NCBI GenBank assembly: GCA_036496605.1
Contig: DASXKV010000057.1
Coordinates: 1 to 44,784, forward strand
Origin: Gemmatimonadaceae bacterium
GTDB taxonomy: Bacteria; Gemmatimonadota; Gemmatimonadetes; Gemmatimonadales; Gemmatimonadaceae
DNA length: 44,784 nucleotides
Direction: 5' to 3'
The first letter of the stretch is position 1. Each line of letters opens with the position of its first letter. Positions 1-44,784 of this stretch are shown piece after piece. The notes under the pieces are model-generated. The model ran no database searches and had not been told where the DNA came from. It worked only from the letters and a program-made list of their open reading frames with translations. The position numbers and the translations under genes are program-made.

Positions 1-1
1 T

Positions 2-95
2 GGGGCTAGGGGCTAGGGGTAGAGCATGATGAGAAAACCGGACCTTGATGCCTGAACGTTCGCACCCTAGCCCCTATTCTCTAGCCCCTCGCCCC
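2..95. repeat. Degenerate heptad repeat, two inverted arms at the 3' end of pdhB
   Basis: Positions 2-22 hold three consecutive 7-mers of the type GGGGCTA. Positions 65-95 hold the complementary type (CCCTAGC, CCCTATT, CTCTAGC, CCCTCGC). The arms can pair across a loop of about 42 nt. The right arm contains the TAG stop of pdhB (81-83) and continues into its last codons. Seen directly; the role, possibly a terminator or mRNA 3' stabiliser, is inferred. Confidence 0.75.
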
Positions 96-1076
96 TTCCT
101 CCGCATACATGACTTTCTTCACCGCGGCGATCGTTTTCGCCGCGTCCGGTTTCGCGGCACGCTCGAGATTCTTCGCGTACGGCATTGGAACGTCTGCCTG
201 GTGGACGCGCAAAACGGGAGCGTCGAGATAGTCGAAGCACTCGCGCTGCACGAAGTCGACGACCTGAGCACCGATGCCCGCGAGCTCCCAACCTTCCTCG
301 AGCACGACGGCGCGATTCGTCTTCTGCACCGACGCGCGGATCGCTTCGTAATCCATCGGGCGCACCGTGCGCAGATCGACGACGTCGATGCGAATGCCAT
401 CCTTCGCCAACTGATCGGCCGCCTGCATCGCGACGAGCGCCATCTTGCCGTTCGTGATGATCGAGCAGTGATCGCCTTCTCGCTTGAGATCGGCGACGCC
501 GATCGGGATGAGATACTCCTCGTCAGGCACCTCACCCTTGATGTTGTACAACATCTCACCTTCGAGAAAGCAAACGGGATTGTCGTCCCGGATCGAGCTC
601 TTGAGGAGGCCCTTCGCGTCGTACGGCGTTCCCGGCGTCACGACCTTGAGGCCGGGGATGTGCGCGAGCCACGACTCGAACGCCTGCGAGTGCTGCGCCG
701 ACAGCTGCAGCGCCGCACCGTTCGGTCCACGGAATACGATCGGTACATTATACTGCCCACCGCTCATGTACAGCATTTTGGCGGCGGAGTTCAATACTTG
801 ATCAAGCGCGAGGACGGCGAAATTCCACGTCATGAACTCGACGACCGGCCGCAAGCCAACCATTGCCGCGCCGACGCCGACACCAGCGAAGCCGAGCTCC
901 GTGATCGGCGTGTCGACGATACGCATCTCCCCGAACTCCTGGAGCAGGCCTTTAGAGACTTTGTAAGCTCCTTGATAGACGCCGACCTCCTCGCCCATGA
1001 GGAAAACGCGATCGTCACGTTGCATTTCCTCACGGAGTGCTTGATTGAGGGCGTCTCGGTAAGTGATAACGGCCAC
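81..1076 (-). CDS. pdhB: Pyruvate dehydrogenase E1 component, beta subunit
   Basis: This is the beta chain of the thiamine-diphosphate E1 of pyruvate dehydrogenase, which pairs with the alpha chain just upstream to decarboxylate pyruvate and acetylate the lipoyl group of E2. The 331-residue length is typical. It shows the family pattern EEVGVYQGAYKVSKGL near residues 29-44, ITELGFAGVGVGAA near 58-71 (carrying the Glu that activates the thiamine ring) and a transketolase C-terminal domain from about 200. The start is GTG (1074-1076). It lies 38 bp downstream of pdhA on the same strand, with a heptad repeat in the gap. The C-terminus (-EEGARG) and stop are written inside an intergenic-type repeat. 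A branched-chain 2-oxoacid E1 is the alternative. E2 and E3 are not in the window. Confidence 0.93.
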   Translation of the reverse strand: MAVITYRDALNQALREEMQRDDRVFLMGEEVGVYQGAYKVSKGLLQEFGEMRIVDTPITELGFAGVGVGAAMVGLRPVVEFMTWNFAVLALDQVLNSAAKMLYMSGGQYNVPIVFRGPNGAALQLSAQHSQAFESWLAHIPGLKVVTPGTPYDAKGLLKSSIRDDNPVCFLEGEMLYNIKGEVPDEEYLIPIGVADLKREGDHCSIITNGKMALVAMQAADQLAKDGIRIDVVDLRTVRPMDYEAIRASVQKTNRAVVLEEGWELAGIGAQVVDFVQRECFDYLDAPVLRVHQADVPMPYAKNLERAAKPDAAKTIAAVKKVMYAEEGARG

Positions 1077-1080
1077 GATG

Positions 1081-1108
1081 AGGTGCCAGGTGATGGGTGC
1101 CAGGTGCT
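1081..1108. repeat. Heptad repeat in the pdhA-pdhB gap
   Basis: Four consecutive 7-mers, AGGTGCC, AGGTGAT, GGGTGCC and AGGTGCT, fill most of the 38-bp spacer between pdhA and pdhB. The 11-mer GGTGCCAGGTG is repeated exactly with a 14-bp period. It belongs to the same class of 7-bp-periodic gap filler seen elsewhere in the window. Confidence 0.7.
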
Positions 1109-1114
1109 AGCGAT

Positions 1115-2185
1115 TCAGTCTGCGGCGACCGGCTGCGCGGTCGAGTCGCTTGTCGTATCGACGTACACGTCCTCGTACAATGCTTCGAGCGGTGGCTCGG
1201 GGCTCTTGTCGGCGAAGTCCCACGCATCCTGCACGGTCGCCTTGATCTCCGCGTCGATGCGCTGCAGCTCTTCGTCGGTGAGCTCGCCGTTCTCCTGCAT
1301 GTGTACGCGCAGAAGCACGATGGGATCCCGCTTCATGTACTCGTCGAGCTCGGCCTTCGTCCGATATGTGCCGCTGACGGCGTCGGACATCGAGTGGCCC
1401 ATGAAGCGATAGGTGCGGACCTCGAGCAGCGTCGGGATTTGATCGCGACGTGCGCGATCGACCGCTTCCTGCGTCGCCGCGCGCACGGCGAAGACGTCCT
1501 GCCCGTCACACTGCGCGCGCGGCATGTTGTACGACGCGCCGCGCTCGTAGATGTCGTGGATCGCCGACGCGCGCTCGAGCGCGGTCCCCATGCCGTATCG
1601 ATTGTTCTCGATGACGTACACGACCGGGAGCTTCCACAGCCCTGCCATATTGAGCGCTTCGTGGAACGCGCCCGTGTTCACGACTGACTCGCCCATGTAG
1701 CAGATGCAAACCTGATCGCCACCGCGGTACTTGATCGCGAAGCCAACGCCGGTCCCGAGCGGCACGTGAGCACCGACGATGCCATGCCCGCCGAGGAAGT
1801 TCACGTTGCGGTCGAAGAGGTGCATCGATCCGCCCTTGCCACGCACGACGCCGTCAGCTCGCCCAAAGAGCTCGGCCATAACGGCTCGTGGCGATATGCC
1901 GCGCGCGAGTGCCTGACCGTGATCGCGATAAGTCGTGATGACGTAGTCGTCAGGACGGAGTATCGAGAGCGTTCCGGTACTGACGCCTTCCTGGCCGATG
2001 TACAAATGGCAGAACCCACCGATCTTCCCGAGTGCGTACGCCTCGGCGCATCGCTCCTCGAACCGTCGCTGCAACAGCATCGAACGCAGAAGCTCGCGAT
2101 CGAGGTCAGGGTTGGATTTTCCGTTGCCCGATGTCGCGGTCTCAGTCGCCGTCATCGTTGGTTCGTTCTTCTTCTTTGCCGGCAT
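1115..2185 (-). CDS. pdhA: Pyruvate dehydrogenase E1 component, alpha subunit
   Basis: Alpha chain of the PDH E1 heterotetramer; it binds the diphosphate and Mg2+ side of thiamine diphosphate. Seen: 356 residues, LYIGQEGVSTG near 61-71, TTYRDHG near 84-90, GKGGSMH near 117-122, the cofactor region GES-VVNTGAFHEALNMA near 165-181 and ENNRYGMGT at 193-201. The canonical GDG of the GDG...NN thiamine motif reads GES (165-167), while the NN is intact. The phosphorylation-loop type sequence RFMGHSMSD is present. The N-terminus has about 25 extra polar residues; a second Met at residue 11 is possible. A purine-rich GGGAGG stretch lies upstream of the ATG. Transcribed before pdhB and after lipA. Confidence 0.93.
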   Translation of the reverse strand: MPAKKKNEPTMTATETATSGNGKSNPDLDRELLRSMLLQRRFEERCAEAYALGKIGGFCHLYIGQEGVSTGTLSILRPDDYVITTYRDHGQALARGISPRAVMAELFGRADGVVRGKGGSMHLFDRNVNFLGGHGIVGAHVPLGTGVGFAIKYRGGDQVCICYMGESVVNTGAFHEALNMAGLWKLPVVYVIENNRYGMGTALERASAIHDIYERGASYNMPRAQCDGQDVFAVRAATQEAVDRARRDQIPTLLEVRTYRFMGHSMSDAVSGTYRTKAELDEYMKRDPIVLLRVHMQENGELTDEELQRIDAEIKATVQDAWDFADKSPEPPLEALYEDVYVDTTSDSTAQPVAAD

Positions 2186-2189
2186 GAAA

Positions 2190-2250
2190 AGCAGATCCCT
2201 CCCGTCGCCGCTGGCGCTCCTCGAGGGCGAGCGCTTCGCTCGGGATGACT
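2190..2250. repeat. Dispersed intergenic repeat, copy 1
   Basis: The lipA-pdhA gap begins AGCAGATCCC and ends CGCTTCGCTCGGGATGAC. A second intergenic copy with the same ends lies at 10851-10886 (AGCAGATTCC ... CGCTTCGGTTCTCGGGATGAC). The middle differs in length. Its function is unknown. Confidence 0.5.
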
Positions 2251-2268
2251 GTGTGTGATGAGAACCTG

Positions 2269-3177
2269 TTAAACGCCCGCGGCCTGAACCTGCTCCCAGG
2301 CGTGATAGCTCGATCGCACCAGTGGTCCCGATTCCACGTGCCGGAAGCCCATCGCCATTCCTTCTTCACGGAACGCCCGGAACTCGTCCGGCGTGACGTA
2401 GCGATCGAGCTTGATGTGCGATTCCGATGGTCTGAGATACTGGCCTAACGTGATGATGTCGACGTCCACTCCGCGCAGGTCGCGCAGCACCGCGAGTACC
2501 TCCTCGTTCGTCTCCCCCATCCCGAGAATGATTCCGCTCTTGGTCGGGATATGGGGCGCGAGACGTTTCGCGGTGGTGAAGATGCGCATCACGCGCTCGT
2601 AGCGTCCGCCGGGTCGGCACTTCTTGTACAGCCGTGGAACGGTCTCCGTATTGTGATTATAGATGTCCGGGGACGCGTCGAGCACGGTTTGAATGGATTC
2701 CTCATCACCCTGGAAATCCGGCACGAGCACCTCCACCGAACAATTGGGCACGTGCTGCTTGATCTGCCGGATCGTCTCGGCGAATGCCCAGGCACCGAAA
2801 TCCGGGAGATCGTCACGGTCGACCGAGGTGATCACGGCGTGTTGGAGCCGCATCTCGGCTACGGCTTGCGCGACGCGCTCCGGTTCCGCGGGATCGAATT
2901 TCGGCGGCCTGCCGTGGGCGACGGCGCAGTACGCACAGTTCCGCGTACAGACGTCGCCCAGAATCATGAACGTCGCAGTACCATGCTCCCAGCACTCGCC
3001 GACGTTCGGGCAGTGGGCCTCCTCGCAGACGGTGTGGAGGTCCAACTCACGCATGAGCTGCTTGAGCCGAAGGTAGTTGGGCCCCCCGGGGGCTCGGACC
3101 TTCAGCCAGCCAGGCTTTCTTTCCGGCAAAGGCTCGACGCGGTGACGCCCGATGATCTGATAAAGAGTCTCGCCCAT
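2269..3177 (-). CDS. lipA: Lipoyl synthase (radical SAM)
   Basis: Inserts two sulfurs into protein-bound octanoyl groups to form lipoyl cofactors, needed by PDH E2 and GcvH. Both Fe-S cluster signatures are visible: the auxiliary cluster cysteines C51, C56 and C62 (CEEAHCPNVGEC) and the radical-SAM cysteines C77, C81 and C84 (CTRNCAYC). The C-terminal RSSY (288-291), whose Ser ligates the auxiliary cluster, is present. The 302-residue length is normal. The gene precedes pdhA and pdhB on the same strand, so the lipoate maker sits with a lipoate-using enzyme. A 145-bp gap separates it from the oxidase gene upstream and could hold its own promoter. No strong Shine-Dalgarno sequence is seen before the ATG. 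Confidence 0.97.
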   Translation of the reverse strand: MGETLYQIIGRHRVEPLPERKPGWLKVRAPGGPNYLRLKQLMRELDLHTVCEEAHCPNVGECWEHGTATFMILGDVCTRNCAYCAVAHGRPPKFDPAEPERVAQAVAEMRLQHAVITSVDRDDLPDFGAWAFAETIRQIKQHVPNCSVEVLVPDFQGDEESIQTVLDASPDIYNHNTETVPRLYKKCRPGGRYERVMRIFTTAKRLAPHIPTKSGIILGMGETNEEVLAVLRDLRGVDVDIITLGQYLRPSESHIKLDRYVTPDEFRAFREEGMAMGFRHVESGPLVRSSYHAWEQVQAAGV

Positions 3178-3322
3178 GGTTGAGTCGTAATGATATTGGG
3201 CGCAAATGTCGCGACCGAAATCGTTGAGCAGGCTAAATCTATCCCTCGCCCAGGGACGGTGGTAGAACAGCAGGCAGGCTATAACCGTTCACGACGGGAC
3301 AGCGAGTTACGCAACTACGTGA

Positions 3323-4369
3323 TCAGTCGAACCGCTCGACACCGAAGCGGGAAAGATCCATTGGCGGGCGCACGTCCCCGACGAGCGCCGCGACACACTC
3401 CGCGGTCAGGGGTGCGAGGAGAATCCCATTCTTCCCGTGACCACAAGCGTATAAAACGTTCTCGACATCCGGATCGCGTCCGATCACAGGAAGCCCGTCA
3501 GGAGTCATGGGCCGCAATCCCGCCCAGGTGCTCTCTACCTCGGCGCTCGCCAGGCTCGGAACACTACTCGCCGCAGACGCTCTCAGATGCGCAAGGGCGC
3601 CGGGCGTCGTCGTGTTGTCGTAACCAACTCGCTCCAGCGTGCTGCCAACGAGGGTGAACTCCCCGCGCGGAACGAGGTAGGCGTCTGGAGTGGACACCGC
3701 GTGCGAAAGCGGGCATCCGAGCAATTGCAGCATCTGACCGCGGACAGGTTCGACGGGCACGGAGCGCGGCGCGCCAACAATGAGGGCGCTCCACGCGCCG
3801 GCGGCGACCACGACGCACTCTCCGTGTTGCGTTCGACCATCCTCGGTCATGACCGAGCATCCACCAGCGCCGGCCTCGATCTTCGCAGCTCGGCCATCGA
3901 CCACCTCGATGGACCACTCGCAGCGCACGGCTTCGCGCAACGCAGCGAGCAACCGCACGTTGTCGACGAACCCATCATCGCGGTGCAAAGTAGCTCGCCC
4001 CGGCGCGAGTGCGGGCTCGAGCGCGTGAAGCGTGGTGCTGTCGAGACGATCGGCGGTGGGGGTAGGCGCGCGATCGGCCTGGCCACCATCCAGTTCGATG
4101 ATACCGAGCCGGTTGAGCGTTACCTCGATTCCGGTGCGCTCGGCAAGCCAGTGCATCCAGGACGGGTACCGATCGCGGGAGGCGATCATGAACTCGCGAA
4201 TGTCGGGTTCGGCGGCGCCAATTGACGGCGCGAGCAAGCCGGCTGACGCTACCGAGGCCGAGCCTGGGACGTTCCGTCCCACGATGCGGCAGGATCCACC
4301 GCTCCGGGCGATGGCGAGCGCCGACGCGAGACCGATGATGCCGTCGCCGAGGATGAGAGCGTCAGTCAT
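3323..4369 (-). CDS. thiO: FAD-dependent amine/glycine oxidase (ThiO/DAO family)
   Basis: A DadA/ThiO-type flavoenzyme that would oxidise an amino acid such as glycine to the imino acid, giving H2O2. The start is set at the ATG (4367-4369) because the FAD-binding dinucleotide fold begins at once (ALILGDGIIGLASALAIARSG). A GTG at 4387 would add six residues. Later family marks are VVAAGAW in the middle, a Trp-Ala-Gly-Leu-Arg-Pro stretch (WAGLRPMTPDGLPVIG) and a C-terminal CGHGKNGILLAPLTAE, where ThiO has GHyRnGill. The 348-residue length fits. No thiamine genes are adjacent, so ThiO against a general D-amino-acid dehydrogenase cannot be settled. Divergent from the small membrane gene at 4489. 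Confidence 0.8.
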   Translation of the reverse strand: MTDALILGDGIIGLASALAIARSGGSCRIVGRNVPGSASVASAGLLAPSIGAAEPDIREFMIASRDRYPSWMHWLAERTGIEVTLNRLGIIELDGGQADRAPTPTADRLDSTTLHALEPALAPGRATLHRDDGFVDNVRLLAALREAVRCEWSIEVVDGRAAKIEAGAGGCSVMTEDGRTQHGECVVVAAGAWSALIVGAPRSVPVEPVRGQMLQLLGCPLSHAVSTPDAYLVPRGEFTLVGSTLERVGYDNTTTPGALAHLRASAASSVPSLASAEVESTWAGLRPMTPDGLPVIGRDPDVENVLYACGHGKNGILLAPLTAECVAALVGDVRPPMDLSRFGVERFD

Positions 4370-4488
4370 CCGAGGGGGGTAGCGCACGACGCCATGGCAC
4401 GCGAGAATCGATGTGAAACTCTTGCCGGCGGCGCGGCGTACGACCGCTCGGTGACGGTTGTCCTTTCAACGTTTGGGAGATTCGCCGC

Positions 4489-4713
4489 ATGCTCCGCACA
4501 ATTTTCATGATCGGGCTGTTCGCGGTGCTCGGTCTGATCGCTCTTCGCGTGGTGTTTGGAATTCTGCCCGCGCTGATTGGTTTGTTCGTAGCGATTGCAT
4601 GGTTCGCGATCAAGATCGCGGCTGTTGGATTTCTGATCTATCTCGTCATTCGCGTGCTGAGCCCGGATACCGCGCGGCGGCTGCGCGAGAAGTGGTCGGG
4701 ACCAGCTGTGTGA
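4489..4713 (+). CDS. Small two-helix membrane protein
   Basis: Seventy-four residues with two hydrophobic stretches, roughly 3-25 and 28-56, followed by a short basic tail (RRLREKW). I do not recognise a family. The ATG has a GGGAG ribosome-binding sequence 9-13 bp upstream. It is a monocistronic unit, divergent from the oxidase gene and convergent with the gene at 4799, and is closed by a good hairpin terminator. The stop codon leads directly into a heptad repeat. Strong hydrophobicity and the RBS support it being real. Confidence 0.65.
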   Translation: MLRTIFMIGLFAVLGLIALRVVFGILPALIGLFVAIAWFAIKIAAVGFLIYLVIRVLSPDTARRLREKWSGPAV

Positions 4714-4739
4714 TTGGCAGTTGGTGATTGGTGGTTGGT
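4712..4739. repeat. Heptad repeat after the small membrane gene
   Basis: Four successive 7-mers, GATTGGC, AGTTGGT, GATTGGT and GGTTGGT, start inside the stop codon of the preceding gene and end 11 bp before the terminator hairpin. Confidence 0.7.
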
Positions 4740-4750
4740 GAATTTGGAAG

Positions 4751-4784
4751 GCCGGCCGCGCTGCGCGCGGGCCGGCTTTTATCT
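4751..4784 (+). terminator. Rho-independent terminator
   Basis: A GC-rich stem starting GCCGGCCGCG and closing CGCGGGCCGGC (one bulged base) around a short loop, followed by TTTTATCTTT. The T-run is on the plus strand, so it serves the gene ending at 4713. It sits 15 bp from the end of the converging gene at 4799. Confidence 0.85.
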
Positions 4785-4798
4785 TTAGTCTGCCCTCG

Positions 4799-5800
4799 TT
4801 AGGCTCGGTGATCCGCCAGCTTCTCCGCCACCGCCCACGCCAGCAGCGGCACCATGATCTCATGGTGGCCCGTGATCTCGTAGCCTTTCCCGCTTTCGAG
4901 CGTGGGGCGCTGCACGACGTTCATGCGGGGACGATAGTGGCGCTGCATGTCGAGATCACAGGTCACGAAGTTGCGCGGCCGGCCCTCGTGCAGGTTGCGC
5001 GCAATCGTTAGGGCCTTGAGAAAGACCTCCGGCATGATGACCGCGCTGCCCAGGTTGAGTGCGACGCCCCCGTCGTCGAGAGAGGTGAGCGAATGCGCCA
5101 GTCGCCGAAAGTCACGATGGCTCGTATCGCCGATCGCGGCGCCGTCGGCTGCCGGGTGCTGGTGAATGATCTCGGCGCCTAACGCGGCATGCACCGTGAC
5201 GGACACGCCGAGGCGCCACGCGCCGAGGAGCACTGAGAGCTCCGGATGGGTGAGCCGGCCGGCTTTGTCGGCGTCGTCGAGTCCGCGGCCAAGCGACTCG
5301 CCCATTCCAGCGTGTTCTCGCATGCCGCGAACGAATGCCTCGTTCATCTCGCGGCCCGTCTCTTCGGCCATACCAAAGCTGCCGTCGCGCAGCCCGGCAG
5401 CGACATCCTCGGATGTACCGCCGAAGCGCGCGATTTCAAAGTCGTGAATCGAGGCCGAACCATTCATCGCGACGTGGGTGATGACATGCCGGCGCATGAG
5501 ATCGATGAGAAGCGGCGCGAGTCCCGTCTTCACGATGTGGCCGCCGAGCATGACGATGACACCGCGCTCGCGACGCGCGGCGTCGGCGATGGCATCCACG
5601 ACCTCGAGGAAGTCTCGCGCGACGAGCACGTCTGGGAGCGCCGCGAGGAACGCCGCAAAACTCAGGTCGTGCGCTGGAGGATGTGCGAATTCTTCCGCGC
5701 GCACTTTGTTCGCCCGGCGCGCAACGGGGATCGTTCGCACGGCGGCGAGGTCCGCCTCCGTCGTCGCGCGTGAGGCGTCTGGTCTCGAATCGCCGCTCAC
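4799..5800 (-). CDS. Deoxyhypusine-synthase-like protein, function unknown
   Basis: A 333-residue soluble protein whose pattern resembles the deoxyhypusine synthase fold: VIVMLGGHIVKTGLAPLLIDLMRR then HVAMNGSASIHDFEIA near 78-120, and a C-terminal HHEIMVPLLAWAVAEKL comparable with the DASLVFPLL helix of that family. Bacteria lack eIF5A, and I see no counterpart of the active-site Lys segment, so hypusine formation is unlikely; DHS-like enzymes in bacteria can make homospermidine or other products. Other conserved-looking blocks are SEDVAAGLRDGSFGMAEETGR and HQHPAADGAAIGDTSHRDF. The start is GTG, in a 4-bp GTGA overlap with the preceding DUF3108 gene, so translation is probably coupled. Family assignment is an inference from motif layout. 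Confidence 0.55.
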   Translation of the reverse strand: MSGDSRPDASRATTEADLAAVRTIPVARRANKVRAEEFAHPPAHDLSFAAFLAALPDVLVARDFLEVVDAIADAARRERGVIVMLGGHIVKTGLAPLLIDLMRRHVITHVAMNGSASIHDFEIARFGGTSEDVAAGLRDGSFGMAEETGREMNEAFVRGMREHAGMGESLGRGLDDADKAGRLTHPELSVLLGAWRLGVSVTVHAALGAEIIHQHPAADGAAIGDTSHRDFRRLAHSLTSLDDGGVALNLGSAVIMPEVFLKALTIARNLHEGRPRNFVTCDLDMQRHYRPRMNVVQRPTLESGKGYEITGHHEIMVPLLAWAVAEKLADHRA

Positions 5801-6633
5801 GGCAGCGAGTCGGGGGCGCTACGCTCCGACGAGACGGCCGGTGCCACGCCTCGCTGATACGATGTCAGATACAAGTTGAGCGATCCGAACGGAAGCTTGG
5901 ACTTCATCTGGAGCATGATGCGGTTCGCATCGTCGGAGAGCCAGATCTCGGCGCGGCCACCCTCGGAGAAGATGCCGTTCGTCTTGATGATCGGTTGTAG
6001 AACGATAGCATCGAATTCGCCGGCGGGAACACGAATGTGCTCGCGCCGCAGAACGCGAATGGTGACTGGATTCCGGTCGGGACGGAAGTAGCGATCGAAT
6101 TCGTACGTCTTTCCGACCTCGAGTGGAATCGTCCGCACGAAATAGAGGAATGCGCCGTCGTCGAGTGGCGCGGCTACCGTTGCCGTTTCCGGCTTGCCCT
6201 CCTCGAGCACGATCCCGCGATCGGGCATGATCTCGAAGCGGCGCTCACGACTCCGGCGGCCTTCGCTGAGCTCTTGCCAGTGCCGAAGGGAGACGAGGTT
6301 GCTCACGTCGATCCAGCTCTCGAGGCGATCGTTCACCTTGAAGAAGAGCGTCCCGCCCTGCACGTGAAACACCGTATGCCAGGTCGCATGGCCGCGCACC
6401 GTGTCGATGCCGGCAACTTGCATCGAGCCTCTGCCGACGTGCAGGAATCCAAACTTCACATCGTACTCGAGTCGCTCGCCGCTGGCAAACGGCACGGGAG
6501 CCACCGACAATGAGGCAGCGGCCAGCGATGGTGCGCCGGCTTGCGCGACAACTTGGGCGCGTAGGACCGACGGAACGAGCGCGAGGAGGGCGCAAACTAG
6601 AATGGGCGCCGCGCGACGCGAGTGCCGCTGCAT
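5797..6633 (-). CDS. Exported DUF3108-family protein
   Basis: About 278 residues. The start chosen is the ATG at 6631-6633, four bases after the stop of the glycosyltransferase gene. It begins a typical signal peptide (two basic residues, then ILVCALLALVPSVLRAQ with cleavage after LRA). The mature part has the DUF3108 pattern: a start like ASGERLEYDVKFGFLHVGRGSMQV, a central FFKVNDRLESWID, and near the end VPAGEFDAIVLQPIIKTNGIFSEGGRAEIWLSDD. The family is predicted to be periplasmic beta-rich; no catalytic residues are known. Middle gene of a minus-strand operon: glycosyltransferase, this gene, DHS-like protein. Confidence 0.8.
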   Translation of the reverse strand: MQRHSRRAAPILVCALLALVPSVLRAQVVAQAGAPSLAAASLSVAPVPFASGERLEYDVKFGFLHVGRGSMQVAGIDTVRGHATWHTVFHVQGGTLFFKVNDRLESWIDVSNLVSLRHWQELSEGRRSRERRFEIMPDRGIVLEEGKPETATVAAPLDDGAFLYFVRTIPLEVGKTYEFDRYFRPDRNPVTIRVLRREHIRVPAGEFDAIVLQPIIKTNGIFSEGGRAEIWLSDDANRIMLQMKSKLPFGSLNLYLTSYQRGVAPAVSSERSAPDSLP

Positions 6634-6637
6634 CCGC

Positions 6638-7411
6638 TCAGCGAGCGGTGTCAGCAGTTGTTCGCGACGACGAGGGCGAGCGACGGCGCGTACGCCCGAA
6701 GCGGAACAAGTCGACAGCATCTGTCCAGGGATGAATCCGACTCGCGCGCGGGCGGAGATCGTAACGAGGCTCGAGAACGACCGTCTCGATACGTCGCGCG
6801 TGTGGCGCGGTGCACACGAGCAGGTCGACGTTCGCCGCCCATACCGTCCCCTGGACGATCGGCTCGTCACCCGCGTGACGAATGAGATCGCGCAGCAGCG
6901 TTATGCGATATAGACGAAAGGTGCCGAAGGGATCGGATACGCCCGGCACTTTCATGAGTGGCGGCAGCGTCCACGGCGCCATTCGCCGCAGCCAACGCAC
7001 GGGCCGCGGCGGCGTGGCGTTCTCCGTGGCGGCAGGGCGTTCGGCGACAACGAGGTCGGCGCCGCCTTCGAAGCGCTTGATCAGCTCGGGCAAATGTTCC
7101 GGCTGATCGGTGAAGTCGGCCTGCATGACGATCATCGCATCGCGTCGCGGATATCGCGTGCGCCGCGAGACTTCGCGGCTCAACGCGTCCAGCGCGCGCG
7201 CATAACCGACATGCTCCTCCGATCCGATGATCGTGAGGGGAAGCACGTCGGTGTACGCCTGCAACGTCTCGACGGTGGCGTCGGTGCTGCCATCGTTGAA
7301 GACGAGGATCTCGTATTCGCGCGGATAGTCCTGAAACACTTTGCGAATCCGCCATAGAAGAAGGCCAACAGTGGGCGCTTCGTCGTAAGCGGGAATGCAG
7401 ATGTACAGCAA
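6638..7411 (-). CDS. Glycosyltransferase, family 2 (dolichol-phosphate-mannose-synthase-like)
   Basis: A GT-A fold transferase of 257 residues that would move a sugar from a nucleotide donor to a lipid carrier or glycan. Seen: N-terminal CIPAYDEAPTVGLLLWRI, the nucleotide-binding VFNDGSTDATVE near 37-48 and a DXD-like MQADFTDQPEHL near 97. There is no long C-terminal membrane anchor. The start is TTG (7409-7411), supported by AAGGTG eight to thirteen bases upstream and by the protein beginning at the first beta strand. First gene of a three-gene operon. Donor and acceptor are unknown. Confidence 0.85.
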   Translation of the reverse strand: MLYICIPAYDEAPTVGLLLWRIRKVFQDYPREYEILVFNDGSTDATVETLQAYTDVLPLTIIGSEEHVGYARALDALSREVSRRTRYPRRDAMIVMQADFTDQPEHLPELIKRFEGGADLVVAERPAATENATPPRPVRWLRRMAPWTLPPLMKVPGVSDPFGTFRLYRITLLRDLIRHAGDEPIVQGTVWAANVDLLVCTAPHARRIETVVLEPRYDLRPRASRIHPWTDAVDLFRFGRTRRRSPSSSRTTADTAR

Positions 7412-7591
7412 CGATCACCTTCGAGAAAAATCGTACGATGAGACCGAATTTTTTTCGGCGAGAACGCCGGAGGCACGTTAGAAAATTAGACCCCAGGCAA
7501 GTGCCGACGCTACTCGTTTCAGTTGGTCCGAGTGGATCGTCGTTGTAGGCGTGGCGCACGAGCGCACCGCGACTGACCCCATTCTCATCAC
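7412..7591. promoter_or_regulatory. Divergent intergenic region
   Basis: The 180 bp between the glycosyltransferase (minus) and the M28 lipoprotein (plus) must hold promoters for both. It contains a T-run (7449-7455) followed by a short dyad CGGCG-agaa-CGCCG at 7456-7469. No convincing -35/-10 pair could be assigned. Confidence 0.35.
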
Positions 7592-9226
7592 ATGCACCGA
7601 CGCACTGCCCTTTTCGCAATCGGAGCGCTCGCTCTCGCGGGATGCTCGCATGCCCCGCCGCAGACCGCAAGCGTAGTGCAGCAGGGAGCGCGTTTCGATC
7701 CAGGCTACGCGATCAACGCCACTGACCTCCGGCGCGATCTCTTCGCATTCGCTGACGATTCCTTCCGCGGGCGCGAGACCGGCACCGCCGACGCGCAGCG
7801 CGCGGCAGCCTACCTCGCGCGACGTGCGCAGCAGCTCGGCCTCGAGCCCGCGGGTGATAGCCTCTACATGCAGCGGGTGCCATTGGTGCGGCAAGTCTTC
7901 ACGAAAGCGACACATATCGCAGTGACGCTGCCGCACGGTCGCGAGCACGAGCTGCGTCTGGGTGCCGACGTCGCGCCGATCCTCGCGCTCGGAGACGCTC
8001 GCTCCGAGACCAAGCGCAACGCCGAAGGCGAGATGATCTTCGTCGGCTACGGGCCGAGTGATGACAGCGAGAGCGAGTTACTTGCGCGCTTCGATCTCGA
8101 AGGCAAAGTGCTTGTTGCGATTCATGGCGCGCCGCGGGGCTCTCGGCCGGACGTGGTGCGAAAGCTCGAGTCGCCGCGGATGCTCACCGAGCGTATCACG
8201 CGACTGATCGCGCTGCATCCCGCGGCGATCGTAGTCCTGATGTCGGGCGGCGCCGAGCAACTCTACGAGCAGTCGTCGCCACGACTTCTGCGTCCAGTTG
8301 CGCCGGAGCGTCCAGGAGAGCGTCCGGAAGAGGCCACCACGGACTCGGCGCGCACCCTTCCAGTGATTGTCCTCGGCGTGGCGCGGCGCGGCTCACCGTT
8401 GCTCCCGATGGGATGGCCTAACGACGTTGCCCCGCAGGCGCTCGACCGAGGCCTCACGGTCCATCTCGACATCGAGCGGCAAGCATTCACGGGCTACAAC
8501 GTTGCGGCCGTGTTGCGTGGGAGCGATCCGCTGTTGAACAAGACATATCTGGTGTACGGCGCCCATTACGATCACATCGGTATCATCGATCGGCGACAGG
8601 GTCGTCGGGCGAAGGTCGATTCAATCGCGAATGGTGCGAACGACGACGCTTCGGGCAGTGTGGCGCTGCTCGCCATCGCTCGCGAAATGTCGTATCTGCG
8701 ACCGAGGCGTTCCGTGTTGTTCGTCTGGCACGTGGCTGGGGAGAAAGGCTTCCTCGGCTCCTCCTACTTCACGGCGCATCCGACCGTTCCGATCGATTCG
8801 ATCATCACCGAATTCAACGCCGAAACCATCGCCGGCACGACCGAGAATACCGTTTCACTGGTTGGCCCGCGCGCAGCGCCTAACTACTTGAGCTGGCGCG
8901 TCGGTATGGTGGTCGATTCGGTGAATCGTGCGCTGATGGTACCGCTCCACGTAGACCGCCGTTGGGATGATCCGGACGACCCGGACGATGTGTACGAGCG
9001 CGGCGACCAATACAACTACGCGAAGCGCGCAATTCCCGTCATCCTCTTCTCGACTCCCACGAGCGCGGATTATCACGCGGCGTCCGACGTGGCGCAAAAG
9101 ATCGAGTATGACAAATTGGCTCGCGTCGCGGAGTTGATGTTGGAATCGGGTTTCGCGGTTGCCAATCGGTCGCACCGACCGACGAGCGAAGTCCTCATGC
9201 AATCGATTAGCAGTCATCAGCATTGA
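7592..9226 (+). CDS. M28-family peptidase-like lipoprotein with altered active site
   Basis: A 544-residue exported protein. It begins with a lipoprotein signal ending in the lipobox LAGC (Cys18), so it is probably membrane-anchored. A protease-associated-type region spans about 120-300, followed by an M28 zinc aminopeptidase domain: AHYDHIG (H325, D327), NDDASGS near 349-355, AGEKGFLGS (383-391), FNAE (411) and YHAASD (H495). In active M28 enzymes the third block reads EE, the first Glu being the general base; here that place is Gly383 (GGG GAG). The metal-ligand Asp of NLDM is Glu411. It may therefore be catalytically weak or a binding protein. Monocistronic, divergent from the glycosyltransferase operon. 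Confidence 0.85.
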   Translation: MHRRTALFAIGALALAGCSHAPPQTASVVQQGARFDPGYAINATDLRRDLFAFADDSFRGRETGTADAQRAAAYLARRAQQLGLEPAGDSLYMQRVPLVRQVFTKATHIAVTLPHGREHELRLGADVAPILALGDARSETKRNAEGEMIFVGYGPSDDSESELLARFDLEGKVLVAIHGAPRGSRPDVVRKLESPRMLTERITRLIALHPAAIVVLMSGGAEQLYEQSSPRLLRPVAPERPGERPEEATTDSARTLPVIVLGVARRGSPLLPMGWPNDVAPQALDRGLTVHLDIERQAFTGYNVAAVLRGSDPLLNKTYLVYGAHYDHIGIIDRRQGRRAKVDSIANGANDDASGSVALLAIAREMSYLRPRRSVLFVWHVAGEKGFLGSSYFTAHPTVPIDSIITEFNAETIAGTTENTVSLVGPRAAPNYLSWRVGMVVDSVNRALMVPLHVDRRWDDPDDPDDVYERGDQYNYAKRAIPVILFSTPTSADYHAASDVAQKIEYDKLARVAELMLESGFAVANRSHRPTSEVLMQSISSHQH

Positions 9227-9346
9227 GTGCCAGAGTTATTGCTTTTCCGCGATTCTTTCCGTCCGCGGTATAGCACCTGCCTCGTGCTGTCGCTGCTACT
9301 CGCGAGCGAGTTCGGGGTATAACACAGCGACGGAGGTAACTGCCTC

Positions 9347-10078
9347 ATGATTCTCGCTAATACGAGACAGCATCTCACGCGCAACGACGCACAGCTGGCG
9401 ATGCGCATTCTCGCACGCGGCTCCGATGCGGAGCTCGGCGAGCTGGAAGCGCGTCTCGCGAACGATGGCATCGACGCGTTGCTCGATGATCCGCGACTGC
9501 CAGTCGCACTCGTCCGTTCGGCGTCGGGCGCACACGCGTCGTTTCCGCTCTTCGCATACGTCATGGTCCGCCAGGCGCTGCGGCGACTCGGAGAAGGCGA
9601 TCGTTCGCTGGCAGATTATGTCGCCGCGATCGTCGTTCACTTCGCCATGCGCGATCGTTCGACGCGGCTGGGCGAAAGCGACGATCAGGTGTATGCCGCA
9701 CTCGCGGATCTCTACCACGACGTGAACGATCCCGATGCGCGGAGAAGCTTCCTCGTTCGCGCGCATCTGGGCAACTACGCGCTCTGGCTGAGCGGAATTT
9801 TTCCCGATCACGTCGAGCAGCGTCGATGGAATCGTGGCGGACCGCATCTTGGTTACTACGAGGAGATGGGGCGCCGCGGCTTTCAACTCGCAGCCGAGCA
9901 TCGGCTCGCGGAGGAGCACGGCCTGGCGCCGCTCTACGCGGCCGCGGCCGATCGCTTCGGTCTACTTCGACTCGCGCTGAATTCGCTCAGTGACTGGTTG
10001 TTCTTCCCGAATGTCCACACGCCCGAGCGCTTGATGCGTCAAGTGACGGACGAAACGAGGTGGAAGCTGGCGTCGTAG
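9347..10078 (+). CDS. Uncharacterised helical protein
   Basis: A 243-residue soluble protein with no signal peptide or membrane segment. The ATG is preceded by GGAGG at 9332-9336. Composition suggests mostly helices, rich in Ala, Arg and Leu. Aromatic-rich patches (FLVRAHLGNYALWLSGIFPDHV near 140, SLSDWLFFPNV near the C-terminus) look conserved. I recognise no family or catalytic motif. It stands alone between the M28 lipoprotein and a convergent amidotransferase gene. Confidence 0.7.
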   Translation: MILANTRQHLTRNDAQLAMRILARGSDAELGELEARLANDGIDALLDDPRLPVALVRSASGAHASFPLFAYVMVRQALRRLGEGDRSLADYVAAIVVHFAMRDRSTRLGESDDQVYAALADLYHDVNDPDARRSFLVRAHLGNYALWLSGIFPDHVEQRRWNRGGPHLGYYEEMGRRGFQLAAEHRLAEEHGLAPLYAAAADRFGLLRLALNSLSDWLFFPNVHTPERLMRQVTDETRWKLAS

Positions 10079-10102
10079 AGCGTTGCGCGTCGAGTGTAGG
10101 CA

Positions 10103-10831
10103 CTAGTGAGGCGTAACTGCCCGTGCGAACGCAGCGAAGAGATTGCGGTCCCATGGCTCGGGGGTGTCGGTGAGCTCTTCTGGGTGCCACTGCACGGCGA
10201 GCATCCACCAGTGCGGATCGACCGATTCGGCCCCCTCGACGATGCCATCGGCCGCGCGGGCGGTGACGCGGAGGTCGTTCGCGACGCGTGCGAGCGACTG
10301 ATGATGAAAGGAATTCGTCGTCAGGCAGTCGGTGCCGAGTGCGTTCGCGAGCGCGGATGCTGCGTCGACGCGGACCTCATGGACGCGGGCATCGCGGCTT
10401 CCGCCGGGATCGTGATCGATCGCTGTGGGGCGCTGACTCGGAATGTCCTGCACCAGGGAGCCGCCGAAGGCGACATTGACGACCTGAATGCCGCGACAAA
10501 TCGCGAGCGTCGGAAGCCGTCGCTGGCGAGCCTCCAGAACGAGCGCAATCTCGCTCTCGTCCCGGCCTTCGTGCGCTTCGACGGTTGGATGCGGCTCCTC
10601 GGAATAACGCGTTGGGGCGACGTCCTCACCACCTGTGACGACAAGGCCGGCGACGCCGTCGAGAATAGCCGGCGCGGCAACGTCTACGAGCGGCGGTACG
10701 ACCAGTGGTATCAGACCGACCCGCGCAAGCGCCGCGGTATATGCGAGATTGACACGCACGCGCGGAGCGCCACGGATGATTTCGGTCGTTCCCGTGACCG
10801 CCACGAGTGCGGATTTGGAGGTGATGGACAC
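10103..10831 (-). CDS. Class I glutamine amidotransferase-like hydrolase (PuuD/peptidase C26 family)
   Basis: A 242-residue Cys-hydrolase of the gamma-glutamyl-GABA hydrolase type. Visible are the nucleophile elbow AICRGIQ with Cys112, the glycine-rich GLVVTGGEDVAP near 62-73 and the QWHPEE block with His216 and Glu218 completing the triad. Substrates of this family include gamma-glutamyl-GABA and other gamma-glutamyl amides. No putrescine genes are nearby, so the substrate is open. The start is GTG (10829-10831); the RBS is weak. Convergent with the gene ending at 10078. Confidence 0.85.
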   Translation of the reverse strand: MSITSKSALVAVTGTTEIIRGAPRVRVNLAYTAALARVGLIPLVVPPLVDVAAPAILDGVAGLVVTGGEDVAPTRYSEEPHPTVEAHEGRDESEIALVLEARQRRLPTLAICRGIQVVNVAFGGSLVQDIPSQRPTAIDHDPGGSRDARVHEVRVDAASALANALGTDCLTTNSFHHQSLARVANDLRVTARAADGIVEGAESVDPHWWMLAVQWHPEELTDTPEPWDRNLFAAFARAVTPH

Positions 10832-10850
10832 GTGAAAAAGGCGTTGGAAG

Positions 10851-10886
10851 AGCAGATTCCGCGTCGCTTCGGTTCTCGGGATGACA
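10851..10886. repeat. Dispersed intergenic repeat, copy 2
   Basis: AGCAGATTCC followed by CGCTTCGGTTCTCGGGATGAC, sharing both ends with the copy at 2190-2250. It lies in the divergent gap between the amidotransferase and the coiled-coil gene. Confidence 0.5.
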
Positions 10887-10950
10887 GCATTGCGTGGGTC
10901 CTGCGCGCTTCACTATCCTAAGCCCGCTCCGCAGGAGAGGCTACCAATCC

Positions 10951-11532
10951 GTGTTCGAGAGTTTGCGAAAGTCGCTTGACGATCTGTTGTCGCGTTCGAC
11001 GCCGCCCGAAGAGCGGCGTGAAATTGTCTCGCGCATGCGTGATACCCTCGTTCAGGCGAAGGTTGGCCTTCAGGACCTGCGTGATGCGCTGGAGAAATCG
11101 CGACGCCGGCTCGACGTCGAACGTCGAGAGCTGGAGACGGTTCAGCGACGCAAGCGGCTCGCCGAACAGGTCGGAGACGCCGAGACGGTGCGCATCGCTG
11201 GTCAATACGAACAGATGCACCTCGAGCGCGTTGAGGTGCTCGGGCGAAAGCTCGAGGCACAGGAGAACGAGCTCGAACTCGCTGAGCGCGACGTGACGCA
11301 GATGATGACGGAACTGCGGACCGCGGCGAGCGGGATTTCGTCCGGCAGCGAGCGCGGAAACGCGGCGGCAATGAAGGCGGCCATGGACGAGGTCGAGTCG
11401 GATCTCGGGCAGGGGAAGAACGAGTCACTGCGCGCGGAGATCGACGGTCTCTCGCGCTCGCGCACTCGCGCGGACCACGAGGCGGACGCGGCGCGAAAGC
11501 TCGAGGAGCTGAAGCGTCGCATGGGTAAGTAG
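10951..11532 (+). CDS. Coiled-coil protein
   Basis: A 193-residue, highly charged helical protein with long heptad-type stretches (about 30-130 and 165-190), no signal peptide and no membrane segment. The start is taken as GTG at 10951, because GGAGAGG lies 11-17 bp upstream and the protein then begins VFESLRKSLDDLLSR. An ATG at 10894 would add 19 residues of intergenic character that overlap the repeat region. The amphipathic N-terminus and coiled coil recall PspA/IM30-type membrane-associated proteins, but I cannot assign it. It is followed 16 bp later by the barrel protein gene, so the two may be co-transcribed. Confidence 0.7.
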   Translation: MFESLRKSLDDLLSRSTPPEERREIVSRMRDTLVQAKVGLQDLRDALEKSRRRLDVERRELETVQRRKRLAEQVGDAETVRIAGQYEQMHLERVEVLGRKLEAQENELELAERDVTQMMTELRTAASGISSGSERGNAAAMKAAMDEVESDLGQGKNESLRAEIDGLSRSRTRADHEADAARKLEELKRRMGK

Positions 11533-11548
11533 CGGTTTTTCGACGGTC

Positions 11549-13306
11549 ATGCGCCGAACGCGCCTCGCGCTGATCAGGGGCGTTTCGACGCTGCTCGCCT
11601 CGTCGTTGGGGGGAATCGCCCACGCGCAGGATAGTATCCGCGCCCAGCCGGCAGGCGACGCAACGCGGCGCCCGGTCGCGTGCACGGGACAGCGCGTCAA
11701 CGACATCGTCATTCATTCCTTCGCGCCGACGACGGCGGCGCTGCGCAGCGTACCCGTCATCGCGGACATCGCGCGTTCCGTCCATGCGACGACGCGGCCG
11801 GACCTCATTCGGCGCTATCTGCTCCTGGCGCATGGCGACACGTGCACGGAGCTGAGACGGTCGGAATCGGAGCGCATCCTGCGCGCGCAGCCCTTCCTGG
11901 CCGACGCCTCGGTGTTGGCCTATGCGGCCGAAAGCGGCGGGGTGGATCTGGAAGTCAGAACGATCGACGAGACCTCGGCCATCGTTGGTGGAACGATCAC
12001 GTCGGCGAGTCCCTACCTCACCTCGGCGCGGGTCGGCAGCTCGAACCTCGGCGGAGGCGGTCTCTATCTCGTCGGGAATTGGCGCCACGATCCGAACTTT
12101 CGCGACGGCTTCGGCATCCGATTCACAGACTATCAACTCGGTGCCCTTCCGTACATACTCAACTTCGAGGCGCAGCAGGATCCGCTCGGCAACCACCTCG
12201 TCATTTCGTCGGCGCATCCGTTTCTCACGGATCTGCAGCGTCTCGCCTGGAGTGGTGTCGCCGGCTCGACGGACGATTACGTGTTCTTCTCGACGGCCCA
12301 GGACATACAGCACGCGTTCAACTCGCAGCGACATTTCTTCGACGTCGGTGGGCTCGTTCGCGTTGGACCGCCGGGGCGGCTGAGCCTGTTCGGCGCATCG
12401 ATTTCAGGTGAGCAGGAAATACCTGGCCTGACGCCGATTCTCGTGACGCCGGCGGGGCCGCTCGTCGATACGACGTCGGCGTTCGCCAACCGGTACGTGC
12501 CGCACAAGATCGCGCGCGCCAACGTCCTGTGGGGCATCCGCGACATCGGCTTCGTTCGCGTGACCGGCTTCGACGCGCTTACGGCGACTCAGGACATTCC
12601 CGTTGGCTTTCAGCTCGGGACGCAATTCGGCCGCAGCCTAACGGTGCTCGGCGCCCGCGACGACGACATCTTCATGTCGGGGAACCTCTACATTGGTGCC
12701 GCACGAGAGAACTCGGCCCTTCGCGTCCAGCTCCTGGGTGAAGGCCGGCGCAGCAACGACCTGAATGCCTGGGATGGTGTCGTCACGAGCGGACGCGCGA
12801 CGCAATATACGAAGCTCACCGATGTGCAAACCGTGATCGCGTCGTTCGAGTGGAGCAGCGGCTGGCGGCTGCGCATTCCGTTCGCCTTGACGCTCGGCGA
12901 CCAGCGAGGCGGCGTGCGCGGCTATGCCGACGAAATGGCGCCCGGCGGCCAACGGGGCATCGTTAGGCTCGAGGATCGGCTCGTCGTCGGCCGGCCCTGG
13001 GGTCTAGGCGACGTCGGCATCGGCGTCTTTTCCGACGCAGGACGACTCTGGGCGGGCGACGTCCCTTTCGGCGAGTCGACGCCCGTACGCGCATCCGTCG
13101 GATTCAGCGTCCTCGCCAGCGTGCCTCCGCGGTCGGCGCGTCTCTGGCGCCTCGACATCGCCGTGCCGATCAATCCGGCTGGCGCGCGCCGACTCGAGCT
13201 CCGCATCACGAGCAACGATCAAACGACATTCTTCTGGCGCGAACCGGACGATGTGCAGATCGCGCGAGAGAAGACGGTGCCTTCATCGATCTTCAACTGG
13301 CCCTGA
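11549..13306 (+). CDS. Omp85/BamA-like outer-membrane protein
   Basis: A 585-residue exported protein. A signal peptide ends near residue 26 (GGIAHA, then Q). Residues about 45-135 look like a POTRA-type domain (IVIHSFAPTT, then SERILRAQPFLADASVLAY and VDLEVRTID, the usual POTRA strand-helix rhythm). From about 140 to the end, alternating beta strands suggest a 12-16-strand barrel (SSNLGGGGLYLVGNWRHDPNF, ALTLGDQRGGVRGY, GIGVFSDAGRLW). The RGY motif is like the VRGF/Y element of Omp85 strand L6. It is shorter than BamA, with one or two POTRA units, closer to TamA or surface-antigen (D15) relatives. It ends 8 bp before the converging POT gene. Confidence 0.7.
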   Translation: MRRTRLALIRGVSTLLASSLGGIAHAQDSIRAQPAGDATRRPVACTGQRVNDIVIHSFAPTTAALRSVPVIADIARSVHATTRPDLIRRYLLLAHGDTCTELRRSESERILRAQPFLADASVLAYAAESGGVDLEVRTIDETSAIVGGTITSASPYLTSARVGSSNLGGGGLYLVGNWRHDPNFRDGFGIRFTDYQLGALPYILNFEAQQDPLGNHLVISSAHPFLTDLQRLAWSGVAGSTDDYVFFSTAQDIQHAFNSQRHFFDVGGLVRVGPPGRLSLFGASISGEQEIPGLTPILVTPAGPLVDTTSAFANRYVPHKIARANVLWGIRDIGFVRVTGFDALTATQDIPVGFQLGTQFGRSLTVLGARDDDIFMSGNLYIGAARENSALRVQLLGEGRRSNDLNAWDGVVTSGRATQYTKLTDVQTVIASFEWSSGWRLRIPFALTLGDQRGGVRGYADEMAPGGQRGIVRLEDRLVVGRPWGLGDVGIGVFSDAGRLWAGDVPFGESTPVRASVGFSVLASVPPRSARLWRLDIAVPINPAGARRLELRITSNDQTTFFWREPDDVQIAREKTVPSSIFNWP

Positions 13307-13313
13307 GGAGGGC

Positions 13314-14906
13314 CTACGCCAGTTGCCCCTCGCTTCCGTCGGATGCTCCGAGCAGGCGACGAATCGGAATGATCATAGCGGCGCACACCACCGCAGCAAT
13401 GAAGAGGGACATCGCGGTTCTCTGAAAGAGCAGTGGCATCTCGTTCAGCTTGTTCGGATCGACGTTACCGCCGACGATGCCGGCGATGAGATTGCCTAAC
13501 GCGGACGCCATGAACCAGATGCCCATCATCTGGCCGACGAACTTACGCGGCGCGAGCTTGGTCATGGAGCTGAGGCCGACGGGACTCAGGCTCAACTCAC
13601 CGAAGGTTTGAAACAGGTAGCTGATCGTCAGCCACCACATGGAAACGCGCGTCGACGCCCCACCCGCAATCACTTTGTTGGAGGCGATGAGCATGACCCA
13701 GAAGCCAGCGCCTGCAGCGAACAGCCCGAACGCGAACTTGGCGGGGCTCGAGGGATTTCTGCCACGCTTTCCGAGCGCAAGCCAGAGTACTCCGAATACC
13801 GGGGCGAGCACGATCACGAACACAGAATTCGCCGCCTGCATCCACGTTGTCGGCGATTCCCAGCCGAAGATGTGGCGATCGGTGAAGTCGCGGGCGAACA
13901 AGTTGAGCGACGTCGGTGCCTGCTCGAATGCGCTCCAGAAGATCGTGGCGAAGACGAACAGCACGATGATGACCGCAACGCGTTTCTTCTCGTGCCCGGT
14001 GAGACCCGCGAAGAAGAAGAGATAGGCGAAGTACAGGAGCGCGAGGCCGAGAATCACCACCGTCAGGTTCTCCGCCACCGCGACGGGGTTGACGTGAATC
14101 ACGCCGGTCATGGCGAGGATCGCCACGAGCGCGATGATGCCGAGCAGCCCAAACGAAAGGGAGCGCACGCGGCGCTGCTCTTCGAGTGTCCCGTTAGGCT
14201 TGAGACCGATTGGGCCCAGCGTACGCGGGGCCATTGCGCGGAAGGTGATGAGGCCGAAAAGCATCCCGATGCCCGCTGACGCGAAGCCCCAATGCCAATC
14301 CACTCGTTCGCCAAGGAAGCCCGTCACGAGCGGCGCGAGAAAGGCGCCCAGATTGATGCCGGTGTAGAAGATCGAGAATCCCGCGTCGCGTCGTGAGCCG
14401 CCTTCCGGATACAGATCGCCGACGATCGCCGAGACGTTGGGCTTGAGCAGGCCGGTTCCGATGACGATCAGCACGAGACCGAGAAAGAACGCGCTGCGCG
14501 CGAAAAACGCGGAGAGGCCGATCGACAGGTGGCCGAGCGCGATGAAAATGCCGCCGACCCAGACTGACCGCTGCAGCCCAAGCCAGCGATCGGCGATCCA
14601 TCCACCCGGCAGTGACGACAGATAGACCGATGACGCGTAGATGCCGACGATCGAGCTGGCTGTCACGCGGTCGAAACCAAAGCCGCCCTGCGCCAGGGCT
14701 GCGGTCATGAAGAGGACGAGAAGGGGCCGGATCCCGTAGAACGAGAACCGCTCCCACATCTCGGTGAAGAAGAGCGTCGCCAACCCGCGCGGCTGCCCGA
14801 AGAAACCACGGTTTTGGGTGTATTGCGCGAGATCGTTAGGCGGCAGGTCGACGGTGACGGCGCCGGCCTGTGGCTGATCGAAGACGGGCTTCTGGTTGAT
14901 CGCCAT
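13314..14906 (-). CDS. POT-family proton-coupled peptide transporter
   Basis: A major-facilitator protein that would import di- and tripeptides with protons. The family hallmark FFTEMWERFSFYGIRPLLVLF lies in the first membrane helix, containing the ERFxYYG-type element, and multiple hydrophobic helices follow to residue 530. FYTGINLGAFLAPLVTGFLGE matches the second POT signature. The start is set at the ATG 14904-14906 (MAINQKPVF); the upstream ATG at 15038 would overlap the ABC gene heavily with unlikely sequence. It lies 20 bp after the ABC ATPase gene, so it is probably the last gene of a peptide-uptake operon. Confidence 0.9.
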   Translation of the reverse strand: MAINQKPVFDQPQAGAVTVDLPPNDLAQYTQNRGFFGQPRGLATLFFTEMWERFSFYGIRPLLVLFMTAALAQGGFGFDRVTASSIVGIYASSVYLSSLPGGWIADRWLGLQRSVWVGGIFIALGHLSIGLSAFFARSAFFLGLVLIVIGTGLLKPNVSAIVGDLYPEGGSRRDAGFSIFYTGINLGAFLAPLVTGFLGERVDWHWGFASAGIGMLFGLITFRAMAPRTLGPIGLKPNGTLEEQRRVRSLSFGLLGIIALVAILAMTGVIHVNPVAVAENLTVVILGLALLYFAYLFFFAGLTGHEKKRVAVIIVLFVFATIFWSAFEQAPTSLNLFARDFTDRHIFGWESPTTWMQAANSVFVIVLAPVFGVLWLALGKRGRNPSSPAKFAFGLFAAGAGFWVMLIASNKVIAGGASTRVSMWWLTISYLFQTFGELSLSPVGLSSMTKLAPRKFVGQMMGIWFMASALGNLIAGIVGGNVDPNKLNEMPLLFQRTAMSLFIAAVVCAAMIIPIRRLLGASDGSEGQLA

Positions 14907-14926
14907 GTCGATGTCCGATGGGTTCG

Positions 14927-15990
<1,064 letters not shown>

Positions 15991-15994
<4 letters not shown>

Positions 15995-17028
15995 GACGCC
16001 GCCACGCGTTGCGGCTGCTGCATAACGAGCGGCTCGTGGGGCTGGTTGCGCCGCTCAGGCTCCTCCGCAAGATGGCAACGCGACAGGTGTGCGCTCCCGA
16101 TCTGATAGAGCGGTGGATGCTCGGTGGTGCAGCGTTCCCACGCGTACGGGCAGCGATCGTGAAAGCGGCACCCGCTCGGCCAACGCGTCGGCGGCGGTAC
16201 GGTGCCTGGAATCGTGCGCAGCCGCTCGCGGGCCTCGCCAAGCCGCGGCATCGCCGCGAGCAACCCCTCCGTATATGGATGGTGCGGCTCCGCAAAGAGC
16301 GTTTTCACTTGCGCCTCTTCGACGATCTCGCCGCCATACATGACGATGACGCGCGAGACCGTTTCGGCGACCACGCCGAGGTCGTGCGTGATGAGCAGGA
16401 TCGAAGTCCCGAAGCGGCTCTGCAGCTGTTGCAGCAGCTCGAGGATCTGAGCTTGGATCGTGACGTCGAGCGCCGTCGTCGGTTCGTCGGCGATGACGAG
16501 CGCGGGATTCATCACGAGCGCCATCGCGATGACGACGCGCTGACGCATGCCGCCAGAGAGCTGATGCGGGTATTCTCTCGCCCGCTGCGCGGGCGATGGA
16601 ATACCGACGATTTGAAGCATCTCGACGGCGCGGTTCCAGGCCTCACGACGCGACGCCTTGCCGTGAATCCGTACGACCTCCGCGATCTGCTCGCCAACGG
16701 TGAAGACCGGATTGAGCGCGGTCATCGGTTCCTGGAAGACCATCGCGATCCGCGCACCGCGTACCGCGCGCAGCTCGCGATCGCCGAGAGTGACGAGGTC
16801 GCGCCCCTCGAAAACAATCTGGCTTCCGGGCTCGATGCGCCCCGGCGGCATAACGAGTCGCAATACCGAGAGTGCCGTGACCGACTTGCCGCACCCTGAT
16901 TCGCCAACGAGACCGATCGTTTCCCCCGATCCGATCGAGAAGCTCACGCCGTCCACAGCGCGCGAAACGCCGCCGTCGCCATAGAAGAACGTGCGCAGAT
17001 TCTCGATTTGGAGGAGAGTATCGGCCAT
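15991..17028 (-). CDS. dppD: Dipeptide/oligopeptide ABC transporter, ATP-binding protein (DppD/OppD type)
   Basis: The first ATPase of the importer, 345 residues from the ATG at 17026-17028 ([15 protein letters not shown]). Walker A is GESGCGKSV, the signature [15 protein letters not shown], and Walker [13 protein letters not shown]. The C-terminal extension has [15 protein letters not shown] and a later Cys. An open frame extends further upstream but overlaps the permease gene with non-protein-like sequence. The GGAGGAG-type stretch about 12-20 bp upstream supports this start. Lies 20 bp after the permease gene. Confidence 0.93.
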
Positions 17029-17048
17029 GCGGGATGAATGAGCGTGCG

Positions 17049-17990
17049 TCAACGCGTCTTGCCGCCCGCAAGCTGGTGCGGGTCGAGCGCGTCGCGCAAG
17101 GCGGAGCCGAAGGTGTTGAAGGCGAGCACCGTCATGATGATGGCGAGGCCCGGGAAGAGTGCGATCCACCACGTCGCTTGAAAGGCGTCGCTGCCGTCGT
17201 AGAAAATGGACCCCCAGCTCGCCGTTGGCGCGCGCGTGCCGATCCCGAGGTACGAGAGCCCCGCCTCGAGGATGATAACGTTGCCGACGCCGAGCGTGGC
17301 CGCGACGAGGACCGGCGTGAGTACGTTCGGAAGAATGTGTCGCCAGACGATGCGCAAGCCCGGCGTGCCGAGCGCGCGAGCAGCTAATACATACTCGCGC
17401 CGGACGACCGACAGCACCTCGGCGCGAACCAGTCGCGAGACCTCGAACCATCCAGTGAAGCCAATGATGAGAATCAGCACGGTGAGCGGAACATGATTCC
17501 AAAGCGAGAGCAGTGCGATGAGCAACAAGACGCGAGGGATCGCAAGCAGCGCGTCGAGCAACCGCATCATGACCGCGTCGATTCGTCCGCCGACATAGCC
17601 GGCAACGAGTCCGTACGCCGTTCCGACGGTGGCTGAGAGCAGCACCGCGAGCATCGCGATCGACAGTGAGATGCGGGCGCCGAAGAGCATTCGGCTCAGC
17701 AGGTCGCGGCTGTACTGGTCGGTGCCGAGTGGATGGGCCAGCGACGGCGGCTGACTCTTCAAGCCGATGATATCGAGCTGGGCATTGGGATCGTACGGTG
17801 AAAGCTCACGAGCAAAGAGCGCGATCAAGCACAGCAGGAGGATCAGTGTGAGCGACCACCAGAGGGCGCTCGTTATGCGGCCACGTCGCTGCAGCGCGCC
17901 GAGGTCGCGCGGCGGCTCGTCGACGGCCGACGCGACGCTCGATGCGGCGAGTCGTTCAGCGGGTGCGGAGACGGGGATCGGCGACCGCAT
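17049..17990 (-). CDS. dppC: Peptide ABC transporter permease (DppC/OppC type)
   Basis: An inner-membrane permease of 313 residues with about six helices, the first near 42-63 ([20 protein letters not shown]). After it comes the family-typical [24 protein letters not shown]. The EAA-loop that docks on the ATPase is [24 protein letters not shown]. The ATG overlaps the preceding permease gene by 35 bp. A long polar N-terminus (residues 1-38) precedes the first helix. Confidence 0.92.
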
Positions 17991-18924
17991 AAAGCAGATC
18001 GGCGAGGAAACTTCCGAGCGTGACCATGATGCCGCCGACGATCACGCTCCCGGTAACGAGGTCGTAGTCACGCGCCTGAATCGCGTTCGCGGCCACATAG
18101 CCCATCCCTGGCCAGGCGAAAACTTTCTCGACGAAAAAGGTGCCGCCAACGAGGCTTGGCAGCATGAGGCCGAGAAGCGTAATCACCGGCAGCAACGCAT
18201 TCCGCAACGCGTGCTTCAACACCACCGCGCTTTCACCAAGTCCCTTGGCGCGTGCGGTGCGCACGAATTCTTGTGGCAGTACGTCGAGCAGGGCAGCACG
18301 CTGATAGCGCGCGATCCCGGCCGACGCGAGCAACGCGAGCGTCAGTGATGGCAACACGAGGTGCGCTGCCACATCGCGAATGCGACCACCTAACGACATA
18401 TAGTCGTGCATGATCTGGTCAATCATCCCGCCGGCCGGAAACACCGGCAGCCAATATCCGAAGGCAAGGAGCGCCATGAGCGCCAGCCAGAAATCCGGAA
18501 TGGAGTAAAAGAACAACAAGACGGCGGACAGCGACCGGTCGAACCAGCTGCCGCGTCGCAGGGCTTGCCACGCCCCGACGATGATGCCGAGTCCAAACGA
18601 GAGAACCAGGGCGACGGCCATGAGTAGCAGTGTTCGCGGCAGGACCTCGGCCAGGACATCACCAACGTAGCGGTGCATGGAGTGCGAGTACCCCAACCGG
18701 CCCCGCGCGACATTCCCAAGAAACAACACGAACTGCTCGAGCATCGGCCGGTTGTAGCCGAACTGTGCGCGAAGCTGGTTGCGCACGGTGGCGCTCATCG
18801 AGGTATCGCCGACGAATGAGAACGGATCGCCGGGGGCGAGACGGATGAGGAAGAAGCTGATCGTCGTCACGAGCAGGACGACGACCGCCGATTGCGCAAC
18901 ACGGGCGGCCAGATACCGCCGCAC
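17956..18924 (-). CDS. dppB: Peptide ABC transporter permease (DppB/OppB type)
   Basis: An inner-membrane permease of 322 residues. The N-terminal helix (VVVLLVTTISFFLIRLAPGDPF) is the family's first segment, including the LAPGDP element. The EAA-loop reads EFVRTARAKGLGESAVVLKHALRNALLPV. Five further helices follow. It starts 11 bp after the binding-protein gene and overlaps the next permease, so one operon is very likely. Confidence 0.92.
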   Translation of the reverse strand: MRRYLAARVAQSAVVVLLVTTISFFLIRLAPGDPFSFVGDTSMSATVRNQLRAQFGYNRPMLEQFVLFLGNVARGRLGYSHSMHRYVGDVLAEVLPRTLLLMAVALVLSFGLGIIVGAWQALRRGSWFDRSLSAVLLFFYSIPDFWLALMALLAFGYWLPVFPAGGMIDQIMHDYMSLGGRIRDVAAHLVLPSLTLALLASAGIARYQRAALLDVLPQEFVRTARAKGLGESAVVLKHALRNALLPVITLLGLMLPSLVGGTFFVEKVFAWPGMGYVAANAIQARDYDLVTGSVIVGGIMVTLGSFLADLLYAVADPRLRTR

Positions 18925-18935
18925 TCAGCTCCGAC

Positions 18936-20609
18936 TCATGGCGTTCTCGTGCCAAGCCCGACGCGGTCGCGATCGATTCGCTCGTTAGGTGGGATCGTCC
19001 AGTCGGCGAGATGCGCCGACCAGCTGTCTGCACGAAGAACAGTCGGGTGAATACGCTTCTGCAACCCTGCGATGGTCGTCGGGTCGTAGAGCCAGATTCC
19101 GGGTGCATCGTCGATTTGCAGCTGGAACGCGCGCCGCATGAGCGCGCGCTGCTTCGAGATGTCGAAGGTGGCGACGGCGCTGTCGAGAAGCGCGTCGTAC
19201 GTGGGATTCGAGTAGCCCGTGTAGTTTTGGCCGGCTGGCGGTACACCAGATGATCCCCACTGCTGCTTGTATCCGCTCGGGCTCGGGTCAGTGGATTCCC
19301 CGATCAGCATCGCGTCGAACGAACGATCGAGCATTTTCTTGCCGACCACGTTCATCTGTAGCTGGTCGAGATCGACCTCCGCACCCACGTGCCTGAGCTG
19401 CTCCTGAATGAGAACGCTATACGCGACTCGCGGCCGGCTGGAAACCGGCAGCGTGAGCGAAAATCGTAACGGTACGCCGTTCTTTTGTCGTACTGCGCCG
19501 GCCGACGGCTCGCGCCAGCCAGCCGAATCGAGGAGGGCTTTCGCCGCATTAACGTCGTAAGGCAGTAGAGGCAGCGTCGTGTCGGCAAATGAAATGCTTC
19601 GTGGAAATGGGCCGTGTGAAAGTCTGCCGAGGGATCCAAAGACGTTCTGAAGCATCGCCTTCCTGTCGAGCGCCATGGAGAGCGCTCTACGGACCTGGCG
19701 ATCGCCAAATATTGGATGTGGGCGAGCTGAATTCTTTGGATCGACAAGATTGAAGCCCAGAAACGCGTACTGCACGTTCCCGTACGAGAGCGTTCTGTCG
19801 GCCTTGCTGCTGTCGACGAGGTGCACCTGGTCCGCCGGGACGATCTCGAGGTAGTCGGCTTGTCCACCGAGAAGCTGTGCGAGAGCAGCGCTGGCATCAG
19901 GAACGATGCTCCACACCACGCGATCCAGCTTCGCTCGGCCGAAATAATTCCCCGTGTCGGCAACGATCTCGAGTCTTCGGCCCGCGTCCCAACGCGCGAG
20001 GCGGAATCGACCAGAGCCGATACCCTTACGCGTGATGTCTGATGTACGGAGTTGATCGGGTGGGATGTCTTTGAGCAGGTGCTCCGGAAGGATGTAGATC
20101 TGGTAGACGAAATCGTAAAACGCCTCCGGTCGCCGCTGCTTGAACCACACGACTGCGGTCAGGGAGTCGTGTACGGAGACCGAGTCGACGGTGGAGATTT
20201 CCGAGCTGACATTTGCTCCAACCTTCGGATCTGTGAAGATCCCGTAGCTGAAGCGCACGTCGTTGGCGCGCACCGGCTGGCCATCGTGCCACCGAGCGCG
20301 CGGATTGATGTGGAATGCGACCGATAAAGAGTCGCGTGACCAGTCCCACTTATCGGCGAGATGCGGGGTGAATCCCTTGTCGCCGATGGTGTTCAGGTCG
20401 TCGCCGATGTCGGCGAGGCGGTCATACAGTTGATCCTGCAGGGCCCTGCCGACCTGCTCGAACGTGTACGGCGGAAAGATCGTAGCTGCGTCGGCCGGGA
20501 CAGAAATAACCATGGTGCCGCCGGTCGCAGCTGCCGACGCGGGACCTTCTCGGCCACCACAACCTATCAGAGCGCTGCACACCACCAGAGCGAGGATTCT
20601 CGTGCGCAT
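18936..20609 (-). CDS. Peptide ABC transporter substrate-binding lipoprotein (family 5)
   Basis: The extracytoplasmic solute receptor of the importer, 557 residues. A lipoprotein signal ends with LIGC (Cys17). The mature protein follows the SBP family 5 layout: PPYTFEQVGRALQDQLYDRLADI, then a W-rich LADKWDWSRDSLSVAFHINPRARWHDGQPVRANDVRFSYGIF, and a central ...RRALSMALDRKAMLQNVFGS. Substrates of this family include oligopeptides, but also nickel, haem and sugars. The presence of a POT transporter in the same operon favours peptides. First gene of the importer operon, 63 bp after lipM. Confidence 0.92.
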   Translation of the reverse strand: MRTRILALVVCSALIGCGGREGPASAAATGGTMVISVPADAATIFPPYTFEQVGRALQDQLYDRLADIGDDLNTIGDKGFTPHLADKWDWSRDSLSVAFHINPRARWHDGQPVRANDVRFSYGIFTDPKVGANVSSEISTVDSVSVHDSLTAVVWFKQRRPEAFYDFVYQIYILPEHLLKDIPPDQLRTSDITRKGIGSGRFRLARWDAGRRLEIVADTGNYFGRAKLDRVVWSIVPDASAALAQLLGGQADYLEIVPADQVHLVDSSKADRTLSYGNVQYAFLGFNLVDPKNSARPHPIFGDRQVRRALSMALDRKAMLQNVFGSLGRLSHGPFPRSISFADTTLPLLPYDVNAAKALLDSAGWREPSAGAVRQKNGVPLRFSLTLPVSSRPRVAYSVLIQEQLRHVGAEVDLDQLQMNVVGKKMLDRSFDAMLIGESTDPSPSGYKQQWGSSGVPPAGQNYTGYSNPTYDALLDSAVATFDISKQRALMRRAFQLQIDDAPGIWLYDPTTIAGLQKRIHPTVLRADSWSAHLADWTIPPNERIDRDRVGLGTRTP

Positions 20610-20672
20610 TGGGGAGGAGGAGGGAGCTAATTACAACTGCAGAAAAGCGCGAGAAGGGGAGTCGCGCTGCCG

Positions 20673-21464
20673 TCAACGCCGCCAGGTCCAGTCGTCGTCA
20701 AGATAGTGTCCTTGAAGCGCCTGCGCGCGTTCCATCAGCGCCGCATCGATCTCGATCTCTCGTGCGTTCGCGTCTTCGTTGTCGCGAACCGCGTCGAACA
20801 GGACTCGCGCGATGTCGCGATCCGTTGGGGCGCAGCCCAGGACTTCGCGGAGCGTTGCAGGCTTCGGAATGGCCTCGCCCTTCTGGATCAGGAGCGATGA
20901 GAGCTGCATCTGATCGTCTTCAACGAGTATCGAGCCGTGTTGCAGGAGTGCGCCGTCGCTGCGCCACTGTGCACTTCCGACGAGCTTGCGTCCATCGAGA
21001 GTGATCTCTCCGACCGACGGATGATGAAAGCAGGGGAGAAAGCCGGGATTCGCGGTTTCCGCGTCGTCGTCGCCGCGGCCGATGCGCTTGTCGACGACGG
21101 CGACTCCGCCGACGCCCAACGCGCGCAGACCAGCGATCAAGAGACGATTGATGCGGGCGTACGATTCTCCGAGATCACCGGCATTGTCCATGGATCCGGC
21201 AACCGCGTAGGTGACTTCGCGGTGATGAAGAATGGCGCGACCACCCGTGGGCCGTCGCACGACGTCGATGGCACGCTCGGCGAGTCGCGCGGGGTCATAG
21301 CTGCCGAGTGCCCTCTGATTTCGTCCAAAAGAAAGTGTTGGCGATCTCCACGAGTACACGCGCAACACCCACCCATTGGCGTCGCGAGCGAAGCGCATGA
21401 GCGCCTCGTCGAGCGCCATGTTGAAGGCGCCGCCAGCCGGCGGAGTGTGAAGCAGATGCCACAT
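20673..21464 (-). CDS. lipM: Octanoyltransferase, LipM type (lipoate-protein ligase A family)
   Basis: Transfers octanoyl from acyl carrier protein to a lipoyl domain, typically GcvH, before LipA adds sulfur. The start at ATG 21462-21464 gives MWHLLHTPPAGGAFNMALDEAL, the usual beginning. Seen: RRPTGGRAILH at 70-80, the thioester Cys145 in the PCFHHPSVGEI block, and the invariant Lys160 in DGRKLVGSAQWR. The Cys-PS-EI block is what separates LipM from ATP-using LplA. Length 264. It is divergent from gcvP and close to gcvH; lipA is in the same window. No good RBS lies before this ATG, so a start up to 34 codons upstream is possible. Confidence 0.82.
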   Translation of the reverse strand: MWHLLHTPPAGGAFNMALDEALMRFARDANGWVLRVYSWRSPTLSFGRNQRALGSYDPARLAERAIDVVRRPTGGRAILHHREVTYAVAGSMDNAGDLGESYARINRLLIAGLRALGVGGVAVVDKRIGRGDDDAETANPGFLPCFHHPSVGEITLDGRKLVGSAQWRSDGALLQHGSILVEDDQMQLSSLLIQKGEAIPKPATLREVLGCAPTDRDIARVLFDAVRDNEDANAREIEIDAALMERAQALQGHYLDDDWTWRR

Positions 21465-21663
21465 CGGTGACTGGAGGAGCGGAAAAGGCGAACTGTGCCC
21501 AGAAAACGAATCTTGCTTGACCCTTTCCTTAGATTCCAAGCGCGGAATGACCACCGAACGATACACCGCGACAGACGGATGCGGTTGCTTCAGCCGGCCG
21601 CTTCACGTGCGCGGCTCTACTTAGAAAATAGCAGGAGACGCGACGCGTCTCGTGAGGGTTCGA
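21465..21663. promoter_or_regulatory. Divergent lipM-gcvP intergenic region
   Basis: About 200 bp between divergent start codons. I looked for a glycine riboswitch before gcvP and did not find the conserved core. CAGGAG (21630-21635) and GAGGG close to the gcvP start are the only recognisable signals. No -35/-10 pair could be assigned. Confidence 0.3.
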
Positions 21664-24585
21664 ATGACCAGCAAGCCGTCGACGAGATCCGCCGAAGCGC
21701 ACATGGATAGCGGCAGCTTCATAGCTCGCCACATCGGGCCCTCGGACGCCGAGCAGCACGAGATGCTGCAAACGCTCGGCTTCGACTCCCTCGATGCTTT
21801 TATTCAGGCGACCATCCCTGCATCGATCCGCTTAGTATCACCGCTCGCGATCCACGGCGGTCTGAGCGAATACGAAGCACTCGGCACGCTCCGACGCATT
21901 GCACTGAAGAACCAGGTGTACCGATCGTACCTGGGTCTCGGTTATAGCGACTGCATCACGCCGCCCGTTATCCAGCGCAACGTGCTGGAGAATCCGGGGT
22001 GGTACACGGCGTACACTCCGTATCAGGCAGAGATCGCGCAGGGCCGTTTGGAAGCGCTGCTCAACTTCCAGACGATGATCATGGATCTCACCGGGTTCGA
22101 GATCGCGAACGCCTCGTTATTGGACGAGGGCACCGCGGCGGCTGAGGCGATGACGCTGGCCAACGCGGCGCGCGGGAAGGACGGGAAGGAAGTGTTTTTC
22201 GTCGCCGACACCTGTCATCCGCAAACGATCGACGTGGTGCGCACGCGCGCCCACGCCCGCGGGCTCGAGATCGTCGTCGGGGATTTTAAAGATTATCAAT
22301 TCGGGGCGAACGTGTTCGGCGCCCTCGTGCAGTATCCGGCGAGCGACGGTGCGATCGAGGATTATCGGGATTTCTGCGAGCGCGCCCATGCCGCCAACGC
22401 CCTGGTCGTCGCTGCGGCGGATATCATGAGCCTCGTGCTGCTTGCGCCGCCGGGTGAGTGGGGCGCCGACGTCTGCGTCGGCAGCTCGCAGCGCTTCGGT
22501 GTACCGATTGGTTTCGGAGGACCGCATGCGGCCTTTTTCGCGACGCGCGATGAGTTCAAGCGCTTGCTGCCGGGACGAATCATCGGCGTGTCGCGGGATG
22601 CGGACGGCAAGCCAGCGCTGCGCATGGCGCTCCAGACGCGCGAGCAGCACATCCGGCGCGAGAAGGCGACGAGCAACGTCTGCACGGCGCAGGTATTGTT
22701 GGCGGTGATCGCGAGCATGTACGCCGTGTATCACGGGCCCCAGGGGCTTCACTGGATCGCGCGGCGCATTCACCGGCACGCGGCGATTCTCGCAGCAGGC
22801 CTCGAAGAGCTTGGTTATGAGCTTGCTCATCAGGACTTCTTCGATACGTTGCGCGTTCGCGTCGCGGCAAAGCGAGGAGTGACTGCTGAGCAGATCATCG
22901 GTGCGGCGCGGCAACACCGCATCAACGTGCGAGAGGTGAACGGCAACGTCATCGTCGCGTTGGACGAGACGGTCACCTTCGTCGATCTCGCCGAGCTGCT
23001 CGAGGTATTCGCCGTCGGCAATGCCGCGCCGCGGCCGGAAACGCTCGCGCGCAGAGTCGACGATCGGTACGACGAGCGATTTTCCCGTACGAGCCCATAT
23101 CTCACGCATCCCGTTTTCAATACGCACCATTCGGAAACGGAAATGCTTCGGTATCTCCATCAGCTCGAGGCGAAAGATCTGTCGCTCACGACGTCGATGA
23201 TCCCACTCGGCTCGTGTACGATGAAGCTCAACGCGACGGCGGAGATGTATCCGATCTCCTGGCCCGAGTTCGCCCGTCTGCATCCGTTCGCTCCGGCGGA
23301 CCAGACGCGCGGCTATCAGGAGATGTTCAAGAATCTCGAGCGCGCGCTCGCCGAGATCACCGGCTTCGCCGGTGTGTCGCTGCAGCCTAACGCCGGCTCG
23401 CAGGGCGAGTTCGCCGGACTGCTCGTCATTCGCGGCTATCACATGTCGCGCGGCGAGGCGCATCGTGATGTTTGCCTGATTCCGCAGTCGGCCCATGGGA
23501 CCAATCCGGCGAGTGCCGTCATGGCCGGCATGCGAGTGATTGTCGTGAAGACAGACGAGAACGGCAACATCGACGTGGCCGATCTCGAGACGAAGGCCAA
23601 AGCCAATCGCGACCGACTCTCCGCGCTGATGGTCACCTATCCATCGACTCACGGCGTGTTCGAGGAATCGATTCGCGACGTCTGCCGCATCGTTCACGAG
23701 AACGGCGGCCAGGTGTACTTCGATGGCGCGAACATGAACGCGATGGTTGGCCTCTCGAAGCCGGCAGACATCGGCGCCGACGTTTGCCATTTGAACTTGC
23801 ATAAGACGTTTTGCATTCCGCACGGCGGCGGAGGACCCGGCATGGGTCCGATTGGCGTCGCGAAGCACCTCGTGCCTTTCTTACCGGGCAATCCTGTAGT
23901 GAGAGTCGGCGGTTCCGAAACCGTAGGTGCCGTATCGGCGGCGCCCTGGGGCAGCGCGAGCATCCTGCCGATCTCGATGATGTACATCGACATGATGGGC
24001 GGAGACGGGCTCACTCTGGCAACCAAAGTGGCGATTCTCAATGCGAACTACATGGCCAAGCGGTTGGATGAGCATTACCAGGTGCTGTACAAGGGGCAGA
24101 ACGGAATGATTGCCCACGAGTGCATCATCGATCCGCGGCCGCTCAAGGGCTCGTCAGGCGTCGACGTCGAGGACATCGCGAAGCGGTTGATGGATTACGG
24201 CTTCCATGCGCCGACGGTCTCCTTCCCGGTTGCCGGAACGCTCATGATCGAGCCGACGGAGAGCGAGTCGAAATCAGAGCTGGATCGGTTCTGCGAGGCG
24301 CTGATTCAGATCCGTGAAGAGATTCGCGAGATCGAGCTCGGTATCGCCGATCGTAACGACAATGTTCTAAAGAACGCGCCGCACCCAATGACGCGTGTCG
24401 TCAGCGACAGTTGGCCGCACGTGTACAGCCGCGAACGCGCGGCATTTCCCGCTCCGTGGACGCGCGCTCACAAGTTCTGGCCGACCGTTGGTCGCGTGGA
24501 AAGTGCGTACGGAGACCGGAATCTCGTGTGTTCGTGCCTGCCGACGGACGCCTACGCGGATGTCGTGGCGGAGGCCGATCGCTAG
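21664..24585 (+). CDS. gcvP: Glycine dehydrogenase (decarboxylating), P protein of the glycine cleavage system
   Basis: A pyridoxal-phosphate enzyme that decarboxylates glycine and hands the aminomethyl group to the lipoyl arm of GcvH. It is the single-chain form (973 residues) with both halves fused, as in Proteobacteria and eukaryotes. The N-terminal [21 protein letters not shown] is classic. The PLP Lys is K714 in [31 protein letters not shown] and the [15 protein letters not shown] block are intact. The ATG at 21664 is chosen over GTG 21652 because GAGGG lies five bases upstream. GcvT is not in the window; gcvH faces it on the other strand. Confidence 0.97.
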
Positions 24586-24681
24586 GGTGGAGGGCAGAAG
24601 ACAGAGGGCACAGGGTGGACGGCAGAGCGTGAAGAGCAGACAGTGAAGGGCAGAGAGTGGGGAGCACAGGCTGGAGAGACA
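24584..24681. repeat. Fourteen-unit degenerate heptad repeat after gcvP
   Basis: Fourteen consecutive 7-mers, purine-rich, most beginning with A or G, for example AGGGTGG, AGGGCAG, AAGACAG, AGGGCAC and AGAGCAG. The phase is kept without a single insertion or deletion across 98 bp. The first unit overlaps the gcvP stop codon. It lies just before the terminator hairpin, and its complement type is found on the other side of that hairpin. Confidence 0.8.
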
Positions 24682-24686
24682 CGGTC

Positions 24687-24722
24687 AAAAAAAATGGCCG
24701 GCGATCAAATCGCCGGCCTTTT
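24687..24722. terminator. Bidirectional rho-independent terminator between gcvP and gcvH
   Basis: A perfect stem GGCCGGCGAT / ATCGCCGGCC (24696-24705 with 24709-24718) with a 3-base loop. Eight A's (24687-24694) precede it, one base before the stem, and TTTT follows, so it can end transcripts from gcvP (plus) and gcvH (minus). Confidence 0.92.
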
Positions 24723-24729
24723 CGCGGAG

Positions 24730-24778
24730 CCACCCTCTACTCTCCACGTCGACCCTCTGCCCTCTACTCACCCAGTCT
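24730..24778. repeat. Pyrimidine-rich heptad repeat at the gcvH 3' end
   Basis: Seven consecutive 7-mers such as CCACCCT, CTACTCT, GACCCTC and TGCCCTC, complementary in type to the repeat at 24584-24681. The gcvH stop codon (24764-24766) and its last few codons lie inside. Confidence 0.7.
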
Positions 24779-25153
24779 CGTCGAATACTCCGCCGCGCCA
24801 AGCAACTCGTCGCGCTCGCTCGGGTTCCGGAGGCGGACTTTGATCATCCAGCCGTCCGTGTAGGGCGCCGTGTTCACGAGCGCGGGCTCCTTGTCGAGCC
24901 GGTCGTTGACGTCAACGACCTCACCGGTGATCGGCGCGTACAGTTCGGATACCGCCTTCACCGCTTCGACAGTTCCGAAGACGTCGTGCTTTCCGAAGTT
25001 GGAGCCGATCTGAGGTAGCTCGATGAAAACGATGTCGCCAAGCTCACCCTGGGCGTAGTCGGTAATTCCGATGGCGACCACGTTCTCCTCGTCCGTGGGC
25101 TTTACGTATTCGTGCTCCTCGGTGTAGAGGAGATCTTTCGGGATATCTGACAC
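24764..25153 (-). CDS. gcvH: Glycine cleavage system H protein
   Basis: The lipoyl carrier of glycine cleavage, 129 residues. The lipoyl Lys is K66 in GTVEAVKAVSEL, and the surrounding GELGDIVFIELPQIG and PYTDGWMIKV blocks are typical. The start is GTG (25151-25153); no strong RBS is seen. The likely substrates of LipM and LipA in this window include this protein. It follows coaE on the same strand with an 88-bp gap. Confidence 0.96.
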   Translation of the reverse strand: MSDIPKDLLYTEEHEYVKPTDEENVVAIGITDYAQGELGDIVFIELPQIGSNFGKHDVFGTVEAVKAVSELYAPITGEVVDVNDRLDKEPALVNTAPYTDGWMIKVRLRNPSERDELLGAAEYSTRLGE

Positions 25154-25241
25154 AGAAGTTCGATGAACGTGTAAGTCGAGGCGCGGCGGAGTTTAGAGGC
25201 AGCTGAAACGGGTGTCAACGCGACGCCCGCCCGTCAACGCC

Positions 25242-25853
25242 TCAAACGCAGACCTCCGACTCCTGCAGCAGTTGCGCCCACACCTCCGCAACCTGCTGTT
25301 CGAGCGCGTTCAATGTTCCCGCGTTCACGAGGATGAAGTCGGCACCCGCCCGTTTGAGCTCCGCGGGCATCTGCGCGGCGATCATGTCCATCGCCTCCGT
25401 CTCGCGCAGACCACGGTCGCGAACGAGGCGCTCCAATCGCAGTGGCCGGGGCGCATCGACGAGCATGATGCGGTCGAAGCGGGGCGCCATGTGCTTCTCG
25501 AAAAGCAGCGGAATGTCGCACACCACGACGCGATCGCCACGCTGGCGCGCATCGTCGAGGAGACGCTGGCGGAGACTCTCGACCTCCGGGTGGACGATCT
25601 CGTTCAGCTCCTCCAGTTGTTTCGCGTCGCTGAACACGGTTCGGCGTAACGCCGACCGGTCGAGTTGCTGGTCTGGCCCGACAATCGACGTCCCCCACCG
25701 CGTCACGATCTTCTCGTACGCCGGGGTGCCGAACTCGACGGCTCGCCGCGCGAGCACATCGGCATCGATGATCGTCGCGCCGCGCTCAGAAAGCAGCTGC
25801 GCAACCGTCGATTTTCCGCTGCCGATGTTTCCTGTCAGACCGATAACCAGCAT
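25242..25853 (-). CDS. coaE: Dephospho-CoA kinase
   Basis: Last step of coenzyme A synthesis: phosphorylates the 3' hydroxyl of dephospho-CoA. 203 residues with the P-loop [11 protein letters not shown] at 5-15, [20 protein letters not shown] near 35-54, and the lid-region [13 protein letters not shown]. Length is normal. Divergent from folE and upstream of gcvH. Confidence 0.95.
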
Positions 25854-26002
25854 CGCCTTGCCCCCTCCGCCACACGGTGATCCACACCTACTCGCGCGCC
25901 AAGGTAGGTTTTATGCGCCCAGGCGTCAACGCCGCACATCCGGGAACGGATGGCGGTACTGCACCATTCATAGCCGCATCAGCCGAACCGACGGAGATCA
26001 TC

Positions 26003-26707
26003 GTGACGAAGGACTCGACCATCAATCGCAGGGCCAAGCCGTCGGCCACTCCGATGGAGCAGCGTCACGTTCTGGACGGAAGTAAGACACCTGAGCCGGC
26101 GGGGGACGAAGGTTGGGACCTGGACCCCGGCTCGACGAGCGCCGGATACGCCTCGATGGTTGCTCGGCAACTCGCTCTCCTTGGCGAGGATCCATCGCGC
26201 GAGGGGCTCATCAAGACCCCTGTTCGTGTGGCGAACGCGATGGCCTGGCTCACCCGCGGCTACGACGAGTGCGTCGAGGACGTGGTTGGAGATGCCCTAT
26301 TCGTCGAAGAACATCGCAACATGGTGATGGTACGCGACATCGAGCTGTACAGCCTGTGCGAGCATCACATGCTTCCATTCTTCGGAAAGGCGCACGTGGC
26401 CTACATCCCGAACGGGCGCATCGTGGGGCTTTCCAAGCTGCCGCGGATCGTGGAGGTCTACGCGCGGCGACTGCAGGTGCAGGAGCGACTCACCGAGGAG
26501 ATCGCCGGTGCCATCGAGCGAGTGCTCGAGCCCGCGGGCGTGGGCGTCGTGATCGAGGCGTATCACCTCTGCATGATGATGCGAGGCGTCGAGAAGCAGA
26601 ACTCCAAGACAATAACGAGCGCGGTGCGCGGTTCTTTCCGCGACGACGCGCGCACGCGGGCGGAGTTCCTGTATCTGGCGCACGGGAGGGATACGTTTGG
26701 CCCATGA
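26003..26707 (+). CDS. folE: GTP cyclohydrolase I
   Basis: Converts GTP to 7,8-dihydroneopterin triphosphate for folate. The start is set at GTG 26003, with GGAG six bases upstream; earlier in-frame starts (25877, 25913) would add intergenic-type sequence. The 234-residue product keeps the zinc ligands C119 and H122 in [13 protein letters not shown] and C190 in YHLCMMMRG, plus [21 protein letters not shown]. About 45 N-terminal residues before the core are variable. It ends directly in a heptad hairpin shared with tdk. Confidence 0.95.
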
Positions 26708-26747
26708 GGGCTAGGGGCTAGGGACTGCGCCTAACCCCTAGCCCCTG
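26706..26747. terminator. Heptad hairpin between convergent folE and tdk
   Basis: AGGGGCTAGGG (26713-26723) pairs with CCCTAGCCCCT (26737-26747). Both arms are built of 7-mers (AGGGGCT / ACCCCTA types). The folE stop abuts it and the tdk stop (26731-26733) is inside it. There is no T-run, so a terminator role is inferred from position and symmetry. Confidence 0.6.
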
Positions 26748-27360
26748 TCAGCACCAGCTGCTCCTCGTCCTTCCTTGGCACCGAATGGCACGATCGGCAT
26801 CGCGCCTCGTACGTCTCGGCGCTCCCGACCATGATCGTCGGTGAGTCGTACCGCGCGGGACGACCGGCGATGAGACGCTGATTCCGGCTCGCGGGATTGC
26901 CGCACCGCACGCAGATCGCGTGCAGCTTGTCCACCACTTCGGCGACGGCGAGCAGTTGTGGCATCGCGCCGAACGGTTCACCGCGAAAGTCAGTGTCGGT
27001 GCCGGCGACGATGACGCGAATGCCGCGACCGGCCAGCGAAGTCGCAAGCGTGACTACCGATGGATCGAGAAACTGCGCTTCGTCAATCGCGACGACTCGC
27101 GTATCGTCGTCGATGGCGCGTGCGATCTGCTCCGGTGTGTCCACGGGGATGGCCTCCACGTGACGGCCGTCGTGGCTCGAGATCTGGTAAATCCCTGTGT
27201 AACGCTCGTCGAGATGGGACTTGAACACCTGCACCTTGTGGCGCGCAATGATCGCGCGGCGCACCCGGCGTATGAGCTCTTCACTCTTCCCACTGAACAT
27301 CACGCCGCAGATGACTTCGATCCAACCACCACTGCGGCTGAAGTACAGATCCGATATCAC
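26731..27360 (-). CDS. tdk: Thymidine kinase (type II)
   Basis: Salvage enzyme phosphorylating thymidine, 209 residues. The P-loop is [14 protein letters not shown] at 19-32, the Walker B-like block [10 protein letters not shown], and the structural zinc site CVRCGNPA plus CRSCH. The start is GTG, in a GTGA overlap with the stop of the upstream DbpA-domain gene, so it is probably coupled to it. The last residues (GARG) are encoded by the heptad repeat, the same ending as PdhB. Confidence 0.95.
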
Positions 27361-28931
27361 TCGTGATCTCCGGAGTGCGGCGGACGCGCGGAGCGATCGG
27401 TACCACGCTCATCAGAGTCGCGGTTGTTCCGATCGCGATTGGCGTCGCGACGCATTCCAGAGTCGCGTCGAGAACCACGATCTGCAAGACGTCCACTGCG
27501 AGACGCACCTGGCCGGCTGCTGCGCTCCTGGTCTACGCGCGCGACAACTCGACGGCCACGAATTGTGCTCCCCGCCAGCTTCGCCAGGACGCTGTCGGCG
27601 ACGTCACTCGCGATCTCGACGAGGCTGTGATTCTCGCGAATATCGATCTTACCGATCTGTGCGCTCGTTATGTGCGCCTCATTGGTAATTGCGCCCACGA
27701 GATCACCCGGCCGCGCATTGTCCATCGCACCGACGTTGATGAAGATGCGCGTCATCGCCGCCGGTGCCGCGGTACCTCCTGGCGCAGCATGCGCCGCGCG
27801 ACCTTCCATCGCGCGCGCTCGCGCGGAGTCACGCTCGAAGCGCGCCTGCTCGAGTAGCCGCAGCGTCGCGGCGGCGATCTCGATCCCGTCGTAGCTCTCG
27901 AGCAGCGGCTCCAGCGCAAGCAGCTCGCGCGCGAACGCGCCCGACGACAGGATCTCTCGCAGCTCGATCCGCAACAGCTCCTCGCGACTCCTCGCGCGGA
28001 GCCCCGCCTCCGAAAGCGTGAATGGCGTCAGCGGCGAGCCACCCGCGAGCACGCGCAAGCTCGCGAGCAACCGGGGCTGCGCGAGCGCGACGACGCGCCG
28101 CGGCTGCGGTCCGACGGCTTCGCTGAGCTCCTCTCGTGAGGCTGGGATGTCGTACAGAACGACGACATCGGACTCACCAGGGCCAGCGGCGCGAGCGACG
28201 CGAACACCCGTTTCGTCAGCCGCTTCAGGCTGTGCGTAGCCGAGTGCGCGGAGCAGATCGCGGACGTCGCGTTCGCTTTCGTCGGTGCGAACGTAGACCA
28301 TTCCACGCGCCGGATCGATGTCGTCGAGCAACCGGCGCAGCGCGGGCAGACGTGACGCCGCGGCGACCGAGACGTACTGCAAACCCACAGCGAGTGCTGA
28401 GGCGTCGGCGGCCGGCGGTGCGACGCGTCGGGCGCGGCGTGCATAGCGCTCGATGAGCTCTTCCACGTCGGCGTTGATCTCGTTCGCGACGACGATTCGC
28501 GCAGCATCCTTGGGAATTTCCGCCATCAAGGTTTCGAGGATGCTCTCTTCGCCGCCAGCAATCAGTTCGTCGACCCAGGCGAGCACCACACCGCGTACTT
28601 GCTGGAGTTTGAGCGACGAACCCTGCACGAGCGCGAGCAATTCGGGTGGCGCCCCGGCGACGACCTGTGCACTCGGCGCGCCACCAATGCCACGCAGCAG
28701 GCGCGCTGCACGCCGCGCCGTGGTCGCCGCGATCGCGCGTAGCGGCCGGCTGCCGGCGAGCCGAACGACTGACGCCGATGCGCTTGCAGCAGCTTCCGCG
28801 TCTGCGCACACGATCAAGAGTTGGACGTCTGGCAGTGAGTCATCGATCCGATCGAGCACGGGAGCGAGGACGTGCGCCAGCGACGCCCAATCGTGGGGCA
28901 TTTGGTAAACTACGTTTTGCCCTCGCGTCAC
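27357..28931 (-). CDS. Degenerate DEAD-box-like protein with DbpA RNA-binding domain
   Basis: About 524 residues. Residues 393-467 are a DbpA-type RNA-recognition domain ([23 protein letters not shown] ... [20 protein letters not shown]), which in DbpA binds 23S rRNA hairpin 92. A 57-residue Arg/Asp/Ser-rich tail follows. The N-terminal part follows a RecA-like two-domain helicase layout ([25 protein letters not shown] where DEAD should be, [22 protein letters not shown]), but I find neither a GxGKT loop nor a DEAD box. So an RNA-binding protein without ATPase activity is likely. The start is uncertain; GTG at 28931 is chosen because sequence beyond it looks like the divergent promoter region. 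Confidence 0.75.
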
Positions 28932-29115
28932 GGCGGACTCTTTTGCTTCGTGATCCAATTCGGCCTCGACAGGGCTCTGGCCACGCGTGTGACGTGGCAC
29001 ACCGACCAGACGGTCCCTAGTATTGCCGGGCCGACAAGTATAGCGGGCCCCGGAACCCCAACCAAATCGATCCCAGATTCCGCAACGACCGCGCCCTTCG
29101 CTCATTTCGCACACG
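28932..29115. promoter_or_regulatory. Divergent intergenic region
   Basis: 184 bp between the DbpA-domain gene and the aminotransferase gene. It contains a CGGGCC and GGGCCC-containing stretch around 29030-29050 but no clear promoter elements or repeats. Confidence 0.3.
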
Positions 29116-30322
29116 ATGTCCGCACGCTACTCCCCTTCCGTCAACATTGCCGATCTCGAAGAGTCGGCAACGATCGCGGTCTCCGCGCGCGCGAAAGCGC
29201 TGCGCGCCGCCGGTCGAGCCGTCATCGACCTCGGCGCTGGAGAGCCCGACTTTCCAACACCGTCGTTCATCAGAGAGAGCGCGAAACGCGCGCTCGATGC
29301 CGGCGCTACTCGATATACGCTCGTCGAAGGCATTCTCCCGCTCCGCCAGATCATCGCTGACCGCGCCAGCGAGCGACTCGGCGAAGCGGTCATCGCGCCG
29401 AGCGACGTCGTTGTCTCGACAGGGAGCAAGCAGTCGTTGTTCAACAGCTGCTTCGTTCTGTTTGGTAGCGGCGATGAAGTACTGGTGCCGACGCCGGCGT
29501 GGACGAGCTATTATCAGATGCTCAAGCTCGCGCGGGCCGCGCCCATCGTCGTTCGCGGCCACCGTGAGAATTCACTAAAGGTCACGCCGCGCGATCTCGA
29601 GCAGGCGGCCTCTCCACGTACGCGCGGTGTGATGCTCAACTCGCCGACGAACCCGACTGGCGCGGTCTATTTCGCTCGACGAGCTGCGCGCGATCCTGCG
29701 TCTGGCAGCGTCTCGCGGCTGGTGGGTAGTGAGCGACGAGATCTATCGCGAGATCAGCTACGACTCGCCCGCGGCGTCGCTGCTCGACGCGGCGCGTGGC
29801 GATTCGGCTTTACGCGAGCGTCTCGTCATTGTCGACGGCGTCGCGAAGGCGTACGCGATGACCGGCTGGCGCATCGGCTGGTCGATCGCGCCGCGCGCTG
29901 TCGCGCAAGCAGTGTGCGCCTTCCAGTCACACACCACGTCGAACACGAGTACGATCTCGCAGCACGCCGCGTTATGCGCACTGTCGTCGCGCGATCAGTC
30001 GGACGCCGCGATCGAGACGATGGTCGGCGAGTTCCGCCGCCGGCGCGATGCCGCAACGGAGCTCCTGCATGCAGCGTGTGTGGATTTCGTCGATCCGAGT
30101 GGCGCGTTCTACCTGTTCATAAGAGTGCCGGCGCGCGAGAATGATCTCGAGCCTGGCAGCACGTTCGCGCGCGAGCTGCTCGACGCGCACGACGTCGCCG
30201 TTGTCCCGGGCGCGGCGTTCCGCGCACCGGAGTGGATACGCATGTCCTACGCGGCGCCGATGGAGGATGTGGTCGAAGGGGTGAAGAGAGTAGTGGACTT
30301 ATTGGGCGGGAAATTGAAGTAA
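29116..30322 (+). pseudogene. Aspartate/aromatic-type aminotransferase, class I, with a frameshift
   Basis: A fold-type I PLP aminotransferase split over two frames. Frame 1 (from 29116) runs from the N-terminus through YTLVEGILPLRQIIADR, STGSKQSLFN and NSPTNPTGAVY. Frame 2 continues with SLDELRAILRLAAS, VSDEIYREISYD, the PLP Lys in DGVAKAYAMTGWRIGW and a normal C-terminus to 30322. The break is at TATTT (29669-29673 region): removing one T of the TTT run gives TAT TCG CTC and restores a full protein of about 400 residues. All catalytic motifs remain. It may be a sequencing error in a short homopolymer, a true pseudogene, or recoding. AspB or prephenate aminotransferase are the likely activities if intact. 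Confidence 0.85.
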
Positions 30323-30332
30323 GGGTTCCGGC

Positions 30333-31604
30333 TCAAACTATCGGCGCCCGCCTCGAGAGAAGCTGCCCTCCGCTCTCAGTGCACATGTAGTCATCCTCGA
30401 TTCGCACTCCCCACATTCCCGGCATGTAGATCCCAGGTTCGACTGAGAACACGTACCCCGGCGCCAGCAGCTTCGTATTCCCCTCGACCATCCACGTCGG
30501 TTCGTGACCGTCCATACCCATGCCGTGGCCTAACCGGTGGGTGAAGTACTGCCCGTACCCACCTTTCGTGATCACCGCCCGCGCGGCGCGGTCGATCTCC
30601 TGCGCCGGAACGTCAGGGCGTACGCGCGCCATCGCCGCGTCCTGCGCATCGTGAACGAGGTTGTACACCTCGCGAAATCGTGCCGGTGGGGCGTCGCCGA
30701 ACCAGCGTGTACGCGTAATGTCAGATGTGTAACCTTGAAACTCGCCGCCGGCGTCGATGAGCACCACGGTCTGGAGGGCGAGCTTCGTCCCGATCGTCCC
30801 CCCGTGAGGCAGCGCGGACTGCGCGCCGAATTGCACCAGGCCGCCGCCATCGATGCCGCGCTTTGCGTGCTCTTCGGCGACCATCTTGGCGACGTCTTGA
30901 TCGCGCATGCCGACCTCGAGCCGATCGAACGTTGACGCGATGGCGTCTTCGGTGATCTCGATGGCGCGACGCATTCGTATGATCTCTTCCGGAGTCTTCA
31001 CCAATCGCAGTTGCTCGAACACGCTGCTGCCGTCGATCAGCTTCGCGTCCGGCAGCGTACGAGCGACCGCCATCGCCGTCCAGTAATCCGTCTTTGGCTC
31101 GACGACTATGCTCGGGGCAGTCGACGCCGCGCCCGAGGCACTCATCGCATCACGGACGAGCGCGAACGGATCGTCCTGTTCTTCCCAGCCGCGAACCGGC
31201 GCGTCGACGCGCGATCCGCGCCGCACTCGCTCGACCTCGAAAGAAGGAGCAACCAGAACCGGCGAACCGTCGACCGGAAGGAGGAGCGCGATCAAACGCT
31301 CGCTGCGACCATAATTACTGCCGACGAGGTATGTGAAGTTCGTCGCGCCGCTCGTCGCGAGGAGGATTGTACCGCCGGCGTCTCTCGTCAGTTGCCGCGC
31401 TCGTTCCAATCGACGCGCAAAGACCGACGGATCGAACGGCGCGATCGGGGGATAATGTGACTTGACCGTGATGTTCGTCTTCGGAAGCGTCGGCACGCGT
31501 GGAGCCGAGAGGGAACTGCGGTCGACGTTGGCGAGATAGCCGACGTCGAGTGCGGCGCCGGCCCCGAGCACGGAGACGGATGAGACGAACGATCGACGAT
31601 CCAT
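30333..31604 (-). CDS. Exported M24 metallopeptidase (Xaa-Pro aminopeptidase family)
   Basis: 423 residues from the ATG at 31602-31604, giving MDRRSFVSSVSVLGAGAALD, a twin-arginine-like signal segment. The C-terminal pita-bread domain has all five metal ligands: the two Asp of LIDAGGEFQGYTSDITRT, the His of RLGHGMGMDGHE, the Glu of SVEPGIYMPG and the Glu of VRIEDDY. The N-terminal creatinase-like domain spans about 55-180. It would release N-terminal residues before proline, outside the cytoplasm. It ends 10 bp from the end of the convergent aminotransferase gene. Confidence 0.88.
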   Translation of the reverse strand: MDRRSFVSSVSVLGAGAALDVGYLANVDRSSLSAPRVPTLPKTNITVKSHYPPIAPFDPSVFARRLERARQLTRDAGGTILLATSGATNFTYLVGSNYGRSERLIALLLPVDGSPVLVAPSFEVERVRRGSRVDAPVRGWEEQDDPFALVRDAMSASGAASTAPSIVVEPKTDYWTAMAVARTLPDAKLIDGSSVFEQLRLVKTPEEIIRMRRAIEITEDAIASTFDRLEVGMRDQDVAKMVAEEHAKRGIDGGGLVQFGAQSALPHGGTIGTKLALQTVVLIDAGGEFQGYTSDITRTRWFGDAPPARFREVYNLVHDAQDAAMARVRPDVPAQEIDRAARAVITKGGYGQYFTHRLGHGMGMDGHEPTWMVEGNTKLLAPGYVFSVEPGIYMPGMWGVRIEDDYMCTESGGQLLSRRAPIV

Positions 31605-31839
31605 GGTAGCGTCCGATTGAAGGCTCGGAGGAAAGTGACGCGGCAAACGACCGCGCCGCTAGCGAGCGACTGAGGGAACGATATCTTAGCAGCGCCGTGC
31701 TGACTTGAAATATCGCATTCGTCGCTCGCGTCACCTCGAGTCCGCGCCTCAGAGTTTGGAAAAGCCACGAGCCGTTCGCTTTGGTGTACGCTCGCGCAGC
31801 AGAAATCACCGAAATTCGCGACCGACAAGGAGAGCCAAC
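31605..31839. promoter_or_regulatory. Divergent intergenic region
   Basis: 235 bp between the M24 gene (minus) and the gene at 31840 (plus). It includes an AT-richer patch around 31676-31720 that could carry promoters. No gene, dyad or heptad repeat was found here. Confidence 0.3.
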
Positions 31840-32361
31840 GTGAACATTGCGGTCCAGCTCGAGCCAGCGAACGGCGCGCCTCCCGAAGTCGAGTACAAGT
31901 GGGACGCCGACACCGACATTCTGTCGGCGCAGTTGAAAACGCGCAGCCTCGGCAGCGGCATGTCGGGATCCGTCGAGGTCGAGGGGAAGGACGGCTCCTG
32001 GATCATTCTCGACGTTGCCGAGGGACGCATCAACGGCGTCGAGGTGGCGGTGTGGCCCGACGTGCGCAAGCTGCCGACGCTCTCGCCGCCTAACCAGGTG
32101 GAAGATGCGCGCGTCATTCTGCCGTCACGTCAGTCGCAGCCAAACATCGCGGCGGTCGAGGTGGACACGCCGCTCATCGCCGAGGCGGACAGCACCGAGC
32201 GCGTGATCCACTTCAAGCTGGGCAAGACTCGTGAGGCGCGCACCGTGCGCGTCGGCCGCGATCTGCTTCTCGACGTCGATCGACAGAGCCAGATCGCTGG
32301 CGTCTGGTTGCTGAACGTTCCTCCATTCCCGGACGGCATGGCGCGCCTCGACGAGCTCTGA
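31840..32361 (+). CDS. Two-repeat beta-rich protein, DUF2283-like
   Basis: 173 residues. The start at GTG 31840 is well supported by AAGGAGAG a few bases upstream. Residues about 16-70 (VEYKWDADTDILSAQLKTR, then WIILDVAEGRINGVEV) resemble the short DUF2283 unit (bipartite strand pattern ending GVEV). Residues about 118-165 (RVIHFKLGKTREARTVRVGRDLLLDVDRQSQIAGVWLL) look like a second copy. No signal peptide or catalytic motif. The next gene starts 8 bp later, so an operon with the small AsnC-type protein is likely. Confidence 0.6.
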   Translation: MNIAVQLEPANGAPPEVEYKWDADTDILSAQLKTRSLGSGMSGSVEVEGKDGSWIILDVAEGRINGVEVAVWPDVRKLPTLSPPNQVEDARVILPSRQSQPNIAAVEVDTPLIAEADSTERVIHFKLGKTREARTVRVGRDLLLDVDRQSQIAGVWLLNVPPFPDGMARLDEL

Positions 32362-32368
32362 GCCGAGC

Positions 32369-32647
32369 GTGATTACAACCATTGTACTGATTCGGGTCGA
32401 GCCGCCGATGATTCCGAAGGCGGCTCACATGTTGGCAGGCGTCGATGGTGTAACGGAGGTCTACTCGGTGTCGGGCGAGTGGGACCTCGTCGCCATCGTG
32501 CGCGTGCCGCAGTACGACGACATCGCGAAGGTCGTCACCGAGGTATTCCCGACGGTGCCGGGCATTCAACGCACGCAGACGCTGACGGCGTTTCGCGCGT
32601 ACTCGAAAAACGATCTTCAACAAGCGTGGGATATTGGCGTTGAATGA
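32369..32647 (+). CDS. Stand-alone Lrp/AsnC ligand-binding (RAM) domain protein
   Basis: 92 residues, consisting only of the effector-binding and oligomerisation domain of Lrp/AsnC regulators: VLIRVEPPMIPKAAHMLAGVDGVTEVYSVSGEWDLVAIVRV, then RTQTLTAFRAYSKND. No DNA-binding helix-turn-helix precedes it. Proteins of this kind form octamer-type rings and bind amino acids. GTG start, 7 bp after the preceding stop. The stop codon runs into a heptad repeat. Confidence 0.85.
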   Translation: MITTIVLIRVEPPMIPKAAHMLAGVDGVTEVYSVSGEWDLVAIVRVPQYDDIAKVVTEVFPTVPGIQRTQTLTAFRAYSKNDLQQAWDIGVE

Positions 32648-32787
32648 GGGACTAGGGGCGAGGGCCTAGGGGTTAGAGAATGCGGAGCGCGTCGGATGGG
32701 ATCTGATCATTCAGAACGGCTTCTCAACGAGCGCGCTATCCCAATTGACCCTCGGACCTACTTCCCTAGCCCCTAGCCCCTCTCACC
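32646..32787. repeat. Inverted heptad arms between the AsnC-domain gene and the methyltransferase
   Basis: Left arm 32646-32680: five 7-mers such as GAGGGAC, TAGGGGC and GAGGGCC. Right arm 32762-32787: TTCCCTA, GCCCCTA and GCCCCTC, running up to the GTG start of the next gene. The two are complementary in type, with an 80-nt non-repeat centre. Confidence 0.7.
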
Positions 32788-33417
32788 GTGTCAGACCGAA
32801 CCGGCGATTACATCTCGGCCCTCTTCGCGCCCGAAGACCAGCTCCTCGCGTCGCTGCGTGAGGAAGCTGATCGCACTGGCCTGCCCCCGATTTCCGTTTC
32901 GGCGGACGAAGGCCGACTTTTGCAAGTTCTACTCACGTCGATTCGCGCGCGGCGCGTCCTCGAAGTCGGCACGCTTGGGGGCTACTCCGCGATCTGGATG
33001 GCACGAGCGCTGCCCGCGGACGGTGAGCTTGTCACAATCGAGATCGAACCAAAGCACGCCGAGTTTGCCCGTCGCTACATCGAGCGTGCTGGCCTCTCTG
33101 ATCGCATCGACATCCGGATCGGCCGCGCCCTCGACGTGCTGCCCAGTCTCGACGGCGAGCGATTCGACGCCGTCTTCATCGACGCCGACAAAGAGCCGAT
33201 GCCCAATTATTTCGAGTGGGCGCTCCGGCTGCTCCGACCGGGCGGACTGGTGATCGCCGACAACACGCTGTGGGGCGGCAAGGTCTACGACGACGCGGAA
33301 CAGGACGAAAAGACCACCGCCGTCCGCGAATTCAACAGGCGAATGGCGACCGATCCGCGGATACTGTCCATTCTCGTTCCCACCCACGACGGCGTAGCGA
33401 TTGGCGTCGTCCGCTAG
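32788..33417 (+). CDS. SAM-dependent O-methyltransferase (family 3, catechol/caffeoyl-CoA type)
   Basis: 209 residues. The SAM site is VLEVGTLGGYSAIWMARALP near 57-76, the acidic TIEIEPKHAEFA follows, and the metal-binding stretch FDAVFIDADKEPMPNYFEWAL contains the expected Asp. ADNTLWGGKVYD is the family's substrate-side motif. It would methylate a catechol-type hydroxyl. GTG start directly after the heptad arm. Natural substrate unknown. Confidence 0.9.
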   Translation: MSDRTGDYISALFAPEDQLLASLREEADRTGLPPISVSADEGRLLQVLLTSIRARRVLEVGTLGGYSAIWMARALPADGELVTIEIEPKHAEFARRYIERAGLSDRIDIRIGRALDVLPSLDGERFDAVFIDADKEPMPNYFEWALRLLRPGGLVIADNTLWGGKVYDDAEQDEKTTAVREFNRRMATDPRILSILVPTHDGVAIGVVR

Positions 33418-33419
33418 TC

Positions 33420-33475
33420 TCTCTACTCCCAGCCGTCCGCACGCAGCCCTCTACGCTCAGCGCTCTACACTCGGC
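33420..33475. repeat. Heptad repeat upstream of the nuclease cluster
   Basis: Eight consecutive 7-mers in strict phase: TCTCTAC, TCCCAGC, CGTCCGC, ACGCAGC, CCTCTAC, GCTCAGC, GCTCTAC, ACTCGGC. C is fixed at position 7 in all eight units and at position 2 in six of them. It starts three bases after the methyltransferase stop. Confidence 0.75.
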
Positions 33476-33521
33476 GCGCTGATCTTCCCTCTCGTCGTGC
33501 GCACCCTTAGTGTGCACACGG

Positions 33522-34517
33522 ATGACCGTCGTCTTGCGCGCCGCCACCGATCAGGGGCTACTAGCCCTCCAGCGGCAACTGCGCGCCCTCGCGCCCGACA
33601 TCGCGCTCGTCACCAACGGTGACCAGGCGCTCGAGCGTGTCACACCCGACGCGCGGCCGCCTCGACTCGTGGGCGCCGACGTCATGGAGGGGAGCGTGAT
33701 GCGCGCACGGCGCGTCTTCGGTGATCACGAGGCGGCGTTCGCAGCGTTCCTCGACGGAACGCAGACGAGCCGAGTCGTCGCCTATGTCGACGGGACGCCG
33801 ATCGTACACGGCACGGTGGCGGCCGTGGTGCGCATGCGGCGCAACCGGCGCCTAACGACATGGCATCGCCCGATCGTCAGACGTCGACTTTACGCGTGCT
33901 TGCGCGCGTTCACGCCCGAGCAAGTGCGCGCGTTGCACGCACTGGGCCTCGAGGTCGTCGACACGACGCCGGCGTCGCAAGAGCCGGCCCTGCACCCGTT
34001 CATTCTGCGCGACGAAGCAGTGCATCGTGTCCAGGAGGATCGGGAGGAGGCCGAGCGCGAGCTCGCCGAGCGTTGGTGCCACCACGAGCGTGAGCCGCTT
34101 TTCATCGACGGCGGCATCAGTGGCAGCGACAAGGTTGCCGTCTCAGCGTGTACTGTTGGCGTAGTGAAGAGCCACCGCACGCTCTACGCCGAGGGCGACG
34201 CGCTCCAAACGATCTTTGGCCTGCGGAGTGGCGAGCGCTCGAGTGTATTTCGCGTGACGTCGCCGAAACGTATTCCCGTCGCGAGCTGGTATCTGCGACT
34301 GCGCGATCCGCTCGGCTACGATCCAATGTGGGGTCTGGTCCGCGTCGAGATCGCCTGTCCGGCTCACATCGACGCCGATTCTGTCGGGCCCACGGCCGAC
34401 AGAGTCTCCCTCTGGATTTTGGCGGAAGCAACGCCGCTTGCTCTGCCCGACGGTCGCTGGGACAAAATGGTCTATGGAATTCGTGATTGCGAAGAATTTC
34501 TTCACGCGGTGACATGA
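33522..34517 (+). CDS. NurA-like nuclease (HerA partner)
   Basis: 331 residues from the ATG at 33522 (a GTG at 33510 would add four). Recognised mainly from context and layout: two aspartate-glycine beta-strand motifs, FLDGTQTSRVVAYVDGTPIVHG (D78) and PLFIDGGISGSDKVAVSACTVGVVKSH (D196), as expected for the RNase H-like NurA fold, separated by a helical, charged insert (about 110-185). In archaea NurA is a 5'-3' exonuclease driven by the HerA hexamer during end resection. The stop overlaps the HerA-like ATG (ATGA), so the pair is coupled, and mre11/rad50 follow. The domain call is an inference. Confidence 0.68.
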   Translation: MTVVLRAATDQGLLALQRQLRALAPDIALVTNGDQALERVTPDARPPRLVGADVMEGSVMRARRVFGDHEAAFAAFLDGTQTSRVVAYVDGTPIVHGTVAAVVRMRRNRRLTTWHRPIVRRRLYACLRAFTPEQVRALHALGLEVVDTTPASQEPALHPFILRDEAVHRVQEDREEAERELAERWCHHEREPLFIDGGISGSDKVAVSACTVGVVKSHRTLYAEGDALQTIFGLRSGERSSVFRVTSPKRIPVASWYLRLRDPLGYDPMWGLVRVEIACPAHIDADSVGPTADRVSLWILAEATPLALPDGRWDKMVYGIRDCEEFLHAVT

Positions 34518-36481
34518 CGACGGCTGCACTCACTCCACTCGGCCGCGTCGTCGCCACCGAGCGACGCCCCAACACGCCGCACGAGTTTCATTTCTGGACG
34601 TCGCTCGACTCGCCAGTCGGTGTCGGTACGATCGTTAGGGTGGAAGGGAAGTATACGATCAACGGGCAGATCACGCGCGTGTACGGCGTCGTCGTCGAGG
34701 GATTCAGCTACTCGGATCTCCAGTCGCCGCTGCATGACGTGTTGGGACACGATGGGAGCCCGGCGTCCGCGTCGCTCGCCTCGACGGAGCGCGCCGAGAT
34801 CAGGCTGTACACGGCGGCAGTTTTGCGCCAACTGCCTGACGAGCCGCTGCAGCCCGTGCCGTTAGGCGACGTCCATCTCGCCGATGACGCCGACATTGCC
34901 GTCGCGCTCCGCATGGATGGCTACCTCGCCGACGGGGCACGCACGGGGATTCCAATCGGCGTCTATCACGCTGGTGGCACCGACGCGCCCATCTATCTCG
35001 ATGCGGATTTTCTCATCGGACCGGAGGCGGCGCATCTCAACATCACCGGCGTGTCTGGCCTCGCGACCAAGACGAGCGCCATCGAATGGATCCTCGCGTC
35101 GCTCTTCACCCACTTTCCCGAGCAGAAGGGCTCGATTGCCGCCGTCTGCTTCAACGTCAAAGGTCCCGATCTGTGCTTTCTCGACCAGCCCGGCGAGATC
35201 GACGAGCGGGATCGGGCGCTCTACGAGAAGTGTGGCGTTTCGCCGGCGCCGTTCGGAAACGTTCAATATTTCGCCCCATACAAGTCCGATGGCGTCTCGC
35301 TCAACACGCTCCGTTCGAACGAGGCGCTCCTGGATAACGTGACGGCGTTGACGTGGGGCCTTCGCGAAGTGCTCCAATACGCCGAGGTGCTCCTCAACAA
35401 GGACGACGTCGACGCGAAGGCGGATGCCCTGATCGATTTCATACGAGAGCGCATCGTCGACCGGGATTTTCACGATGAGCTGGTTCTGCCGGGAAAACGA
35501 TACCGGGTCCGATCGTTTGCCGATCTCGAGCAGTGGTTCAAGGACCTGCTCGTTGCCCTGGAACATCGTGGCAACGAGAGCTGGCGCACGCACCACATCG
35601 CCACGATTCGTAAGGTCCGTAACCGTCTCTCGAACATCTCGACTCGGTGCGCCGGTCTCGTGACCGACGACGGGAATGTCGGTGACCTTCCCTTCGGGAG
35701 CTTTCAGGACCGCACGGTGTATGTGATCGACGTCGCCTCACTCGAGGAGGACGCGCAGGATCTGGTCTTTGCGCGCGTCGTCACGAAGCTGCGGGAGCAC
35801 CTTGAAAAGCGAGACCTCGGCGTCAAGCACGTCGTGGTTTTCGTGGACGAGCTCAACAAATACGCGCCGAGCGACGGGCAAGACACCTACGTTCGCAAAA
35901 TGCTGCTCGATCTGGCGGAGCGCGGACGGTACTTGGGTCTCGTCCTGTTCAGCGCGCAGCAATTCCGCTCGCAGGTGCACCGGCGCGTTGTCGGGAACTC
36001 GGGAACAGCGCTGTATGGTCGTATGGACGCGGACGAGCTGGCGACACCGGGTTATTCGGTCCTCAGTCCGGCCGTGAAGACGAAGCTTGCAACGCTCGAG
36101 AAGGGACAACTCATGGTGCGGCACCCGCACTTTACACAACCGATCTTCGTGCGCTTTCCGCGGCCGGCCATCATGCGTGGCCGCGATGGTGCGGAGCGGT
36201 ATCCGCAGGCACAGGACGTTACGCTCGAGGCAGCGCTGCTCCGGTCGCTCCGTCCGCTCGATCCGACGCTGACTCTCAATTGGATCCAGGACGTCGTCGT
36301 GTTGCACGAGGAGGAGGATGTGATTCGGGCGCGCAATGCAACGCTGCGCGAGCGGCCGTCCGACGTGCGGCGGTTTTTCAAGGCGCAGCTCGCGTCGCGC
36401 GTGCCAACGACGCCGGTCACGCCGCGACCGATGGTCACTCCGATCCGCTCGGCGCCAGCCGACGATCCGTACGGCCCCTGA
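34514..36481 (+). CDS. herA: HerA-like hexameric ATPase (DUF87 family)
   Basis: A 655-residue FtsK/HerA-type motor that would translocate DNA for the coupled NurA-like nuclease. The N-terminal part is a beta-barrel-like HAS domain (GTIVRVEGKYTINGQITRVYGVVVEGF). The P-loop region reads ITGVSGLATKTS (177-188, Lys186), which departs from GxxxxGK[ST]: it has one extra residue and Thr before the Lys. Walker B is VVVFVDELNKYAP with D445 and E446. The arginine/sensor area is LFSAQQFRSQVHRRVVGNSGTALYG. The ATG (34514) overlaps the preceding stop by 4 bp. The C-terminal 30 residues are Pro/Thr-rich. Confidence 0.85.
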   Translation: MTTAALTPLGRVVATERRPNTPHEFHFWTSLDSPVGVGTIVRVEGKYTINGQITRVYGVVVEGFSYSDLQSPLHDVLGHDGSPASASLASTERAEIRLYTAAVLRQLPDEPLQPVPLGDVHLADDADIAVALRMDGYLADGARTGIPIGVYHAGGTDAPIYLDADFLIGPEAAHLNITGVSGLATKTSAIEWILASLFTHFPEQKGSIAAVCFNVKGPDLCFLDQPGEIDERDRALYEKCGVSPAPFGNVQYFAPYKSDGVSLNTLRSNEALLDNVTALTWGLREVLQYAEVLLNKDDVDAKADALIDFIRERIVDRDFHDELVLPGKRYRVRSFADLEQWFKDLLVALEHRGNESWRTHHIATIRKVRNRLSNISTRCAGLVTDDGNVGDLPFGSFQDRTVYVIDVASLEEDAQDLVFARVVTKLREHLEKRDLGVKHVVVFVDELNKYAPSDGQDTYVRKMLLDLAERGRYLGLVLFSAQQFRSQVHRRVVGNSGTALYGRMDADELATPGYSVLSPAVKTKLATLEKGQLMVRHPHFTQPIFVRFPRPAIMRGRDGAERYPQAQDVTLEAALLRSLRPLDPTLTLNWIQDVVVLHEEEDVIRARNATLRERPSDVRRFFKAQLASRVPTTPVTPRPMVTPIRSAPADDPYGP

Positions 36482-36490
36482 TCGCTGACC

Positions 36491-37345
36491 ATGCTTCGCG
36501 CACGCTTGCGCCGCAGTCATCTCTTGATCGGCGTCGTTATGTGCCTGACGAGGGCGCTCGCGGCCGGTGCGCAATCCGTGTTGCTGGAAATCCGCCCGCG
36601 CGTTGGTGACACGCTGCATTTGCGTCTCGATCAGCAGACGGAGCTCACCGGCCTCCGTCGGCCCGGCAGTTCCTCGGCGACGTCGGTCACGACGACGATG
36701 CGCGTCTACTCACGCGCGATTGTGGAGCGGAGCGTCCCGACCGCGACGTACGTACGAGCCGTCACGGATTCGATCCAGCTGAGCTCAAACGATGAGCGAG
36801 CGTTCAATCTCGAGAACGAGGCACGCCGCTCGCTCGAGGGGCGCGCGATGATGCTCCGCATCTCGCCGGACGGAACCGTCTCGCTCGCGGACACGACGGA
36901 CACTGCGCCCGACGTTGCCGAAACGATGTCGCTCATGCCAGCGGCGTTCCCACGCGGTCCAATCGAAGTGGGCTACACCTGGAGCCGTGAGATGCCCGTG
37001 CCGGCTGGCGGACGACCCGCGCCCGGCGGCGTCATGAGCGCGTGGCTGCACACGAAGTTCCGTCTCGATTCGCTCTCTCGTCATGGCACCATCGCGTATG
37101 TGTCCATGCGTGGAGAGATGAGCCCCGATCCCGACGCGGGATTGACGCAAGGCGCGGGGCCCGTGCTCGAAAGGGGCACGGTGACGGGGACCATGCTCGT
37201 CGACCGCACGCGTGGATGGCTAACGGAATCGCAGTTCACGATCGTTGCGCACTCGGTCGTACGCGTCCCTGGCACAGATGACACCGTGATGCGATTTGAG
37301 ACCCGCGTCACACAACGCATGAAGACCGTCGAAAAGCGTCCGTAG
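36491..37345 (+). CDS. Exported beta-rich protein, function unknown
   Basis: 284 residues with a signal peptide (basic N-terminus, LLIGVVMCLTRALAAGA, cleavage near residue 27). The mature part is beta-rich, with Thr/Ser-rich strands (SSATSVTTTMRVYSRAIVERS) and a C-terminal TGTMLVDRTRGWLTESQFTIVAHSVV that resembles DUF6263-like periplasmic proteins. It is oddly placed between the HerA-like and Mre11-like genes and starts 9 bp after the former, so it is probably co-transcribed by position only. No nuclease or ATPase motif. Confidence 0.65.
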   Translation: MLRARLRRSHLLIGVVMCLTRALAAGAQSVLLEIRPRVGDTLHLRLDQQTELTGLRRPGSSSATSVTTTMRVYSRAIVERSVPTATYVRAVTDSIQLSSNDERAFNLENEARRSLEGRAMMLRISPDGTVSLADTTDTAPDVAETMSLMPAAFPRGPIEVGYTWSREMPVPAGGRPAPGGVMSAWLHTKFRLDSLSRHGTIAYVSMRGEMSPDPDAGLTQGAGPVLERGTVTGTMLVDRTRGWLTESQFTIVAHSVVRVPGTDDTVMRFETRVTQRMKTVEKRP

Positions 37346-37436
37346 AATTCTCAGGCGAGGGGAGCCGAAGCGAGCGCAAGCGAGTACCTTCGGCGTATAT
37401 TTGGCGCCGGGCTCTCCGCGTCTCGACTCCCGCAGC

Positions 37437-38639
37437 ATGCGTCTCGTCCATTTATCGGACCTGCACCTCGGATTTCGTCAGTATCAACGTCTCACTCCCG
37501 GCGGGATCAATCAACGGGAGGCAGACGTTGCGCGATCGTTTCAGACGGCGATCGATCGCATCATCGCGCTGCAGCCCGATATGGTGCTGGTCGCGGGCGA
37601 CATATTCCACAACGTCCGTCCGACGAATCCGGCGATCGTGCACGCGTACTTGCAGTTCAGCCGCTTGCGGGCGGCGCTGCCTAACGCTCCGGTCGTGATG
37701 GTCGCGGGCAATCACGACACGCCCCGCGCGACCGAGACGGGCAGCATTCTGCGGCTGTTTCGAGAGTTTGGCATTCACGTCGCCTATTCGGAACCAGAGC
37801 GCTTCTATTTCGGCGAACCAGGCATTTCGGTGCTCGCCGTTCCCAACGTGCCAAAGCGGCCTTCGCTGAAGCCCGATCCAAATGCGCGCTTCAACATTCT
37901 CGTGCTCCACGGCGCCGTGGAGGGTACGTTGCCGGCATACTTCCTCACGGCTGATCGCGCCGGGCTGGAGATTCCACGGTCAGAGCTCAACGCCGCCGCG
38001 TGGGATTACGTCGCGCTTGGCGATTATCACGTCCATCGCCAGATCGAGGCTAACGCGTACTATTCGGGAGCGATCGACTATACGAGCCAGAATGCGTGGG
38101 GCGAGCTCTACGAGGAGCGTGTTTCCGGGCTGCCCGGGAAGGGATTGGTCGAGTGGAACCTCGAGAGCGGCGCGCACACCTTCCACGCACTGCCACCCTC
38201 GCGTCCACTCATCGACTTGCCGCCGATCTCGGCGCGCGGCCTCACGGTGGCCGAGCTCGATGAGCGTATTCAAAGTGCGGTCGCCGGCGTTCGCGGCGGC
38301 ATCGAGGATAGGATCGTGCGTCTGATCGTACGCGATCTGCCCCGCCACATTGCTCGCGATCTGAACCACAAGGCGCTCCGTGATCTCAAACGGCGCGCGC
38401 TGCACTTCCATCTCGATACGCGCCGACCGGAGGTCGCGCGACTCTCCGTCCAGGGTGCACCGGGACGACGTCCGTCGCTCGCGGAGGTCGTCCGCGAAAA
38501 ATTGATGAGCCGCGTGCTCGAGCCGGACATTGATCGCAAGGAGCTGGTCGCGTTAGGCCTGCGTTATCTGAGTGAAGCCGAGAACACCGTCAGCCCGGCG
38601 CACTTTGGCGCCGACCCGGCGACGGATGGGAGCGGATGA
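37437..38639 (+). CDS. sbcD: DNA double-strand-break exonuclease Mre11/SbcD
   Basis: 400 residues from the ATG at 37437. The phosphoesterase metal ligands are complete: D8 and H10 (HLSDLHLGF), D55 (VAGDIFHN), N92 and H93 (AGNHDTP), H158 (LHGAVEG), H198 and H200 (ALGDYHVH). The capping domain spans about 265-330. With SbcC/Rad50 it makes the complex that opens blocked ends and hairpins. The stop lies 4 bp before the preferred sbcC start, so the two are coupled. The upstream 91 bp hold a GCGAG-rich stretch with dyads but no clear RBS. Confidence 0.95.
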   Translation: MRLVHLSDLHLGFRQYQRLTPGGINQREADVARSFQTAIDRIIALQPDMVLVAGDIFHNVRPTNPAIVHAYLQFSRLRAALPNAPVVMVAGNHDTPRATETGSILRLFREFGIHVAYSEPERFYFGEPGISVLAVPNVPKRPSLKPDPNARFNILVLHGAVEGTLPAYFLTADRAGLEIPRSELNAAAWDYVALGDYHVHRQIEANAYYSGAIDYTSQNAWGELYEERVSGLPGKGLVEWNLESGAHTFHALPPSRPLIDLPPISARGLTVAELDERIQSAVAGVRGGIEDRIVRLIVRDLPRHIARDLNHKALRDLKRRALHFHLDTRRPEVARLSVQGAPGRRPSLAEVVREKLMSRVLEPDIDRKELVALGLRYLSEAENTVSPAHFGADPATDGSG

Positions 38640-38643
38640 CTCC

Positions 38644-41100
38644 GTGCGTCTGAACTCGCTCCATCTTAGCAACTTTCGGCAGCACGCCGACACGCATATC
38701 GTCTTCGACTCGGGCCTGACGGGAATCATCGGTCCTAACGGCGCCGGCAAGTCGACGATCCTCGAGGGCATCGCGTGGGCGCTGTACGGCACGCCAGCGG
38801 CCCGCGGCACTCGCGACTCGATTCGATTCAACCGAGCGGGCGCGCGCGCCCAGGTGCGTGTCGAGCTGGATTTCGAGCTTGGCGGCCATCGCTATCTCGT
38901 CTCGCGCGGCCTAACGAACGCCGAGCTGTTCCTCGACGGCGCGAGCTCGCCGATCGCGAACACGATCACCGGGGTCACCGAGCTGCTCCGGCGGCGGCTC
39001 GGGATGAGCCTCGACGAGTTCTTCAACACGTACTTCACCGGCCAGAAGGAGCTGAGCGTGATGGCGGCGATGGGGCCGTCGGAGCGCGCACAGTTCCTCT
39101 CGCGCGTGCTCGGCTACGAGAAGCTACGAACGGCCCAGGCGCTGGTTCGCGAGCGCCGTCGCATCATTCTCGCCGAGGCTGCTGGGCTCCGCGCGGGAAT
39201 GCCCGATCCGGAGAGCGTCGCGCGCATGCTCACGGATGCGCACACCCGGATGGAGCTTGCGGAGACGCGACAACGGGACGCGACCGAACGCCGTGCGCGC
39301 GCCTCGAGCCTCCTCGATCACGTCACGCCACGCTGGGAGACGTTGCAACGAGAGCGCGAGCGGCTGCAGGCGCTGCTCGCCGAGCTTCGCGTGGCCGAAA
39401 GCGAGGCTGCTGGCCTCGCACGCGATCGCGAGCGGCTGGATCGGGAGCTCGCGGACGTCGCCACCGCGCGCGTCGAGCTCGAGAAGATCCGCGCGGAGAT
39501 CGCGCCGTTAGGCGAGATCGTCGCCGCCCTGCACGAGATGGATCGTCTGTACGCGGAGGAGGGACGTCGCCGGACGCTACTCGAGAGCGTGCGGGCGCTG
39601 TCCGATGATCTCGGGCGGCTGCGCGAGCGGCGAGCGAAGGTCGAGGCAGCGCCCGGGTTGGAGGAGCAGGCGAACACTGAGCTGGCGGAGAAGCGGCGCG
39701 AGCTGCAGCGGACGGACGAAGAGCTCGAGGAGAAGCGAACCGATTGGGTGCGTGACCGGCAGGAAGCGGAGACCAAGCTCGAGGCGTTGCGCCGACAGCA
39801 CGCGGAGCTGAAGGACCAGCGCGAGCGACTCGTCGCCGCCGGCGAGAACGGCATCTGTCCGACGTGCGCGCGACCGTTGGGCGATCATTATCGTTCCGTG
39901 CTCGATCTCATCGATGATCAGCTCAACACCGCCGTCGTCGACGGGAGCTACTACCGCAAGCGGCTCGATCAGTTGGTCGAGATGCCGCCGACAGTCAAGA
40001 CGTTAGGCGAGCAGCGCCGTCTGGCGCTCGAGAGCGTCGGGAAGCTGGAGCGGCGGCTCGCTCGCGTGCAGAGCGCCATCCAGGAGTTGGCCCAGATCGC
40101 GCGAGAAATGACGCAAAAGGAAGAGCGCGAAGAGGTCTTGCGCCGCGAACTCGCCGACATACCCAGCGGCTATCGGGCAGACCAACACCAGCATCTGCGC
40201 CACGAGCTCGAGCGGCTCCAACCGCTCGATGCCCGAGCAGCACGGCTCGGCGCGCAAGTCGAGCGCGACGGCCAATTGCGACGCGAGCGCGAACGGGTCG
40301 GCCAGGCGTCCGACCTAACGACGAACCACATCGCCGAGCTGCGGTTGCAACGCGACGCGGTGCAGTTTTCCGAGCAGTCGTGGGATGGGATCCGCGGCGA
40401 GTACGAGCGTGCGGCGACGGAGCTACGGGCTGCCGAGCTGGCCTGCGTGGCCACGGAAGGCGAAGCGGCAGCCGCACGTGGCGCGCTCGACACGGCGCTC
40501 CAGGCGCAACGCGATCTCGCCAAGTCGCAGACCCAGCTCGACGAGCTCAATCGCGACAAGCGGATGCACGACGAGCTCGATCGCGCATACTCGGACATGC
40601 GGACGGACCTCAACGTGCAGCTTCGACCCGAGATCTCCGAGCTCGCCAGCTCGTTCCTGACCGAGTTGACCGACGCCCGATATTCGGAGTTGGAGCTGGA
40701 CGATCAGTACAACGTACTGGTTCTCGAGGAGGGCGTACCGAAGCCGGTGATCTCGGGGGGCGAAGAGGATCTGGCGAATCTCGTCCTTCGCCTCGCAATT
40801 TCGCAGATGATCGCGGAGCGCGCGGGCCAGAGTTTCTCCCTCCTCATCCTCGATGAGATCTTTGGCTCGCTCGATGAATCCCGGAGACACAACGTGGTCG
40901 AGCTCCTGCGGCGGTTGCAGGACCGATTCGAGCAGGTCATTCTCATCACGCATATCGAATCGGTGCGTGAGGGGCTCGACCGCGTCATCACTATTCGCTA
41001 TGACGAAGAATCTGGCGCCTCGCGCGCGGAGCACGAGCCCGCGTTAGGCGCGGTCGCCGTCGACGATTCGGCGCAGCTCACCATCGGAGCCGCCGACTGA
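38644..41100 (+). CDS. sbcC: DNA repair ATPase Rad50/SbcC
   Basis: An SMC-like ATPase of 818 residues from GTG 38644 (an in-frame ATG at 38626 adds six). It begins VRLNSLHLSNFRQH, as SbcC proteins do, and GGGAG lies upstream. Walker A is GPNGAGKST at 30-38, the zinc hook C405-P-T-C408 sits at the middle of two long coiled coils, the signature is SGGEEDLANLVLRLA from residue 704, and Walker B is LLILDEIFGSLDE near 735. It is about 230 residues shorter than the E. coli protein, close to archaeal Rad50 sizes. The octamer CGTTAGGC or a near match appears six times in this gene. Confidence 0.95.
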   Translation: MRLNSLHLSNFRQHADTHIVFDSGLTGIIGPNGAGKSTILEGIAWALYGTPAARGTRDSIRFNRAGARAQVRVELDFELGGHRYLVSRGLTNAELFLDGASSPIANTITGVTELLRRRLGMSLDEFFNTYFTGQKELSVMAAMGPSERAQFLSRVLGYEKLRTAQALVRERRRIILAEAAGLRAGMPDPESVARMLTDAHTRMELAETRQRDATERRARASSLLDHVTPRWETLQRERERLQALLAELRVAESEAAGLARDRERLDRELADVATARVELEKIRAEIAPLGEIVAALHEMDRLYAEEGRRRTLLESVRALSDDLGRLRERRAKVEAAPGLEEQANTELAEKRRELQRTDEELEEKRTDWVRDRQEAETKLEALRRQHAELKDQRERLVAAGENGICPTCARPLGDHYRSVLDLIDDQLNTAVVDGSYYRKRLDQLVEMPPTVKTLGEQRRLALESVGKLERRLARVQSAIQELAQIAREMTQKEEREEVLRRELADIPSGYRADQHQHLRHELERLQPLDARAARLGAQVERDGQLRRERERVGQASDLTTNHIAELRLQRDAVQFSEQSWDGIRGEYERAATELRAAELACVATEGEAAAARGALDTALQAQRDLAKSQTQLDELNRDKRMHDELDRAYSDMRTDLNVQLRPEISELASSFLTELTDARYSELELDDQYNVLVLEEGVPKPVISGGEEDLANLVLRLAISQMIAERAGQSFSLLILDEIFGSLDESRRHNVVELLRRLQDRFEQVILITHIESVREGLDRVITIRYDEESGASRAEHEPALGAVAVDDSAQLTIGAAD

Positions 41101-42077
41101 TGGTCGCGACTCGCACCTGGCGTCCCTCGCACTCCGTCGACGGCCCCTTCCGGGCACGGCTCGACGACATCGCCGACCTGAATCAGGTCTTCAGCGATGC
41201 GTTCACCGAGCGGTATCGTCGCGACGGCATGGTCGGCGTCCGCGTGCCGTATCTCAATCCCGCCGTGTGGCGCTACGCGATCGCAGACGCGGACGCGGGC
41301 GCGATGCTCTGGCGTGATGACCGCGGCCACATCGCTGCGTTCAACATGATCCATCGCTCCGGAACGGAAGGATGGATGGGCCCACTCGCCGTGCGTACGG
41401 AGTACCAGGGCACGGGACTCGGCAAGGAGATCGTGTCGCGCGGGATCGAGTGGCTAAAGCAGAGCAGCGCGAGGGTGATCGGTCTCGAAACCATGCCGCG
41501 GACGATGGACAACATCGGCTTCTACTCGCGGCTCGGCTTCGTACCTGGCCATCTGACATTGACGACGACGTTGGACGCGGCGCTTTCCGATCGGCCGGCG
41601 CTCCTCCTCGCACGTCGCTCGGCCCAGGAAAAAGAGGCGACCATCGCCGAGTGCAAGTCGCTGCTCGAGCGGCTGGCGCCGGGGTACGATTACACCAGGG
41701 AGATCCAGCTGACGGACGAATTGTCGTTAGGCGATACCGTCATTCTCCGTGGCTCCGACGGCTCCCTCGAGGGTTTCGCGCTCGCGCACACGGTACCGCT
41801 CGTGGAGGGACGAGCGCGCGAAGAGCTACGCGTGCTGAAGCTCGTGCTGTTGCACGAGGAGCAGTTTCCGGACATGGCGCGTTCCTTGTGCGACTTTGCG
41901 CGACGCGGTGGCACACGGCGCGTTGCTTTACGAGTTCAGGGCGACTACCAGGCGACCTATCAGCGATTGATCGGCATGGGTGCGCGGGTGCGATGGACGG
42001 ACCTCCGCATGTCGCTCGCGAAGCACGAGGAACAGCATCCGAGCCAGGCGCTCGTGCTATCCAATTGGGAGATTTAG
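41100..42077 (+). CDS. GNAT-family N-acetyltransferase, possibly two-domain
   Basis: 325 residues. The first GNAT domain (about 15-165) has the acetyl-CoA motif RTEYQGTGLGKEIVSRGIEWL and the usual NIGFYSRLGFVPG. The second half (about 180-310: DTVILRGSDGSLEGFALAH and a strand-helix pattern) looks like a degenerate second copy without the R/QxxGxG loop. The start codon shares its A with the sbcC stop (TGATG), so it is translationally coupled to the nuclease operon. Substrate unknown. Confidence 0.82.
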   Translation: MVATRTWRPSHSVDGPFRARLDDIADLNQVFSDAFTERYRRDGMVGVRVPYLNPAVWRYAIADADAGAMLWRDDRGHIAAFNMIHRSGTEGWMGPLAVRTEYQGTGLGKEIVSRGIEWLKQSSARVIGLETMPRTMDNIGFYSRLGFVPGHLTLTTTLDAALSDRPALLLARRSAQEKEATIAECKSLLERLAPGYDYTREIQLTDELSLGDTVILRGSDGSLEGFALAHTVPLVEGRAREELRVLKLVLLHEEQFPDMARSLCDFARRGGTRRVALRVQGDYQATYQRLIGMGARVRWTDLRMSLAKHEEQHPSQALVLSNWEI

Positions 42078-42085
42078 AGCGCGAG

Positions 42086-43372
42086 CTAAGACGTTGCGGC
42101 GTCAGCGCTTTGGCTCGCCGTTGGGCTCAAACTGGGCTTGTCTGGCGCGTTTTCGACGACTCTGAGCGTCGTCGCGGCGTCCGGCTGCTGATACGCTTGC
42201 TTCATCGTCGCGAGATCACGCCAGCCACCGGCGCGACTGACGTCGACGTCCGGAAGGTGCTTGCGCTCCGATGCCCACAATCGCCGGTACGCATGCCACA
42301 GCCCGCGCTCGAGCTTCGGCACACCTGCGACGGACTCGGCGCGACGGAGCAAGTAATCGGCGCGGTTGCGGGTGATTGACTCGCTCGGCGTGCTCGGGTC
42401 GCGCATCTCGGGGAACAGCGGCGCGTCGCCGAGACGCGGCTGCAATCGGAAGTAGCGATCGATCGCCGCGCGCCCCGCCGTAGAGAGCGGCGTCAGCTCG
42501 AAATAGCCCAACTTGTCGTGATCCTCGCGGAACGCGAGCGCACCGTGCGGCATGTGCTCGGCGCGCCGCTCGTCCTGGCCCGCGGCGCCGAGCGCGCGAG
42601 TGACCTGATCGCGCGTGAGGTAGACGTCATTCGCTCTGAGATGCGCAATCGCGTTGACGCGACGGCCAGTGAAGCGTGCCAGCGCGAGCATGCACGCGAG
42701 TCGCCCGTGCGGATCGACGCTGTCGGCGACCTTGAGCGTTTTCGTGTAGCGGTCCTCGGACGCGATCGGCCGTTTGACGTTCTTCTCGCGGGGGAGCTGC
42801 ACACCGGCGAGCGGATCGATCGTGAGCAGCGGCCGGCCGCCAACGCGGAAGTTCCGCGCCCAGCGGATGACGCTCTTCAACCAGCGCAACTCATTCCCGA
42901 CCGTGCCGTCGCGCGGCGCCGTCGAAACGCCGCGGGCCTTGGGTGAGACGATTGTGCGCGTGCGCCGGCCGGCGACGTAGCTGTCGACCTGCGTCTGACT
43001 GAAGTTCTCGAGCGCGAACGACTCGCCGAGGTGCCCGGTGAAGTAGGGCTTGTACATGTTCTCAGCGAGTGAGCGGCGTTTCGCTGACAGATGCGGCGCG
43101 CGCTCGGCGAAGTAGAGTGTGAAGAGTCGGCCGAGTGTGAGCGTACGGACCGGACCCGTGAGACGGAGCTCGGCGATCCGGCGGGCGAGCTCCCGCGCCT
43201 GCTCCAGCGCGAGAACTCGATCACCGTGACCTAACGACTTGCGATCCTGCGTGCCGTCGTCGCGGCGCACTTCCCGATAGATGGCCGTCGAGCCCGGCCG
43301 CTCGAAGACGTACACGGTCACGCCCGCCTCTTCGATCGCTTTGCGCCACGCCTTTCGCCGTCGAGTGGTCAT
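42086..43372 (-). CDS. int: Tyrosine recombinase (phage-type integrase)
   Basis: 428 residues. It has an N-terminal arm-type segment with a basic start, a core-binding SAM-like domain around 75-180 (LTLGRLFTLYFAERAPHLSAKRRSL) and a catalytic domain. Catalytic residues visible are Arg238 (FTGRRVN), His and Arg of WHAYRRLW, the Trp of AGGWRD in the His/Trp place, and the nucleophile Tyr in MKQAYQQPD. The Glu usual after the first Arg (GxRxxE) is Ala. The stop is nine bases from the end of the GNAT gene, facing it. It follows an XRE regulator with a 34-bp gap. Probably from an integrative element or prophage remnant. Confidence 0.88.
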   Translation of the reverse strand: MTTRRRKAWRKAIEEAGVTVYVFERPGSTAIYREVRRDDGTQDRKSLGHGDRVLALEQARELARRIAELRLTGPVRTLTLGRLFTLYFAERAPHLSAKRRSLAENMYKPYFTGHLGESFALENFSQTQVDSYVAGRRTRTIVSPKARGVSTAPRDGTVGNELRWLKSVIRWARNFRVGGRPLLTIDPLAGVQLPREKNVKRPIASEDRYTKTLKVADSVDPHGRLACMLALARFTGRRVNAIAHLRANDVYLTRDQVTRALGAAGQDERRAEHMPHGALAFREDHDKLGYFELTPLSTAGRAAIDRYFRLQPRLGDAPLFPEMRDPSTPSESITRNRADYLLRRAESVAGVPKLERGLWHAYRRLWASERKHLPDVDVSRAGGWRDLATMKQAYQQPDAATTLRVVENAPDKPSLSPTASQSADAATS

Positions 43373-43406
43373 TGGTTTCCTCGGATGCCGTTGCGCGCGT
43401 CGCTCA

Positions 43407-43673
43407 TCACTTCCCTCGTCGCTTGCTGACGCTCTCGTCCCGTACGATGAGCAAGCCAGGCGGCGAGACGCCTAACGCCGCAGCCAACTTCTCGAGCACT
43501 TCGAGATCGATCGACCGCGGCCGACCGTTCTCGAGTCGGTTCACTGTGGCACGAGTAACGCGCGCGCGCGTGGCAAGCTCGCCCTGCGACCAGCCCCGCC
43601 CCTCGCGCAGCGTTCGGATCTCCACGCGAAGCGGCGTCATCGCTGCCTGTACGAGTTGGGTTGCTGCTGCCAT
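43407..43673 (-). CDS. XRE-family transcriptional regulator
   Basis: 88 residues from the ATG at 43671-43673, with GAGGGA about seven bases upstream. The helix-turn-helix is LREGRGWSQGELATRARVTRATVNRLENG (about 22-50), with WSQGEL the classic second helix, followed by SIDLEVLEKLAAALGVSP. It is cotranscribed with the integrase and preceded by a promoter overlapped by a dyad, so autoregulation and control of the integrase are likely. Confidence 0.9.
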   Translation of the reverse strand: MAAATQLVQAAMTPLRVEIRTLREGRGWSQGELATRARVTRATVNRLENGRPRSIDLEVLEKLAAALGVSPPGLLIVRDESVSKRRGK

Positions 43674-43702
43674 GGCCGTTCCCTCGGAGAGCTCCAGTAA
43701 GC

Positions 43703-43735
43703 TGTATAGTAGCTCATACACTAGCCCTTGCGCAA
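43703..43735 (-). promoter_or_regulatory. Promoter and operator dyad of the regulator-integrase unit
   Basis: On the minus strand, TTGCGC (43735-43730), an 18-bp spacer and TACTAT (43711-43706) form a plausible sigma70-type promoter. The dyad TGTAT-8-ATACA (43703-43720) covers the -10, as expected for a repressor binding its own promoter. The positions are seen; the binding is inferred. Confidence 0.5.
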
Positions 43736-43898
43736 TAGCGCTGGTGGCTGTAACTTCACTCGTACAGAAGTCGACCGAGAAAGAGCCAGCCCGGTTCCCT
43801 TTGGCAGAGTGACGCGGGACTGGCTCCCCACAGACCCGAAGGCCTGCACGCGCAACGTAGTGCGCTCCCGGCCTCGGGCGCAACGGAGGAGGTAGCAG

Positions 43899-44426
43899 AT
43901 GGAGTACTTCGACGAGTGCTACACGGCCACGCTCGACTCCGAGATCGACAGTCGCATCGCGAGTAGTCGCGCACAGCCACGGCCACCTACAGCGTCGGCC
44001 ATGCACGACCCGACCGAGCAAGACCTCGCGATCGCCGACCGCGCTAACGCTCACGGTGCGTCCGCCTTCGCCCCCGGCACTAGCCTACGCGAGGCCGCCG
44101 GGCAGCAGTTGCGGGCATACGAGCGAGCGAGCGCAGCGTCGGCGCCGCGGAAGACGTCGGGACGGCTGTATCAGCCAGCTCCCGGCCTAACGATCGTCAT
44201 CGCGGCGACTGGTGAGGCATTCTGGGGCCTGCATCACGTCGATGGCGTCTACGTCGCGGATCCGGATATCTGCCGTAGGGCGCAAAGGAATTCGGTCGAC
44301 AACGACCATCGATCGGCGCTGCGGCGGAATGCCCTGTACGATCTCGAGCGCGCCCGGTTCGCGCTCACCGATGCCGGCCACGCTGCGCTCGTCGGCCGCA
44401 ACACTTCGACCACCAGCGCCGCGTAA
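43899..44426 (+). CDS. Unrecognised protein, accessory region
   Basis: 175 residues. GGAGGAGG lies 9-16 bp before the ATG, a strong RBS. The first 80 residues are polar and Ala/Arg-rich; residues about 95-130 (GLTIVIAATGEAFWGLHHVDGVYVADPDIC) look folded. No signal peptide, membrane helix or known motif. It is divergent from the regulator and probably part of the same inserted element. Its upstream 225 bp hold the regulator's promoter and, nearer to it, a stretch without recognisable signals. Confidence 0.6.
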   Translation: MEYFDECYTATLDSEIDSRIASSRAQPRPPTASAMHDPTEQDLAIADRANAHGASAFAPGTSLREAAGQQLRAYERASAASAPRKTSGRLYQPAPGLTIVIAATGEAFWGLHHVDGVYVADPDICRRAQRNSVDNDHRSALRRNALYDLERARFALTDAGHAALVGRNTSTTSAA

Positions 44427-44439
44427 AGTTCGCCCCAGG

Positions 44440-44465
44440 GACCGCCGGCACTCCCGCTGGCGGTC
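44440..44465. other. Short hairpin between two small genes
   Basis: GACCGCC and GGCGGTC can pair around a 12-nt loop. No T-run follows, so it may be a weak transcription or mRNA-processing signal rather than a terminator. Confidence 0.35.
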
Positions 44466-44492
44466 GCTCACTCTCATCTGGAGAATCAGAGA

Positions 44493-44784
44493 ATGCTCCG
44501 ACGAATCAGCGACACGACCGTCCGCCTAACCGTCAGCCTCAGCGTGGAGCGCCAGAGCGCTGGCGTCGACTGCTACGCGTGCGGCGTGGAAACGCACATC
44601 GAGTACGGGCTCCCGGTCGACGAGCACGGCGACTTCTACGAGACCGACGATCAGGGCGACTTCACCATCGTTCCTGCCTGCCGCGAGTGCTTCGCCGTCC
44701 ATGCGGAACACGGCGCTGCGGGCCTGGCCATCCGGCTTCGCGCCCTTGAGCAGATCGCCGCGGAGATTCGCCGCGAGATTCGCC
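44493..44784 (+). CDS. Partial zinc-ribbon-like small protein (runs off the window)
   Basis: An open frame from the ATG at 44493 continues to the window's end without a stop (97 codons seen). GGAGAA is placed about 7-12 bases upstream. It contains two Cys pairs, CYAC and CREC, about 37 residues apart, in the usual spacing of a small zinc ribbon, with an acidic loop between (EHGDFYETDDQGDF). The following helix (AIRLRALEQIAAEIRREIR) is amphipathic. Family not recognised. The third gene of the accessory cluster. Confidence 0.6.
   Translation, partial: MLRRISDTTVRLTVSLSVERQSAGVDCYACGVETHIEYGLPVDEHGDFYETDDQGDFTIVPACRECFAVHAEHGAAGLAIRLRALEQIAAEIRREIR

Follow-up and report, generated by a model that had tools for sequence, protein, structure and literature searches.

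We identified on the plus strand of a Gemmatimonadaceae contig a nurA-herA-mre11-rad50 gene block that we interpret, with a probability of about 0.8, as a DNA-end-resection operon working by the mechanism proposed below. The union of NurA-HerA with Mre11-Rad50 holds order-wide in common soil and water bacteria, whose genomes often lack RecBCD and AddAB. The window, that is, the whole 44,784-nucleotide stretch analysed (contig DASXKV010000057.1), derives from a 5.97-Mb genome that is 97% complete, and its closest public relatives are Gemmatimonadaceae metagenome assemblies. The block begins with nurA (33522..34517, plus strand), which encodes a NurA-type RNase H-fold nuclease of 331 aa and has a GTG at 33510 as an alternative upstream start, and continues with herA (34514..36481, plus), predicted to encode a hexameric FtsK/HerA-type DNA translocase of 655 aa; the two genes overlap in an ATGA at 34514-34517. 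A DUF6263-like gene (36491..37345, plus), whose beta-rich product has a signal-like N-terminal helix, is followed after 91 bp by mre11 (37437..38639, plus; Mre11-type phosphoesterase, 400 aa) and, in an overlapping reading frame, by rad50 (38626..41100, plus; Rad50-type SMC-like ATPase with a CxxC zinc hook, 824 aa; alternative GTG start at 38644). A GNAT-family acetyltransferase-like gene (41100..42077, plus; 325 aa) is coupled to rad50 through a TGATG at 41098-41102. Owing to the 91-bp gap, mre11 may have its own promoter. The four genes, their common strand and both couplings were thus found as reported in a preliminary description of this DNA, and their linkage is real; the block is nevertheless not uninterrupted, because the secreted DUF6263-like gene lies between herA and mre11.

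Since domain scans of the nurA product gave no match (Pfam, NCBIfam and PADLOC), its identity had to be assessed through fold and profile comparison. The NurA profile PF09376, which had been recommended as a check, gave no match to the window NurA. This profile matched 2 of 49 NurA orthologues, with a best E of 0.0076, and its curated cut-off sets a limit of detection and does not define the family; because NurA proteins are missed at the Pfam and NCBIfam thresholds, the spread of the family is probably underestimated. A profile built from the 49 orthologues matched Deinococcus radiodurans NurA (drNurA, 7f6d_H) with E 1.8e-6 and Thermotoga TM1739 weakly. Furthermore, the AlphaFold model computed from the 49-orthologue alignment (pLDDT 91.2, pTM 0.90) resembled TM1739 (1zup, Z 19.0), Deinococcus NurA (7f6d_G, Z 18.8 over 270 residues), Sulfolobus NurA (SsoNurA, 2ygk, Z 14.1), TdpAB (8wfd_G, Z 12.7) and the Thermococcus and Pyrococcus NurA proteins (Z of approximately 12), and the next matches, EndoV and Argonaute at Z of approximately 9, covered the RNase H core only. 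These structural matches established that the first gene has the NurA fold, with an RNase H-like core and C-terminal helices. Moreover, D78, E178, D196, K216, H218 and R312 were invariant across the 49 orthologues. In the profile alignment, K216 aligned with chain residue 221 of 7f6d_H, presumably drNurA K201 if the chain bears a 20-residue tag; K201 is needed for catalysis, and the K201A mutant is inactive (PMC9960219). Judged from its sequence and presuming the tag, the window protein appears to combine the acidic catalytic residues of the family with a K201-equivalent basic residue.

The window HerA matched D. radiodurans HerA (drHerA, 7f6d_B) with a phmmer E of 3.8e-41, the homology extending over the N-terminal part as well as the ATPase domain (residues 9-314 and 345-561), and archaeal HerA chains gave no match to it at E<=10. 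Its Walker A motif, GVSGLATKTS, is the same unusual variant as GISGVATKTS of drHerA, and its Walker B motif, VFVDELNKYAP, aligns with that of drHerA with DE in common. NurA and HerA both belong to the bacterial type, that of Deinococcus and Thermotoga. For Mre11, the Pfam model PF00149 matched with E 1.3e-11, the best PDB chains were archaeal Mre11 proteins (E 1.5e-14), and the phosphoesterase motifs DLH, GD, GNHD, LHG and GDYHVH were read in the sequence. Rad50 matched PF13476, PF02463 and PF13558 in Pfam, the archaeal Rad50 model PRK03918 in NCBIfam with E 4.5e-57 versus 2e-23 for SbcC, and PDB Rad50 with E 9.4e-31; it has an ABC ATPase head, a coiled coil and a CPTC hook, to which the Rad50_zn_hook model responded weakly (E 0.11). 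By these comparisons, the window Mre11 and Rad50 are nearer to archaeal chains and models than to SbcCD. Archaea such as Sulfolobus and the Thermococcales link nurA, herA, mre11 and rad50 and use the products to trim broken ends before repair. The initial label "archaeal-style" accordingly fits the linked gene set and the Mre11-Rad50 type, but not NurA and HerA; the window also differs from the archaeal operon in its extra GNAT and DUF6263 genes, and hosts of the window-type block are mesophilic bacteria with RecO and RecJ.

Synteny reached well beyond the single contig. In 80 related loci collected by tblastn, within the limits of what their contigs show, the order nurA-herA-mre11-rad50-gnat was kept in nearly all, usually with an AsnC/Lrp-domain gene upstream, and departures were mostly contig ends or prediction faults. 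At two loci, L049 and L067, the 6-10 kb upstream of herA contained no nurA. The first of these seems to correspond to genome G140, one of a few Gemmatimonadaceae in which nurA and herA are several kb apart (about 15 kb in G140). Conservation of the block in dozens of relatives rules out a chance arrangement, and the four-gene order, kept throughout the Gemmatimonadales, indicates that nurA, herA, mre11 and rad50 are linked and maintained by selection. Pairwise distances among the four genes correlated at 0.83-0.88 over 31 loci, versus 0.61-0.72 with the AsnC gene. As for the two companion genes, a full GNAT reading frame (PF00583, E 1.1e-12) lay 3′ of rad50 in 53 loci, and a full DUF6263-like frame was present in 50 of the 80, kept in most Gemmatimonadaceae loci and missing from others. 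The DUF6263-like protein fell under the cut-off of PF19777 (E 0.0042), and its model (pLDDT 88, from a 30-member alignment) weakly resembled large lipid transfer proteins in structure comparison (TM ~0.44); it is a conserved passenger and a candidate envelope lipid-binding protein. A GNAT-like gene directly 3′ of rad50 was seen order-wide, also in genomes without nurA-herA.

We then surveyed a sample of 298 Gemmatimonadota genomes, with unsystematic coverage of other phyla. HerA occurred in 188 of them, by our count 158 with the window's type and 30 with distant relatives; the former comprised 86 Gemmatimonadaceae (family f1), 64 members of the sister family f2 and 8 of f4 and f9. The regions fetched from f2, f4 and f9 were mostly herA-mre11-rad50. 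More than half of the f2 regions had an adjoining nurA, and in f9 (for example, G158) this gene lay at another site in the genome; in a few f2 genomes that keep herA-mre11-rad50 (such as G012 and G018), nurA was undetected. Within the Gemmatimonadaceae, NurA was present in 86/86 HerA-positive and in 0/17 HerA-negative genomes. In the HerA-negative genomes inspected, mre11-rad50-gnat mostly remained in place, with the AsnC gene upstream in most, which indicates that nurA-herA was lost as a unit. In two NurA-HerA-negative genomes of 1.8-2.1 Mb (G028 and G171; loci L210 and L297), rad50 appeared shortened or split in its coiled-coil region.

The persistence of mre11-rad50-gnat after nurA-herA has gone raises the question of whether the two pairs adjoin each other only through inheritance and serve separate pathways, as might also be read from the DUF6263-like gene between them and the distant nurA of f9. 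This reading became improbable in light of a second version of the pairing in the phylum. The distant HerA proteins of families f5-f7 include Deinococcus-like ones (E 1.3e-154 to drHerA for the one tested), the accompanying NurA matched drNurA with E 6.8e-21, and the order herA-mre11-rad50-nurA or nurA-herA-mre11-rad50 was found in 10 of 12 regions (L151-L162). The partners tested were true SbcD and SbcC (TIGR00619, 2.7e-54; TIGR00618, 1.6e-72; others similar), and the second-version genomes yielded no full-length orthologue of the window Rad50 but did yield AddAB-like PDDEXK_1 proteins. Linkage in two versions with different partners suggests a joint function of NurA-HerA and Mre11-Rad50, and the archaeal linkage of the four genes adds to a repetition that speaks for joint use.

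The preliminary description had also proposed that the block might be a defence module and, in view of the adjoining integrase, might be mobile. The tyrosine-recombinase-like gene (42086-43372, minus strand) matched PF00589 weakly and proved specific to the window contig, with no counterpart in relatives that carry the block. Together with an HTH_3 gene it occupies 42086-44054 on the minus strand, 3′ of the GNAT gene. A mobile element was rejected as an explanation: neither the integrase nor the downstream HTH gene is common to the relatives, and no tRNA genes were found in the window. The fold similarity of the NurA model to TdpAB (8wfd_G) bears on defence, as TdpAB is a NurA-HerA-like defence pair, and herA gave weak PADLOC matches (mad8, E 7.7e-10; HerA, E 7.9e-6), with the neighbouring integrase as a further pointer. 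An anti-phage module akin to TdpAB or to other HerA-containing systems is nonetheless highly improbable: the block is almost always single-copy and sits in a fixed place throughout the order, and it holds no modification or sensor gene. PADLOC returned no complete defence system; nurA, the DUF6263-like gene and the GNAT gene had no match, and rad50 had generic ATPase matches. With its position fixed order-wide and the integrase contig-specific, neither mobility nor defence was supported.

RecBCD/AddAB is the usual bacterial nuclease for processing double-strand ends; its proteins are unrelated to those of the window block. In the source genome, no PF12705 (the RecB/AddAB-type nuclease domain) was found by a search that matched 12 of 14 control genomes, and there was no RecC match; RecJ (E 2.5e-150) and RecO (E 8.1e-22) were present. 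Across the Gemmatimonadaceae, RecC occurred in 19/86 HerA-positive genomes and in 12/17 genomes without NurA-HerA, and RecC or a strong PDDEXK_1 match in 33/86 versus 14/17 (Fisher p 0.001). The Mre11-Rad50 tree implied only 7-8 changes of HerA state, with at least 7-8 losses in the group, and on it the association of NurA-HerA loss with RecBCD/AddAB was not significant (independent pairs, median p 1); the link is therefore a tendency only. In genus g4, RecC was found in nearly all genomes whether or not HerA was kept, a pattern compatible with, although not proof of, a gain of RecBCD before the loss of NurA-HerA. We tentatively suggest, at somewhat below even odds, that in the Gemmatimonadales NurA-HerA with Mre11-Rad50 was the ancestral main resector in place of RecBCD/AddAB, that later-gained RecBCD or AddAB permitted the loss of nurA-herA, and that the phylum holds at least two versions of the pairing, one Rad50-type and one SbcC-type. 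The suggestion that the block replaces or supplements RecBCD/AddAB is consistent with the source genome; "replacing" is only partly supported, because both systems coexist in other genomes and the association was not significant once phylogeny was taken into account. RecBCD is patchy in the Gemmatimonadaceae, and a complete recC-recB-recD cluster was seen in the HerA- and NurA-negative genome G055 (L212, 59-8876). Another member of the family, G196, has AddAB-like genes, and no NurA, HerA or full-length Rad50 was found in it.

In the proposed mechanism, Mre11-Rad50 would recognise and tether the broken end and nick or open it, after which a HerA hexamer, a dsDNA translocase, would dock on a NurA dimer and pump double-stranded DNA into the pair of RNase H-fold active sites of that dimer; degradation of the 5′ strand would leave a 3′ tail for RecFOR-dependent RecA loading. 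The 6:2 stoichiometry, the polarity of resection and the way in which the work is divided are inferred by analogy with Deinococcus and archaeal studies; in Sulfolobus acidocaldarius, HerA contacts Mre11 (PMC2288612). In genomes without RecBCD/AddAB, including that of the window, the operon would probably serve as a main route of resection beside RecJ. NurA-HerA need not be the main resector, because D. radiodurans lacking nurA-herA after deletion was more resistant to UV and to mitomycin C (PMC9960219). An accessory role as in Deinococcus, in which NurA-HerA trims ends or forks and competes with or regulates RecJ while RecJ and a helicase carry out most resection, would accord with those mutants, which are not sensitive, with the stimulation of RecJ by HerA (PMC9960219, PMC4663267), with the presence of RecJ in the source genome and with the repeated loss of NurA-HerA in the group. 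However, the window genes form an operon with mre11-rad50, whereas the published Deinococcus/Thermus linkage is nurA-herA alone (PMC5448004), and 86 of 103 Gemmatimonadaceae retain NurA-HerA, most of them without RecBCD/AddAB; we thus regard an accessory role as unlikely but not negligible and favour resection by the operon as proposed.

The four-gene linkage itself is known already from archaea and one published bacterium, Oceanithermus profundus, in which a nurA-hepA-sbcD-sbcC cluster was described and an archaea-like function proposed (PMC5448004). O. profundus likewise has the four genes together, but it is one thermophile with SbcCD, whereas the window arrangement is order-wide with a Rad50-type partner. 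The D. radiodurans pair (7f6d; PMC9960219) shares with the window the folds, the ATKT Walker A, the DE Walker B and the aligned K201/K216, but no adjoining mre11-rad50 has been reported for it, its NurA is only ~18% identical to the window NurA, the window HerA retains only part of the acidic patch (D78/E80/D81) through which drHerA binds NurA, and drHerA is far closer to the second Gemmatimonadota version (1.3e-154) than to the window HerA (3.8e-41). According to a 2023 paper, only a few bacteria, Deinococcus-Thermus among them, possess NurA-HerA (PMC9960219). The literature searched held no paper joining Gemmatimonadota and RecBCD, and none joining NurA, HerA and Gemmatimonadetes; the 2004 Iyer FtsK-HerA survey, which may mention them, lay outside it. 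As far as searched, order-wide conservation in mesophilic bacteria is new. Naturally RecBCD-negative bacteria with close relatives lacking NurA-HerA offer a test of the archaeal resection scheme in a RecA/RecFOR setting. Finally, a plasmid search recovered six distant HerA relatives with 26-32% identity, mainly from cyanobacteria and actinobacteria.
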